Origin: an uncultured Erwinia sp.
GTDB taxonomy: Bacteria > Pseudomonadota > Gammaproteobacteria > Enterobacterales > Enterobacteriaceae
Reading direction: 5' to 3'
Assembly: GCA_945290265.1 (NCBI GenBank)
Contig: CALYQW010000015.1
Coordinates: 1 to 64,000 of the forward strand
Length of the DNA: 64,000 bases
Positions 1 to 64,000 of this stretch are shown here, in pieces. The position numbers were made by a program, and so were the translations under genes. Positions within the stretch are counted from its first letter, which is position 1, and every line of letters starts with the position of its first letter. The notes under the pieces were generated by a model. The model saw only the letters and a list, made by a program, of their open reading frames with translations, was not told the origin of the DNA and ran no database searches.

Positions 1-19
1 CCCCCCCCTCCCTGAAGAC

Positions 20-55
20 AAAAAAAAAGCGATGACCGCAGTCAGCGCTTTTTTT
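20..55 (-). terminator. Intrinsic terminator downstream of rpoS
   Basis: Read on the minus strand, a GCG-x-TGAC stem closes over the loop TGCG and is followed by about eight U. It lies 19 bases past the rpoS stop codon and ends the surE-pcm-nlpD-rpoS transcript. The stem is short and has one internal mismatch, but the U tract is strong. Confidence 0.8.
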
Positions 56-73
56 ACTACCTGTATCAGAGCA

Positions 74-1069
74 TTATTCCTGGAATAATGCCTCAATGCT
101 CAGCCCCTGCCCCTGCAGGATCTCACGCAGACGACGCAAACCTTCCACTTGAATCTGACGAACGCGTTCGCGTGTCAGACCAATTTCACGACCCACGTCT
201 TCCAGGGTCGCCGCTTCATACCCCAACAGGCCAAAACGACGAGCCAGCACTTCACGTTGCTTGGCGTTCAGCTCGAACAGCCATTTGACGATGCTTTGCT
301 TCATATCATCGTCCTGGGTACAGTCTTCCGGGCCGTTATCTTTCTCGTCAGCCAGGATATCCAGCAGCGCTTTTTCTGAATCTCCGCCCAGTGGCGTATC
401 AACAGAAGTGATGCGTTCGTTGAGACGCAGCATACGACTGACATCATCAACAGGTTTGTTCAGCTGCTCGGCGATCTCTTCTGCACTCGGCTCATGATCG
501 AGCTTGTGAGACAGTTCACGCGCGGTACGCAGGTAAACATTCAGTTCTTTAACAATATGAATTGGCAGACGAATGGTACGCGTCTGATTCATAATAGCCC
601 GTTCGATGGTCTGACGGATCCACCAGGTGGCATAGGTCGAGAAGCGGAATCCACGTTCAGGATCAAACTTCTCTACCGCGCGGATCAGACCCAGGTTACC
701 TTCCTCGATCAGATCCAGCAGCGCCAGACCACGGTTACCATAACGACGGGCAATTTTTACCACCAGTCGCAGGTTACTTTCAATCATGCGGCGGCGCGAT
801 GGAATATCACCACGCAGCGCACGACGGGCAAAGAACACTTCTTCTTCTGCAGTTAGCAGCGGGGAGTATCCAATCTCGCCAAGGTAAAGCTGCGTTGCAT
901 CCAGTACACGCTGTGTTGCGCCCTGGGCCAGCAGTTCTTCCTCTGCTAATTCATTTTCGCCAGCTTCACTTCCGGCAAGTGCATTTTCTTCTACGAGAAG
1001 CTCAGCTCCGTTTTCGTCGAATTCCGCATCTTCGTTTAAGTCATCAACTTTTAGCGTATTCTGGCTCAT
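74..1069 (-). CDS. rpoS: RNA polymerase sigma factor RpoS (sigma-38)
   Basis: Stationary-phase and general stress sigma factor; directs RNA polymerase to stress promoters. The 331-residue product is full length (E. coli 330). Sigma region 1.2 starts near residue 56, region 2 ([20 protein letters not shown]) covers about 139-158, and the region 4 helix-turn-helix ([20 protein letters not shown]) is at 288-307. Lys174 in the HIVKEL segment matches the residue used for RssB/ClpXP turnover in E. coli. The ATG is preceded by AGGAGCCACC. It lies 48 bp downstream of nlpD; in relatives the main rpoS promoter is inside nlpD, so a long leader controlled by Hfq-dependent sRNAs is expected by analogy. 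I did not map that promoter here. Confidence 0.98.
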
Positions 1070-1117
1070 AGGTGGCTCCTACCCGTACTGCCTGGGCAGA
1101 ACCCAAGGTTCTGCCGG

Positions 1118-2236
1118 TTATCGCTGCGGTAAGTAACGCAACGGATTTACGGATTTCCCCTTGTAACGAATTTCAAAATGCAATCTAACTGAACTTGTGC
1201 CGGTGCTACCCATCGTCGCTATTTTCTGACCCGCTTTCACTTCTTGTTGCTCGCGAACCAGCATAGTGTCGTTATGAGCATAAGCACTCAGGTAGTCATC
1301 ATTATGTTTGATGATTATCAAATTACCGTATCCGCGTAAGGCATTGCCGGCATATACCACCCGCCCTGCGGCGGTAGATACCACGGCCTGTCCACGCGAC
1401 CCCGCTATATCGATTCCTTTATTGCCCCCTTCGGCGGCAGAGAAGTTATCAATAATCTTACCGTCAGTTGGCCAACGCCACGTTCCTACCGGTGTCGTGC
1501 TGTTGGTTGTGCTGCTAACGGTTGGGGCGGTAACCGGTGCTGTTGTCGTTGCAACAGTTTTACCGGATGAAGGCAACATTTTGCCTCCACCTGATGTTCC
1601 TGAATCATCAGAATACGTAATAACCGGTTGTTGTGCAACAGGCGTTGGCTTCATTTGATTATCGGAAGTGGCAGAATTGACGCCTCCCTCGTTCGCGTCC
1701 GCGACAGTTATCGCATTACCACCGGTGATTGGCGTACCGCCACCGTTACCTACCTGTAACTGCTGGCCTACGTTGAGCCCGTAAGGCGCGGGGATATTAT
1801 TACGCTGTGCTAAATCCCGGAAATCGTTTCCAGTAATCCACGCAATGTAGAACAATGTATCGCCACGTTTTACCGAGTAAGTATCACCATTGTAACTACC
1901 CTTCGGAATATTCTCATAAGCGCGATTGTACACTATGCGACCATTTTCCGTGGCTATCTGACGGTTGCTGCTGGCAGATACCCCGTTATTTCCCGCGGAA
2001 ACGCCATTATCCCCGCCGGATGACATCACCGGACGTGCTGTCGGAACAGCACCATTCACGCTGCTGTTCACTGTGGTATTACTGTTTACCGCTGGGCGGT
2101 TATTCAGCATCCCACCGTCATTGCTGCCAACCGTACTGATAGGAGCCTGTGTGTCTGTGCTGGAACATCCTGCCAGCCAAAATCCAACCAGTGAAATGGC
2201 CGCGAGACGGCGCAATTTAAAAACCGGGCTTCCCAT
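1118..2236 (-). CDS. nlpD: Murein hydrolase activator NlpD, lipoprotein
   Basis: Outer-membrane lipoprotein that activates the amidase AmiC (also in this window) during daughter-cell separation. Lipobox LAGC puts the lipidated Cys at residue 24. A Gln/Asn/Ser/Thr-rich linker follows, then a LysM domain at about 119-162 and an M23-type domain at about 251-372. The M23 fold looks catalytically dead: the first metal-ligand motif reads NKGID instead of HxxxD and the last reads LHFEI instead of HxH, as expected for an activator. I chose the ATG at 2236, eight bases after GGGGAG; a GTG two codons earlier sits too close to that site. The gene also carries the rpoS promoter region in relatives. Confidence 0.95.
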
Positions 2237-2395
2237 GCTCACTACTCCCCATTACGGCAATATTTATGGTTAATTCCAAAATACAGTCGGGCCTGTTTCC
2301 ACAGATAAACCCACTGCAAAGTGATTAGATACTAGCAATATCATCGATCTGTCGCCACGTAACAGTTGTATCGTCATTTAACTGAAGTGGAAAAC

Positions 2396-3022
2396 TCAGG
2401 CCAGATCGCCTTTAACCAGAGGAACAAAGCGCACGGCTTCAATAGTCTCAGCAATAAACTCGTCACTGCGACGACGTATGCGCTGTAATACCTGCTGCTG
2501 CTCACCCACCGGCAGCACCATCACCCCGCCTTCGTCCAGCTGCGCCAGCAGCGCATGTGGAACGGCCGGCGGTGCCGCCGTAACAATAATCGCATCGAAA
2601 GGTGCGCGCGATGGCCAGCCCAGCCAGCCATCGCCATGACGAGTAGAAACATTATGTAAATCAAGCTGTTTAAGCCGTCGCTTAGCCTGCCACTGCAGCC
2701 CTTTAATCCGTTCAACCGAGCAGACATGTTCAACCAAATGCGCGAGGATCGCAGTCTGGTAGCCAGAACCCGTACCAATTTCCAGCACCCGTGACGCCGG
2801 AGTCAACCCCAGTAACGACGTCATTCGTGCCACAGTATAGGGCTGCGAAATCGTCTGACCACAGCCAATTGGCAGCGCCGTGTTATCCCAGGCTTTGTGC
2901 TCAAAAGCTTCGTCAATAAAACGGTCACGCGGCACGCTGGCAATGGCCTGCAGCAGGCGTTCATCGCTGATCCCCTTACGCCGCAGTTGTTCCAGCAGCG
3001 TGTTAACACGCCGGTTTACCAT
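2396..3022 (-). CDS. pcm: Protein-L-isoaspartate O-methyltransferase
   Basis: Uses S-adenosylmethionine to methylate isoaspartyl residues in damaged proteins so that they can be repaired. The SAM-binding glycine loop ([15 protein letters not shown]) and the conserved stretch [10 protein letters not shown] are present. The start at 3022 gives 208 residues, the E. coli length, and begins MVNRRV; it overlaps the surE stop in an ATGGTAA arrangement, so translation is probably coupled. An upstream in-frame start would add ten residues without family support. The gene lies in the surE-pcm-nlpD-rpoS stationary-phase survival operon. Confidence 0.95.
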
Positions 3023-3777
3023 GCGTTGCCTACTCCGGCTTTGCTCAGCCACGCAGCCACTACCTCCTGCGCTGCATGCGCCGTCAGGTCAACGTGCAGA
3101 GCCGTCAGCGAAACATAACCTGCGTCAATGGCAGCAAAGTCGGTATCGGGACCGGCATCCAGTTTGTCACCCGGCGGGCCGATCCAGTAAAGCGTATTGC
3201 CACGCGGATCCTGTTGCGTGATCACCTGGTCGCTGGGATGGCGGCTGCCGCAACGCGTTACGCGGATCCCTTTAACCAGCTCCAGCGGCAGGTCGGGCAC
3301 ATTGATATTGAGAATGCGGCCGGTACGCAGTGGTTCACGCGCCAGTGCCTGCAATATTTCACAGGTTACGGCGGCGGCAGTATCGTAATGCTGCTGACCA
3401 TTCAGTGATACTGCCAGCGCAGGCAGACCAAGGTGGCGTCCTTCCATCGCTGCGGCAACGGTACCGGAATAGATCACATCGTCACCCAGATTTGGGCCAG
3501 CGTTGATACCGGAAACCACAATATCCGGCTTTGGACGCATCAGCGCATTAACGCCAAGATAAACACAGTCAGTGGGCGTGCCCATTTGCACAGCAATATC
3601 GCCGTCGGGGAAATTGAAGGTGCGCAGAGGCGTTTCCAGCGTCAGTGAGTTAGACGCCCCGCTGCGATTGCGGTCGGGAGCAACAACCTGGACTTCAGCA
3701 AACTGGCGCAGCGCCTTTGCCAGCACCTGAATGCCAGGTGCATGAATACCATCATCGTTACTCAACAATATACGCAT
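3016..3777 (-). CDS. surE: 5'/3'-nucleotidase SurE
   Basis: Metal-dependent phosphatase acting on nucleoside 5'- and 3'-monophosphates and on short polyphosphate; needed for stationary-phase survival in E. coli. The N terminus [15 protein letters not shown] holds the metal-binding NDDG motif (residues 7-10), and the length is 253 residues as in E. coli. The stop overlaps the pcm start. Unlike E. coli, where truD and surE overlap, 385 bp separate them here, with a terminator and a separate promoter in the gap. Confidence 0.96.
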
Positions 3778-3820
3778 GTAATACCTGTACCCGTTATTTG
3801 ACAGTCAATATCACAATAAG

Positions 3821-3841
3821 AGGTGGCTGTTATTGCCACCT
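3821..3841. other. Stem-loop in the surE leader
   Basis: AGGTGGC and GCCACCT form a perfect 7-bp stem over a TGTTATT loop. It falls inside the proposed surE 5' leader, about 45 bases before the start codon. No U tract follows on the minus strand, so it is more likely an RNA structure or a weak pause than a terminator. Confidence 0.4.
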
Positions 3842-3891
3842 GGGTGCGCGTCGCGACTGATTTTTTTCGTTAGGCCGTAACAGCTCGATGT

Positions 3892-3921
3892 ATTTTAACG
3901 ATTTAACGCCTTGGGTGACAA
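3892..3921 (-). promoter_or_regulatory. Predicted sigma-70 promoter for surE-pcm-nlpD-rpoS
   Basis: On the minus strand TTGTCA (3921-3916) and TAAAAT (3897-3892) are separated by 18 bp, putting transcription start near 3885 and leaving a leader of about 107 bases before surE. It lies downstream of the truD terminator, so some such promoter is needed. Predicted from sequence only. Confidence 0.5.
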
Positions 3922-4127
3922 TGATAATAGCCTCTGTTGACGCACCTTTCCCGTATTTAAAGCGGGCTGAGGATGGCAGGATTTTCAGCGAATTATTCAC
4001 CGGGTGTCTATCGCGTCAGAAACGATTTTTCTAATTGTTTACACGCTGTGACTAACTCTGCCAGCAAAACAGTTTATGGATAATCGGAGAACGCCGCAAA
4101 GCAGACAAATAAACATAAAAGGGGAAA

Positions 4128-4152
4128 CAGAACCCGCATAATGCCGGTTCTG
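4128..4152 (-). terminator. Intrinsic terminator downstream of truD
   Basis: Minus-strand CAGAACC and GGTTCTG form a 7-bp stem, followed by TTTCCCCTTTT. It starts 11 bases after the truD stop codon and would end the ftsB-ispD-ispF-truD transcript. The U tract is interrupted by four C, so termination may be partial. Confidence 0.55.
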
Positions 4153-4162
4153 TAGTGAGCGG

Positions 4163-5215
4163 TTACTCGTCCGGTGTGTCAGTGCCTTCCTCAACCTGCA
4201 GCAGTTCGCGCACCACGCTGGTGGCGAAACTGCCCGCCGGCAGCCAGAACTCCATACGCAGGGTAGCCTGATCCAGCCACTGCCAGTGTAGATCGCGTGG
4301 TATAACCAGCATTGCCCGGCGCGCGCTGTCAACGCGCTCGCGCGCGATCAGCGCGATTAATGCACTTTCCGCCTGCAGGCTGTGCTGCTCAACGGCCAGT
4401 GCCGCCCCGCGGGTGCCCCATTCCCCCTGCCCTGGTAACGGTGCGGTGATGCGCAGCGCCTGGCTGTTCACCCGCTGTTGCAGGCTGTCCAATTCGTCGG
4501 CTTCGGCCACAAACCAGCTGCCGCGTCCGCTAAGCTGTAGTGCGTCCCCCTCCAGTACCTGCGTCAGCCCACCTGGCTGTGCCAGGCGATCGCTGACCAC
4601 CTGGTTAAACAGCGCGCTGCGCGCCGCCGACAGCAGAAAGCTACGCTTATTGCGTTCCCGCACGCGAATTTCATCTGCTGCCCAGCGCTGCGCCTGCAGC
4701 AGATTGTTACCCTGATGACCGAAACGCTGGCTGCCAAAATAGTTGGGTACGCCTGCGTCAGCAATTTTCTGTAAGCGCTGCTCAACGTCTTCGGCATCAG
4801 AGATTTCACGCAGTACCAGGGTAAAGGCATTGCCCTGCAGGGCACCGGTACGCAACTTACGGCGGTGACGGGCGCTTTCCAGCACCTCAACCCCCGGTAA
4901 GGTGAAACAGCTCATCTCCGGGGTATGTTTCCCCGGCAGACGCAGGCAGAACCACTGTTCGGTGACAGCATGGCGATCTTTCATCCCGGCAAAGCTGACG
5001 TCACGCGGATGAATAGCGGCAAATTGAGCCAGGGCTTCGGCAACAAAGCGGGTATTACAGCCGGTTTTACGGATACGCACCAGCAGCTGTTCACCATCAC
5101 CATCCGGGCGGTAGCCCAGATCTTCCGTCACCTGAAAATCCTCCGGCGCAGCTTTAAGTATGCCGCGCGCAACCGGCTGACCGTGCAGCCAGTTCTGCTG
5201 AGTGAGGTCCACCAT
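4163..5215 (-). CDS. truD: tRNA pseudouridine(13) synthase TruD
   Basis: Converts U13 of tRNA-Glu to pseudouridine. At 350 residues it matches the E. coli length (349). The TruD-family motif [14 protein letters not shown] contains the catalytic aspartate at residue 80, as in E. coli; [10 protein letters not shown] and RNKRSF are also present. The ATG shares one base with the ispF stop (TAATG), so it is translationally coupled to ispF. A terminator follows, separating it from surE. Confidence 0.96.
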
Positions 5216-5688
5216 TATGCCGTTACCAGCAGGGCAACCGCTTCACAGGCAATCCCTTCTCCACGTCCGGTAAAGCCCAGCTTTTCGGTGGTGGTGGCTT
5301 TGACATTCACCTGGTCCATATGGATGCCCAGATCTTCAGCAATATTGATGCGCATCTGCGGCGTATGCGGCAGCATTTTCGGTGCCTGGGCAATAATGGT
5401 GACATCCAAATTCGCCACCTGATAGCCCTTGGCGGCAATCCGGCGCCAGGCTTCACGCAGCAGTTCGCGGCTGTCAGCCCCTTTGTACGCGGCATCGGTA
5501 TCCGGGAATAATTTACCGATATCGCCCAGTGCCGCCGCACCCAGCAGCGCATCCGTTAACGCATGCAACGCTACATCACCGTCAGAGTGAGCCAGCAGCC
5601 CCTTTTCCCAGGGAATACGCACGCCACCAATAATCAGTGGACCTGCACCGCCAAAAGCGTGCACATCAAAACCGTGACCGATACGCAT
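5215..5688 (-). CDS. ispF: 2-C-methyl-D-erythritol 2,4-cyclodiphosphate synthase
   Basis: Fifth step of the MEP isoprenoid pathway: cyclises CDP-methylerythritol 2-phosphate with release of CMP. The product has 157 residues (E. coli 159). Metal ligands are visible as Asp8 and His10 (GHGFDVHAF) and the histidine of [25 protein letters not shown] is the C-terminal family signature. It overlaps truD by one base at its end and ispD by one base at its start, giving a tight ispD-ispF-truD unit. Confidence 0.97.
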
Positions 5689-6404
5689 TACGCGTTCTCC
5701 TTACTGTTAATTTGAGTCAGATAAAACTGTGCCAGCGCCAGATCTTCCGGTCGGGTTACCTTCAGATTATCACTGCGCCCGCTCACCAGTTCAGGATGAT
5801 AGCCGCAATATTCCAGGGCTGAGGCTTCATCCGTCACAGTGGCACCGGCGGCCAGCGCCTGTTGCAGGCAGCTACGCAGCAGTTCCAGTGGAAAAAGCTG
5901 CGGCGTAAGCGCGTGCCACAGATCTTCACGCGCCACGGAATGTTGGATGGTACCGGCACCGACAATAGCGCGTTTCATAGTGTCGCGTACCGGGGCCGCC
6001 AGAATACCGCCTACCTTACTGGTCGCAGTGAGCGCCAGCAGGCGCGAGAGATCGTCAATATGCAGACAGGGGCGAGCCGCGTCATGCACCAGCACCCAGT
6101 CAGCGAGGGTTATCGCCTGCAGTCCCGCCAGCACCGAGTCTGCGCGTTCGCCGCCGCCAGTCACCCGCCGCACGCGCGGATCGTCCGCCAGCGGCAGCGT
6201 GGCAAAATAATGGTCGTCCGGGCTGAGCGCCACGATCACCTGCTTTACCGCCGGATGTGCCAGCAGCGCAGCGATACTGTGCTCAAGAAGCGTTTTACCA
6301 TTAACTGACAGATACTGTTTTGGACAGGCCGCTAACATACGGCTGCCGATCCCTGCTGCAGGGACAACGGCAATGATATCCGGGAAGGAAACGGCTGTGT
6401 TCAT
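5688..6404 (-). CDS. ispD: 2-C-methyl-D-erythritol 4-phosphate cytidylyltransferase
   Basis: Third step of the MEP pathway: transfers CMP from CTP to methylerythritol 4-phosphate. The nucleotide-binding loop [11 protein letters not shown] is near residue 14, and VHDAARPC and TDEASALE are conserved active-site stretches. Length 238 residues (E. coli 236). It lies 8 bp downstream of ftsB and overlaps ispF by one base. Confidence 0.96.
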
Positions 6405-6412
6405 TAGACCCG

Positions 6413-6727
6413 TTACTGGCTGGTTTTTACGCCCTGTGGTGCATAGCCTTTATTTTGATCCGTCACCAGGCGATAGAAAGTTTCACCGGGTTTAATCATG
6501 CCCAGTGCATTACGTGCGCGCTCTTCGATCGCTTCCGAACCGCCATTTAAGTCGTCGATCTCGGCAAACAGCCGATCGTTGCGCATTTTCAGCTTCGCGT
6601 TGCTCGCCTGTTGCACTGCAACATCCTGATCCACGCGCGTATAATCGTGAATACCGTTCTTGCCCAGCCAGAGCGAATATTGCAGCCAGCCCAGCAGTAC
6701 AAGTAACAGTAAAGTAAGTTTTCCCAT
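6413..6727 (-). CDS. ftsB: Cell division protein FtsB
   Basis: Small bitopic inner-membrane protein of the FtsQBL divisome complex. From the ATG at 6727 the product begins MGKLTLLL and has 104 residues (E. coli 103): a short cytoplasmic tail, one transmembrane segment at about 4-21, a coiled coil at about 30-70 ([20 protein letters not shown]) and the conserved [14 protein letters not shown] precedes this ATG at good spacing; an in-frame start 24 bases upstream would add residues with no counterpart in E. coli. First gene of ftsB-ispD-ispF-truD. Confidence 0.95.
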
Positions 6728-6867
6728 CCCCGCCCCCTGAAAACGGCTCAATCATCCCATAACTTTGGTTATGACTCCACTCCGCCAGTAAAATAGCGCC
6801 GTTTTCTTAATTTTCAGCCGCAACCTTTTGTAACGCTGCGATGCGTTTAACCATCGCCCGTCAACGG

Positions 6868-7188
6868 TTACCAGCTAATCAGCAGCATAAAAAAAAGCCA
6901 GAACAGGCAAATCACCAATAATGCGCTAACCAGCATAGTCCAAATCAGCTGACCGTGCATCAGCGCGCGCGTAGCAATGCCAATCACCACCGATACCGGC
7001 AGCAGAGCGAGAAAGAAGGGCCAGGTCCAGAAGAAGAAAAGCAGGGTACTGGAGCCGTACAACATCAGTGGAACCGCCACGGCAATCCACCAGCAGACAA
7101 TCCCCACCACACCGCCAGGCCAGGCGCGCAGTGGTGCTGTCGTTTGAGGGAAAGATTTACGAGGCAGTATGGGGGTGATGTTCAGCAT
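6868..7188 (-). CDS. ygbE: YgbE-type inner-membrane protein (DUF3561)
   Basis: Small membrane protein of unknown function. The C-terminal two thirds show about three hydrophobic segments, and the stretch TWPFFLALLPVSVVIGIA is nearly identical to E. coli YgbE. Start at 7188 (MLNITPILP) gives 106 residues against 107 in E. coli; a longer in-frame reading from 7248 lacks family support. It lies between ftsB and cysC on the same strand, as in E. coli. No enzymatic motif is visible. Confidence 0.8.
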   Translation of the reverse strand: MLNITPILPRKSFPQTTAPLRAWPGGVVGIVCWWIAVAVPLMLYGSSTLLFFFWTWPFFLALLPVSVVIGIATRALMHGQLIWTMLVSALLVICLFWLFFMLLISW

Positions 7189-7264
7189 AGGGTTCCCGTT
7201 GCAGCAAGCCGGGGCATTCGCCCAGGCTGTCTGATGCTCTGACGGCATTCAGACAGAGGCTTTA

Positions 7265-7870
7265 TCAGGAATTTATAATATCGCGCTGACGCAACAGATC
7301 TAATAACCGCGCCGCCAAATGTGTTACCAATTGTTCGCCATCAAGATGGATATCGGCCTGTTCGGGCGCTTCATAGACCGCATCGATTCCGGTGAAATTT
7401 TTCAGCTCACCGGCACGTGCCTTTTTATATAATCCTTTGGGATCGCGTGCTTCACACACTGCCAGCGGCGTATCGACAAATACTTCAATAAAACGCCCGG
7501 CCTGCTGCATCTCACGCACCGCCTGACGTTCCGCTCTGTGCGGCGAGATAAACGCGCTCAGCACGATTAAACCGGCATCGACCATCAGCCGGGCAACTTC
7601 CCCCACCCGGCGGATATTCTCTTTACGATCGCTGTCGTCGAACCCCAGATCGCGGCACAGGCCGTGACGCACATTATCACCGTCCAGCAAATACGTACTG
7701 ACACCTGACTGATGCAGCGCCTGCTCCAGCGCACCGGCCACGGTGGACTTACCGGAACCGGACAGCCCGGTAAACCAGATCACCCCCCCCCGATGCCCGT
7801 GCAGCTTTTCACGCTCTGCCTGACTGACCGGATGGTCATGCCAGACGATATTGTCATCATGGATCGCCAT
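7265..7870 (-). CDS. cysC: Adenylyl-sulfate kinase CysC
   Basis: Phosphorylates adenosine 5'-phosphosulfate (APS) to PAPS with ATP, the second step of sulfate activation. The P-loop GLSGSGKST is followed by DGDNVRHGL and the FISPHRAER motif. The ATG at 7870 gives 201 residues, the E. coli length, and sits one base after the cysN stop; an upstream in-frame start would overlap cysN and adds nothing conserved. Last gene of cysG-cysD-cysN-cysC. Confidence 0.97.
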
Positions 7871-7871
7871 A

Positions 7872-9299
7872 TCAGTATGCACCCGGCAGTGCGCGCGCAT
7901 TCCAGTGCGGGAAATGACGGCGGATCAGCGCATTCAGCTCCAGTTCAAAGGCGCTGAATTCTCCGGCGGCTGGCGCACTATCCCCCTGTGGTTCGCGGAT
8001 CATGCCAGCCCCCACCGTAACGTTGCTCAGGCGGTCAATAAAGATCAGGCCGCCGGTCACCGGATTCTGTTGATACGACTCCAGCATCAGCGGCTCATCA
8101 AAGGTCAGTTCTACCAGGCCGATAGCGTTCAGCGGCAGTTCGTCTGCCTGATGCTGCGTCAGCTGGTTGATCTCCACCTGATGACGGATGTTCTCTACCC
8201 GTGCGCGGGTGGTTTTACCGGCAATCTTCACGCCGTAACTCTGACCCGGACGCAGCGGTTGCTCAGCCATCCATACCACATCCACCGTTGCCGCCCGTAC
8301 CGGCTGCAGCTCAGCGTCAGCCGCCACCAGCAGATCGCCACGGCTGATATCAATTTCATCTTCCAGCACCAGGGTAATCGCTTCACCGGCGCTGGCCTGC
8401 GCCAGATCGCCGTCAAAAGTGACAATGCGCGCCACGGTGGAACTGACACCGGAAGGCAGCACTTTCACCCGCTGCCCCGGCTGAATGCTGCCGGAGGCCA
8501 GGGTGCCGGAATAGCCGCGAAAATCCAGGTTCGGCCGGTTGACGTACTGCACCGGAAAACGCACTGGCTGCTGCTCAACGGTACGCGTAACCTCTACGCT
8601 TTCGAGGATTTCCAGCAGCGTTGGACCGCTGTACCAGCCCATTGCCGCGCTGGGTGATGCCACGTTCTCCCCTTCCAATGCCGACAGCGGTACAAAGCGA
8701 ATGTCGGGTTTGCCCGGCAGCTGTTCAGCAAAGTTAAGGTAATCCTGGCGGATCTTTGCAAAGGTCTGCTGGCTGTAATCCACCAGATCCATTTTATTCA
8801 CCGCCACCACCAGATGCCGGATCCCCAGCAAGGTGGAGATAAAGCTGTGGCGGCGGGTCTGATCCAGTACCCCTTTACGGGCATCAATCAGCAGGATCGC
8901 CAGATCGCAGGTCGAGGCTCCGGTCGCCATATTACGGGTGTACTGCTCATGCCCCGGGGTGTCAGCAATAATAAATTTACGCTTCTCGGTGGAGAAATAG
9001 CGGTAAGCCACATCGATGGTAATGCCCTGCTCACGTTCAGCCTGCAGGCCATCTACCAGCAGCGCCAGATCCAGCTTTTCGCCCTGGGTGCCGTGACGCT
9101 TGCTGTCGTTGTGCAGCGATGAGAGCTGATCTTCATAGATTTGGCGGGTATCGTGCAGCAGACGGCCAATCAGCGTACTTTTACCATCATCAACGCTGCC
9201 GCAGGTGAGAAAGCGCAGCAGGCTTTTATGTTGTTGTGCATGCAGCCAGGCCTCGACCCCGCCCTGCTCGGCAATTTGTTGTGCAATAACGGTATTCAT
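7872..9299 (-). CDS. cysN: Sulfate adenylyltransferase subunit 1 (GTPase) CysN
   Basis: GTP-hydrolysing subunit of ATP sulfurylase; couples GTP hydrolysis to APS formation by CysD. EF-Tu-like G motifs are all present: GSVDDGKST (G1), DTPGHEQY (G3) and NKMD (G4), followed by beta-barrel domains. Length 475 residues, identical to E. coli. It starts 9 bp after cysD and ends one base before cysC. Several long open frames on the opposite strand here are shadows of this GC-rich gene. Confidence 0.97.
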
Positions 9300-9308
9300 G
9301 GCGGCTCC

Positions 9309-10217
9309 TTAGAAATAACCCTGACGTTTTTTCAGCTCCATCGAGCCGGACTGATCGCGATCAATCACCCGCCCCTGGCGTTCACTGGTGGTGGAAACCA
9401 GCATTTCTTCGATGATTTCCGGCAGCGTCTGTGCCTGCGACTCTACCGCGCCGGTCAGCGGCCAGCAGCCGAGGGTACGGAAACGCACCATGCGCGGTTT
9501 AATCTCTTCGCCGGGCTGCAGGTTGATGCGATCGTCATCAATCATCATCAGCATGCCGTCCCGCTCCAGCACCGGACGTTCCGCCGCCAGGTACAGGGGA
9601 ACAATGTCGATATTTTCCAGGAAGATATACTGCCAGATATCCAGCTCCGTCCAGTTCGAGAGCGGGAATACGCGGATGCTTTCGCCTTTGTTAATCTGGC
9701 CGTTATAGTTGTGCCACAGCTCCGGGCGCTGATTTTTCGGATCCCAGCGATGGAAACGATCGCGGAAAGAGTAGATTCGCTCTTTGGCGCGCGACTTTTC
9801 TTCATCGCGGCGCGCGCCGCCAAAAGCAGCGTCAAAACCGTATTTATCCAGCGCCTGCTTCAGCCCTTCGGTTTTCATAATATCGGTGTGTTTGGCGCTG
9901 CCATGATCAAAGGGGTTAATCCCCAGCGCCACGCCTTCCGGATTGCGGTGAACCAGCAGTTCAGCGCCAATATTTTCTACCGTGCGGTCGCGGAATTCGT
10001 ACATTTCGCGGAATTTCCAGCCGGTATCGACATGCAGCAGCGGAAACGGCAGCGTCCCCGGATAGAAGGCTTTGCGCGCCAGGTGCAGCATCACCGAGGA
10101 GTCTTTGCCGATGGAATACATCATCACCGGGTTGGCAAATTCTGCCGCCACTTCACGGATAATATGAATACTCTCCGCTTCCAGCTGGCGCAGATGGGTC
10201 AAACGTTTTTGGTCCAT
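9309..10217 (-). CDS. cysD: Sulfate adenylyltransferase subunit 2 CysD
   Basis: Catalytic subunit of ATP sulfurylase, making APS from sulfate and ATP. The PP-loop motif [13 protein letters not shown] lies near residue 36; [16 protein letters not shown] and [15 protein letters not shown] are family signatures. Length 302 residues as in E. coli. Placed between cysG and cysN with 9-bp gaps, so it is co-transcribed with them. Confidence 0.97.
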
Positions 10218-10226
10218 AACCTTTCC

Positions 10227-11642
10227 TCAAGCCAAATTCACAACGGCGGAGTCACGTCCGGCCTGCTGCGCAGAATGTTGAAACCATGCCAGCTGCTGAT
10301 GCAGATTGACCACTTCGCCAATCACAATCAGCGCCGGCGTTGGCGCATGTTTTGCCAGCTCATCGAGCTGTTGTAACGTGCCGGTCAGTACCTGCTGCTG
10401 TTGGCGGGTGCCGCAGCCAATCACCGCCGCCGGCGTATCGGCGGCACGCCCGTGAGCAATCAGCTGGCTGGCGATATCGCCCGCTTTGGCGCTACCCATA
10501 TAAATTGCCAGGGTCTGACGCGCGCGCGCCAGTGAAGGCCAGTCGGTACCGGCGCTGTCGGCGCGGCACTGGCCGGTAATAAACAGCACGCTTTGGGCGT
10601 AATCACGATGGGTAAGCGGAATACCGGCATAGGCAGTAGCACCAGCGGCGGCGGTAATCCCGGGCACCACCTGGAACGGGATCCCGGCGGCGGCGGCGGC
10701 CTGCAGCTCTTCGCCACCGCGACCAAATATAAAGGGATCGCCGCCTTTCAGGCGCACCACCCGTTTGCCCTGCTGCGCCAGCGTGACCAGCAGCTGATTA
10801 ATCTCTTCCTGCGGCATACTGTGCGAATTTGCGCGTTTGCCTACGCAGATGCGCTCCGCATCACGACGCACTAAATCCAGGATTTCCTCGCTGACCAGAT
10901 AGTCATACAGCACTACGTCTGCCAGCTGCATCACCTGCAAACCGCGCAGGGTTAACAGGCCGCTGTCGCCCGGCCCGGCACCGACGAGGATTATCTCGCC
11001 CTGACTGGCTTCGCTGTCATCCAGCTGACGCTCCAGGGTATGACGCGCTGCCGTCAGATTGCCGGCTCCCACCTGGCTGGCAAACAGCCCGCTGAAGGCT
11101 TTTTCCCAGTAGCGGCGGCGGTCAGTCATTTTGCTAAAGCGGGCTTTGACCTTATCGCGCCACTGCCCGGCGATATCTGCCATCTGCCCCAGTGAGGCAG
11201 GCAGCAGCGTTTCCAATTTTTCACGCAGCAGGCGCGCCAGCACCGGCGCGGTGCCGCTGGAGGAGATAGCCACTACCAGCGGTGAACGGTCAACAATCGA
11301 AGGGAAAATAAAGGAGCACTTTGGCTGATCGTCCACCACGTTAGCCAGCAGATAGCGCGCAGTGGCATCCTCATAAACATGAGCATTTAGCTGTGCGTTA
11401 TCGGTGGCCGCGATCACCATAAACACCCGGTCCAGCTGCTGCGGCTGATATTCGGTTGCCAGCCACTCGATATGGTCGCTGTCGGTCAACGCTGCCAGCT
11501 CATCGCAGAGCCTGCGTGATACCACCTGAACCCGCGCCCCGGCGCGCCGCAGCAGGCTGATTTTGCGCGCCGCCACATCACCGCCGCCGACCACCAGCAC
11601 CGGCTTGTTTCTGATATCAGCAAAAAGAGGAAGATAATCCAC
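10227..11642 (-). CDS. cysG: Siroheme synthase CysG
   Basis: Multifunctional enzyme making siroheme, the cofactor of sulfite reductase CysI, from uroporphyrinogen III. The N-terminal dehydrogenase/ferrochelatase half has the NAD-binding GGGDVAARK near residue 20 and [13 protein letters not shown]; the C-terminal methyltransferase half has [14 protein letters not shown] and [19 protein letters not shown] favour the GTG at 11642 (VDYLPLF, aligned with E. coli MDHLPIF), 8 bases after AGG; a GTG at 11663 is an alternative. Its place at the head of cysDNC ties cofactor supply to sulfate reduction; in E. coli cysG lies in the nir operon. Confidence 0.93.
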
Positions 11643-11878
11643 GAGCAACCTGTCACTAATCACATAACCTTAGCGGGACTATACGTCTCCGGGTTCAGGC
11701 TTATGAAATTACCAATTGGAATGAGTAGTTACTGAATGGAATAAGGTTATGGCAAAGCTCAGAACAAAATGTGCTTAACAGATGATATTGCGGGCATTTT
11801 ATGACAGTCAAATGACGTTAACGGCATCGCATTGTGGCTGCCAGCGGATAAAGATTTTTATGCCTGCTCGGCCGCTGC
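11643..11878 (-). promoter_or_regulatory. cysG-cysDNC promoter region
   Basis: This region of the cysG/rpn intergenic gap holds the likely promoter of the cys operon. On the minus strand TATAGT (11683-11678) makes a plausible -10, with a poor TTCATA 18 bp upstream; a weak -35 is usual for CysB-activated genes. An AT-rich stretch (11701-11751) with two ATTCCA repeats lies immediately upstream and is where CysB would be expected to bind. The CysB role is inference. The remaining bases up to 11878 show no gene. Confidence 0.35.
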
Positions 11879-11996
11879 TTATCAGATCACAGTATCTGAC
11901 CGGCTGTTGCGTTGTGGGTTCGGCACCTGCACAGGCGCCACCTGAACCGCATTCCCGCTGACCAGTACAGCTAAAATCGTTATCAGCAACGTCTGG

Positions 11997-12959
11997 TTAG
12001 TCGCGGATGTGTACCAGGTCATCTGGGGTCAGACCGGTGGCTTCCAGCACTGACTCACAGGACATTCCCATTTTTAGCAGGCTGCGCGCCACTTCCCGTT
12101 TTCCTTCACTGCGGCCTTCATTACGGCCTTTTTCAAGCCCACGCTGCTCACCACGTTGTATGCCTTGCTCAATGCCTTTCTTAATGCCTATTTTTTCAAG
12201 CTCTTGTGCGATGGTCATCAGTGCATCTCCATATTGCGGCACACGCTGTGCCAGTTGGCGTACCAGGGCTTCAGCGTCAGCTGACTCCCCGACCTGTAGC
12301 AGGTAATTTATCAATGCTTTTACCTGCTTTGCAGGAAGATGATCGGCCACTAACAGCGCAGCCAGTCTGTCCATCAGGGTAGATATGTCGCGCTGATAAA
12401 TATGCTTCTGTGTCAGCGTCAGCGCCGCCATTCCACGATGTTCCATAATTTCATCATCGGGTATATCTGTGACATCCACCAGCGGAAACGGGTTTGCATA
12501 GAGTTTGGCAGCCAGCACCGGATCGTCAAATTCATGCAGCCAGTTGGTCGTATACGGATACGGACGGCGTTTACCGTGGTAGAACAGGATCGGTATTACC
12601 AGCGGGAGTTTGTCATGACCGGCATCCAGATGGCGCTGCATGGCCGCCACCGCATATCTGATTAATCTGAAGGCCATATGCTTATCCGGCGTGGACTGAT
12701 GCTCGATCAGCACATGGATATAGCCTTTGCCCTCTTTGGTTTGCACACTGTAGAGCACATCATTATCGAGATGATGCAGATCGCTATCTACAAAAGCACC
12801 GGATTCCAGTTTCAGCGTATCCAGATCGCACAGGGCTTTAAATTCCTCAGGCAGATGCAGTTCGATAAAATCGCGTGCAATCTCAGGATGGGTCAGAAAC
12901 TGACGAAAAACCGCATCATGCGCATGCGGTACTGCTATCTGCCTGCTGCTCTGTATCAT
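11997..12959 (-). CDS. Rpn family recombination-promoting nuclease (YhgA-like, PD-(D/E)XK)
   Basis: Member of the Rpn/YhgA family, annotated as putative transposases; E. coli Rpn proteins are DNA nucleases that raise recombination and act in phage defence. Begins MIQSSRQIAVPHAHDAVFRQFL, with the nuclease core DVLYSVQ...VLIEHQS at about 67-89 and a Gly-rich repetitive tail (GIKKGIEQGIQRGEQRG) near the C terminus. The ATG at 12959 is preceded by AGGGA at six bases and gives 320 residues; a TTG at 13013 is possible but unsupported. An internal ATG at 12218 with GGAG eight bases upstream could yield a 73-residue C-terminal product (see findings). It splits cysG-DNC from cysJIH. A broken paralogue is at 62.8-63.9 kb. 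Confidence 0.88.
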   Translation of the reverse strand: MIQSSRQIAVPHAHDAVFRQFLTHPEIARDFIELHLPEEFKALCDLDTLKLESGAFVDSDLHHLDNDVLYSVQTKEGKGYIHVLIEHQSTPDKHMAFRLIRYAVAAMQRHLDAGHDKLPLVIPILFYHGKRRPYPYTTNWLHEFDDPVLAAKLYANPFPLVDVTDIPDDEIMEHRGMAALTLTQKHIYQRDISTLMDRLAALLVADHLPAKQVKALINYLLQVGESADAEALVRQLAQRVPQYGDALMTIAQELEKIGIKKGIEQGIQRGEQRGLEKGRNEGRSEGKREVARSLLKMGMSCESVLEATGLTPDDLVHIRD

Positions 12960-13029
12960 CCCTGATCCCTGCCCCTGAGAAAACCCTGGCAAAGTTTCTA
13001 CCACATCCGGCAATGCGCGGATATCAACG

Positions 13030-13274
13030 TTCTACGAAATCACCGATCTTTGACCTTGACCTGGATTTTGACCTTTGGGCGGCATCAGGAACGAAGCCGA
13101 GGTGACGACGATTTCAAGGAAGAGCCGCCAGGACGGCGGCGAAAGGCGTGTTGAGACAGGATGTCGAATCACGCCGGTCCGCCAGAAATTGGCGTGGCCG
13201 AGGGAACCCACGAAGCGGGCGATGTGACGCCGCGAGCGCGGGGTCAAGGGGATATGGCGATTGATATCCCCTTG
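13030..13274. other. Hairpin-rich intergenic element between rpn and cysH
   Basis: No credible gene. On the plus strand it opens with three TTGACCT-like repeats (13050-13078), followed by stems GCCGCC/GGCGGC (13124-13140, loop AGGAC), GACA/TGTC (13155-13165, loop GGA), CGCCA/TGGCG (about 13179-13194) and a perfect 11-bp inverted repeat CAAGGGGATAT/ATATCCCCTTG (13245-13274). Four A-GGA motifs occur within about 85 bases. This density of structure is unlike the rest of the window and suggests a structured RNA or a dispersed repeat. Function unknown. Confidence 0.5.
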
Positions 13275-13369
13275 TCGCCAGTCCGCGCAGCAAAATGGTG
13301 AAACGTCGTTGACCTGGCTTTTAGTTTTCCAAAAAACAAAGCCAACCTAAACCAGGCTCCGCGCCCGGC

Positions 13370-13388
13370 GGAATGCACCAGGCATTCC
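13370..13388. terminator. Inverted repeat just downstream of cysH
   Basis: GGAATGC and GCATTCC form a perfect 7-bp stem over a five-base loop, beginning 9 bases after the cysH stop. On the minus strand no immediate U run follows, although TTTGTTTTTT occurs about 30 bases on, after a short AGCC/GGCT stem (near 13330-13355). Together these probably end the cysJIH transcript. Confidence 0.4.
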
Positions 13389-13397
13389 CCTGGAAAA

Positions 13398-14129
13398 CTA
13401 CTCGTGTAAACCACACTCCCGCTTCAAACCAAAAAAGCGCGTTTCTTCTTCCGCCATCCCCGGCTCCCATTTGCGGGTAGTGTGGGTATCCCCCACCGAA
13501 AGATAACCCTCATCCCACAACGGATGGTAGCTGAGTCCATGCTGCCTGAGATACTGATAAACCTGGCGATTATCCCAGTCGATAATCGGCAGCAGCTTAA
13601 ATACCCCTTTCTTAAACGCCAGCACCGGTAACCCGGCCCGGCTGCCGGACTGCTCACGCCGCAAACCGGCAAACCAGCTCTGCGCATTCAGGGAGACCAG
13701 CGCCCGGTTAAGCGGCTCGACCTTATTGATCTGGTTGTAGCGTTCGATGCCTGCCACCCCCTGCTCCCACAGTTTGCCGTAGCGTGCCTCCTGCCAGGCC
13801 GGACTTTCGGCCGCGCGAAAGACCTGCAGATTCAGCTGCAGCTGCAGCGTCAGGCTGTCAATAAACTGATAAGTTTCCGGGAACAGGTAGCCGGTATCCG
13901 TCAGGATCACCGGGATCTCCGGGCGTTCGCGGGTCACCAGATGCAGGCAGACCGCCGCCTGAATCCCAAAGCTGGAGGTTAGTACTGCCTCGCCCGGCAG
14001 ATTTTCCAGCCCCCAGATCACCCTTTCCTGTGCCGACAGGGTTTCAAGATGCCGGTTAATCTCCGTCAGCGCCTCGGTCTGCTGCTGTGGCGATAAGGTT
14101 TTCAGTTCTGCTGCATCGGCAATGGCCAT
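13398..14129 (-). CDS. cysH: Phosphoadenylyl-sulfate reductase CysH
   Basis: Reduces PAPS to sulfite using thioredoxin. The PP-loop-like [12 protein letters not shown] is near residue 50, [12 protein letters not shown] follows, and the catalytic cysteine lies in the C-terminal RECGLHE. Length 243 residues (E. coli 244). Third gene of cysJ-cysI-cysH, 31 bp after cysI. Only one pair of cysteines typical of an Fe-S APS reductase would distinguish the two classes; that pair is absent, which supports PAPS use. Confidence 0.96.
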
Positions 14130-14160
14130 TGCACACCTTCCTGTTAGTCAGAGTCAGCGT

Positions 14161-15876
14161 TTACTGCCAGAAATCACGCGCCGGATCGAGCACCGGAGCA
14201 ACCACACCACTGCGAATGGTGAAGTCGCCAAAGCCTTCTTCCGGCTGGCGTTCCTGTGCCCAGCGCCCCACCAGCTCATCGAGGGTAGCGATAATTTCAT
14301 CTTCAGTGATGTTTTCCCGGAACATACGCGGAATGCGCGTACCGATGCGGTTGCCGCCAAGATGCAGGTTGTAACGTCCCGGCGCTTTACCTACCAGCCC
14401 CACTTCCGCCAGCAGCGCACGGCCACAGCCGTTCGGACAGCCGGTGACGCGCAGGACAATATGTTCATCCCCCACCCCATGCGCCGACATCAGCTCTTCT
14501 AACCGGTTAACAAACTGCGGCAGAAAACGCTCGGCTTCCGCCATCGCCAGCGGACAGGTAGGAAACGAGACGCAGGCCATGGAGTTTTCACGCTGATGGC
14601 TGACGTTCTCCATCAAACCGTGGCTGACGGCCAGTTGCTCAATCTGCGCTTTGTCTGCTTCCGCTACCCCGGCAACAATCAGGTTCTGGTTGGCGGTTAA
14701 GCGGAAGTCGCCGCGATGCACCCGGGCAATTTCCGCCATCCCGGTTTTCAGCGCGCGTCCCGGATAGTCCAGCAGACGGCCATTTTCAATAAACAATGTC
14801 AGATGCCACTGGTTATCAATGCCTTTCACCCAGCCGAAGCGATCGCCACGGGTGGTAAATTCATAGGGGCGGGTTGGCGCGAAAGTCACGCCGGCACGAC
14901 GCTCCACTTCCGCTTTAAATACCTCCGGCCCGACCCGCTCGAGGGTATATTTGGTTTTGGCATTTTTACGGTCAGTACGGTTGCCCCAGTCGCGCTGCGT
15001 GGTGACCACCGCTTCCGCAACTGCCAGGGTTTTATCCAGCGGTATAAAGCCGAATTCGCTGGCGGTACGGGCATAGGTGGCTTTGTTACCGTGCTCAATC
15101 GACAGTCCGCCACCCACCAGCAGGTTAAAGCCCACCAGCCGACCATTCTCAGCAATCGCCACAAAGTTCATATCATTGGCGTGCAGATCGACGTCATTAT
15201 GCGGTGGCACCACTACCGTAGTTTTAAATTTACGCGGCAGATAGGTTTCGCCGAGGATTGGCTCCTGGTCAGTGGTGGCCACTTTTTCCTTATCCAGCCA
15301 GATCTCGGCGTATGCGCGGGTACGCGGCAGCAGATGTTCGGAGAGCTTTTTCGCCCACTCATACGCTTCCTGATGCAGCACGGACTCCACCGGGTTTGAG
15401 GTGCACAGAACGTTACGGTTGACGTCGTTCGCCGTTGCCAGTGCATCCAGTCCCACCTCATGCAGCATCTGGTGAGCCGGCTTCACATTGCCTTTCAGGA
15501 TGCCGTGAAACTGGAAGGTCTGACGGTTGGTCAGGCGAATGCTGCCGTACAGGGTGTTGTCGGCGGCAAATTTATCAATCGCCAGCCACTGGGCTGGCGT
15601 GATAATGCCCCCCGGCAGGCGGCAGCGCAGCATCATGGCATGACGCGGTTCCAGTTTCTGTTCGGCGCGCTCGGCGCGGATATCGCGATCGTCCTGCTGG
15701 TACATGCCGTGGAAACGGATCAGCAGAAAGTTATCACCGTTAAAACCACCGGTCAGACCGTCGTTCAGATCGCTGGCAATGCTGCCACGCAGGTAATTAC
15801 TCTGTTTTTTCAGCCGCTCGGCATCGCTCAGTTTGCCTTCAACCACCAGCGGCCCGGGATATTTTTCATTGCTCAT
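14161..15876 (-). CDS. cysI: Sulfite reductase (NADPH) hemoprotein beta-component CysI
   Basis: Catalytic subunit of sulfite reductase; six-electron reduction of sulfite to sulfide at a siroheme coupled to a 4Fe-4S cluster. The cluster ligands appear as CVSFPTC (C-x5-C) and TGCPNGC (C-x3-C) in the C-terminal quarter. Length 571 residues (E. coli 570). The start shares one base with the cysJ stop (TAATG), so translation is coupled. It depends on siroheme from CysG, encoded 3 kb away. Confidence 0.97.
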
Positions 15877-17675
15877 TAGTACACATCTCGCTGATAACGG
15901 CGCTCAATGCGCAGCTCACTTAAAAATTCATCCGCCGTTTCGATGTCCATCGCACCGAACTCGGCCACCACTTCCAGTATTGCCTGCTCAACGTCTTTTG
16001 CCATGCGGCTGGCATCGCCGCAGACATAAATATGCGCGCCTTCTTCGATCCAGCGCCAGAGTTCCGCACCCTGCTCGCGGATCTTATCCTGGACATACAC
16101 TTTATGCTGCTGATCGCGTGACCAGGCCAGATCGATGCGCGTCAGTAATCCCTGCTTAACATAGTTCTGCCACTCCACCTGATAGAGGAAGTCCTCAGTA
16201 AAGTGCGGATTGCCGAACAGCAGCCAGTTTTTGCCACTGGCACCATCGTTGTCACGCTGCTGCATAAAGGCGCGGAATGGCGCAATGCCGGTGCCGGGGC
16301 CAATCATAATGACCGGCGTTTCCGGGTTATCCGGCAGACGGAAGTTATCGTTATGTTCAATAAACACCCGGATATTGTCATCTTCTGCCAGTCGCTCAGC
16401 CAGATAACCGGAAGCCCCCCCAGTACGTTCGCGCCCTTCCACCTCATAACGCACCACGCCAACGGTGATATGCACTTCGTTTTCGTTTTCCGCCTGCGAG
16501 GAGGCAATGGAATAGAGGCGTGGAGTCAGTGGGCGCAGCAGACCGATCAACTGCTCTGCGCTCAGTTTCGCCGGGGCAAAGCGCATCATATCCACCAGCG
16601 GCGTTGTCTGGGCGTATTGCTGCAGCCCGGCTTTATCGCCCTGCAGGCTGGTCAGTACCGGGTTAGCGGACAGCTGCGCGTATTGTTCGACAATGTGCGC
16701 GGTATTTACCGTCAGCTCATAATGCTGTTGCAGCGCCTGTGCCAGGGGCAGGGTTGCGTCGTTATGAGTGACCGACTCATCGCCGCGCAGATCCAGGCTT
16801 ACCAGCAGTTCTTTCACCAGCGCCGGATCGTTCTGATACCAGACGCCCAGCGCATCCCCCGGCTGGTAACGCAGACCGGAATCCCCAAGGTCGATTTCGA
16901 TATGGCGTACGTCTTTCGCCGAATTCCGTCCGGTGATTTTCTGATTAACGGCAAAACTGGCGGTCAGCGGTGATTCTTTACTCCAGGGAGTAGCAGACAG
17001 CTGATTGACGCTGCCGGTGACGTTAGCTGCGGCCTGCTGTGGCGTTTCTGTCGGCACACGCGCCTGCAATACCTCCAGCAGTTGCTGCCGCCACTGTTGC
17101 GCGGCGTCAGCATACTCCACATCGGCATCTACCCGCGCCAGCAGCCGCTCAGCCCCCAGTTCCTCCAGACGCTGGTCAAAGTCTTTACCGGCTTTGCTGA
17201 AAAATTCATAGGAGCTGTCGCCAAGGCCGAAGACGGCAAAGGCGCTGTGGCGCATTTCCGGCGCTTTTTTCGACATCAGGAATTTATGCAGCGCCACCGC
17301 TTCTTCCGGAGGCTCGCCCTCGCCCTGGGTCGAAGTAACGACCACCAGCAGCTTCTCCTGACCAATCTGCTTAAACTTAAAGTCACCGGCGTTCACCAGC
17401 CTGACTTCCAGCTTCGCGGCCTGCAAATCGTCGCGTAGCTGTTCGGCCAGGCGACGGGCATTACCGGTCTGGGAAGCGGAGATAACGGTGATCGCCAGCG
17501 GTTCCACCGCCGGTGCAGACACAGCCGCACTGCCCGGTGCCTGGTTAACCATGCCCCAGAAGTAGCCAGAGAGCCACGCCAGCTGGACAGGGGTAAAATC
17601 ACCGGTCGCCGCCTGCAGGCGGGCGAGCTCTTCCGGGGTAACCGGCAACGTCGTTGGAGGAACCTGAGTTGTCAT
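15876..17675 (-). CDS. cysJ: Sulfite reductase (NADPH) flavoprotein alpha-component CysJ
   Basis: Electron-supplying subunit: takes electrons from NADPH through FAD and FMN to CysI. An N-terminal flavodoxin domain ([16 protein letters not shown] near residue 70, [15 protein letters not shown]) is followed by the FAD domain (RLYSIASS) and the NADPH domain ([12 protein letters not shown]) with a C-terminal aromatic residue. Length 599 residues, as in E. coli. First gene of the cysJIH operon, divergent from queD. Confidence 0.97.
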
Positions 17676-17963
17676 GCGCTTAAAAATTCCAGTATCAGGG
17701 AGAGATTTACCCCACAGAGTAAAGGGAAGCGCAAAGCCCCTTAAATAAAGGTTGGCAATATTTAATAACCAAAACGCCTAAACAGTTTTTTGGGTAAGGT
17801 TTAGCATTTAAACAGGTTTTACAATCATCCGATTTTCAACAGGTTAGACGAATTCTCATATCCTCTGCGCCGGCAATTCAGCCTTTAGTCGCTAAACGGA
17901 TGCGAAAAAAATCATTTTCCGGTATCCTGCGGCGGTTTTCACCCGGTAACTGAGACTGTGATT
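17676..17963. promoter_or_regulatory. Divergent cysJ / queD control region
   Basis: A 288-bp AT-rich spacer with start codons pointing outward. On the cysJ side, minus-strand TTTACTCTG near 17716-17724 could supply a -10, with AT-rich blocks upstream (17740-17800) where CysB would be expected to act. I see no preQ1-riboswitch-like structure before queD. Exact promoters could not be fixed. Confidence 0.3.
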
Positions 17964-18335
17964 ATGGCCACCACCCTGTTTAAAGATTTTCAATTTGAAG
18001 CGGCACACTTTCTGCCAAATGTCCCCGCCGGACACAAATGTGGCCGGATGCACGGGCACTCGTTTATGGTGCGGCTGGAGATTACCGGCGAAGTAGATGC
18101 CCATACCGGCTGGGTGATGGATTTTTCTGAGATTAAAGCGGCATTTAAGCCGGTTTATCAGCAGCTGGATCACTACTGTCTCAACGAGATCCCCGGTCTG
18201 GAAAACCCCACCAGCGAAGTGCTGGCAGAGTGGATCTGGCAGCAGATGAAGCCAACGCTGCCTCTGCTGAGCGCAGTAAGAGTCAAAGAAACCTGTACCG
18301 CTGGCTGCGTTTACCGCGGACCGCAGGCAGTCTGA
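17964..18335 (+). CDS. queD: 6-carboxy-5,6,7,8-tetrahydropterin synthase QueD
   Basis: First dedicated step of queuosine synthesis: makes 6-carboxytetrahydropterin from dihydroneopterin triphosphate. Zinc ligands His15, His30 and His32 (FEAAHF, MHGHSF) and catalytic Cys26 (GHKCGR) are in place. The ATG at 17964 (MATTLFKDF, aligned with E. coli MSTTLFKDF) gives 123 residues; an in-frame GTG two codons upstream is less likely. Convergent with queE 23 bp downstream; queF, another gene of the pathway, is at 36.2 kb. Confidence 0.95.
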
Positions 18336-18358
18336 CGCGCGCCTGCATCGCCCGGCGG

Positions 18359-19030
18359 TCAGGCAATATTCAGGTATTTATGGGTTTGCATCGACAAGCG
18401 CCAGTTGCGGGCAATACAGGTTTCGATGCACAGCTTAGTCGCATCCTCTTTCTGGCTGATGGGCTGCAGCGCAATAATCCTCGGCTTATCATCGGTTAAC
18501 GTCAGCAGCAGCGTATCCAGCGCATCGATATCACGCTGACGGGCGACAGGATGCTTCACTTCATCCGCGCGCATCAGCGCCTGGGTCAGCACATCATAAC
18601 CACCGCGCATATTGACCTTCGGCGATACCGTCACCCAGGTGCGTGCGGTGCAGAGAGCCTCATGAGTGCCACTGGTTTCTATCTGGCAACTGAAGCCATG
18701 TTCTTCCAGCGCCGCCGTCAGCAGAGTCAGATCGTAAATGCAGGGTTCACCGCCAGTAATCACCACATGGCGCGCTGTCCAGCCACGCTGAGCAATGGTT
18801 TCCAGCAGGGTTTGCGCATCAGCCGCGCCCCAGTGATCGGACTCGACCACTTTCACCAGAATATCTCCCAGCGCCACTTCACGATCGGCCAGCTTATCCC
18901 AGGTATGTTTGGTATCGCACCAGCTACACCCTACCGGGCAGCCTTGCAGGCGAATAAAAATGGCCGGAACGCCGGTATAAAAACCTTCGCCCTGTAACGT
19001 CTGGAACATTTCATTGATCGGGTACAGCAT
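18359..19030 (-). CDS. queE: 7-carboxy-7-deazaguanine synthase QueE (radical SAM)
   Basis: Radical-SAM enzyme that contracts the pterin product of QueD to 7-carboxy-7-deazaguanine. The 4Fe-4S motif is Cys31-x3-Cys35-x2-Cys38 (CPVGCSWC), and ITGGEPC is the GGE loop. The start at 19030 (MLYPINEMF) gives 223 residues, the E. coli length; a longer in-frame reading to 19102 has no homology. Faces queD tail to tail. Confidence 0.96.
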   Translation of the reverse strand: MLYPINEMFQTLQGEGFYTGVPAIFIRLQGCPVGCSWCDTKHTWDKLADREVALGDILVKVVESDHWGAADAQTLLETIAQRGWTARHVVITGGEPCIYDLTLLTAALEEHGFSCQIETSGTHEALCTARTWVTVSPKVNMRGGYDVLTQALMRADEVKHPVARQRDIDALDTLLLTLTDDKPRIIALQPISQKEDATKLCIETCIARNWRLSMQTHKYLNIA

Positions 19031-19305
19031 GGAATTCTCTGATGGTGGTCGGGTGGCTGAATTAAGGGCGCAAATTATGGCAGATTGTCGCGTAACTACC
19101 AACCACTGCGAGTGACTGCCGGTTTGTGAACCTTAGCAGTCCGTTCTGAATGCGGGTCATGCAGAACAAAAGACTGGCAGCCTGAAAGTCCTGTTATTCT
19201 TAATACGTAACACGAAAAAAGTCGGCGTAAATTAACTAAGGGTGCCAACTACCTTGACACTTACCGCACCCACCAACCGCCCATTTTCACAACATAAGCC
19301 CCCAG

Positions 19306-19469
19306 CTAGTGGAGGTGCTTGTAACATCCGAATTGATAACCTTTCATCACCAGCTGCGAAGTATTAGCTGGCAGCGTTCGCGCGTCATGTTGCTATTCTG
19401 AGCGATTTCGCCCACAGTGGCTGGCCTGTGGTTTAATTTGCTGTAAACGACCTTTGTATTTTCTGTCAT
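19306..19469 (-). pseudogene. Small winged-helix-like gene remnant
   Basis: Minus-strand ATG at 19469 opens a 40-codon frame containing a helix-turn-helix-like stretch (TVGEIAQNSNMTRERCQLIL, about residues 18-37) and stopping at 19347. Shifting frame near 19355 continues as LVMKGYQFGCYKHLH to a stop at 19306, which is what a winged-helix wing would look like. I read it as a frameshifted small DNA-binding protein, perhaps PapI/FaeA-like. The family assignment is tentative. The rest of the queE-to-DUF4225 spacer shows only one short inverted repeat (GGGTGC/GCACCC, about 19240-19270). Confidence 0.3.
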
Positions 19470-19538
19470 AATTGTCTGATTTAGTTGTCATTCAGTAATG
19501 AATAACTGTAACCAGCGTATAAACTACAAGGAATCGTT

Positions 19539-20344
19539 ATGTATGGATCAATGAGTTCGTTTATCTCCACCTCTCCGACAAGATTCACCTCATCACAGAC
19601 TATGCTTGCTGCTGATGAGTTGCGCAATATTGCAAGGAATACTGCGCACACCCACTGAAGAAACTTTGGCATTCGTGAGAAATTTAAAAGCGATATTGCA
19701 CAATTTATTGACGCGCAGATAATTGGACTAAAAACAGCACAAGTCAGCGGGAGCAGTTTCATTATCTTTCCAGTTTAGTTATTGAGAAAAGAAACCTTCT
19801 TGAACAATCTGAAAAATTACGAACCGGACTCACCAGACCTGTACTATCAGCTACTCTGATGAACAAACTTGATACTTGGGGGTATTTTGTTAATGGTATA
19901 GGTTTGGTCATAGGTACGGGACAGGTTGTGGCCGGGATAGGGATTACATCAGCATCTTTATTTTCCGGAAGTATAATCGGGGTATTGGCAGGGGCAACTA
20001 TAATTTTGCATGGTGCGAACAACCTTCAAGAAACCTTTATAAATTTAAGATGCAAGAAGAACAATACAGATGGTTTTCTGAGGAAAGGATATATCACGAC
20101 CGCTGAATTTATGGGCTTTAATGGTAAAGCTGGACGGCTAGCCTTTAGCGCTGTCGATCTGGCTTTGTCTGGTTATGGTTTAGGACGAATGGTATTCAAG
20201 CCAGATGCATGGCGTCTGTTTCATTATATCTCTGCGGATTATATCAGAAATTTCAAAACAGCTGGCGCACCGTCTCTCGCACTAGAAATATTAGGAGATG
20301 GTATAACCATTATAAATTCTTTCAATACAGACAGAATTATCTAA
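19539..20344 (+). pseudogene. DUF4225-family protein, broken by stop and frameshift
   Basis: An ATG at 19539 follows a good AAGGA site. The frame runs 39 codons to an in-frame TGA (19656-19658), continues in the same frame with coding-like sequence (RNFGIREKFKSDIAQF) and then needs a one-base correction near 19745-19751 to join EQFHYLSSLVIEKRNLLEQ and the long 3' frame from 19859. The 3' part has glycine-rich hydrophobic segments and the C-terminal block LSGYGLGRMVFKPDAWRLF that I associate with DUF4225. Corrected length is about 268 residues. It is AT-rich compared with neighbours, suggesting acquisition. The family match is from memory; function unknown. Confidence 0.6.
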
Positions 20345-20645
20345 ATCTACAAATTAATATTTTAACCCCTATTTTAACCGGGGTTAAAATTAATAGGAAA
20401 AATATAACAAACAGATATGCAAACAAAAAACCATAGAAACCCCCTCTACTGCTTGACAGGAATTCGTTAACGCATATTCCAGTTAACAAAAAAGAGAATA
20501 TGAGGAAGCCAATAAACACTCTGAACAAACGCTTTAGTGTTGTATTTACCTTCAGATTTTCTTTCCTTGAAAGATCAATCACGAACTTTCTCTCTTTGCT
20601 GTTAAGCATTGCAAATGCGCGGTTTTCCATTTCCGATACTTTCAT
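20337..20645 (-). CDS. Small two-helix membrane protein, unknown
   Basis: 102 residues: a charged N-terminal half (about 1-40, rich in Lys, Arg and Glu) followed by two strong hydrophobic segments at about 42-60 and 71-92 and a basic tail. No family recognised. It is convergent with the DUF4225 remnant and overlaps its last 8 bases, inside the same AT-rich patch, so the two may have arrived together. No clear Shine-Dalgarno precedes the ATG at 20645, which lowers confidence that it is expressed. Confidence 0.4.
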   Translation of the reverse strand: MKVSEMENRAFAMLNSKERKFVIDLSRKENLKVNTTLKRLFRVFIGFLIFSFLLTGICVNEFLSSSRGGFYGFLFAYLFVIFFLLILTPVKIGVKILICRFR

Positions 20646-20768
20646 TATAGCGTTTCTACCCTTACGCTAAATTGTAACCTGTGTCGACACTAAAAATCGT
20701 AGTATTGAAACAACCGGGCAAGCGGATTTGAGAAAACGTGGACAGCTGCAAATACCAGATTAGGCACC

Positions 20769-20795
20769 ACAAAAAAACCCCGCAATGATGCGGGG
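20769..20795 (-). terminator. eno: Intrinsic terminator downstream of eno
   Basis: Minus-strand CCCCGC and GCGGGG close over a short ATCATT loop, followed by seven to nine U (plus-strand A run at 20769-20777). It lies about 45 bases past the eno stop and ends the pyrG-eno transcript. Clear textbook form. Confidence 0.9.
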
Positions 20796-20840
20796 CCTTA
20801 GCCTTGACACTCTGTCCGTGCAGGGCATCAGGTCAGCTTA

Positions 20841-22136
<1,296 letters not shown>

Positions 22137-22211
22137 TTAATTTTCCTCAGTACAAGTTAACCTTTAGCCCGTGTAAACAGGCTTTTAAACTTTCCCACCG
22201 CTCAAATGCCC

Positions 22212-22238
22212 CGGCTCCTCCATTGTGCGAAGGAGCCG
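22212..22238. other. Inverted repeat between pyrG and eno
   Basis: CGGCTCCT and AGGAGCCG make a perfect 8-bp stem with an 11-base loop, 20 bases past the pyrG stop. No U run follows on the minus strand. It may be an RNA processing or pausing structure that sets relative expression of pyrG and the more abundant eno mRNA. Confidence 0.4.
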
Positions 22239-22258
22239 CTTACGCTTTCAGGCGGTTA

Positions 22259-23914
<1,656 letters not shown>

Positions 23915-23951
23915 TTAAAGACGATGGAATGAATAACCAGGACGGGAAAAC

Positions 23952-23980
23952 AGTATACCCGAAACCCTGGGGGGCGACAA
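23952..23980 (-). promoter_or_regulatory. Predicted sigma-70 promoter of pyrG-eno
   Basis: Minus-strand TTGTCG (23980-23975) and TATACT (23957-23952) are exactly 17 bp apart, placing the start near 23945 and leaving a leader of about 50 bases. Predicted from sequence alone, but both hexamers are good. Confidence 0.6.
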
Positions 23981-24092
23981 TTGATCGTTGCCGGTTATCT
24001 GCAATCCACCGTATTTAGCTGACCAAGCGTACCCGATTCCTTTACGCCAGAGGTTGATGTGCATCACACTTTTGTTGAATCGTGTCAGCCTG

Positions 24093-24869
24093 TTATTCCT
24101 GCGCTTTCACCTGCTGCCAGGCGGCTTCCAACTGTTCCAGACTGGCCTGTGGCATGGTCATGTCCTGCGCGGCAATAATCTCTTCAACCTGACGGAAACG
24201 GCGTTCAAATTTGGTATTGGCTTTTTGCAGCGCAGTTTCTGCCCGCTTGCCCAGATGGCGCGAGAGATTCACCGTAGCGAACAGTAAATCGCCCATCTCC
24301 TCCTCCAGCTTTTCCTGGTCAATCACCGCCTGCTGCGCTTCGTGCATTACTTCATCGATCTCCTCATGCACTTTCGCCACCACCGGCCCCAGAGCATTCC
24401 AGTCAAAACCCACGCTGCTGCAACGACGCTGAATTTTATCGGCGCGCATCAGGGCGGGCATCGCCTGCGGAATATCATCCAGCGCCGAGTGCCGGGCTTT
24501 TTCCCCGCGCTCCGCACTTTTCAGCTGCTCCCAGTCCGGGCGCTGTGCCGCCCCGGCAAAGACGTGCGGGTGGCGACGCTCAAGCTTATCGCTGATGGCA
24601 TCACAGATATCATCAAAGCTGAACTGCTGCTGTTCACTGGCGATCTGTGCGTAAAACACAATCTGATACAGCAGATCGCCAAGCTCACTGCGCAGATCGT
24701 CCATGTCGCTGCGCTGGATAGCATCGATTACTTCATAAGTTTCTTCCAGCGTGTACGGCGTCAGCGAGGAAAGCGTCTGACGACAATCCCAGTCACATCC
24801 ACCAGCGGGATTGCGCAGGGTTTTCATGATGCCCAGCAGGCGGTCAATTGGTGTCATTGTGTTATCCAT
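24093..24869 (-). CDS. mazG: Nucleoside triphosphate pyrophosphohydrolase MazG
   Basis: House-cleaning enzyme that hydrolyses NTPs and dNTPs to monophosphate and PPi, and reported to lower ppGpp in E. coli; it lies directly after relA, as there. Two tandem MazG domains are visible: LEETYEVIDAI with ELGDLLYQ (about residues 37-70) and VHEEIDEVM with LEEEMGDLLFA (about 165-205). 258 residues (E. coli 263). The ATG at 24869 has GGA eight bases upstream; an ATG four codons later (MTPIDRLL) is an equally possible start. Confidence 0.94.
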   Translation of the reverse strand: MDNTMTPIDRLLGIMKTLRNPAGGCDWDCRQTLSSLTPYTLEETYEVIDAIQRSDMDDLRSELGDLLYQIVFYAQIASEQQQFSFDDICDAISDKLERRHPHVFAGAAQRPDWEQLKSAERGEKARHSALDDIPQAMPALMRADKIQRRCSSVGFDWNALGPVVAKVHEEIDEVMHEAQQAVIDQEKLEEEMGDLLFATVNLSRHLGKRAETALQKANTKFERRFRQVEEIIAAQDMTMPQASLEQLEAAWQQVKAQE

Positions 24870-24921
24870 ATCAGTAATCCGGCCTGGGCTGCAGGCCGGT
24901 TAAGGAAAAGCAGAGAAGGAG

Positions 24922-27162
24922 TTAGTGCAGACGTCTGGCATCAATAATATCAGGTACCTGGTTCAGGCGTGCCAGCACCCGACTCAGCACCTGCTGATTA
25001 TAAATCTCGATGTCCATATCAATAGTTGCCAGCTGCTTTTTGGTATCGCTCTGGCTGGAAACGCCCAGCACGTTAACTTTCTCATTGGCCAGAATGGTGG
25101 TGATATCGCGCAGCAGACCGCTGCGATCGTTCGCGGTAACGCGCACCACCAGCGAATAGCCGCTGGAATAGGTTTCTCCCCACACCGCATCAACAATACG
25201 TTCCGGTGCATGTGCCATCAGTTCAGCCAGCTGATCGCAGTCGGCACGATGTACCGAAATCCCCCGCCCCTGGGTAATAAACCCGATAATGTCATCCCCC
25301 GGGATCGGCTGGCAGCAGCGCGCAATGTGGTGCATCAGGTTACCCACACCTTCCACCACCACCCGTCCACTTTCTTTACTTCGCGGTACGCTGCCCGACG
25401 TTTTTTGCGTCAGCTGGCGCAGGGCTTCGCGGTCTTCCTCTTCAGCACTGGGCTTGTTCAGCTTCGACTGCAGGAAGTTGCTCATCTGGTTAAGACGAAT
25501 ATCCCCGCCGCCGATAGCCGCCAGCAGCTCATCCAGGGTGTGGAAGTTATAGCGCGGCAACAGCACTTTTTCAGCTTCTTTCAGGCTGATATCCAGCTGA
25601 CTCAGTTCATTATCGAGGATCTGACGTCCGGCGATAATATTCTTATCGCGATCCTGCTTACGGAACCAGGCGTGAATTTTTGAGCGGCCGCGACTGGTGG
25701 TGACATAGCCGAGGCTGGGATTAAGCCAGTCACGGCTCGGATTCGGCTGCTTTTGGGTAATGATGTCGATCTGATCGCCCATCTGCAGCTGGTAGGTAAA
25801 GGGCACAATTCGCCCGCCAATTTTGGCTCCGATGCAGCGATGACCAATATCGCTGTGGATATGGTAAGCGAAATCCAGCGGCGTCGATCCGGCAGGCAGA
25901 TCAACCACATCCCCTTTCGGGGTAAATACATACACCCGATCGTCAAACACCTGGCTGCGCACTTCATCCAGCATTTCACCGGAATCAGCCATCTCCTCTT
26001 GCCAGCTAATCAGCTTACGCAACCAGGCGATTCGCTCTTCATGGCCAGACGCGCCACGCGCACTGCTACTGCCAGCAGAAGTGCCCTCTTTATACTTCCA
26101 GTGTGCCGCTACCCCTAGTTCAGCATCTTCATGCATCTGCCGGGTACGGATCTGCACTTCGACGGTCTTGCCCTTCGGCCCCAGCACCACGGTATGAATC
26201 GACTGATAACCGTTGGGTTTCGGATTGGCAACATAGTCATCAAACTCGCTGGGTAAATGGCGATACAGCGTATGTACAATCCCCAGCGCGCCGTAACAAT
26301 CCTGCAGACGCTCCGCCACGATGCGCACCGCGCGCACGTCGAACAGCTCATCAAATGAGAGGGATTTTTTCTGCATCTTACGCCAGATGCTGTAGATGTG
26401 TTTTGGTCGGCCGTAAACTTCCGCTTTTACGCCTTCTTTAACCATCTCTTTGCGCAGTGAGTCCACAAAGGTCTCAATATAATCTTCGCGATCGATGCGC
26501 CTTTCGTGCAGCAGTTTGGCAATGCGCTTATATTCTGCCGGATGCAGATAGCGGAAACAGAAATCTTCCAGCTCCCATTTAAGCTGTCCAATCCCCAGAC
26601 GGTTCGCAAGAGGGGCATAAATATTGGTACATTCTTTGGCGGCCAGCACCCGTTCATCTTCCGGAGCGTCTTTCACTTCACGCAGATGGGCAATACGCTC
26701 CGCCAGCTTGATCACCACGCAGCGAAAATCTTCCACCATCGCCAGCAGCATGCGCCGCACGTTATCCACCTGCTCAGAAGCCATTGAGTCGTTGTGCGTG
26801 GCTTTCAGCTGGCGAATGGCATCCATATCGCGCACGCCGTGAACCAGTGCCACAATAGCACTACCGAACTCTCCAGTCAGAACCTCTTCGGTTACCACGC
26901 CGGCATTGGCCAGCGGGAACAGCAGCGCCGCGCGCAGCGTTTCATTGTCCATGCTGAGCGTGGAGAGAATTTCTACCATTTCTACCCCGCGCCACAGCAG
27001 CAACGCCGCATCAGGGTGATCGTGGGTCGTGCGCTGACAGTAGTACCAGGTTTCCAGCAGTCGTTCTGAAGATTGTGAATTGGTAATGCCCAGCGAGGCA
27101 ATCCACTGCCCGGCATCAAATTCGCCCGTCGTACTCAGATGCGCACTTCTTACCGCAACCAT
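24922..27162 (-). CDS. relA: GTP pyrophosphokinase RelA ((p)ppGpp synthetase I)
   Basis: Ribosome-associated stringent-response enzyme making pppGpp/ppGpp when uncharged tRNA is in the A site. Domains: inactive hydrolase-like N terminus (LLFPLANA where active hydrolases have the HD pair), synthetase (GRPKHIYSIWRKMQKK; NPKPNGYQSIHT), TGS (VFTPKGDVVDLPAGST), a conserved Cys/His stretch (HIARCCQPIPGD) and a C-terminal ACT domain. 746 residues (E. coli 744). The ATG follows AGGAGAGG. Between rlmD and mazG on one strand. Confidence 0.97.
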   Translation of the reverse strand: MVAVRSAHLSTTGEFDAGQWIASLGITNSQSSERLLETWYYCQRTTHDHPDAALLLWRGVEMVEILSTLSMDNETLRAALLFPLANAGVVTEEVLTGEFGSAIVALVHGVRDMDAIRQLKATHNDSMASEQVDNVRRMLLAMVEDFRCVVIKLAERIAHLREVKDAPEDERVLAAKECTNIYAPLANRLGIGQLKWELEDFCFRYLHPAEYKRIAKLLHERRIDREDYIETFVDSLRKEMVKEGVKAEVYGRPKHIYSIWRKMQKKSLSFDELFDVRAVRIVAERLQDCYGALGIVHTLYRHLPSEFDDYVANPKPNGYQSIHTVVLGPKGKTVEVQIRTRQMHEDAELGVAAHWKYKEGTSAGSSSARGASGHEERIAWLRKLISWQEEMADSGEMLDEVRSQVFDDRVYVFTPKGDVVDLPAGSTPLDFAYHIHSDIGHRCIGAKIGGRIVPFTYQLQMGDQIDIITQKQPNPSRDWLNPSLGYVTTSRGRSKIHAWFRKQDRDKNIIAGRQILDNELSQLDISLKEAEKVLLPRYNFHTLDELLAAIGGGDIRLNQMSNFLQSKLNKPSAEEEDREALRQLTQKTSGSVPRSKESGRVVVEGVGNLMHHIARCCQPIPGDDIIGFITQGRGISVHRADCDQLAELMAHAPERIVDAVWGETYSSGYSLVVRVTANDRSGLLRDITTILANEKVNVLGVSSQSDTKKQLATIDMDIEIYNQQVLSRVLARLNQVPDIIDARRLH

Positions 27163-27201
27163 ATCCTCTCCTGGTACAGCCCGCTCAGGGGTTATTTTCG
27201 G

Positions 27202-28530
27202 CTAAGACCCTGCCCCGCAGGATCTGAACAGCACCATCGACTCAAGATGCCCGGTATGTGGAAACATATCCAGCATGGTTATACGTTCTGCCCGATAGCC
27301 AGCCGCCAGCAGTGCCTGGCTGTCACGGGCCAGCGTCGTGGGATTGCAGGAAATATAGACTACGTGGGTTGGCGCCAGTCTGACAATATGTGCCATCACC
27401 CCCGCAGCACCGGCTCGCGCCGGATCCAACAACACCTTATTAAATCCGTTCTCAGCCCACGGCTGCTGCCTGACATCTTCTTCAAGATTATGCTGATAAA
27501 ATGCCACATTATGCAGATTATTTATTTCTGCATTATACGCAGCCTGGCGCACTAATGCTGCAACCCCTTCCACACCCACCGCGCTTTTGACTTTTTTTCC
27601 CAGTGGCAGCGTGAAATTACCCATGCCGCAGAACAGATCCAGCACCCGATCTTCCGGTTGTAAATCGAGCCATTCAAGGGCTCGCGTGACCATCTTTTGA
27701 TTAATTTCATCATTAACCTGAATAAAGTCGCGCGGGCTGAAGGTCAGCGTCATGCCATGGGAGTGACAGGTCGGTATTACACCACTCACCTGCTCCAGCG
27801 TGTCGCTGTCGGGCGCTAAATACAATGCCAGATTATGTTTATGCGAAAACTGTTCCAGTTTTTTACGATCATCCATGCATAACGGCGCCAGATGACGTAA
27901 TACCAGCACAGGGCCGCTATCCGCCAGCACCAGCTCCACATGACCAAGGCGCTTAACCGCCTGCAGGTCACTGAGTTGCGCATGAAGTGGCACCAACAGT
28001 GCTTCAAGTTCGGGTTTCAAAATGGGGCAACGGGTAATATTAACAATTTCATCGGAAGCCGCCAGGCGAAATCCCATTTGCAGGGTTTGGGTTTTCCCCT
28101 GGTAAACGAGTCCGAGGCGCGCGCGACGACGGTAGCCCCAGGGCTGACCGCTGATAACATCATCAGCGCGCATGGCAAAACCAGCGGCCTGCGTCAGCAT
28201 CCGCTCCAGTGCTGCCACCTTACTTTGCTGCTGTAAAGCGATCGATGCATGCTGCTGCTGACAGCCGCCACAGCGGGTATAATGCGGGCACAAGGGATCG
28301 AGGCGTTGCGGACTGGTGGTAATAATGCGCTTTACCGTGGCGCGAGCATACTGACGTTTATCCTGATTTATTATAACGTCCATCTTTTCACCGGGCAGCG
28401 CTCCCTGTATAAACAATGTTTTACCATTATGATGAGCGACTCCCTGACCAAATGCATCAAGGTCATGAACAGATACCGTTATTATCTGGCGAGTCGTCAC
28501 GCGCCGTTTTGCAGAGTAGAATTGCGCCAT
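27202..28530 (-). CDS. rlmD: 23S rRNA (uracil(1939)-C(5))-methyltransferase RlmD
   Basis: SAM-dependent methylation of U1939 in 23S rRNA. An N-terminal TRAM domain (about 14-70) precedes the 4Fe-4S ligands Cys81, Cys87 and Cys90 plus Cys168; the SAM loop is [14 protein letters not shown] and the catalytic cysteine is Cys395 in [12 protein letters not shown]. 442 residues (E. coli 433). Upstream of relA and divergent from barA; a dispersed repeat sits in the 272-bp spacer between them. Confidence 0.96.
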
Positions 28531-28552
28531 TGGTTATTATTTCTCAAAATTA

Positions 28553-28695
28553 GAGCCTGACCCGTTAGGTGTCATTGTTGAAGTGAGTTTTAGCAGGGAC
28601 AGCGCGCAGGAACCGCAGCGTACATGAAGTACGTGAGGATGCTGAGCACAGCCCTGCTCCAAAATAACGAATAAAATAGCCTAATGGGCCAGGCT
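28553..28695. repeat. Dispersed repeat with terminal inverted repeats, copy A
   Basis: 143-bp element in the rlmD/barA divergent spacer. It begins GAGCCTGACCCGTTAGG and ends CCTAATGGGCCAGGCT, imperfect inverted repeats of each other. Its interior (CAGCGCGCAGGAACCGCAGCG) is almost identical to the reverse complement of copy C at 63344-63487; copy B is at 62561-62703. No coding potential. Size, TIRs and intergenic placement resemble ERIC-type or MITE elements. It takes up half of the spacer, so it may contribute transcription signals to either gene. Confidence 0.8.
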
Positions 28696-28802
28696 GAATG
28701 CAGAAAACCGGCGTAGCCTAACCCGGCGCGCCCTTAAATTCGACTAAGTCAGGACAAAATATCGCATGGAACAGCGAGCACAACTCTCTCAGTGAGAATA
28801 TT

Positions 28803-31529
28803 ATGACTAAATACAGCCTGCGGGCACGGATGATGATCCTGATTCTGGCGCCGACGCTTTTGATTGGCTTGCTACTTTCAACATTTTTTGTGGTTAACCG
28901 TTTCAACGAATTACAGACCCAACTTACTGATGCCGGTATCAGTATTATTGAACCGCTGGCCGTTTCCGCTGAGTATGGCATGACCTATCACCGCAGCGAA
29001 TCCATACGTCATCTGGTCAGTCTGCTGCATCGCCGCCATTCCAATATCGTGCGAGCCATTTCGGTATTTGATGATCAAAATCTGTTATTTGTCACCTCTA
29101 ACTACCATCAGTCTCCCGATTTACTTCGCCTTCCTGATAATACCCCACTGACCGGACAATATCTTAAAGAGCGCAACGGTAATTCGGTGATCCTGCGTTA
29201 TCCCATCCTGCCAGAAAATTATTATCCGGATGAGGCCAATAGCGAAGGTGCGAAACCGGATAATAATCCACTCGGTTACGTGGCGATTGAACTGGATCTG
29301 CAGTCAGTACGCCTGCAGCAGTATAAAGAAGTCTTCATTTCCACCCTGTTACTGCTGTTATGTCTGTGTATTGCCATGATGTTTGCTTATCGCCTGATGC
29401 GCGATGTCACCGGCCCGATCCGTAATATGGTAAGCACCGTAGACCGTATTCGTCGCGGTCAGTTGGACAGCCGGGTGGTGGGAAATATGCTGGGCGAACT
29501 GGACGTACTGAAAAACGGTATTAACTCCATGGCCATGTCGCTGACCGCTTATCATGAAGAGATGCAGCATAATATTGATCAGGCCACTTCTGATTTACGG
29601 GAAACGCTGGAGCAGATGGAAATTCAGAACGTGGAACTGGATCTGGCTAAGAAGCGCGCCCAGGAAGCGGCACGAATTAAGTCTGAATTTCTCGCCAATA
29701 TGTCTCATGAGCTGCGTACCCCACTGAATGGCGTGATTGGCTTTACCCGACAGACCCTGAAAACCCAGTTGAATGTCACCCAGCGCGATTATCTGAATAC
29801 CATAGAACGCTCCGCCAATAACCTGCTGAGCATTATTAATGACGTGCTGGACTTCTCCAAACTGGAGGCCGGTAAGCTGGTGCTGGAAAGCATTCCTTTC
29901 CCGTTACGCGCAACGCTGGATGAAGTGGTGGTGTTACTGGCGCAGTCTGCCCATGAAAAAGGCCTGGAACTGACGCTGAATATTCAGAGTGATGTACCGG
30001 ATAATGCCATTGGTGATCCTATGCGCCTGCAGCAGATTATTGTCAATCTGCTGGGGAATGCCATCAAATTTACCGAGCATGGCAATATTGATATCCGCAT
30101 CGAAAAACGCGCCCAGAGTAATAATCGTGTCGATCTGGAAGTGCAGATCCACGATACGGGGATTGGCATTGCAGAAAAACAGCAGTCAGAACTGTTCCAG
30201 GCCTTCCGCCAGGCCGATGCCAGTATTTCCCGCCGTCATGGCGGTACCGGGTTAGGTCTGGTTATCACGCAAAAACTGGTCAATGAAATGGGGGGCGATA
30301 TTTCGTTCCACAGCCGCCTGAACCAGGGATCGACCTTCTGGTTCCATGTCAACCTGGAGCTGAATCCAAACTCGTCAAGCGATCCACATATGCTGGACTG
30401 CCTGGTCGGACAGAGTCTGGCGTATGTTGAAGCCAATACCGCTGCCGCTCAGGCGATGCTGGAAATGCTGAGCGCAACGCCACTTAAAATCAGTTACAGT
30501 CCTACCCTGCAGGAATTACCTGCGCAGAAATTTGATCTGCTTCTGTACGGTATGCCAGTGAACGGACAGTCAAATAAACCGATTGACGACCAACAATTGT
30601 CGCCGATTTTACACCGCGCAGACAGCGTGATTATGGCGCTTCCCTGCCAGATGCAGACTTATGCCGAAGATTTGAAAAAACGTGGGGTGCTGGCCTGTAT
30701 TATCAAGCCGGGTTCAATGGTGCGCCTGCTGCCATTACTGTTGGATCGCCACCCGCGTGAAAGCCTCCCGCCGCAGGTCAGAACCCGGTTACCGTTGCGG
30801 GTCATGGCAGTAGATGATAATCCGGCCAACCTTAAGCTGATTGGCGCACTGCTTGAGGAACAGGTGCAACATATTGTCTTGTGTGACAGTGGTAAAAAAG
30901 CCATTGATCAGGCGAAGCAACAGAGTCTGGATATTATCCTGATGGATATTCAGATGCCGGATATTGACGGTATCAGTGCTACCGCAGTCATTCGTACCCT
31001 GCCTCGTCATCATTCCACCCCGATTATTGCCGTGACGGCGCATGCTCTGGAGGGCGCACAGATGCGCTTAATTGATGCGGGAATGAACGAATACCTGGCG
31101 AAACCGATTGATGAGCACAAGCTGTGCCAACTGCTGGCACGCTATTCCTCTGAGAGACCGGCGGCGCCTGCTGTCCCGGTAGTGAATTTTACCTCACTCG
31201 ACTGGGAACTGGCATTGCGTCAGGCAGCCAATAAACCCGATCTGGCGCGCGACCTGTTGCAAATGCTGGTGGACTACCTGCCTGAGGTACGCCGTCTGAT
31301 TGAGCAGCATCTTGCCTCTAACGACAGTAATGCCCTGCGCGTTGTGATCCATAAACTGCATGGCAGCGCCAGTTACAGCGGCGTACCGCGGATGAAAGAC
31401 CTCTGTATGCAGCTGGAGAAAAGCCTGCTGGCAGGCAGTGATATTGCGGATATCGAACCGGAGCTGCTTGAACTGCAGGATGAAATGGATAACGTCGAAA
31501 ATCAGGCAAACCAGCTGCTGAGTCAGTAA
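28803..31529 (+). CDS. barA: Hybrid sensor histidine kinase BarA
   Basis: Tripartite sensor kinase; with response regulator UvrY it activates CsrB/CsrC sRNA synthesis. 908 residues (E. coli 918): transmembrane segments at about 11-31 and 178-197 bracket a periplasmic sensor, then HAMP, a coiled region, a kinase core with His302 ([10 protein letters not shown]), N and G boxes ([22 protein letters not shown]), a receiver with Asp715 (ILMDIQMP), and a C-terminal HPt domain with His850 (HKLHG). All phosphorelay residues are intact. Its regulatory targets, two csrB genes, lie 3-6 kb downstream on the opposite strand. Confidence 0.97.
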
Positions 31530-31535
31530 CAGCGC

Positions 31536-32690
31536 TTAAGGGACCGTTACCGCCATCCCCCGGCCAATTGCGAGGCTGGCGGCAATATTGCGCGCGCAGA
31601 GCTGCAGATTGACTTCGGCATCCTGCAGCGCTTCAGCCAACGAACAAACCCGGTTTAACACGCTGAAAACGGCATCCACCCCGTGCTGATGCACCACAGC
31701 TACATCACGGCTTAACGCGCCGCCGATGGCAATCACCGGTTTATTATGACGTTTGGCGATTCGCGCCACACCTGCCGCAACCTTTCCCTGCAACGTCTGG
31801 CTGTCAATACGCCCTTCTCCGGTGATCACCAGCGTGGCATTACAGATCTGTTGCTCCAGCTGCAGCGCCTCGCTAACAATGTCAATTCCAGGGCGCAGGT
31901 GTGCATGACAGAAGGCGTATAATCCGGCCCCCATCCCACCAGCGGCGCCACCGCCGGCCACCGTCAGCACATCGATCGCCAGGTCACGCTTAATCAGCGC
32001 CGCAAAGTGGCTTAATGCCTGATCCAACACGGCGACCTGCTGTGGCGTAGCCCCTTTCTGCGGACCGAACACCGCTGATGCCCCCTGCTCACCGGTCAGT
32101 GGATTGGTCACATCACAGGCCACCTCAATCCGACACTGCGCAATGCGGGGATCAAATTCACTGATATCAATCGAGGCCAGTTGCGCCAGCGCAGCACCCC
32201 CATAGCCAACTGGCTGCCCATGATTATCACAAAGTCTGGCTCCCAGCGCCTGTAACATGCCGGCACCACCATCGTTGGTGGCACTGCCACCAATCCCGAT
32301 GATCAGATGCCGGATACCACGATCGAGCGCATCGCAGATCAATTCACCGGTGCCCCAACTGGTTGCCAGCAGCGGATTGCGCTGTGCTTCTGCCACCCGT
32401 TCCAGACCACTGGCCGCCGCCATTTCAATGATGGCATAACGCCCGTCACCCGACAGACCATAAAAGGCGCTGACGGTTTCGCCTGTCGGGCCGGTAACAT
32501 CCAGCGTCACCCGCTGCCCGTTGGTAGCGGCAATAAGCGCATCAGACGTTCCTTCGCCACCATCAGCAACCGGCAGGCAGACATAGTGTGCATCGGGAAA
32601 AATTTCACGAAAACCGGCTTCAATTTGCGCCGCCACCTGGCGGGCAGAAAGACTTTCTTTGAAAGAATCAGGCGCAATGACAATTTTCAT
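31536..32690 (-). CDS. Glycerate 2-kinase (GarK/GlxK family)
   Basis: Phosphorylates D-glycerate, linking glyoxylate or aldarate breakdown to glycolysis. 384 residues, family length; N terminus [16 protein letters not shown], then [10 protein letters not shown] and [15 protein letters not shown], the class-I glycerate kinase signatures. It converges on barA with only six bases between stop codons and no terminator. No other glycerate-pathway gene is nearby; E. coli has the glucarate genes (gud) next to barA, so this may be the survivor of such a cluster. Whether garK or glxK cannot be decided. Confidence 0.88.
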
Positions 32691-32719
32691 CGATGGGCCG
32701 TCGCTGTTCAGAGGTGGAT

Positions 32720-33169
32720 TCAGCCTATCAGTTTAGCCCACCGGGCTACCCACGGCGAAGTCACTTCTTCCGGCTCCGGGTTTTCTGTGGCATCCACCCG
32801 CAGTACCTCACCCAGCCGCTGTGCACTCTGCGCCTGTAACAGCTGATCAAACTTCTTACCTGCCCCACAGAATTCTTCATAGCTGCTGTCACCCAGGGCA
32901 ATCATGCCGTAACGCAGCGTTGGCTGATAACCGAGCTTATCTTTTATTCCCTGGTAAAGCGGCACAATGCAGTCGGGCAGATCGCCGCGTCCGGTGGTAG
33001 AGGTAATGACCAGTACCACGCCTTCCGCATACTGTTGCCAGTCTTCGAGGGTGGGATCGGCAAACAATTTCACCTGGTGACCTGCCGCCGCCAGCAGCGG
33101 TTCGGCTTCTTCAGCTACCAGCAGGGCATTACCGTATACTGTGCCCACAAAAATACCCACTTCGGCCAT
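32720..33169 (-). CDS. yqcA: Flavodoxin-like protein YqcA
   Basis: Small FMN-binding electron carrier of unknown partner. Short-chain flavodoxin fold: phosphate loop GTVYGNA near residues 9-15, [13 protein letters not shown] and [14 protein letters not shown] for flavin contacts. The ATG at 33169 (MAEVGIFVG) gives 149 residues, the E. coli length; the longer reading adds four residues without homology. Downstream of truC in the yqcC-truC-yqcA unit. Confidence 0.92.
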
Positions 33170-33213
33170 GATCTTCTCCATTGTGACTGTTCCGCCATCG
33201 GACGGAAGAAATG

Positions 33214-33984
33214 TTAGATAGTGTCCGCCAATGCACCATCACCAGAGGTTAACGCAGGCAGGTAAGCCAGCTGCTGCCATCCGAAGCGCCTCAGCGCACC
33301 CTGCCAGACTTCGTCCAGTCCGGCACGCAGGATCAGCGGCTCGCCGGTAACAGGATGAGTCAGGCGCAGTTCACTGGCATGCAGCATCAGACGATTAATG
33401 TCAAACTGCTCCGCCGCGTTGCGGTTTTGTTTTAGATCACCATGCTTGCTGTCACCAATAATCGGATGACGCAAATGACTCATATGGCGACGTAGCTGGT
33501 GTTTTCGTCCGGTTTGCGGCTGCATTTCTACCAGAGAATAGCGGGTGGTAGGGTAGCGTCCACCTGGCACCGGCAGTTCGACCGTTGCCAGACCGCGCCA
33601 ATGGGTGACTGCCGCTTGCGCGGCTTTATCCGGCTGACTAAGCTTATCGGCGATTTTATCCGGCTGCCAGCTCAGGGCATACTCCAGCGTCTGCTCGCCT
33701 TCCAGCCAGCCACGCACCACAGCATGATAGGTTTTCTGCAGCTGATGATGTTCAAACTGTTGTGACAGCAGGCGAGCCACCTCAGCGGACAACCCCAGCA
33801 GCAGCACCCCGGAGGTCGGACGATCGAGGCGATGTACGGTATAGACGTGCTGCCCTAACTGATCGCGCAGCGTCTGCATAATAAAGCGGGTTTCGTGGCG
33901 ATCCAGCCAGCTGCGATGCACCAGCCAGCCGGAAGGCTTATTTACCGCCACCAGCCAGCTATCCTTATGGAGTATCTCCAGCAT
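33214..33984 (-). CDS. truC: tRNA pseudouridine(65) synthase TruC
   Basis: RluA-family pseudouridine synthase modifying U65 in tRNA-Ile1 and tRNA-Asp. The catalytic aspartate is Asp54 in [19 protein letters not shown] and [10 protein letters not shown] are further family blocks. 256 residues (E. coli 260). Its ATG overlaps the yqcC stop (TGATG), so translation is coupled. Confidence 0.95.
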
Positions 33985-34310
33985 CAGCTGGCGGGCGCAA
34001 ACAGCGCGTCCAGTGCGGTCAACAGACGCAACAGCTCCATGCGCTGAGGGATATCCGCATCCAACGCTTCTTCATAATAAGGAGCAACCGCCAGCGCCGA
34101 CGGCAGCGGAGCTGAAGCATCCAGCAGTGTCTGCATACGCGGCAGGAAGACCCATTGCAACCACTGTAGTGGCGTCATGGTATCAATAAAAAAGGGTTCA
34201 GTGCTGGTAAAGGCCTGATCCTCAGGCGCAGTGGATTGCCACAGACCCGCCTGTTTAAGTAGCTGTTCAACAGCCAGCAGCAGTTCCTGAACCTGACGTT
34301 CACGGCTCAT
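33984..34310 (-). CDS. yqcC: YqcC family protein (DUF446)
   Basis: Small soluble protein of unknown function with the conserved core PFFIDTMTPLQWLQWVFLPRM and VAPYYEEAL. From the ATG at 34310 it has 108 residues (E. coli 109), with GAGG six bases upstream; a TTG four codons earlier is a weaker alternative. Overlaps truC by one base. It follows the csrB1 terminator by about 110 bp, the same neighbour relation as in E. coli. Confidence 0.9.
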   Translation of the reverse strand: MSRERQVQELLLAVEQLLKQAGLWQSTAPEDQAFTSTEPFFIDTMTPLQWLQWVFLPRMQTLLDASAPLPSALAVAPYYEEALDADIPQRMELLRLLTALDALFAPAS

Positions 34311-34423
34311 GCTCCACCTCAATTGTTATTCAGTAAAAAGGGCGCAAAGCATACCCCGTTCATCGCTGCCGCTGCAACTGATGGCACCCTAAGTATGGAG
34401 GGTGCATCTGACCGAAAAAAAAA

Positions 34424-34729
34424 TACAAAAAAAGGAGCACTGTAAATTACAGTGCTCCCGGTTCGTTTGCAGCTATCCTGCTACGATTTTGCTCCCTGCC
34501 TCATCCCTGATAACTCTTCCACACGCTATCCTGCGCAAATGTCTTCCTGACATTGATCCTTAGCTTCCTTACTCGCCATCATCCTGATTGGCTATCGTTC
34601 TCCATCCTGAAGGTGTCCTTATTTTCATCCTTGAAATCTGACTTATCACATCAAACTGTTTTCAATTGTACCGGCACATCATCCTGATGAAATCCAGCAA
34701 TGGATAAAGCAATTTGTCTCTTTAAGTTA
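34424..34729 (-). ncRNA. csrB: CsrB-type CsrA-sequestering sRNA, copy 1
   Basis: About 300-nt RNA read on the minus strand. By my count 16 GGA motifs, many as CAGGATG or AAGGA in short hairpins, the CsrA-binding signature. The 3' part (GAGGCAGGGAGC, AACGAACCGGGAGCACTGT) matches E. coli CsrB, ending in a GGAGCACTGTA/TACAGTGCTCC stem (34434-34458) and a U run. Position between yqcC and syd is the E. coli csrB locus. It titrates CsrA, relieving repression of biofilm, motility and carbon-storage mRNAs; BarA/UvrY should activate it. The 5' end is set from the predicted promoter. Confidence 0.9.
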
Positions 34730-34735
34730 AGGGAG

Positions 34736-34763
34736 ATTATGCCTGATTACTGCGGGCTAACAA
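34736..34763 (-). promoter_or_regulatory. Predicted promoter of csrB copy 1
   Basis: Minus-strand TTGTTA (34763-34758), 16-bp spacer, CATAAT (34741-34736). The same arrangement with the same spacing and a shared TCAGGCA block precedes copy 2, which supports both. An upstream GTGTGAGATATTAC (minus strand, about 34916-34903) resembles half of the UvrY box known for E. coli csrB. Confidence 0.6.
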
Positions 34764-34993
34764 ACTCCTGACAGCGACTTATTTTGATCTCTGAAAATAC
34801 GATTTTTTTTTGAATAATTAATATGATGAGAAATAATAATTTTTTCATAAATGCCAGATAAAGGCGCGTGATAAAGAAATTGATGTCTTACGTTTAGTGA
34901 AGGTAATATCTCACACCACCTTAAGTTTAAATCGCAGCCTTCGCAAACGTTGCCCGCGACAAAGCAATAATTTCAGGGTATGCGGCGGGGGAT

Positions 34994-35292
34994 AAAAAAA
35001 GGGAGCACTGTATGTACAGTGCTCCCGGTTCGTTTGCAGCTTTCCGGCTACGTTAATGCTCCCTGCCTCATCCATGAAAACTCGCCCAAGTGCCATCCTG
35101 AGCTAATGCCTTCCTGACATCATATCCCTGGTTTCCTTACCCACCATTATCCTTAATGGCTCTCATTCTCCGTCCTGGAGGTGTCCTGTGCTTCATCCTG
35201 AAATTGGTATTATCGAATAAGTAGGTTTTGTTATTCAGCGGCATCATCCTGACATCATGCTGGCTAATGCAAATACCACTTACTTCGTGATT
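34994..35292 (-). ncRNA. csrB: CsrB-type CsrA-sequestering sRNA, copy 2
   Basis: Second full CsrB-like gene, head to tail with copy 1. About 14 GGA motifs in the same order (CAGGACACC, CAGGACGGAG, AAGGATAATGG, CAGGAAGG), the same GAGGCAGGGAGC and AACGAACCGGGAGCACTGT block, and a GGGAGCACTGT/ACAGTGCTCCC terminator (35001-35026) followed by seven U. It differs from copy 1 throughout but aligns along its whole length, so it is an old tandem duplication rather than an assembly artefact. Role as for copy 1. The two copies are separated by about 230 bp of AT-rich DNA. Confidence 0.9.
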
Positions 35293-35298
35293 GCCGAG

Positions 35299-35326
35299 AT
35301 CTTGCCTGAATACATTCATCAAACAA
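35299..35326 (-). promoter_or_regulatory. Predicted promoter of csrB copy 2
   Basis: Minus-strand TTGTTT (35326-35321), 16-bp spacer, CAAGAT (35304-35299). The -10 is weaker than that of copy 1 (CATAAT), so basal expression may be lower and more dependent on an activator. Confidence 0.5.
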
Positions 35327-35436
35327 GCGGGTTTCAGACGCCGTTGTTTTCGTTCGGAGTGCCGGAATAAAACAGGCTTATTTCAATCTCATGATAAATA
35401 TAAATTCATTATTTAATCACCGCGTTAAATTTACTT

Positions 35437-35457
35437 CACAAGATGAAATATCTTACG
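35437..35457. promoter_or_regulatory. Candidate UvrY (GacA-type) box upstream of csrB copy 2
   Basis: CACAAGAT and ATCTTACG form an imperfect inverted repeat about 155 bp before the predicted start of copy 2, close to the distance of the UvrY site from E. coli csrB. It resembles the TGTRAG...CTTACA pattern but with a different spacer. Tentative. Confidence 0.25.
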
Positions 35458-35501
35458 AAAACCATAAGCAATATCCCACAAACCATAAGGTAAATATTGT
35501 A

Positions 35502-36059
35502 TTAATCAGGCATACAGGGTTGCAGATGAGTGAGAAAGTGTGCCAGAGAAGGGGCAAGAACCTGCCGTCCGGCAGTGCCAAGAGTGGTGAGGATAACCTC
35601 TCCGCTGAGATTACAGACTGAGATAATATCTGAATCGCTATCCGTGGTCGCAATAAACAAATCCGGGGTACGCTTTAACCGACGCTGCATCACTAAATGG
35701 CCGATCAGGTTCTCCTGAACTCGCGCAAAATCCTCTTCACTCCATACCTGCACTAATGTCAGGGCGATACCGTCCCAGGTTGCGCTCATATCTCCGGCAA
35801 ACTGGGTAGTGTAAAACGCCGTCAGCGCAGGTTGGAGACGAATATCCAGCGCCCGTTCAACCGCCTGCAAATTTTGCGCCAGAGTAAAAGACTGCGGCTG
35901 CCACCAGACTTCTTCTTTATCTGCGTGCGATGCCAGAATACAAGGAGAAGGCATGCCATAAAGATCCTGACTGGCTGGCGCATGACCGCGCTGCTGCTGC
36001 CATAAATCACAGTATCGGTGGGTAATGTCGTTCAGAGCACTGACGGTTTCTGCAATCAT
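35502..36059 (-). CDS. syd: SecY-interacting protein Syd
   Basis: Cytosolic protein that binds SecY and is thought to check or remove faulty translocons. 185 residues (E. coli 181). Conserved stretches [38 protein letters not shown] and [21 protein letters not shown] match E. coli Syd almost end to end. Divergent from queF; upstream of csrB2 on the same strand, as in E. coli. Confidence 0.95.
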
Positions 36060-36161
36060 AGTATTTCACTCTATACTGGCTGGGTTACACTGCCTGTCGG
36101 CATCACTATCTGACTGAAATTGTAACAACTCCGGACAGCCGGGAGCAAATAAGGTGACACG

Positions 36162-37007
36162 ATGTCTTTATACAGTAATCATCAGGCGCTTGCAGACCTG
36201 ACGCTGGGGCAACCCACAGAATATCAGGATTGCTACAATCCTGCGCTGCTTCAGGCGGTTCCCCGCTCACTGAATCGCCAACCACTGGGAATAAATGAAG
36301 ATGCGCTGCCATTCCACGGTGCTGATTTGTGGACGTTATATGAACTATCCTGGCTGAACAGTAAAGGGTTACCGCAGGTCGCTGTAGGCGAAGTGTCCGT
36401 GGATGCGGACAGCGTAAATCTGATCGAATCGAAAAGTTTCAAACTGTATCTGAACAGCTTTAACCAGACCCGCTTTGCTGACTGGGGCGAAGTACGTCAG
36501 ACGCTGGAGCGCGATCTGGCAGCCTGTGCCATGGGTAAGGTCAGCGTTGCGCTGTTCCGCCTGCAGGAGGTAGAGGGACAACCCATCGGACATTTAGAGG
36601 GTACCTGTATTGATGAGCAGGATATAACGATTGACAGCTATACCTTTGACAGCTCTCATCTGCTGCAGGCAACCAGTAGTGCAGTTGTGCAGGAACAGTT
36701 GGTCAGCCATGTGCTCAAATCAAACTGCCTGATCACCAGTCAGCCCGACTGGGGCTCGGTGATGATTAGCTATCGCGGCCCGCGTATTCAGCGTGAGGCT
36801 TTGCTGCGTTATCTGGTTTCTTTCCGTCTTCATAATGAATTCCATGAGCAATGCGTGGAGCGGATTTTTAACGATATTCTGCGCTTCTGCCAGCCGGAAA
36901 GCCTGACCGTGTATGCTCGTTATACCCGACGTGGCGGTCTGGATATTAATCCGTGGCGCAGTAATCAGCTTTTTTTTCCAGGCCGCTCGCGCCTGGTCAG
37001 GCAGTAA
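36162..37007 (+). CDS. queF: NADPH-dependent 7-cyano-7-deazaguanine reductase QueF
   Basis: Reduces the nitrile preQ0 to preQ1 with two NADPH, the last step before insertion into tRNA. Long (type II, two-domain) form of 281 residues (E. coli 282). The active-site Cys189 and Asp196 are in [14 protein letters not shown], and [11 protein letters not shown] is the NADPH/substrate motif. Single-gene unit divergent from syd. QueD and QueE of the same pathway lie at 18-19 kb; queC is not in the window. Confidence 0.97.
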
Positions 37008-37156
37008 ATTAGAGGTCAGCGGCTGTTAACCACCAGCAGACAAGGCTATTCTGAGAACGTGCAGGATAAAATGCCTGCCCGATGATTTTTTTCTTCACAG
37101 CCAACTGTGAAGCAGCAAACCCGCTGCGGCGGGCGAAAGTCGTTAAAGGAGCTCTC

Positions 37157-38521
37157 TTGATTACACAAATCAGCCCTCTGGGCTCAATGGATCTGCTTTC
37201 TCAACTGGAAGTCGATATGCTGAAACGCACTGCCAGCAGCGACCTCTATCAACTGTTTCGTAACTGCTCCCTCGCCGTACTGAATTCCGGCAGCCAGACA
37301 GACAGTAGCGATGAATTGCTGTCACGTTTTCAGCACTTTGATATTAATGTGTTGCGTCGTGAGCGCGGCGTGAAACTGGAGCTGATTAATCCCCCGGAAG
37401 AGGCCTTTGTCGATGGCCGCATTATTCGTTCCCTGCAGGCCAACCTGTTTGCCGTGCTGCGCGATATTCTGTTCGTTAATGGCCAGCTTAACTCTGCGCG
37501 CTTCAGCCAGTTACCGGAAGTGAATGATTCCGTGTATATCACCAATCTGGTGTTTTCCCTGCTGCGCAATGCTCGCGCGCTGCATGTTGGGGAAGAACCA
37601 AATACCGTGGTCTGCTGGGGTGGCCATTCAATTAACCCGGTTGAATATCAGTACTGCCGTAATGTGGGTTCACAACTGGGCCTGCGTGAACTGAATATCT
37701 GCACCGGCTGTGGACCCGGCGTGATGGAGGCCCCGATGAAAGGGGCTGCGGTGGGCCATGCTCAGCAGCGTTATAAAGAAGGTCGTTTTATTGGTCTGAC
37801 AGAACCGTCAATTATCGCCGCCGAGCCACCAAATCCGCTGGTCAATGAGCTGATTATCATGCCAGATATCGAAAAACGCCTTGAAGCCTTTGTGCGTATT
37901 GGGCACGGGATTATTATTTTCCCTGGCGGGGTTGGCACCGCAGAAGAACTGCTTTATCTGCTGGGGATCCTGCTGGATCCGGCAAACGACGGCCAGGTGT
38001 TGCCTCTAATCCTCACCGGCCCGCAGGAGAGCGCGGATTACTTTCATGTTTTGGACGAATTTATTGTCAACACGCTGGGGGAAAAGGCGCGCAGACACTA
38101 CCGCATTATTATTGATGACGCCGCAGAGGTTGCCCGTCAGATGAAAAACGCCATGCCTCGGGTAAAAGAGTACCGACGGGAAACAGGCGATGCCTACAGC
38201 TTTAACTGGGCGCTGCGCATTGCCCCTGATTTGCAGATGCCGTTTATTCCGACCCATGACAATATGGCTAACCTGAATCTGCATCCTGACCAGCCGGCGG
38301 AGAAACTTGCTGCCGCACTGCGCCGGGCATTCTCGGGTATCGTTGCCGGCAACGTGAAAGATATCGGTATCAGGGCCATTCGCGAGAAAGGGGTGTTCAA
38401 ACTGCACGGCGATGCGCGGATTATGCGCCGTATGGACGATCTGTTAAATGGATTTGTCACCCAGTATCGTATGAAGCTGCCAGGCACCGCCTATATCCCC
38501 TGCTATGAAATTATCACCTGA
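37157..38521 (+). CDS. ppnN: Pyrimidine/purine nucleotide 5'-monophosphate nucleosidase PpnN
   Basis: Cleaves nucleoside monophosphates to base and ribose 5-phosphate; in E. coli it is stimulated by ppGpp. The LOG-like Rossmann core holds [26 protein letters not shown] and [17 protein letters not shown] place the start at a TTG (37157) six bases after AAAGGAGC: this gives 454 residues beginning like E. coli PpnN ([11 protein letters not shown]). A longer in-frame reading from 37082 encodes unrelated residues. Rare start codon, so expression may be modest. RelA in the same window makes its effector. Confidence 0.93.
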
Positions 38522-38530
38522 CCCGTTCAG

Positions 38531-38552
38531 GGCTGCCGTCTGTGCGGCAGCC
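38531..38552. terminator. Strong stem-loop after ppnN
   Basis: GGCTGCCG and CGGCAGCC form a perfect 8-bp stem with loop TCTGTG, 9 bases after the ppnN stop. No U tract follows, so it may act as an mRNA 3' stabiliser or a Rho-assisted terminator before xni. Confidence 0.4.
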
Positions 38553-38572
38553 ATCCAGGATCACAGAATATT

Positions 38573-39307
38573 ATGTCTGTTCATCTGCTAATTATTGATG
38601 CGCTGAACCTGATCCGCCGTATTTATGCGGTTCAGGGTTCTCCCTGTCAGCAAAGCTGTCTGCATGCAGTACAGCAGCTACTGCTGCACACGCAACCCAC
38701 GCACGCAGTCGCCGTTTACGATGCGGATAACCGCACTGACAGCTGGCGACATCAGCTGCTGCCGGAGTACAAAGCCGGCCGGCCACCGACGCCTGATGCC
38801 CTGAATAAAGAGATGCCGCTGATCCGCACCGCCTTTACCGGGCTGGGCATTACCTGTCTGGAGTCGGCGGGAGATGAAGCCGACGACCTGGCCGCCACCC
38901 TCGCCAGTAAAGTGGCAGCGGCAGGCCATCAGGCTACCATCGTCTCTACCGATAAGGGGTACTGCCAGCTACTGGCACCGACGGTGCGTATTCGTGATTA
39001 CTTTCAGAAACGCTGGCTGGATTTACCCTTTGTTGAGGCGGAATTTGGCGTTTCCCCTCAGCAACTACCTGATTACTGGGGGCTGGCAGGTATCGCCAGC
39101 AGTAAAATTCCGGGCGTCACTGGCATTGGCGGCAAAAGCGCGGCTCAACTGCTGCAACAGTTCGGCTCACTGGATGCGGTCTATCAGCAGCTGGACGACG
39201 TCGCGGAGAAATGGCGTAAAAAACTGCAACCTGCTCAGAAGCAGGCGGAAGTCAGTAAACTGGTGGCAACGTTAAGAACCGATATCTGCAACTGCAAATC
39301 AACCTGA
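38573..39307 (+). CDS. xni: Flap endonuclease Xni (exonuclease IX), probable 3' frameshift
   Basis: Structure-specific 5' nuclease of the FEN family (homologous to the Pol I 5'-3' domain). Metal-site motifs [11 protein letters not shown] and STDKGYCQL and the helix-hairpin-helix [14 protein letters not shown] are intact. The frame ends after 244 residues with an odd tail (TDICNCKST), where E. coli Xni continues. Restoring one base near 39287 gives [20 protein letters not shown] to a stop near 39349, which fits the E. coli C terminus. The nuclease domain is unaffected. Either a natural late frameshift or a base error. Confidence 0.88.
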
Positions 39308-39446
39308 AAACACTGCGCCTGTCTGACGGGCAGCCAACCACCGGATAATTCTTTCTCTGCCACCTCGGTATGCAGTATGACTTAAAAAAGTGGCCAGCGT
39401 TATATACGCCTTAGCACCTGAATAATCTGACGCTAAGGCAGAGTAA

Positions 39447-40547
39447 TCAGCGCTCGTCGCGCCGCCCACCGACCGCCGCCCAGATGCGCCGGATATGCAC
39501 GGTGACTTCTTCCCGGTCATGGTACAACTGACGCGCCTGGATCTGTGCATTGATGCCGCTGGCTTTCAGTTTTACATCAATCATTGCCAGATTTTGCACC
39601 ACCTCGTCATAGCGTTTTTTCATTGGCAGCTTCAGGTTAAAAATCGCTTCCCGGCACCAGCCATTAACCAGCCATTCCGCCATCAGATTCGCCACGCGCA
39701 CCGGTTTTTCTACCATATCGCATACCAGCCAGTAGTTGTTATTGCGCGTGGGCCGGTACTTAAAACCATCTTCCCGCTGATGATACACCTGACCAGTTTC
39801 CATCAGACTCGGTGCCATCGGGCCATTATCCACCGCGTTTACCATCATGCTGCGTTTCACCAGCTGGTAAGTCCAACCGCCCGGACAGGCTCCCAGATCC
39901 ACCGCCCACATACCACTGGCCAGACGTTCATCCCATTCATCTGCCGGAATAAATACATGGAAGGCTTCTTCCAGCTTCAAGGTTGAGCGACTGGGGGCAT
40001 CTGCCGGGAACTTCAGACGTGGGATCCCCATAAAGAACGGTGAGTTGTTTTCTGGCAGTGAATAACCGACATAGCAGCAGCCCGGCGCAATAAAAAATAC
40101 GTGGATCACCGGACGTTTATTGCTTTCATAGTTCAGCAGAATACCCGCCTGCCGCAGGCCGGCACGCAGCGGTACGGTAAATTTACGGCAGAATTTCAGC
40201 AGTTCTTTGCTGGTATTAGTATCCGGGACTTCCACCCGCAGCTCGCCGGCTTTCTGCACCGCGCCAGTCAGCATGCCTATCACAGGCGTAACCCTGTCTT
40301 CCGCCGGCAAATCGCGCAGAAGTTCGCCCACCAGAATCATCTGGCGGGCAAAAATCAGCTGGCGGAAGGGCAGCGTTTCCAGCAGCTTTTCCGCTTCACC
40401 AGGCTGGTAACATTCAAAAAGCACGTACGCTGAGTCTTCTTTTACCCGGGCAAAACCGAAAATTTCACGTTCACCCGCTTTCGCGGTGATCTCTGCCGCA
40501 CACTCTTTCTCAAAACCCTGACGGCAATAGAGTAAAATTTTATTCAT
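39447..40547 (-). CDS. rlmM: 23S rRNA 2'-O-ribose C2498 methyltransferase RlmM
   Basis: SAM-dependent 2'-O-methylation of C2498 in 23S rRNA. 366 residues, identical in length to E. coli. An N-terminal THUMP-like domain is followed by the Rossmann methyltransferase with [17 protein letters not shown] as the SAM loop. Overlaps ygdD by 8 bp. Faces xni across a 139-bp spacer in which I see no gene. Confidence 0.95.
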
Positions 40548-40935
40548 CGCATTCTGCCTTTTTCTTCAGACGCAGTGCGCCCGTTAACATCAATACCCAG
40601 CCAACCAGGAAGCAGGTGCCGCCCAGCGGGGTGATATACACCAGTACTTTCAGGTGTGACAGCGCCAGACTATAAAGGCTGCCGCTGAATAACAGGATCC
40701 CCAGCGCCAGCATGACGCTGCTCCAGTAAAACCAAATATTTGCCCGACGCTGCATCAGCGCCGCCATTGCCAGGATCGCCAGGGTGTGGATCGCCTGATA
40801 ATCCAGCCCGGTTTTCAGCCAGGCCAGTTCCGCCACACCCAGCGCGTGGCTTAATATATGGGCACCAAACGCGCCAAAGGCCACATAAAAAAAACCGCTT
40901 AGCGCGGCAAAAATCAGCATGGTACGGCTGGACAT
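40540..40935 (-). CDS. ygdD: DUF423 family inner-membrane protein YgdD
   Basis: 131 residues, four predicted membrane helices, with the conserved GAFGAHIL and the C-terminal [15 protein letters not shown] block of DUF423. Same length as E. coli YgdD. Between gcvA and rlmM, overlapping rlmM by 8 bp. Function unknown. Confidence 0.9.
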
Positions 40936-40983
40936 AGCGTTATCCTCAAATCAGGCCTGCGTTTGAACATGGCAACCAGCCAC

Positions 40984-41901
40984 TCAGGATTCATAACGGA
41001 AGCAGAATTTTTGCTGCTCACTGGCGGCTTTAGCCAGGATCCACTGGCGAAAGGCAGCTATTTTACCCAGTTCTGCCTGACTGTCATGACAAACCAGATA
41101 AAAAGCATTTTTACTGACCAGAACATCATTAAAAGGGCAAACCAGGCGACCCGCTTCTATTTCACTCTGCACCATCACATTGTTCGCCAGAGCCACCCCC
41201 TGACCGTGGATAGCCGCCTGCAATACCATCGCGCTGTGGCTGAAAATCGGCCCCTGCTGCACGTTGGCGTTACCCAGCCCCAGCTGGCGCATATAGCTCT
41301 GCCAGTCGCGCCGGGACGCATCGTGCAGCAGGGTATGATTAACCAGCCGGTCGGATGAGGTCAGCGCATGTTCTCCGGTCAGTAGCTGCGGCGCACAGAC
41401 CGGTAGCAAATATTCGGCATACAGCTTCTCCACCCGCAGCCCCGGCCAGTTACCGCGGCCATAAAAAATGGCCACGTCAACATCGTCCGCCAGCTTCTCT
41501 TCTTCCCGATCCACTGCCTGAATACGCACATCAATGCCCGGATAAGCTGAGTTAAAGCTGGCCAGTCGCGGCACCAGCCACTGAATAGCAAAACTGGGCA
41601 GTAAGCTGACGGTCAGCGCGCCTTTGGCACTGCGCGACTGCAGCCTGCGCGTGGCCTCACTCAGGGCGGTAAAAAATTCTTTAATATCGAGGTAATAGCT
41701 CTGCCCTTCTTCGGTCAGTAGCAGCGAGCGGTTACGTCGGCGAAACAGCTTCAGTCCGAGAAAATCTTCCAGCGCCTTAATTTGATGGCTGACTGCCGCC
41801 TGCGTTACAAACAGCTCTTCCGCCGCTTTGGTAAAACTAAGATGACGCGCCGCAGCATCAAAAACCCGCAACGCGTTCAGTGGTGGTAATCGTTTAGACA
41901 T
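40984..41901 (-). CDS. gcvA: Glycine cleavage system transcriptional regulator GcvA (LysR family)
   Basis: LysR-type regulator that activates gcvTHP with glycine and represses it with purines; also activates the divergent sRNA gene gcvB. N-terminal winged helix-turn-helix (LSFTKAAEELFVTQAAVSHQIKAL region, residues about 20-44) and a C-terminal effector domain. From the ATG at 41901 (MSKRLPPLNAL) it has 305 residues as in E. coli; a longer in-frame reading to 41931 is rejected on homology. Confidence 0.96.
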   Translation of the reverse strand: MSKRLPPLNALRVFDAAARHLSFTKAAEELFVTQAAVSHQIKALEDFLGLKLFRRRNRSLLLTEEGQSYYLDIKEFFTALSEATRRLQSRSAKGALTVSLLPSFAIQWLVPRLASFNSAYPGIDVRIQAVDREEEKLADDVDVAIFYGRGNWPGLRVEKLYAEYLLPVCAPQLLTGEHALTSSDRLVNHTLLHDASRRDWQSYMRQLGLGNANVQQGPIFSHSAMVLQAAIHGQGVALANNVMVQSEIEAGRLVCPFNDVLVSKNAFYLVCHDSQAELGKIAAFRQWILAKAASEQQKFCFRYES

Positions 41902-41995
41902 GATTAAATGCAACTGTACCGTAACGGACAAAGGATCCTGTGTGGCACAGGCTTACCCATTAGTTTTTATTATCCGAAGCATTATAAATTGTCCG

Positions 41996-42024
41996 TTGAT
42001 GAACTGCCAGCAAAGACCTATAGT
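41996..42024 (+). promoter_or_regulatory. gcvB promoter
   Basis: TTGATG (41996-42001) and TATAGT (42019-42024) are 17 bp apart, and the -10 ends seven bases before the first base of the GcvB homology. GcvA, divergently encoded, is expected to act just upstream (41902-41995). Confidence 0.8.
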
Positions 42025-42030
42025 TGCGCC

Positions 42031-42225
42031 ACTTCCCGAGCCGGAACGAAAAGTACTGAAAAATGAGGCGGATTGCGGAGTTTATCGGGACTTTTGGCTT
42101 GTGGTCGTAATGTTGTGTTTGCAATTGATCTGAGGATTTTCGGGTCCGGTAGCCAGGCTACCATAATTTACAGAGTTATCCTGTCCATAATATTTTTAGC
42201 ACCGCAATTTGCGGTGCTTTTTTTT
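42031..42225 (+). ncRNA. gcvB: GcvB small regulatory RNA
   Basis: Hfq-dependent sRNA that represses many amino-acid and peptide transporter mRNAs. The 5' end ACTTCC-GAGCCGGAACGAAAAGT, the GU-rich R1 seed (AATGTTGTGTTTGCAATTG) and the 3' terminator GCACCGCAATTTGCGGTGC with eight U match E. coli GcvB. The R1 region is shorter than in E. coli, which has an extra GTTGT repeat. About 195 nt. Divergent from gcvA, and ends 8 bp before the convergent ygdI. Confidence 0.93.
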
Positions 42226-42233
42226 ACCGTTGC

Positions 42234-42458
42234 TTACTGGTCTACTTTGACCATCTCTTTCACATCGGCACGGTTAATCTGCTGTGAGTTACCATTAGCG
42301 TCTTTATAACTAATCATCCCGGTATCACTGTCAACCACAGGCTTGCCATCAGTGACGATGGTGCGGCCATCATTGGTGTGCATAGTGTAGTTGGATGAAC
42401 AGGCGGCCAGAGTCAGCGTCATTGTACAAGCGGTCAGAACAGCAGCTAATTTTTTCAT
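42234..42458 (-). CDS. ygdI: YgdI/YgdR family lipoprotein
   Basis: Small lipoprotein of unknown function. From the ATG at 42458 (MKKLAAVLTA, six bases after AAGGA) it has 74 residues; signal peptide with lipobox LAAC, then the DUF903 core NYTMHTNDGRTIVTDGKP and DTGMISYKDANG. E. coli YgdI has 75 residues. An upstream in-frame start adds 12 residues before the signal peptide and is rejected. Confidence 0.92.
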   Translation of the reverse strand: MKKLAAVLTACTMTLTLAACSSNYTMHTNDGRTIVTDGKPVVDSDTGMISYKDANGNSQQINRADVKEMVKVDQ

Positions 42459-42678
42459 CGTGGTATCCTTGTAGAGTTTTACGTTAGACATCATCCATTA
42501 AGCCCCAGAATCCGATCGGCATGTTCAAATAACATGTCGGTTTCAACGGCTTTATATTTGCGGATAACAGCTTAAACCTTGCATAATTCAGCATAACTCG
42601 CTTTCGCAACTTTGCCAGATTGCCCTGTGAATCCAGCATTATCTGAACAAAGAATTCGGGATCTGATTCGAGAAGACT

Positions 42679-43884
42679 ATGACCACATTTAATCCCGCTC
42701 ACTTTCGTCAGCAGTTTCCTGCGTTGCCTGACGCCGGCTGCTATCTGGACAGCGCCGCCACCGCGCTGAAACCCCGGGCGCTGATTGATGCCAGTGAACA
42801 GTTTTATCGCCTCGGTGCCGGTAGCGTTCACCGCAGCCAGTTCAGCGCCGCGCGCCGCCTGACTGAACGCTATGAATATGCCCGCAGCCAGGTGGCGCAG
42901 CTGATTAATGCCGCCAGCGAGCAGGCGGTGGTGTGGACCAAAGGCACCACCGAGGCGATTAACCTGGTGGCGCAAAGTTATCTGCGTCCGCGCCTGCAAC
43001 CCGGCGATGAAATTCTGGTGAGCGTTGCCGAGCATCATGCCAACCTGGTGCCCTGGCTGATGGTGGCGCAACAGACCGGCGCACGGGTGGTACCCTGGCC
43101 GCTGGGAGCCGATCGCCTGCCGGATATGGCTCTGCTACCGGCGCTGCTCACCCCGCGTACCCGCCTGGTGGCGATTACCCAGATGTCTAACGTCACCGGT
43201 GGTTGCCCGGATCTGGCGCGCATTATCCCTCTGGTTAAAAGCGCAGGGGCCAGAGTGATGGTAGATGGCGCGCAGGGCGTGGTGCATGCTCCGGTGGACG
43301 TACAGGCGCTTGAGATTGATTTTTATGCTTTTTCTGCGCACAAATTGTATGGTCCTACCGGTCTTGGCGTGCTGTATGGTCACCCGGATGTACTGGCAGA
43401 AATGATGCCCTGGCAGGGCGGCGGCAAGATGATGAGCCAGGTCGATTTTGCCGGTTTCACCCCTCAGGCGGTTCCCTGGTGCTTTGAAGCCGGTACGCCC
43501 AATATTGCCGGTGTGATGGGTTTCAGCGCCACCCTCGAATGGCTGACGCAGATCGATCTGCCGGGTGCAGAACAGTGGAGCTGTGCCCTGGCTGACCGCG
43601 CCGAAGCGCAGCTGGCTACCCTGCCCGGCTTTCGCAGCTACCGCGCCGCCGGTTCGCCGCTGCTGGCCTTTGATATTGCCGGGATCCATCACAGCGATAT
43701 CGTGACGCTGCTGGCGGAAAGCGGTATCGCCCTGCGCGCCGGTCAGCACTGCGCGCAGCCGCTGCTGGCGGCTCTCGGCATTTCGGGGGCACTGCGCGTC
43801 TCTTTTGCCCCCTACAACACCGCTGAGGATGTGGACGCACTGAGCGCGGCCATGACTACAGCGCTGACGTTACTGGAAGATTAA
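42679..43884 (+). CDS. csdA: Cysteine desulfurase CsdA
   Basis: PLP-dependent enzyme that removes sulfur from cysteine and passes it to CsdE, serving TcdA and some Fe-S assembly. PLP-lysine Lys222 (SAHKLYGP) and catalytic Cys358 (RAGQHCAQPL) are at the E. coli positions; length 401 as in E. coli. Two bases separate it from csdE. Confidence 0.96.
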   Translation: MTTFNPAHFRQQFPALPDAGCYLDSAATALKPRALIDASEQFYRLGAGSVHRSQFSAARRLTERYEYARSQVAQLINAASEQAVVWTKGTTEAINLVAQSYLRPRLQPGDEILVSVAEHHANLVPWLMVAQQTGARVVPWPLGADRLPDMALLPALLTPRTRLVAITQMSNVTGGCPDLARIIPLVKSAGARVMVDGAQGVVHAPVDVQALEIDFYAFSAHKLYGPTGLGVLYGHPDVLAEMMPWQGGGKMMSQVDFAGFTPQAVPWCFEAGTPNIAGVMGFSATLEWLTQIDLPGAEQWSCALADRAEAQLATLPGFRSYRAAGSPLLAFDIAGIHHSDIVTLLAESGIALRAGQHCAQPLLAALGISGALRVSFAPYNTAEDVDALSAAMTTALTLLED

Positions 43885-43886
43885 CT

Positions 43887-44324
43887 GTGACTGAACTTAT
43901 CGCCCCGCATCCCTTTGGTGTGCAGATTACCCGTGATGCGCTAATTGAAAAATTCTCCGGCTGCCGCCAGTGGGAGGATCGTTACCGCCAGCTGATACTG
44001 CTGGGAAAACAGCTGCCAGCGCTCTCCGACATGGAGAAAAGTGTAATCCCCGAGCTGAGCGGCTGCGAAAACCGGGTATGGCTGGGCCACCAGCAGCTGG
44101 CGGATGGCCGGCTGCATTTTTACGGTGACAGTGAGGGCCGCATTGTACGCGGATTACTGGCGGTGCTGCTGACCGCAGTGGAAGGCTGCCGGGTGGAAGA
44201 ACTCCGGCAGCTGGAGCCGCGGGAACTGTTTCGCCAGCTGGGATTAGAAGATCAGCTTAGCGCTTCGCGGGCAATGGGATTAACGGTGCTGATTAACGCC
44301 GTAAAAGCCGCAGGCTGCGGCTAA
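43887..44324 (+). CDS. csdE: Sulfur acceptor protein CsdE
   Basis: SufE-like sulfur acceptor that takes persulfide from CsdA. Acceptor cysteine at residue 60 (PELSGCENRVWLG); 145 residues (E. coli 147). Follows csdA by two bases and overlaps the convergent tcdA by four bases at their 3' ends. Confidence 0.95.
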   Translation: MTELIAPHPFGVQITRDALIEKFSGCRQWEDRYRQLILLGKQLPALSDMEKSVIPELSGCENRVWLGHQQLADGRLHFYGDSEGRIVRGLLAVLLTAVEGCRVEELRQLEPRELFRQLGLEDQLSASRAMGLTVLINAVKAAGCG

Positions 44325-45142
44325 CCGGCGTGTGGCACGGAGGCCTGACGCGCCGCCTTGGCCATCATTTTCTTCAGCGCATGTGACACCGCTACCAGTC
44401 CAAAACTGGCGGTCACCATGGTGGAGGCACCAAATCCCGAGGCACAGTCCATGCGCTTCGGTCCGGTTGCGGTGGCGCGTGAAGCGCAGACTGAGCCATC
44501 GGCCTGCGGGTACATCAGCGCTTCCGTAGAGAATACGCAGTCGATCCCCAGTTTCCCCTTGCTGTTTTTCACGATACTAAAGTCGCTTTTCAGCCTTTCC
44601 CGCAGTTTCGCCGCCAGCGGATCCTGAATGGTGCGCGCCAGATCGGCCACCTGAATCTGGGTGGGATCGATCTGCCCGCCCGCGCCACCAGTGGTCACCA
44701 GCGGGATCTTATTGCGTCGGCACCACGCCAGCAGCGCAGCTTTCGGCCGCACGCTGTCAATGGCATCAATCACATAGCTGAACTGTGGATCAATATACTG
44801 CGCCAGGTTGTCAGCAGTAATAAAATCATCAATACAGGTAATACGGCACTCCGGGTTGATCTGACGCAGACGTGCCGCCATCACTTCGGTTTTAGCCTGA
44901 CCAATGTTCTCTTTCAGCGCATGGATCTGGCGGTTGGTATTGGTGATGCAGACATCGTCCATATCAATCAGCGTGACGGCACCAATACCGGTACGCACCA
45001 GCGCTTCCGCCGCCCAGGAGCCTACGCCACCAATTCCCACTATGCAGATATGCGCCGCGGCAAACAGCTGCAGTGCAGGCTGACCATATAAACGCGCCGT
45101 GCCGCCAAAACGTTGCAGCCAGGCGTCTGAAAGAGCCGTCAT
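44321..45142 (-). CDS. tcdA: tRNA cyclic N6-threonylcarbamoyladenosine(37) synthase TcdA (CsdL)
   Basis: E1-like enzyme that uses ATP to cyclise t6A37 of ANN-decoding tRNAs. The Rossmann ATP site is IVGIGGVGSWAAEALVRTGIG, followed by DMDDVCITNTNRQ and DAIDSVRPKAALL. 273 residues (E. coli 268). Receives support from the CsdA-CsdE sulfur relay encoded next to it; tail-to-tail 4-bp overlap with csdE. Confidence 0.95.
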   Translation of the reverse strand: MTALSDAWLQRFGGTARLYGQPALQLFAAAHICIVGIGGVGSWAAEALVRTGIGAVTLIDMDDVCITNTNRQIHALKENIGQAKTEVMAARLRQINPECRITCIDDFITADNLAQYIDPQFSYVIDAIDSVRPKAALLAWCRRNKIPLVTTGGAGGQIDPTQIQVADLARTIQDPLAAKLRERLKSDFSIVKNSKGKLGIDCVFSTEALMYPQADGSVCASRATATGPKRMDCASGFGASTMVTASFGLVAVSHALKKMMAKAARQASVPHAG

Positions 45143-45195
45143 GTCGTCATCCTCAAAAATAAAACCGGGCCGCGAACACCGCCCGGAACGGGGAG

Positions 45196-46344
45196 TTACT
45201 GGCTGGCCAGTAGCGTTCCCTGGGGTCTGTTCTGTGCTGATGCCGATGAAAACAACGGTACACCGGCACCGGGCGCGGCTTTTAATACCCAGACGCGTCC
45301 GTAGTGGTTATACCAGCCCGCCATATGGCCGGCTTCGTTGCCAATCCCCTGATAAATATCAAAATGCTGACCTTTAATGGCTCCGCCGACGTCCAGCGCC
45401 ACCATCATACGCATCTCATATTTTCCGGTAAATTTGCCCTGATTGTCCAGCAAAGGCACTTCCGCCAGCAGCACCGTTCCCGGTGGGATCAGCGCCCGGT
45501 CAGCGGCGACAGAGGCTTTCGCCACCAGCGGTACGGCGCTGGCACCGCGCGCCGGGGCAAAGTTTTCCGGCTTGAAGAAGACAAAGGAAGGGTTTTGCTC
45601 CAGCAGTTCACGCACTTCCCCCTGACTGTGGCTGGCGCCCCACTGACGAATGGCCTGCATCGACATATCTTCGCGTTTCACTTCACCCCGGTCGATCAGC
45701 ACCTTACCAATACTGCGGTAAGCGTGACCATTTTTGCCGCCGTAACCAAAGAAGCTGAGCGGACGGCCATCGCCATAATCCACATAACCACTGCCCTGAA
45801 CATCCATAATAAAGTTATCCATCAGGGAGTTGCTGTAACCGGCAACATAGCGATCGCTGAGCGCTCCGCTGTAAATCTGAGCACGGCTGGGCAGCTTGCC
45901 ATGTCCGTGTGGTGGCATACGGTATAAAGGATACTGAAATTCACCCTGACGGCTGTAGCGCGCCTGCACCACCGGGGTGTAGTAGCCGGTGAACTGTACG
46001 TTACCGTAGTTATCCATGCCTTCCATCTGCCAGGAGTCCAGACCAAACTGGCGCAGATTGCGGGTATCGCCACCGGCCAGTAACCAACTCTGAACCGCGC
46101 TATAGGTGCTGACCTGACGGCGGTACAGATTATCAGATGCATTGCGGATCTGTGAGATCTGGCTGGCAAAATCGCCGCCGTTAACCGGTCTGCCTTTGGC
46201 GTTAGGCTGGTTAACCAGTGCCAGCGGTTGATTTAATTTGCCATCTTTATATTGTTGCCCGCGATCGGTTGGCTTTGATGAGCAGCCTGCCAACAGCGCT
46301 AACAGCGTTCCCACTGCTACATAATGATACCAACGTACTTTCAT
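45196..46344 (-). CDS. mltA: Membrane-bound lytic murein transglycosylase A
   Basis: Outer-membrane lipoprotein that cleaves peptidoglycan glycan strands to 1,6-anhydro products. Signal peptide with lipobox LAGC (Cys21). Conserved blocks GYYTPVVQARY, GYGGKNGHAYRSIGKVLID and FVFFKPEN lead to the C-terminal ALDVGGAIKG, which carries the catalytic aspartate. 382 residues (E. coli 365). The 333 bp up to the tRNA genes hold the mltA promoter region and the tRNA promoter but no further gene. Confidence 0.94.
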   Translation of the reverse strand: MKVRWYHYVAVGTLLALLAGCSSKPTDRGQQYKDGKLNQPLALVNQPNAKGRPVNGGDFASQISQIRNASDNLYRRQVSTYSAVQSWLLAGGDTRNLRQFGLDSWQMEGMDNYGNVQFTGYYTPVVQARYSRQGEFQYPLYRMPPHGHGKLPSRAQIYSGALSDRYVAGYSNSLMDNFIMDVQGSGYVDYGDGRPLSFFGYGGKNGHAYRSIGKVLIDRGEVKREDMSMQAIRQWGASHSQGEVRELLEQNPSFVFFKPENFAPARGASAVPLVAKASVAADRALIPPGTVLLAEVPLLDNQGKFTGKYEMRMMVALDVGGAIKGQHFDIYQGIGNEAGHMAGWYNHYGRVWVLKAAPGAGVPLFSSASAQNRPQGTLLASQ

Positions 46345-46636
46345 ACTTTCTGTTTACCTTTACTGCCTGTTAGCCTGATAACGGAGATGGTTGCAGACAG
46401 ACTGTCGCAACCTCAATCTGATAAGCATCCCGCACGCGGATCATCGCTGCGGGATGCGCTGAATTCTGATGAGCAAAAAACTGATATTACTCAGCCGCCC
46501 TCAGCGAAGATAGCAAAGGCTTACTCATAATAAAATCCACCCCCTGCACCGGGTAGCAGAAGTGGTGGTTATTTAGCCTTTTGGCTGAAAAAATGACTAA
46601 CCACACGCTTTTTATCGCTTTCCGGGCAAAAAGGGG

Positions 46637-46664
46637 TTGCATCAAAATGCATCCAGCGTATAGT
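46637..46664 (+). promoter_or_regulatory. Promoter of the initiator tRNA operon
   Basis: TTGCAT (46637-46642), 16-bp spacer, TATAGT (46659-46664), then a GC-rich discriminator GCGC immediately after the -10. That discriminator is typical of stable-RNA promoters under stringent control, and relA lies 20 kb away. Start is expected only a few bases before the first tRNA. Confidence 0.75.
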
Positions 46665-46677
46665 GCGCTTCCACGGA

Positions 46678-47010
<333 letters not shown>

Positions 47011-47014
47011 CTAA

Positions 47015-47036
47015 ACACCCTTTCGGGTGTTTTTTT
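47015..47036 (+). terminator. Terminator of the tRNA-fMet operon
   Basis: ACACCC and GGGTGT make a 6-bp stem over a TTTC tetraloop, followed by six more T. Lies four bases after the last CCA. Confidence 0.92.
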
Positions 47037-47088
47037 GTTTCCGGCTTTCCCTTCTTTAAATTCGAATTGGCAGGTTTCCCCGCCAGAC

Positions 47089-48333
47089 TTATTTTTTCGC
47101 GTGTGCGCCGGCATGGCTGGCAAACCAGGCTTTGATCCCGGCAAAAATTGCCTCGGCAATCTGCTGCTGGAAATGCGCAGTGCGTAACCGGCGCTCTTCA
47201 GCCACATTACTGATAAACGCCGTCTCCACCAGAATCGACGGAATATCCGGGGCTTTCAGTACCGCAAACCCCGCCTGATCGACGCGGTTTTTATGCAGAT
47301 GGTTAATTTTCCCCATCCGTGACAGCACTTCTTTGCCAAAGACCAGGCTGTCGCTAATGGTCAGGCGTTGCACCATATCAAACATCGCGTGATCAAGATA
47401 ACGGTCGCCGCTTCGGCTGACGCCACCAATCAGGTCGGATTCATTCTGGGTTTTTGCCAGATAGCGCGCGGCAGTGCTGGTCGCCCCTTTAGTGGAAAGC
47501 GCAAATACCGAGGAACCCCGCGCCGAGCGGTTGGTAAAGGCATCGGCGTGGATGGAGACAAACAGGTCGGCACGCTGCTTACGCGCTTTGGCCACCCGCA
47601 CCTTAAGCGGAATAAACACATCTTCATTACGTGTCATATAAGCGCGCATCGAAGGCTGACGATCAATCAGCGCTTTCAGCCGCCGGGCTATTTTCAGCAC
47701 CACATCTTTTTCACGGGTTTTGTGTTTACCCACCGCCCCGCTGTCTTCACCACCGTGCCCCGGATCCAGCATAATCACCAGAGGACGATCTTTACCGGCC
47801 TTCCCTGGCAGCGGCGCTGCCGCCGGTTGACTGCGCGTCAGATCGCCCTGGTTATACTCTTCCAGCAAGGCCAGCAGCGGATCGTCGCTGTGCTTATTGA
47901 CCGTCGGATAGAGATCCAGTACCAGCCGGTGCTTAAATCCGGCGACTGGTTTCAGGGTAAACACCCGGGGAGCAACCTGCTGCTTTAATTCCAGCACCAG
48001 ACGCACGGTGTTCTTGTTAAACTGCCCGACCCGGGCGGTTTTAATATAAGGATCGTCGCGCCGCACCAGGTTGCCGACACTGTTCAGCAGCGGATTCAGG
48101 ATAATATTATCAATATCCACCACTACCCGGTTAGGGTTGCTGAGGGCAAATTGCTTATAACCCAGCGGGGTGCTGGATTCCAGCGTCAGACGGGAATAGG
48201 TTGATGAAGGCCAGATGCGGATCGCCACAATATGGCTGTTAGCTGCCATCCCTACCCGACTGACGCCAAGCAACCAAAGGGCGCCAGCACCCAGCAGTAA
48301 GCGCCGGCGGTTTTGCGAAGTTGAATCTGTCAT
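47089..48333 (-). CDS. amiC: N-acetylmuramoyl-L-alanine amidase AmiC
   Basis: Periplasmic zinc amidase that splits septal peptidoglycan; its activator NlpD is encoded at 1.1 kb. A twin-arginine signal (QNRRRLLLG, residues 8-16) is followed by an AMIN domain (about 33-135), a linker and an Amidase_3 domain (about 185-405) with [18 protein letters not shown] and the catalytic glutamate in LVETAFISN. 414 residues (E. coli 417). It converges on the tRNA operon. Confidence 0.96.
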
Positions 48334-48397
48334 GCCACTCCAAAACTCGCCACAATTAATCAGGCGATCTAAACAAAATTCGTTAACTTATCCCTGA

Positions 48398-48703
48398 TCA
48401 GATAATGCCCAACATCTCATGAATTGGCTGCACCACCTTCGATGACAGGATTTTGCGACTATCCCAGCGATCGTGTGCCGCCTGAACGTTAATCCAGAAA
48501 TCTTCATCAGTTTCAAATAAAGCAGCCAGTGTGGCCGCTTCATCCACGCTGATACGACGACTGTTGTTAACAATCTGTCCGACGACTTTACGTGACAACC
48601 CCATGAAATGACCCAGCTGCTCCTGAGTTATCCCCATCGGTTTCAGGAACTCTTCTGACAGCATTTCACCCACGGTGGTTGGCTCTGCTATTCTGGTTTT
48701 CAT
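48398..48703 (-). CDS. higA: HigA-type antitoxin (HTH, XRE family)
   Basis: 101 residues. A helix-turn-helix spans about 22-55 (TQEQLGHFMGLSRKVVGQIVN), followed by the HigA-type tail ETDEDFWINVQAAHD. It sits 9 bp after the toxin gene, giving the toxin-first order typical of higBA. Expected to bind and neutralise HigB and to repress the operon. Gene symbol by family; not shown to be orthologous to E. coli higA. Confidence 0.85.
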   Translation of the reverse strand: MKTRIAEPTTVGEMLSEEFLKPMGITQEQLGHFMGLSRKVVGQIVNNSRRISVDEAATLAALFETDEDFWINVQAAHDRWDSRKILSSKVVQPIHEMLGII

Positions 48704-48712
48704 GTGATTTCC

Positions 48713-49009
48713 TTAGTATTTATATGGATCAAGGTACAGATCCTGTGCATAGCCATCGCGCCAGCGAAAGATTAACCGCCACTGGATCGATACCCGAATA
48801 CTCGACCATCCTTTCAGATTTTCAGTCAGTCTTTCATAGTTATTGCTGCGTGGTGCAAACAGTGATTTTTCCGTTGCTGCAGCGTCGATAAGTGACAGCT
48901 TACGACGTAACGGGTTTACTAAGCTGGCTGGAATATCACGGCTGCGCACATTGTCCAGACAGAACATCGCCAGCGCTCCGTTTTCCCCATCCCTGAAGCT
49001 ACCAATCAT
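48713..49009 (-). CDS. higB: HigB-type toxin (RelE/ParE superfamily)
   Basis: 98 residues matching the HigB layout: MIGSFRDG, NPLRRKLSLIDAA, an LTENLKGWSSIRVSIQWRL core and C-terminal DLYLDPYKY. Such toxins are ribosome-dependent mRNA interferases. The ATG is preceded by AGGGGG at five bases. A CCCTT-A-AAGGG palindrome at 49046-49056, about 40 bp upstream, could be the autorepression operator. The pair is inserted between amiC and argA, which are adjacent in E. coli. Confidence 0.85.
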   Translation of the reverse strand: MIGSFRDGENGALAMFCLDNVRSRDIPASLVNPLRRKLSLIDAAATEKSLFAPRSNNYERLTENLKGWSSIRVSIQWRLIFRWRDGYAQDLYLDPYKY

Positions 49010-49227
49010 TCCGCCCCCTGAGTAATTAATTCTAAATCAAATGTCCCCTTAAAGGGAGCATCATGCAACCATTTGAATCCATGAGGGCATAAAAAAGGAG
49101 TATAAGATTGAGCAGGAAGCCGTGCTGCGCCCCCCACCTAAAGCGCAGTAGCATTCCCTTTCAGGCCGCAGTCAATACCACAGCAACTGAGAACGAGAAT
49201 AAAATGTCACTTGCTTCCATCGCCATA

Positions 49228-49266
49228 AAAGAATAAAAATACATATTTAACGAATAATAATTCAAT
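49228..49266 (+). promoter_or_regulatory. Tandem ARG boxes (ArgR operator) before argA
   Basis: Two matches to the ArgR box (core TGAATWWWWATTCA): AGAATAAAAATACA (49230-49243) and CGAATAATAATTCA (49251-49264). Their centres are 21 bp apart, the spacing of paired 18-bp boxes separated by 3 bp that bind an ArgR hexamer. They end about 15 bases before the argA GTG, fitting arginine repression. Confidence 0.7.
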
Positions 49267-49280
49267 TACGAGGGTTAGCC

Positions 49281-50627
49281 GTGAAGGAACGTAGCACCGA
49301 GCTGGTTCAGGGTTTTCGTCACACCGTTCCCTACATCAATGCCCACCGTGGTAAGACGTTCGTGATTATGCTGGGCGGTGAAGCCATCGGGCATGGAAAC
49401 TTCTCAGCTATCATCAATGATATTGGCCTGCTGCACAGCCTGGGTATTCGTCTGGTGGTGGTGTATGGCGCACGTCCGCAGATTGACACCAGCCTGGCCG
49501 AGCAACAGCTGGAGCCGGTTTATCATAAGCATACCCGCGTTACCGATGCCCGCTCGCTGGAACTGGTCAAGCAGGCCGCCGGACGCCTGCAGCTGGATAT
49601 TACCGCCCGTCTGTCAATGAGCCTGAATAATACGCCGCTTCAGGGGGCGCATATTAATGTCGTCAGCGGCAACTTTATTATCGCGCAGCCGCTGGGGGTG
49701 GATGATGGCATTGATTACTGCCACAGCGGCCGCATTCGCCGGATTGATGAAGAGGCCATCCACCGTCAGCTGGATAACGATGCCATTGTGCTGCTGGGAC
49801 CGGTGGCGGTGTCGGTGACCGGCGAGAGTTTCAATCTCACCTCAGAAGAAGTGGCAACTCAGCTGGCTATCAAGCTGAAAGCGGAAAAAATGATCGGCTT
49901 CTGCGCTGACCAGGGCGCGACCGACCGCGAAGGACGGGTGATTTCCGAGCTGTTTCCGGCGCAGGCCCAGCAGCGTATTGATGAACTGGAAAGTGATGGC
50001 GACTTCTACTCTGACACCCTGCGCTTTCTGCGCGGTGCGGTACGCGCCTGCCGCAGCGGCGTGCGACGCAGCCATCTGATCAGCTACCGTGAGGATGGCG
50101 CGCTGTTACAGGAGTTGTTCTCGCGTGACGGCATTGGTACGCAAATAGTGATGGAGAGCGCCGAGCAGATCCGCCGCGCAACCATTAATGATATCGGTGG
50201 CATTCTGGAGTTGATCCGTCCGCTGGAACAGCAGGGCATTCTGGTGCGCCGCTCGCGGGAGCAGCTGGAAATCGAGATCGATAAATTTACTATTATCGAG
50301 CGCGATAATCTGACCATCGGCTGTGCCGCCCTCTACCCCTTCCCGGATGAGCAGATTGGCGAGATGGCCTGCGTGGCGGTGCATCCTGACTACCGCAGTT
50401 CATCCCGTGGCGAAGCGCTGCTGGAGCGCGTGGCGCTGCAGGCGCGGCAGCTGGGACTGAAAAAGCTGTTTGTGTTGACCACCCGCAGCATTCACTGGTT
50501 CCAGGAACGCGGCTTTCAGCCGGTGGATATTGAACTGCTGCCGGAAAGCAAAAAGCAGATGTATAACTATCAGCGTCGCTCCAAGGTGATGATGGTGGAT
50601 CTGCGCGAGGTGATGCGCGCCGAGTAA
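49281..50627 (+). CDS. argA: Amino-acid N-acetyltransferase ArgA (N-acetylglutamate synthase)
   Basis: First step of arginine synthesis: acetylates glutamate with acetyl-CoA; feedback-inhibited by arginine. An N-terminal amino-acid-kinase-like domain ([21 protein letters not shown]) carries regulation, and the C-terminal GNAT domain ([22 protein letters not shown]) catalysis. 448 residues (E. coli 443). Starts with GTG, six bases after GAGGG; the preceding codon is not a start. Controlled by the ARG boxes just upstream. Confidence 0.96.
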
Positions 50628-50635
50628 CGCGGCTG

Positions 50636-50653
50636 GCGGGGCCTGCGCCCCGC
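50636..50653. terminator. GC-rich stem-loop between convergent argA and recD
   Basis: GCGGGGC and GCCCCGC pair perfectly around a CTGC loop in the 29-bp gap between the two stop codons. It can fold in transcripts from both directions and probably serves both genes, although U tracts are missing. Confidence 0.5.
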
Positions 50654-50656
50654 TGC

Positions 50657-52498
50657 TCACGGTTCAGAGGCGTGGCGTAACCGCTCCAGCAGGCCGCTGC
50701 GTCGTTGGGTGCGAATTTTAACTGCGGCGGCAAATACCCGTTCATCGCTGTACAGCGTCAGCTGCTGTTTAGCACGGGTGATGGCGGTATACACCAGCTC
50801 ACGGGTCAGCACCGGCGTCATCTGGTTAGGCAGTACCAGCAGCGTATGTTCAAATTCCGACCCCTGGGATTTATGCACTGTCATCGCCCAGGCAGTATCA
50901 TGTGCTGGCAGGCGGCTCGGCTGCACCGCTTTGATGGTGCCATCCGGCAGCGGAAAGAATACCCTTAATCCCTGATCTTTATCCGGCAACGCAATGCCAA
51001 TATCACCGTTAAACAGTCCCAGGCTGCGGTCATTACGCGCCACCATCACCGGACGCCCCGCATACCATTTACTGCCCGCCAGGGTGCGGATTAGCCCGGC
51101 CTGACGTAACGCCCCTTCAATACGTTCGTTTAATCCGCCAACGCCAAAAGGCCCTTCACGCAGCGCGCACAGTACCTGGAAGCGGGCAAAGGTGCTGAGC
51201 ACGGCAGCGGGTTCCTCGTTGCACGCTACCCGCTGCAGATAATCGCGATAGCCTGCGACACAGTCATTCAGAAGTTGCTGATAGTCTTCGCTGCTGGCAA
51301 GCGGCTGACGCTGAATATCGGCAAAGCCGGCGCTAAACACCCGGGCACAGGCAGGGCCGTCTCCGGCATTGACTGCCTGCGCCAACTGACCGATGCCGGA
51401 GGCATCAGTAAAGCGGTAGCTTTTGCGCAGCAGGCACAGCATATCGCGCACCTGTGGTGCGCTGCTGTCATCCTGCCCGGCGATCTCACAACCGGTCAGA
51501 CGTTCCAGCTCCGCCGCGCGCGCCGGGCTGTATCCCTGTTCGGCGCAGCGACAGATATCACCCAGCACGGCCCCCGCTTCCACCGAAGCCAGCTGATCGC
51601 GATCGCCAAGAAAAATGATGCGTGCCTGCGGCGGAAGGGCGCGGATGAGACTGGCCAGCATCGGCAAATCGACCATCGAGGCCTCATCCACCACCAGCAC
51701 GTCAAGATGCAGCGGATTCCCCGCGTGATAGCGCATACGCTGACTGCCTGGTACCGCCCCCAGCAGCCGGTGCAGGGTGGTTGCCTCGGCAGGAAAGCCC
51801 TGCTGCAGCGCAGGTTCCAGCTGTAACTGTTGCAGGGTTTTTCCCAGCGATTCCGTCAGACGAGCCGCCGCTTTACCGGTCGGTGCCGCCAGTTCAATGC
51901 GCGGCTTCTGTTCAGACAGCGTCAGCAATGCCGCCAGCAGCCTGGCCACGGTGGTGGTTTTACCGGTGCCCGGCCCGCCTGAAATCACCGCCATCTGGCG
52001 GGTTAAGGCCACGGCAGCGGCAATTTTCTGCCAGTCCTGCGGCTGCTGACCAAACAAATGATCGAGCGTTTGCCGCACCTGACTTTCATTCACCGCCAGC
52101 GGTCGCTGCTGACGGCGGATAAACTCAGCCACTTGGCCCTCACTCTGCCACATGCGGTGCAGATAGAGACGCTGCTGTTGCAGTACCAGCGGCGTGGCAG
52201 TGGAGCCATCGCCCACCGCCGCTTCCGCCATCAGCAGGGGCTGCCACGCCGCCGGTTCACCTGCCGCCTGCCAGATCTGCGCAGCCAGTTCAGGATGGCG
52301 ACCGGCAAACAACAGCTGCGGCTGCATCTGCTCCAGCGGCAGACAAACGTGGCCTTCACCGGCATCACGGCTCACCAGCGCGGCTGCCAGCATCAGCGCC
52401 GGCTGCTGGTCGCTGGCCACCATCAGGGCAAACTGCACATCAAGCTGACGCAGTAATCCCAGGCGACAGGCCTGCTGTAAAATCACTTTCAGGCTCAT
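50657..52498 (-). CDS. recD: Exodeoxyribonuclease V subunit alpha (RecD)
   Basis: 5'-3' helicase subunit of RecBCD. Walker A is ISGGPGTGKTTT with Lys180; DVLVVDEASMVDLPM is Walker B and AMTVHKSQGSEF motif VI-like near the C terminus. 613 residues (E. coli 608). Its ATG overlaps the recB stop by four bases (ATGA). Last gene of recC-ptrA-recB-recD, convergent with argA. Confidence 0.96.
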   Translation of the reverse strand: MSLKVILQQACRLGLLRQLDVQFALMVASDQQPALMLAAALVSRDAGEGHVCLPLEQMQPQLLFAGRHPELAAQIWQAAGEPAAWQPLLMAEAAVGDGSTATPLVLQQQRLYLHRMWQSEGQVAEFIRRQQRPLAVNESQVRQTLDHLFGQQPQDWQKIAAAVALTRQMAVISGGPGTGKTTTVARLLAALLTLSEQKPRIELAAPTGKAAARLTESLGKTLQQLQLEPALQQGFPAEATTLHRLLGAVPGSQRMRYHAGNPLHLDVLVVDEASMVDLPMLASLIRALPPQARIIFLGDRDQLASVEAGAVLGDICRCAEQGYSPARAAELERLTGCEIAGQDDSSAPQVRDMLCLLRKSYRFTDASGIGQLAQAVNAGDGPACARVFSAGFADIQRQPLASSEDYQQLLNDCVAGYRDYLQRVACNEEPAAVLSTFARFQVLCALREGPFGVGGLNERIEGALRQAGLIRTLAGSKWYAGRPVMVARNDRSLGLFNGDIGIALPDKDQGLRVFFPLPDGTIKAVQPSRLPAHDTAWAMTVHKSQGSEFEHTLLVLPNQMTPVLTRELVYTAITRAKQQLTLYSDERVFAAAVKIRTQRRSGLLERLRHASEP

Positions 52499-55400
52499 GC
52501 CACCGGCTCCTTAAACAGCTGATCCAGCGCGTCCACCAGCGCAAGGGGGGGGCGGGTGCTGAAGATGCCGTTGCTGTCTCCGCTGCCGTCCATTCCACGC
52601 AAAAACAGGTAAATCACGCCACCAAAATGGCGCTGATAATCGTAGTCCGCCAGGCGCTGGCCGAGATAACGGTGCAGTGCCAGGGTATACAGCTGATACT
52701 GCAAATCATAACGGTGGCCCTGCATCGCCTGTGCCATCGCCTGCGGGGTGTAGGCAGCGCTGTCATCGCCCAGCCAGTTGGATTTGTAGTCCAGCAGGTA
52801 GTATTTTCCCTGCCAGCAGAATACCAGGTCGATAAAGCCTTTCAGCATGCCCCGCACCTGATGGAAATCCAGCGGCGGACAGTCTGCTGACAGCGGATCC
52901 TGACAGATAATCTGCGTCAGCGCATCGGCCGTTAGCAGGCGGGAAATCGGCAGATAAAACTCCAGCTCCACGCAGCAGGCCGCCGGCGTTAGCTGATGCA
53001 GACTGACGCCGCTATCGTTCAACGGCGTCTGCAAAATGCGGCTGATCCAGGCGCTGAGCACCGGCTGCCACTCGGCTGCCATTCCCTGTCCGCGCAGCTG
53101 CTCCAGCAGCCATTCATCATTCAGCGGCGCGTTAAAGGTGATCTGCTCAAACAGGCTGTGCAGAAAGGTACCCGGCCCGGCACCGCGCGGAAAGCTGTGC
53201 GGCGTCAGCGCCATCACCTGACTCCCACTGGCTTCACCGGCAGCATCAGCATCGAGGCGCGGCAGCAGATCCAGTGCCACTTTTTGTCCGTGCTGCTGCA
53301 GCCCGGAGTAGCTGGTCACCCGCCAGTCGTCACGCAGCGAGCGCGTTACCTGCCGGCAGGAGAGCGTCTGGCCGTCATCCGCCAGCGGCTGCCATGGAGG
53401 TGGCGCGCTGAGCGGCTGGCTGACCACCGCCATACAGTCTGCCGGCAGATCGGCCAGCAGGCTGTGCAGCGTGGCAGCATCTGCCGCTTCGCCCCGCTGC
53501 AGCAGCCAGCCCAGCGCGCTGTGATGCAGATCGCTGGCCCCTTCTTTTTTTCGGTTGCCCTTAATCAGCGGCGCAATCCCCACGCTGCAGTGCCAGATGG
53601 AGCGCGTCAGCGCCACATACAGCAGGCGCAGATCCTCCGCCAGTCGCTCCTGCTCGGCCAGTGCCATACTCTGCTCATCACCCTGCAGATCCAGCAGCGC
53701 CTGGTAACTCTCCCGATCGTGATAGAGCGCATTTTCGGCAACGCGATAGTTCGCCACAAACGGCAGCCAGACCAGCGGGTACTGCAGGCCTTTCGATTTG
53801 TGGATGGTAACAATCTGCACCAGATGGCGATCGCTCTCCAGACGCAGCTGCTGACTGGCAACCTGCGGGTCCGGCTGCGCCACCTGACGCGCCAGCCAGC
53901 GCACCAGCGCATGCTCGCTGTCGAGGGTAGCTGCTGCTTCCTGTAACAGTTCCCCCAGATGCAGCAGATCGGTTAAGCGCCGCTCGCCCTCTTCCGAGGC
54001 CAGCAGATTTTCTGCAATATGGCGGCGCATCATCAGTTCACGCAGCATCGGCAATACCCCACGCTTCAGCCAGCGCTGGCGGTAGCCGTCAAACTCGTCC
54101 ACCAGCGCATCCCAGGCGCGCTCGTCCTGGTTCAGGGTATCAATCGCCAGCGCATCAAGGCCAAACAGGCTGCTGGCCAGCGCACTGCGCAGCACCCGAT
54201 CCTGTTCCGGTGCCAGCACCGCCTGCAGCAGCCACAGCATTTCCCGCGCTTCCGGGGTGGTAAACACGCTGTCACGGTTTGACAGATACACTGACGGGAT
54301 ATTCAGCTGCTTTAAGGCGTCACGTATCGCCGCAGCTTCATTGCGGCTGCGCACCAGCACCGTAATATCGGAAGCCTGCAGCGCCTGCTGTCGACCCTGC
54401 TTACCAATCAGCGCCAGCCCCTGCTGACCGGCGGTCAGCCAGTGGCAGATTTCGGCGGCGCACTGCTGCGCCATATACTGCTGGTAATCACTGACGCCGA
54501 TCCCCTCGCCCGGCTGCAGCCAGAATTTCAGCGCCGGTTGCTCCACGCCATCAAGGGTGAAGCTCAGGCTGCGATTGGGTTCGGCAGGTGCCACGGCAAT
54601 AAACGGGATCTGGCTGAACAGGAACGGCGCCGTCTGGCGCTGAAACAGCTGATTGACGGCATTCACCATCGCTGGTGAAGAACGCCAGTTGGTCTCCAGC
54701 GTATAGTGAGCACTGACTTCTGCACGCGCCTTCATATAGGTAAAAATATCGGCACCGCGGAAGGCATAAATGGCCTGTTTCGGATCGCCAATCAGCAGTA
54801 AGGCACAGCCCGCCTGCCCGGCATACAGGGTATGAAAAATGCGATACTGCTGGGGATCGGTATCCTGGAATTCATCAATCAGCGCCACCGGATGACGCTG
54901 GCGGATCGCCGCCGCCAGCAGCGTTCCCCCCGCCTGCTGCAGCGCGCTGTCCAGCCGCCCCAGCAGATCGTCAAATCCCAGCTGCGCATGCTGGCGTTTT
55001 TGCTGCTGAATACTCAGGCGTATCTCATCCAGCGCCCGGGCAATAATCAGATCGCGCAGTGAATGAGGTTGCACCAGAAAATGGTCAATCTGTTCAAACA
55101 GCGGGTGCTGCGGCGGCTGACCTTTTTTGGTTTTCTCCACCAGCACCCGCTGACCGAACCGCGCCAGATCCTTCGGCACCTCATAATCTTCGGTTGCTGC
55201 CTGCGTCCAGTGGGTGATTTTCTGCAGCCAGGAAGGTAAGTGCTTACTGCTGTAGCTGCGCTTATCCACCCCGGAAGCTTCCACCAGCGCCTGAAGATCG
55301 TCAGTGGCCAGCCAGGCCTGTTTTAACTCGTTTATTTCACTGATAATTTTCTCATGTCGCTGGCCGATGGTTTCCGCCGGATCGGGCGCGGATTTCAGCA

Positions 55401-56022
55401 CCGGTGCCTCTCCCCCCAGCCAGGGATGCAGCTCTTTTAACAGCTGTTCAGGCCCGTTCCAGAGCTGGCGCACCACTCTGGCAATCGCTAATGGCAGCGG
55501 ATAGCAGTGCCGTCGCCAGAAGTCAGCACCGGCACGGCGGCGCAGCTCAGTTTCATCTTCAATCAGCTGCTGTTCAAACAACATCCCCGATTCAAAGGCG
55601 TTCAGATTCAGCATACGCTGGCAGAAGCCGTGAATGGTGAAAATGGCGGCCTCGTCCATCTGCCATTCTGCCGCCAGCAGTTGCTCTGCCGCTGCGGCGC
55701 GATCGCTGATTTCCGCCATCAGAGACTGCAGCATCGGATTGCCGGTTTCCCCACGTATGCAGGCAATGCGCAGCTCATGGATATTGGCGCGGATGCGTCC
55801 GCGCAGCTCGGCGGTCGCCGCCTCGGTAAAGGTCACCACCAGGATTTCTTCCACGCTCAGCGGGCGGCTGAACGCCGCCTCCTGACCCAGTCCCAGCAGT
55901 AAACGCAGATACAGCAAACCGATGGTAAAGGTTTTACCTGTCCCGGCGGACGCTTCAATCAGCCGCTCACCGTGCAGCGGCAGCGTTAAGGGGTCGAGCG
56001 TAGCGGCGACCTGCGGCATCAT
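52495..56022 (-). CDS. recB: Exodeoxyribonuclease V subunit beta (RecB)
   Basis: 3'-5' helicase and nuclease subunit of RecBCD, repairing double-strand breaks and degrading linear foreign DNA. Walker A ASAGTGKTFT (Lys30), Walker B ALIDEFQDTDP and the UvrD-like HKSKGLQYPLVWLPF. The C-terminal nuclease has Asp1065, Asp1078 and Lys1080 (GFIDLVF, LLDYKSNW). 1175 residues (E. coli 1180). Overlaps ptrA and recD by four bases each, so the three are translationally linked. Confidence 0.97.
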   Translation of the reverse strand: MMPQVAATLDPLTLPLHGERLIEASAGTGKTFTIGLLYLRLLLGLGQEAAFSRPLSVEEILVVTFTEAATAELRGRIRANIHELRIACIRGETGNPMLQSLMAEISDRAAAAEQLLAAEWQMDEAAIFTIHGFCQRMLNLNAFESGMLFEQQLIEDETELRRRAGADFWRRHCYPLPLAIARVVRQLWNGPEQLLKELHPWLGGEAPVLKSAPDPAETIGQRHEKIISEINELKQAWLATDDLQALVEASGVDKRSYSSKHLPSWLQKITHWTQAATEDYEVPKDLARFGQRVLVEKTKKGQPPQHPLFEQIDHFLVQPHSLRDLIIARALDEIRLSIQQQKRQHAQLGFDDLLGRLDSALQQAGGTLLAAAIRQRHPVALIDEFQDTDPQQYRIFHTLYAGQAGCALLLIGDPKQAIYAFRGADIFTYMKARAEVSAHYTLETNWRSSPAMVNAVNQLFQRQTAPFLFSQIPFIAVAPAEPNRSLSFTLDGVEQPALKFWLQPGEGIGVSDYQQYMAQQCAAEICHWLTAGQQGLALIGKQGRQQALQASDITVLVRSRNEAAAIRDALKQLNIPSVYLSNRDSVFTTPEAREMLWLLQAVLAPEQDRVLRSALASSLFGLDALAIDTLNQDERAWDALVDEFDGYRQRWLKRGVLPMLRELMMRRHIAENLLASEEGERRLTDLLHLGELLQEAAATLDSEHALVRWLARQVAQPDPQVASQQLRLESDRHLVQIVTIHKSKGLQYPLVWLPFVANYRVAENALYHDRESYQALLDLQGDEQSMALAEQERLAEDLRLLYVALTRSIWHCSVGIAPLIKGNRKKEGASDLHHSALGWLLQRGEAADAATLHSLLADLPADCMAVVSQPLSAPPPWQPLADDGQTLSCRQVTRSLRDDWRVTSYSGLQQHGQKVALDLLPRLDADAAGEASGSQVMALTPHSFPRGAGPGTFLHSLFEQITFNAPLNDEWLLEQLRGQGMAAEWQPVLSAWISRILQTPLNDSGVSLHQLTPAACCVELEFYLPISRLLTADALTQIICQDPLSADCPPLDFHQVRGMLKGFIDLVFCWQGKYYLLDYKSNWLGDDSAAYTPQAMAQAMQGHRYDLQYQLYTLALHRYLGQRLADYDYQRHFGGVIYLFLRGMDGSGDSNGIFSTRPPLALVDALDQLFKEPVA

Positions 56023-58901
56023 GGATTATCCTGTGTCACCGGCAACGCATGCTGCAGCGCGGAAACCGACTCCCAGCGCTTCCAGCCTGGCTCTGCCGCA
56101 TACTCTGCCTGTCCGTGCTGGCTGCCGGATACCTGCGACAGCAGCGCCAGTCCATTCGGCTGCATGACCGCCTGATGGAAAAAGTCAGCCAGCGCCTGTG
56201 GCGTCAGCGTCTTAATCTCCGCCATCATCTGCTGACGGGTATCAAAGCGTGGATTTCCGCGTTCAAAGTCACGGCTGAAGCGCCCGACCTCTTCACTCAG
56301 CGTCTGCGGCCGCTGCTGCAGTTCATTCAGCAGCGCCGACTGATACTGCTGAAACTCGGCTAACTTCATCTCACGCAGCCGTTTTTCTGCCGTTAGGTAA
56401 AACGCCTTAAAGCGCTGCAGCAGGAAAGCGGGTTGTTTCACATTACTCTGTAACAGGAAGCCAATTCCCCACTGACGGCCTACCGGTATCTGGATAGCAA
56501 ACACGGCATAACCCAGCTGTTCTTCGGTGCGCAGCTGATTGTAGAACCACGGCTGAATAATCTGGCTGAGCAGACTGCTACGGGCAATACCCTGATACTC
56601 GGTATAACCAGTGGGGACATACACCGCAGCCAGTGCCGAATCGGTGCTGGTAACGCGTTTATCCAGCGTCGCGAGCCGGGCTTTATCGATCACCACATGC
56701 TCACCACGCCAGCTGTCATCACCCTCGGAACCCAGCTGCGTTTTGACCTGGCGCGCCAGATCGCGCACTGACTGCGGGGTCATATTGCCAATCACCATCA
56801 TTTCCGGCGTTGACGTCTTCAACAGCTGGGTGCGGTAATCACGCAGCTGCTGCAGAGTGATGCCAGCCACCAGTTTGCGTCGCTCGCTGCGCTCAGTGTA
56901 AGGCACGTGGGACAGCATTTGCGCAGGCTGCATCGCCAGTTCAAACGCTTTTCCTTTTTCTGCTGCATCCAGCTGCTCCAGATACCAGGACTTTGCCTGC
57001 TCCAGCTGCTGTGGCGTGGCACTGCAGGTGGCATAGCCTTTCAGCAGTTCGCTGACCAGCAGCGGCAGGTGCTGGGTATAACCACTGACGCTGAAGGTGA
57101 CGCCGTTATTACCGGCAGTGGAAAAGTCGATGCCACCCACGGAAGCCTGCGAACTCAGTTCATCCAGCGCCACGCCGGCAAGATAATCATTCAGGGCAAA
57201 CATGATCTGATGTTGCGCGCTGTCCATCGCCATCTTATTACGCAGCGCCAGGGTAATGCTGGCTTTAGGTTCATCGGCATAGTATTGCGAAGGCATATAG
57301 AACACCCTGCCCGGCGCATCCGCCAGCAGTTCAGGATGAGGGTATTTTTTATCCGGCGCGATCAGGCTGAAATCGTCCGGAATATAGGGGTTAATGGTGG
57401 GCAAAGACAGTTTTACCTGCGCGCTTTCCTGCTGCCACTGCTGCTGGCGCTGCGGGCTGATTTTCTCGACCTGATACGGCGCGTTGACAAAGTAAGCGTT
57501 TTTATTGTGCGGCTCCTGCGGGCTGATAAACCAGATACGGGCATTTTGTGGCGTCATCTCATTCAGACGCGCCCGGATAGCCGCAGGATCGTAGCGGTCG
57601 GCAATATAAGGGGCAATCAGCGTATCCGCCACCGGCACGTGCACCATAGTATCGGCCAGCCATTCAATATAATTCATATCACGGGTGATTGACGGATAGC
57701 GGAAGTCCAGATTCAGCACCCGCGCCACTTCGTCAAAATAGCGTTTATCAATTCCCCTGGCGCGCAGGGTATTAAGATAGCTGAATACCGCGGCAATAAC
57801 CCGATCGCGGTTTGCCAGTCCCTGGTCGGTCAGCGATACCCCGATGGTAAACATCCCGGCGTTGCCCTGACTCATCGGGTTTGCCACCGCACTCACCGAG
57901 TCCGCCAGCCCCTGGCTCTGCAGCCAGTCAGAGAGGGTATTTTTACTGCGATTACCAATCAGGTAGCCGATCAGCGTATCGGTCTTGCTGCGGTATTTAT
58001 CGCTGTTGTTCGCAATCGGAAACTCAATGCGCAGTTGTCTGGCAGGCTGAGCCGGCACGTAGTGAATAATAATGCCTTTCTGCTGGTCGGTAACCAGCGG
58101 GGTGATAATCGCCGGTACGCTGGCCTGGCGGTTTTTCACCCGACCAAAGGTCGTCTGAGCAATCTCCGCCAGCTGCGCCAACGGCTTATTGCTGTAGATC
58201 ACCGCCTTCATTAAATTTGCCGAATAGTAACGCTGATAAAACCCTTTCAGCGCATCATGCAGTTTACTGCCGGGCTTATCGCGCAGAGTTTCCAGGTTAC
58301 CGCCGGCAAACAGTGCTCCCGGATGCGCCGGGTTCAGGGTTTCTGCTCCCACCTGCGCAATCCGCATACCGTCGCGCGAGCGCGCCATCGTCAGTTCCGC
58401 ATTGACCGCATTACGCTCGCGGTCGGCATTCACCGGATCCAGTAGCGGCTCGGCAATGGCATCAGCCAGGCGATCAACCGCCGGCTGCAGGGCGTCATTT
58501 TCCACTTCCAGATAAAAAGCGGTGCGATAAGACGCAGTGCTGGCGTTATAGCTGCCACCGTGTTTTTTCAGGAACTCGTCGAGGTTGCCCGGCTGCGGGT
58601 AACGCACTGAGCCCATCAGCACCATATGTTCGAGGTAGTGCGCCAGCCCCTGCTGGTCACGGGGGTTCTGCAGCGATCCGACTGGCAGGATCAGCGACGC
58701 CAGCGATTTGGTGGCCTGCTTATCCGATACCAGCAGGACGGTCATCCCGTTCTCCAGGCGAATCGCCTGGTACTGGCGCGGATCCTGCTGACTTTTTTGC
58801 ACCGTTTCCGCCAGCGGCTGCCAGCCCTGAGTGGCCGCGTTCAGTGACGCCGGGAGGCCGAAGGAAAGGATAAAGGCTAAACATATTGCATAATGACGCA
58901 T
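56019..58901 (-). CDS. ptrA: Protease III (pitrilysin)
   Basis: Periplasmic M16 zinc metallopeptidase degrading small peptides. Signal peptide at about 1-22; inverted zinc motif HxxEH as His88-Tyr-Leu-Glu91-His92, exactly the E. coli positions; the C-terminal half is the inactive M16 repeat. 960 residues (E. coli 962). It lies between recC and recB as in E. coli, with a four-base overlap into recB, although its function is unrelated to recombination. Confidence 0.96.
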   Translation of the reverse strand: MRHYAICLAFILSFGLPASLNAATQGWQPLAETVQKSQQDPRQYQAIRLENGMTVLLVSDKQATKSLASLILPVGSLQNPRDQQGLAHYLEHMVLMGSVRYPQPGNLDEFLKKHGGSYNASTASYRTAFYLEVENDALQPAVDRLADAIAEPLLDPVNADRERNAVNAELTMARSRDGMRIAQVGAETLNPAHPGALFAGGNLETLRDKPGSKLHDALKGFYQRYYSANLMKAVIYSNKPLAQLAEIAQTTFGRVKNRQASVPAIITPLVTDQQKGIIIHYVPAQPARQLRIEFPIANNSDKYRSKTDTLIGYLIGNRSKNTLSDWLQSQGLADSVSAVANPMSQGNAGMFTIGVSLTDQGLANRDRVIAAVFSYLNTLRARGIDKRYFDEVARVLNLDFRYPSITRDMNYIEWLADTMVHVPVADTLIAPYIADRYDPAAIRARLNEMTPQNARIWFISPQEPHNKNAYFVNAPYQVEKISPQRQQQWQQESAQVKLSLPTINPYIPDDFSLIAPDKKYPHPELLADAPGRVFYMPSQYYADEPKASITLALRNKMAMDSAQHQIMFALNDYLAGVALDELSSQASVGGIDFSTAGNNGVTFSVSGYTQHLPLLVSELLKGYATCSATPQQLEQAKSWYLEQLDAAEKGKAFELAMQPAQMLSHVPYTERSERRKLVAGITLQQLRDYRTQLLKTSTPEMMVIGNMTPQSVRDLARQVKTQLGSEGDDSWRGEHVVIDKARLATLDKRVTSTDSALAAVYVPTGYTEYQGIARSSLLSQIIQPWFYNQLRTEEQLGYAVFAIQIPVGRQWGIGFLLQSNVKQPAFLLQRFKAFYLTAEKRLREMKLAEFQQYQSALLNELQQRPQTLSEEVGRFSRDFERGNPRFDTRQQMMAEIKTLTPQALADFFHQAVMQPNGLALLSQVSGSQHGQAEYAAEPGWKRWESVSALQHALPVTQDNP

Positions 58902-58994
58902 TCTTACTCCTTAATCATACTGACAGTTTTGCCCGTTACACCCTGTGTGCAGGCTTCTGCGAATGCCCGGCGGCTGCATCCGGAAAAAGTGACG

Positions 58995-61900
58995 TTAAGA
59001 CGGCTGATGCCACTGCAACAACGGCAGCAGCCAGTGCTCTGCCTGACGGGTCATTTCCTGCATCACATCCTCCTTCAGGGTACGTACCAGACGCTGCAGG
59101 CAGGGATCGCTACCCTCACCATCAAGTTGCCAGCTCCCCTGCCAGTGTAGCAGCAACCTGGCGCGCGCTTTTTTCTGCGTAGCCTCATCCATACTCAGCT
59201 GCCCGCTGGCACGCTCAAAACTCTCCTGTAGCCAGGCTCCACCAGAGGCGGTTAACAGCAGTGGCGCACACATCCCCTGACGATAACCGGCAATATAACG
59301 GCTCAGCTGCTGGCGCGCCTGCTCCGCTGGCAGCGCGGGGAAGCGCCATTCGCTGTCATCACGCCCCAGCATCAGGCTGCAACCATTTCCCCCCTGGGCG
59401 CAGTAAACCAGATGCTCCAGCCACATCGTCAACCCGTCTTTAAAATTCAGTTTGCCCGGACGCCAGCGCAGCAGGCCGTTATCCTGCACCCGGGTCAGCC
59501 AGCCGGTGAGCGTAACATCCTCCAGCTGCAGAGCAATTTCCTGGTTTTCCGCTGCAGCACGCTGTTCGCGTACCCTGGCAGCCAGCCCCAGCATCGCTTC
59601 ACGCTGTTCCTGCCAGAACAGTTCGCCAAAGGCACCATAAGGTAACAGACCGGCAGCGCGCTGACGCTGATACAACTTATCGCTGTTATCTTCGTCAATC
59701 AGGCTGTCCAGCAGCAGCGTATTGACCTGGTAACGGCTGAGCGCATCCAGGGCAAAGGGTTCGGCATCCGGCAGGTCGGTTTCTTCCGGCTGAAAATTCA
59801 CTCCCAGCCGCAGACTGAAAAAGGCTTTAACCGGATGCCGCCAGAAACGCACCAGGCGTTCAAAGCTGAGTGACGCTTCACTGACTGCGGGCAGCGGACG
59901 GATAAACGGCGGATGCGCAATTCCCGTTGCGCTGGCCGCCGGCAGCCATTCGGCGGCAAAGCTTTGGAACTCTGCGCGCTCGCTAAAGTTAATCGCAGCA
60001 AACGGCACCCGGCTGTGATTGTGCTGTAAATGCGCCGTCACGGCTGCAGCACTGCTGTCAAGATCGCTATCGCGGTCAGCCGGCAGGCAGAAGCTCTGAC
60101 TGATGTATTCTACCAGTTCACTGACCAGCACCGAGGGATAACGTTCCGTATTGTCCTGAATGGAGCGGCCGATATAGCTGATATACAGCCGTTGCTGCGC
60201 CGAATTTAGCGCTTCAAGGAACAGATAGCGGTCATCATCGCGCCGGCTGCGATCGCCTTTCTGCCCCTGCTGGCTCATTAAGTCAAAACCGAGCGGTGGC
60301 AGAGTGCGCGGATAAACCCCGTCATTCATCCCTAACAGGCAGACCACTTTAAACGGGATGGAGCGCATCGGCATCAGGGTACAGAAGTTCACTGGCCCGG
60401 CGAGAAAACGCTGACTGATACGCTGCTGATCGAGTCGCGCAGTCAGCTCGTCACGCAGCAGCGTCAGCGGCACCTGCACCGGATACTGTGACTGCAGACC
60501 ATAACCAATCGCCTGCTGCCACTGTTCTTCAATCAGCGTCAGTGCGGCTTCGGTATCACCATCGCGCACAAAAAAATCATCCAGCAGCTGACGACAGAGC
60601 GGCAGCCAGCTGCTCAGATCGCGGGCGTCTGCCAGCAGTCGTCGCCAGCGATTCAGCTGCATTAACAGATCGGCCAGATTACCTGCCAGTTCGGCAATCA
60701 GGCCACTGGACTCATCAAAGGGCAGGATCCCCTGCCAGTCACCGGCATCGCTGTTCATAGCATAGCCAAGCAGCATACGCGTCAGGCCAAAGTGCCAGGT
60801 GTGCTGTCCGGTGGTCGGCAGATTCAGTTCGCGTACGCTGTCGTCATCCAGCCCCCAGCGAATGCCGGACTCCGCCACCCAGTGGCTCAGCAGGCGCAGC
60901 CCCTCTTCATCAATGAAAAAATGGCGGGCGACAGCCGGAACTTCCAGCAGCGCCAGCACCTCCTGAGCAGTAAAGCGGCTGTCAGGCAGGTTAAGCAGCG
61001 CAATAAAGGCCTGTAATACCGGATGCGACTGGCTGGCACGGCGGTCGGAGATAGCAAACGGCAGCGATCTTTCGGGCGGTGCATTGCCAAACACCGCCTG
61101 AATAAACGGCGTAAAGGCATCAATATCCGCCACCATCACAATAATGTCGCGCGGCGTCAGACTGCTGTCTGCCGCCATCATCGCCAGCAGCTGATCCTGC
61201 AGCACTTCCACCTCACGCTGCGCGCTGTGGCACTGGTGGATCACCACCGAGCGATCGGTCGGATCCAGCAGCCGCTTGCTGCGACTAATTTCCCAGCTGG
61301 CTTTATCCCGCCCCTGCGCCGCATGATCCTCCAGCTCCAGCAGATCGCGTTTCAACGTCTGTAACAGATCAACCGGTTCAATATCGACAAAGGCGCTGAC
61401 TTCATTCGGCTCCAGCTGCGCCAGCAGATACAGGTTATCGCGCCCCAGCTTGCCCCAGGAGGCCAGCAAAGGGTTACTCAGCTGCTGCTCACCTTCAGCG
61501 TTAAACAGCGAACCGGCAGTGCTGCCATCACGGAACTGGGGAATTTCTCCCTGATGCTGGTAATGACGCCGGTTACGGCTTTGCAGCCGCGCCAGAAAGG
61601 CATAATCCTGAATATCTCCCCAGTAGTGGCGGCAGGGATTGGTAAACAGCAGATGAATATCAATATGCTGCCCCAGCGCCTGCAGCGCCTGCAGATAAAT
61701 CGGCGGTAATGCGGAGATGCCACAGATAAACACCCGATCGGGCAAATTATCCGGCCGCGTACTGCTGGTTTCCAGACGGCGTATAAAGCGCTGATAAAGA
61801 TTGGCACGGTGCCATTCGGGTTGCCCCAGCTGACGGGTATGTTCCACCAGCGCCGCCCATAGCGGTGCCTGCCACTGTTGTGCTTCTCCCAGGCCGTCAA

Positions 61901-62363
61901 TCAACTGCCCCTTTTCCCAGCAGTTCAGCCATTCAGGCCGATACACCAGATACTGGTCAAACAGGTCAGCGACGCGTGATGCCAGCTGAAACAGCTTACG
62001 CTTGTCGGCATCATCACTAAGATAGTGATGCAGGGCATGGAACGCCTCATTTGCCAGCATCTGCGGGATCAGGGTCATCAGCTTCCAGCTCATCCCCGAC
62101 TTATTAAAGGCGCTTTCCTGCGGAATATCCGGCAGTACGCGCACAAACATATCCCAGATAAAGCTGGCCGGCAGGGGAAACTGAATATTGGCGGCAATAC
62201 CAAACTCTTCCGCCAGCGACATCTGCAGCCACTGCGCCATCCCCGGGCTTTGTACCAGTACCAACTCCGGGCTGAGCGGATCGTGCAGCGGCTGGTTCTT
62301 TATTTGCCAGGACGCCAGCGACTTCAGCAAATCAAGCTGGTTAGAGTGGTAAACCGTTAACAT
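58995..62363 (-). CDS. recC: Exodeoxyribonuclease V subunit gamma (RecC)
   Basis: Chi-recognising subunit of RecBCD with an inactive helicase fold. From the ATG at 62363 (MLTVYHSNQLDLL) it has 1122 residues, the E. coli length; blocks FGIAANIQFPLPASFIWDMF, FICGISALPPIYLQALQALG and LPFAISDRRA match E. coli closely. The open frame extends 70 codons further into non-homologous DNA and repeat copy B; I reject that extension. First gene of the recombination operon. The 388 bp up to the rpn remnant hold its promoter region and repeat copy B only. Confidence 0.97.
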   Translation of the reverse strand: MLTVYHSNQLDLLKSLASWQIKNQPLHDPLSPELVLVQSPGMAQWLQMSLAEEFGIAANIQFPLPASFIWDMFVRVLPDIPQESAFNKSGMSWKLMTLIPQMLANEAFHALHHYLSDDADKRKLFQLASRVADLFDQYLVYRPEWLNCWEKGQLIDGLGEAQQWQAPLWAALVEHTRQLGQPEWHRANLYQRFIRRLETSSTRPDNLPDRVFICGISALPPIYLQALQALGQHIDIHLLFTNPCRHYWGDIQDYAFLARLQSRNRRHYQHQGEIPQFRDGSTAGSLFNAEGEQQLSNPLLASWGKLGRDNLYLLAQLEPNEVSAFVDIEPVDLLQTLKRDLLELEDHAAQGRDKASWEISRSKRLLDPTDRSVVIHQCHSAQREVEVLQDQLLAMMAADSSLTPRDIIVMVADIDAFTPFIQAVFGNAPPERSLPFAISDRRASQSHPVLQAFIALLNLPDSRFTAQEVLALLEVPAVARHFFIDEEGLRLLSHWVAESGIRWGLDDDSVRELNLPTTGQHTWHFGLTRMLLGYAMNSDAGDWQGILPFDESSGLIAELAGNLADLLMQLNRWRRLLADARDLSSWLPLCRQLLDDFFVRDGDTEAALTLIEEQWQQAIGYGLQSQYPVQVPLTLLRDELTARLDQQRISQRFLAGPVNFCTLMPMRSIPFKVVCLLGMNDGVYPRTLPPLGFDLMSQQGQKGDRSRRDDDRYLFLEALNSAQQRLYISYIGRSIQDNTERYPSVLVSELVEYISQSFCLPADRDSDLDSSAAAVTAHLQHNHSRVPFAAINFSERAEFQSFAAEWLPAASATGIAHPPFIRPLPAVSEASLSFERLVRFWRHPVKAFFSLRLGVNFQPEETDLPDAEPFALDALSRYQVNTLLLDSLIDEDNSDKLYQRQRAAGLLPYGAFGELFWQEQREAMLGLAARVREQRAAAENQEIALQLEDVTLTGWLTRVQDNGLLRWRPGKLNFKDGLTMWLEHLVYCAQGGNGCSLMLGRDDSEWRFPALPAEQARQQLSRYIAGYRQGMCAPLLLTASGGAWLQESFERASGQLSMDEATQKKARARLLLHWQGSWQLDGEGSDPCLQRLVRTLKEDVMQEMTRQAEHWLLPLLQWHQPS

Positions 62364-62560
62364 AAAACACGCTCTCAGAGTCAAACGCAGTGATGCCTGG
62401 GGAATAATGTACCTTTTCTGGTGGGGGATGACCAATGGCGGGATAAGAACAACCAGAAAGTGCCCGGATAGCAGGGGGAATACCGATGATAACTTTTTAA
62501 ATCTTGGTGCCAGCAAAAAGTATTTTAAAGACTGAAACCGCTTATCCGGGCGATGACTTA

Positions 62561-62703
62561 GATCCTGTCCCATTGGGCTGTTTTAGTCGTTATTTTAAAC
62601 CAGGTCTGTGCTCAGAAACCTCACGCACCTGTTTAAACTGTGTTTCCTGGACACTGTCAGTGTCCTAACTAACTTCAACAACTACGGCTAATGGGCCAGG
62701 CTC
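62561..62703. repeat. Dispersed repeat with terminal inverted repeats, copy B
   Basis: 143 bp, inverted relative to copy A, in the spacer between recC and the rpn remnant. Ends GATCCTGTCCCATTGGGCTG and GGCTAATGGGCCAGGCTC. TA flanks both ends (CTTA before, TAAG after), consistent with a TA target duplication. The interior is the most diverged of the three copies (ACACTGTCAGTGTCC in place of the GCGCGC block). Confidence 0.7.
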
Positions 62704-62751
62704 TAAGTCAGTATTTATATTATTTACCTGAATTACGTATACTAATAAAAA

Positions 62752-63911
62752 CTAGTACACCCGTACCAAATAAATAACAGAAATCCCGGTTATTTGCTTA
62801 ACCAAATGCTGCGCCATTCCATTTACCAGCATGATTCTGGCAATACGTGACGCTTCTTTCTTACGCCACTCGCCCTCACTTAAATAACTCTTTTAATACC
62901 CTTATTGATATCTTGTTTAATACCCTTATTTATACCTTTTTTAATGCCCGCTTCGATACCCGTTTTTAACCCAATATTTCTCGTTTTCTGCTCAAGATGC
63001 TGTGCCAGTGTCATTAGCCTCTCCTTAAATTTCGGTAATCGCTTTACCAGGAGATGCAGAAATATTTCTGCATCTGCGTTTTTTACCACCTGAATAACGT
63101 AGCTTACCAACGAAGTCAGCTGCTGTGCTGTCATGGATTTATTTAAAATCAGGGTAACCAGTCTGTCCGGCAGGCTGATAATAACTCGATGATAAATATG
63201 TTTTTGCACCAACGTCAACGCTGCCATACTGCGATGCGTCATTAAATCATCGACGGCAATAACCATAATATCCAACAGAAAAAATGCCCGGTTAACTATT
63301 TTTTCTGCGAGCACAGATCTTTCAAACTGTCTTTCCCAGCTAAGAGCCTATCCCATTAGGCTATTTTATTTGCCATTTTGGTCCTGGGCAGTACTCACAA
63401 TCCTCACGTACTGCGTGTACGCTGCGGTTCCTGCGCGCTGTCCGTGTTCAAACTCACTTCAACAATGACGCCTAATGGGCCAGGCTCTGACAGAACAGGG
63501 ATACGATTTACGTTTTCCTGCATAAAACAGAACCGGAATAACCACCGGAAGTTTTTTATATCCGGCATCCAGATGTCGCTGTATTGCGGCCAACGCATAG
63601 CGCAATATTCGGAATGGCATATATTTATCCGCTGAAGACTGATGTTCAATCAATACACAGATATCACTTTTACCGTTGCGCGTTTTCAGGCTGTAATGTA
63701 CATCGCTAAAGCAGGCGCGCAGATCGTTTGCGATGAAACTTTCTGACTCCAGCTTCAGAGTTGATAAATCACACTCTGCCAGAACCTCTGGCGGCAGGTG
63801 CAATTGCATAAAATCTCTGATTACCGCTGGCTGCGCTAAAAACCACTTAAACACCCGATCGTGTGGCGTCCGGATAACTTTTTTAATCCCGCGTACACTC
63901 CCTGAGCACAT
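62752..63911 (-). pseudogene. Rpn family nuclease gene, split by a repeat insertion and a frameshift
   Basis: Paralogue of the rpn gene at 12-13 kb. The 5' part (63911 to about 63488; MCSGSVRGIKKVIRTPHD...VIPVLFYAGKRKSYPCS) carries the nuclease core and runs directly into repeat copy C. Past the repeat, homology resumes at SWERQFERSVLAEKIV (about 63338) and continues through MAALTLVQKHIY and the GIKKGINKGIK tail to a premature stop at 62880. A frameshift near 62886 restores LSEGEWRKKEASRIARIMLVNGM down to a stop at 62752. So the gene has at least two lesions. An internal ATG (63014) with AAGGAG remains intact. Confidence 0.85.
63344..63487. repeat. Dispersed repeat with terminal inverted repeats, copy C, inside rpn
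   Basis: 144 bp, GAGCCTATCCCATTAGG to CCTAATGGGCCAGGCTC, inverted relative to copy A and nearly identical to it in the interior. It interrupts the rpn reading frame between the residues KSYPCS and SWERQF. Because the two halves of the gene still align with the intact paralogue, this copy shows the element can move. Confidence 0.85.
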
Positions 63912-64000
63912 CCTTTTCCCCTTCTTTGATTTACTGCGTGCAGCGTAATTCTGTCAACTGCGCTGTTGCGCCAGTCGTTGCCTGTACTCTGGCAGTCAGT

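Follow-up and report, generated by a model that had tools for sequence, protein, structure and literature searches.

The window analysed here, a 64,000-nucleotide stretch from the draft genome of an uncultured Erwinia sp., carries two csrB genes at the position where E. coli K-12 has a single one, between yqcC and syd. A covariance-model search of the window with the Rfam CsrB family (RF00018) returned two full-length minus-strand matches covering model positions 1-356, one at 35274-34991 with 176.2 bits (copy c1) and one at 34709-34423 with 156.2 bits (copy c2), both above the gathering score of 71 bits, and in cmscan CsrB rather than CsrC (RF00084) was retained as the best model for each. 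The copies lie head to tail between their two neighbours, 281 bp apart by the Rfam ends, with each transcript start predicted from where the annotated 5' end of E. coli csrB aligns:

35502..36059, minus strand: syd, upstream neighbour (NCBIfam equivalog, 255.8 bits; Pfam Syd)
34991..35291, minus strand: csrB copy c1, syd-proximal, RF00018 match, from predicted start to Rfam end
34423..34728, minus strand: csrB copy c2, yqcC-proximal, RF00018 match, from predicted start to Rfam end
33984..34322, minus strand: yqcC, downstream neighbour (Pfam DUF446, 116.2 bits)

This confirms two real csrB genes in tandem, as the original prediction had proposed from the letters of the DNA (its copy 1 is c2 here and its copy 2 is c1): the Rfam model that it named gives two matches at the locus, the contrast with the single csrB of E. 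coli holds for K-12, and its estimate of 14-16 GGA motifs per copy agrees with our counts of 14 in c1 and 16 in c2. The 3' block that it took as common to both copies is indeed found in each, yet is also frequent in single-copy relatives. The copies are identical at 209 of 283 positions (73.9%, a divergence of 26%). They resemble the single-copy csrB genes (RF00018) of E. coli and Erwinia in their place between yqcC and syd, in their GGA hairpins and terminator, and in the layout of UvrY, IHF, -35 and -10 sites; they differ from them in that two copies share the locus and a third lies elsewhere, in having fewer GGA motifs per copy and in a degraded UvrY site. Other RNA genes of the window are an ordinary GcvB small RNA (42031-42225, plus strand, 98.8 bits) and three tandem tRNA-Met (CAU) genes 128 bp apart (46678-47010, plus strand).

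Each copy is preceded by a control region of its own. In relatives of the genus this region holds a UvrY palindrome, followed after 5 bp by a second half-site, and then an IHF-like site and the -35/-10 pair. E. coli is reported to share this layout (PMC4682653), and it has been noted in E. amylovora (PMC5109040). Alignment with these relatives places the corresponding elements of both copies, all on the minus strand, as follows:

35463..35480, minus strand: degraded UvrY palindrome of c1, TGTGGGATATTGCTTATG, 7.0 bits, 154 bp to the -35
35445..35457, minus strand: second UvrY-type half-site of c1, CGTAAGATATTTC
35384..35398, minus strand: predicted IHF-like site of c1, in the alignment at the place conserved among relatives
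35321..35326, minus strand: -35 of c1, TTGTTT (alignment with 36 relatives)
35299..35304, minus strand: -10 of c1, CAAGAT (alignment with 36 relatives)
34898..34915, minus strand: degraded UvrY palindrome of c2, TGTGAGATATTACCTTCA, 8.2 bits, 152 bp to the -35
34880..34892, minus strand: second UvrY-type half-site of c2, CGTAAGACATCAA
34819..34833, minus strand: predicted IHF-like site of c2
34758..34763, minus strand: -35 of c2, TTGTTA (alignment with relatives and consensus scan)
34736..34741, minus strand: -10 of c2, CATAAT (alignment with relatives and consensus scan)

The two hexamer pairs, TTGTTT-16-CAAGAT at 35326-35299 and TTGTTA-16-CATAAT at 34763-34736, share the pattern TTGTTW-16-CANNAT, and the predicted promoter for each copy with a common 16-bp spacing stands, on the strength of the alignment with relatives and not of a consensus scan. 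A plain consensus scan picks out the c2 promoter (9/12) and misses that of c1, and the promoter-like sites it finds are no commoner than in shuffled sequence (3 vs 2.8); both promoters thus rest on the comparison with relatives. The distance from the start of the UvrY palindrome to the -35 is 152-154 bp in all 36 relatives, the same range in which c1 (154) and c2 (152) fall. Outside these motifs, the regions upstream of c1 and c2 are 48.4% alike, within what shuffled sequences give (mean 44.5, highest 55.6, n=60), so that the case for a common origin of the control regions is built on the order and spacing of their motifs; the lost likeness in between fits an absence of selection there.

The transcribed parts of the two genes have diverged in a manner that preserves the motifs expected to matter for CsrA binding. 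When the last ~40 nt are set aside, 13 of 13 GGA motifs of c1 are still GGA in c2, whereas of the other trinucleotides 93 of 246 are kept (p=6e-6), and in the reverse direction 13 of 15 GGA motifs of c2 are kept in c1, against 92 of 249 (p=2e-4); over the whole length the motifs of c1 are kept in c2 without exception (14/14). Comparison with seven of the 36 single-copy relatives shows the same tendency, with GGA kept above the rest of the sequence in 12/13 down to 8/13 cases for c1 and in 14/15 down to 8/15 for c2. Both RNAs are predicted to fold better than dinucleotide shuffles (z of -3.0 for c1 and -2.9 for c2), and 5 GGA motifs of c1 and 6 of c2 fall within hairpin loops of the predicted fold. 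A terminator scan, in which terminators outnumber those of shuffled sequence (5 vs 1.1), bears out a separate end for each copy:

35001..35026, minus strand: terminator hairpin of c1, strong, 11 pairs with a T tract
34433..34459, minus strand: terminator hairpin of c2

Both copies consequently look functional, and the view that they diverged and were both kept is borne out by motifs that persist at 26% divergence. By analogy with the CsrB family, their RNAs would act in CsrA titration.

In a search of 37 genomes of the genus, each of the 36 others has one csrB above the cut-off. A maximum-likelihood tree built from 39 csrB sequences groups c1, c2 and a third copy found elsewhere in the genome (c3, trimmed to its last 270 nt for this tree) in one clade (96/86), with c1 tentatively placed beside c3 (98/85): the branches of this tree are long, and a tree pairing c1 with c2 is not rejected (p-AU 0.137). 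One inserted base (GATGAGGCAGGG) is common to c1, c2 and c3 and occurs in none of the 36 relatives. Together, the clade and this private insertion support a common origin of c1 and c2 as tandem siblings and place the amplification of csrB in this lineage, after its split from the compared relatives; they also disfavour a derivation of the copies from different sources. The identity of c2 to the csrB of the nearest compared relative is 71%, which leaves c2 little closer to c1 than to that gene, in keeping with the earlier view of an old duplication instead of a recent one or an echo of assembly; this divergence and the unique flanks rule against a recent or artefactual event. Relative to the trend of csrB distance on Syd distance, mean residuals are 0.061 (c1), 0.052 (c2) and 0.032 (c3), or 1.2, 1.05 and 0.6 pairwise standard deviations, with 0.051 for the highest relative; c1 and c2, slightly above that value, may be modestly fast-evolving.

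The count of two was right for the locus and too low for the genome, where the third copy had been missed. The source assembly (3.44 Mb in 62 contigs, 98% complete) holds a third csrB above the cut-off on another contig, C53, with an RF00018 match at 10418-10749 on the minus strand (168.2 bits):

C53 (L036), 10418-10799, minus strand: extent of c3, cut by the contig end

Within the 382 nt available, c3 contains 26 GGA motifs and a 119-bp internal tandem repeat of which 2.3 units are visible. Its 5' end and promoter are absent from the assembly; when the genome was searched with c3, and with c1's promoter and 5' half, only C53 and the contig of the window, C15, gave matches. The gene adjoins an open reading frame and then betT; that frame has no Pfam or NCBIfam family, and at E <= 1e-20 none of the 36 relatives matches it. 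The same contig also carries an ordinary TPP riboswitch (6616-6735, minus strand, 65.4 bits).

From their predicted starts, the transcripts of c1 and c2 would be 301 nt with 14 GGA motifs and 306 nt with 16, compared with 290-458 nt (median 323) and 15-33 GGA motifs (median 21) for the csrB of the 36 relatives. The longest of these, 458 nt with 31 GGA motifs in G002, comes close to the values published for E. amylovora (455 nt, 31 GGA; PMC5109040). By these counts c1 and c2 are each, in prediction, a small sponge, and the CsrB-type RNAs of this genome jointly hold at least 56 GGA motifs (14, 16 and at least 26), where the median of the single-copy relatives is 21.

The original prediction placed both sponges under one sensor, BarA. 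A complete gene for this sensor kinase lies in the window:

28803..31529, plus strand: barA (NCBIfam equivalog BarA, 1469 bits; kinase, receiver and Hpt domains)

The proximity of csrB to barA is no evidence for control by BarA. The layout of the two control regions does make BarA/UvrY control of both copies plausible; the one-sensor reading is nevertheless the weakest part of the proposal, because c1 and c2 each have a degraded UvrY site. Scored with a matrix built from same-strand sites, the sites of c1 and c2 reach 7.0 and 8.2 bits, against 21.6-31.9 for the relatives scored leave-one-out. By plain matches the gap is smaller than by weighted score (12/18 and 13/18, against 14-18 of 18). With an earlier matrix, the scores of 3.8 (c1) and 10.8 (c2) were reached by 22 and 5 of 500 shuffles, which makes the remnants weakly above chance by sequence; they gain weight from their position. 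The half-site TGTGAGATATT of c2 may still work, since a half-palindrome serves csrC in E. coli (PMC4682653).

UvrY of this genome is 87% identical to that of E. coli. Several other ideas were considered. An altered UvrY specificity finds no support: in an alignment that covered this genome, E. coli and 17 of the 36 relatives, the DNA-binding region of UvrY is unchanged save for one Q-to-K substitution at a position also variable among relatives. Extra CsrA proteins as the cause of extra sponges are likewise rejected, the genome having one CsrA gene. A csrC candidate lies apart from the csrB copies, on contig C12, and scores 27.6 bits, below the cut-off of 61 that is reached in one of 37 genomes (G035 has no match); it speaks neither for nor against a third decayed promoter, its best UvrY site scoring -7.3 against -10.7 to 17.6 in the 30 of 36 relatives examined.

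We consider it probable that c1 and c2 are two functional csrB genes that arose by tandem duplication in this lineage and that their RNAs add up as CsrA sponges. The duplication would have copied csrB along with its roughly 190-bp control region; each copy would be transcribed separately from its own promoter, end at its own terminator and bind CsrA through GGA hairpins. The decay of the UvrY site in both copies beside an unchanged UvrY DNA-binding region suggests that each promoter could be activated less strongly, or more constitutively, with copy number and the enlarged c3 carrying more of the burden than sensor input, a further step on which we regard the odds as about even.

Among the alternatives, one in which both copies are functional and have been kept for different inputs or timing fares best and is still improbable. 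The two promoters are indeed unlike in their -10, their UvrY site and the intervening sequence, with a weaker -10 in c1 and a better one together with a csrC-like half-site in c2, and csrB1 of Vibrio tasmaniensis is reported to be expressed independently of VarS/VarA (PMC6262261); yet c1 and c2 keep the same order and spacing of sites and the same weakened site, and the present sequence evidence gives no sign of different inputs for the two. That one copy is a decaying relic, its RNA no longer made or no longer binding CsrA, would accord with the low GGA counts (14 and 16, where the 36 relatives have a median of 21 and a range of 15-33), the weak UvrY sites of both copies and the unusual -10 of c1 (CAAGAT). 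We judge this decidedly unlikely, as GGA motifs, terminator, hexamers and spacing are preserved in both copies at 26% divergence. Read-through past the c1 terminator into a composite RNA over both copies has a precedent in PrrH, which spans prrF1-prrF2 in Pseudomonas aeruginosa (PMC4211561), and would be favoured by the head-to-tail arrangement at a distance of 281 bp; the strength of that terminator (11 pairs and a T tract) makes it very improbable. An assembly artefact or contamination, conceivable for a draft genome in 62 contigs, is scarcely credible: the copies sit together on a single 73.7-kb contig, flanked by the usual neighbours, they have diverged at 26% of positions, and they have a private insertion in common with c3.

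Tandem csrB genes also occur outside this genus. With stricter filters, csrB lies above the cut-off in at least 243 of 392 genomes of the family, this one included, and the re-examination covered 120 genomes with two or more matches, with G394, G422 and single-match genomes set aside. Besides the present genome, tandem arrays were found in four other genera: G060 and G086 with two copies (L131 and L128), G084 and G106 with three (L129 and L130). These arrays resemble the c1-c2 pair, in that complete csrB genes follow one another in tandem and UvrY-like sites precede them; syd lies near the upstream side of each array, and yqcC is ~1.6 kb away in G060. They differ in that their UvrY palindromes are, by eye, better preserved. 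Identity within the arrays is 99.4% in G086 and G060, 97.4-97.9% in G106 and 85.6-96.6% in G084, which makes c1 and c2, at 73.9%, the most diverged pair among the arrays examined. A crude search of 80 named Syd loci for the 3' block gave more than one match in seven, two of which (L071 and L102) have one csrB each by eye.

Duplicated regulators of this kind are known elsewhere. In Vibrionaceae, csrB is reported to be duplicated as csrB2/csrB3 in Aliivibrio salmonicida (a species that the paper in one place calls Aeromonas), where the new copy adjoins the old one as here, and as csrB3/csrB4 in Vibrio tasmaniensis (PMC6262261). The family and gene neighbourhoods differ from those of c1 and c2, and multiple copies are the rule in Vibrio and the exception in this genus. 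The tandem rsmX-1/rsmX-2 of Pseudomonas brassicacearum, described as CsrA/RsmA-titrating RNAs with ~75% identity, resemble c1 and c2 in arrangement and divergence; unlike them they are short (~110 nt), and rsmX-2 is reported as exclusively GacA-dependent (PMC7911923), whereas the activator sites of c1 and c2 are weak. A 2014 review lists Csr/Rsm siblings as distal (PMC4211561), and a 2025 paper describes three Csr RNAs in Pseudoalteromonas (PMC11882849). Among the open full-text literature matches listed, we recognised no report of tandem csrB in Enterobacteriaceae. The present locus, whose promoter history is unusual, is another case of an arrangement that Aliivibrio and Pseudomonas also show.

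CsrB governs how much of the global regulator CsrA is free. A genome with three diverged csrB genes and worn activator sites, set beside 36 single-copy relatives, lends itself to the question whether sponge dosage can replace sensor input, and the arrays in other genera indicate that csrB copy number is labile and should not be assumed to be one in Enterobacteriaceae. A bolder reading, which we offer tentatively and hold to be possible but doubtful, is that the Csr switch has been rebuilt in this lineage, with csrB expanded to three copies, one bearing a repeating GGA module, UvrY sites decayed at both assembled promoters and the level set largely by copy number; tandem arrays and module repeats would, more widely, be a recurrent, so far undescribed, way of tuning CsrA titration in Enterobacteriaceae.

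Two further genomes carry other arrangements. G149 has two full csrB genes that lie apart, one close to syd and the other to yqcC (L132 2053-2348 and L133 2045-2918), plus a partial third, with short internal repeats in the 5' part; the arrangement looks like an array broken up by rearrangement, and a putative transposase-like stretch, judged by eye, lies alongside. In G215 (L134, about 2050-2640), two adjoining matches read as one csrB of ~584 nt with 43 GGA motifs, apparently lengthened through internal module repeats.
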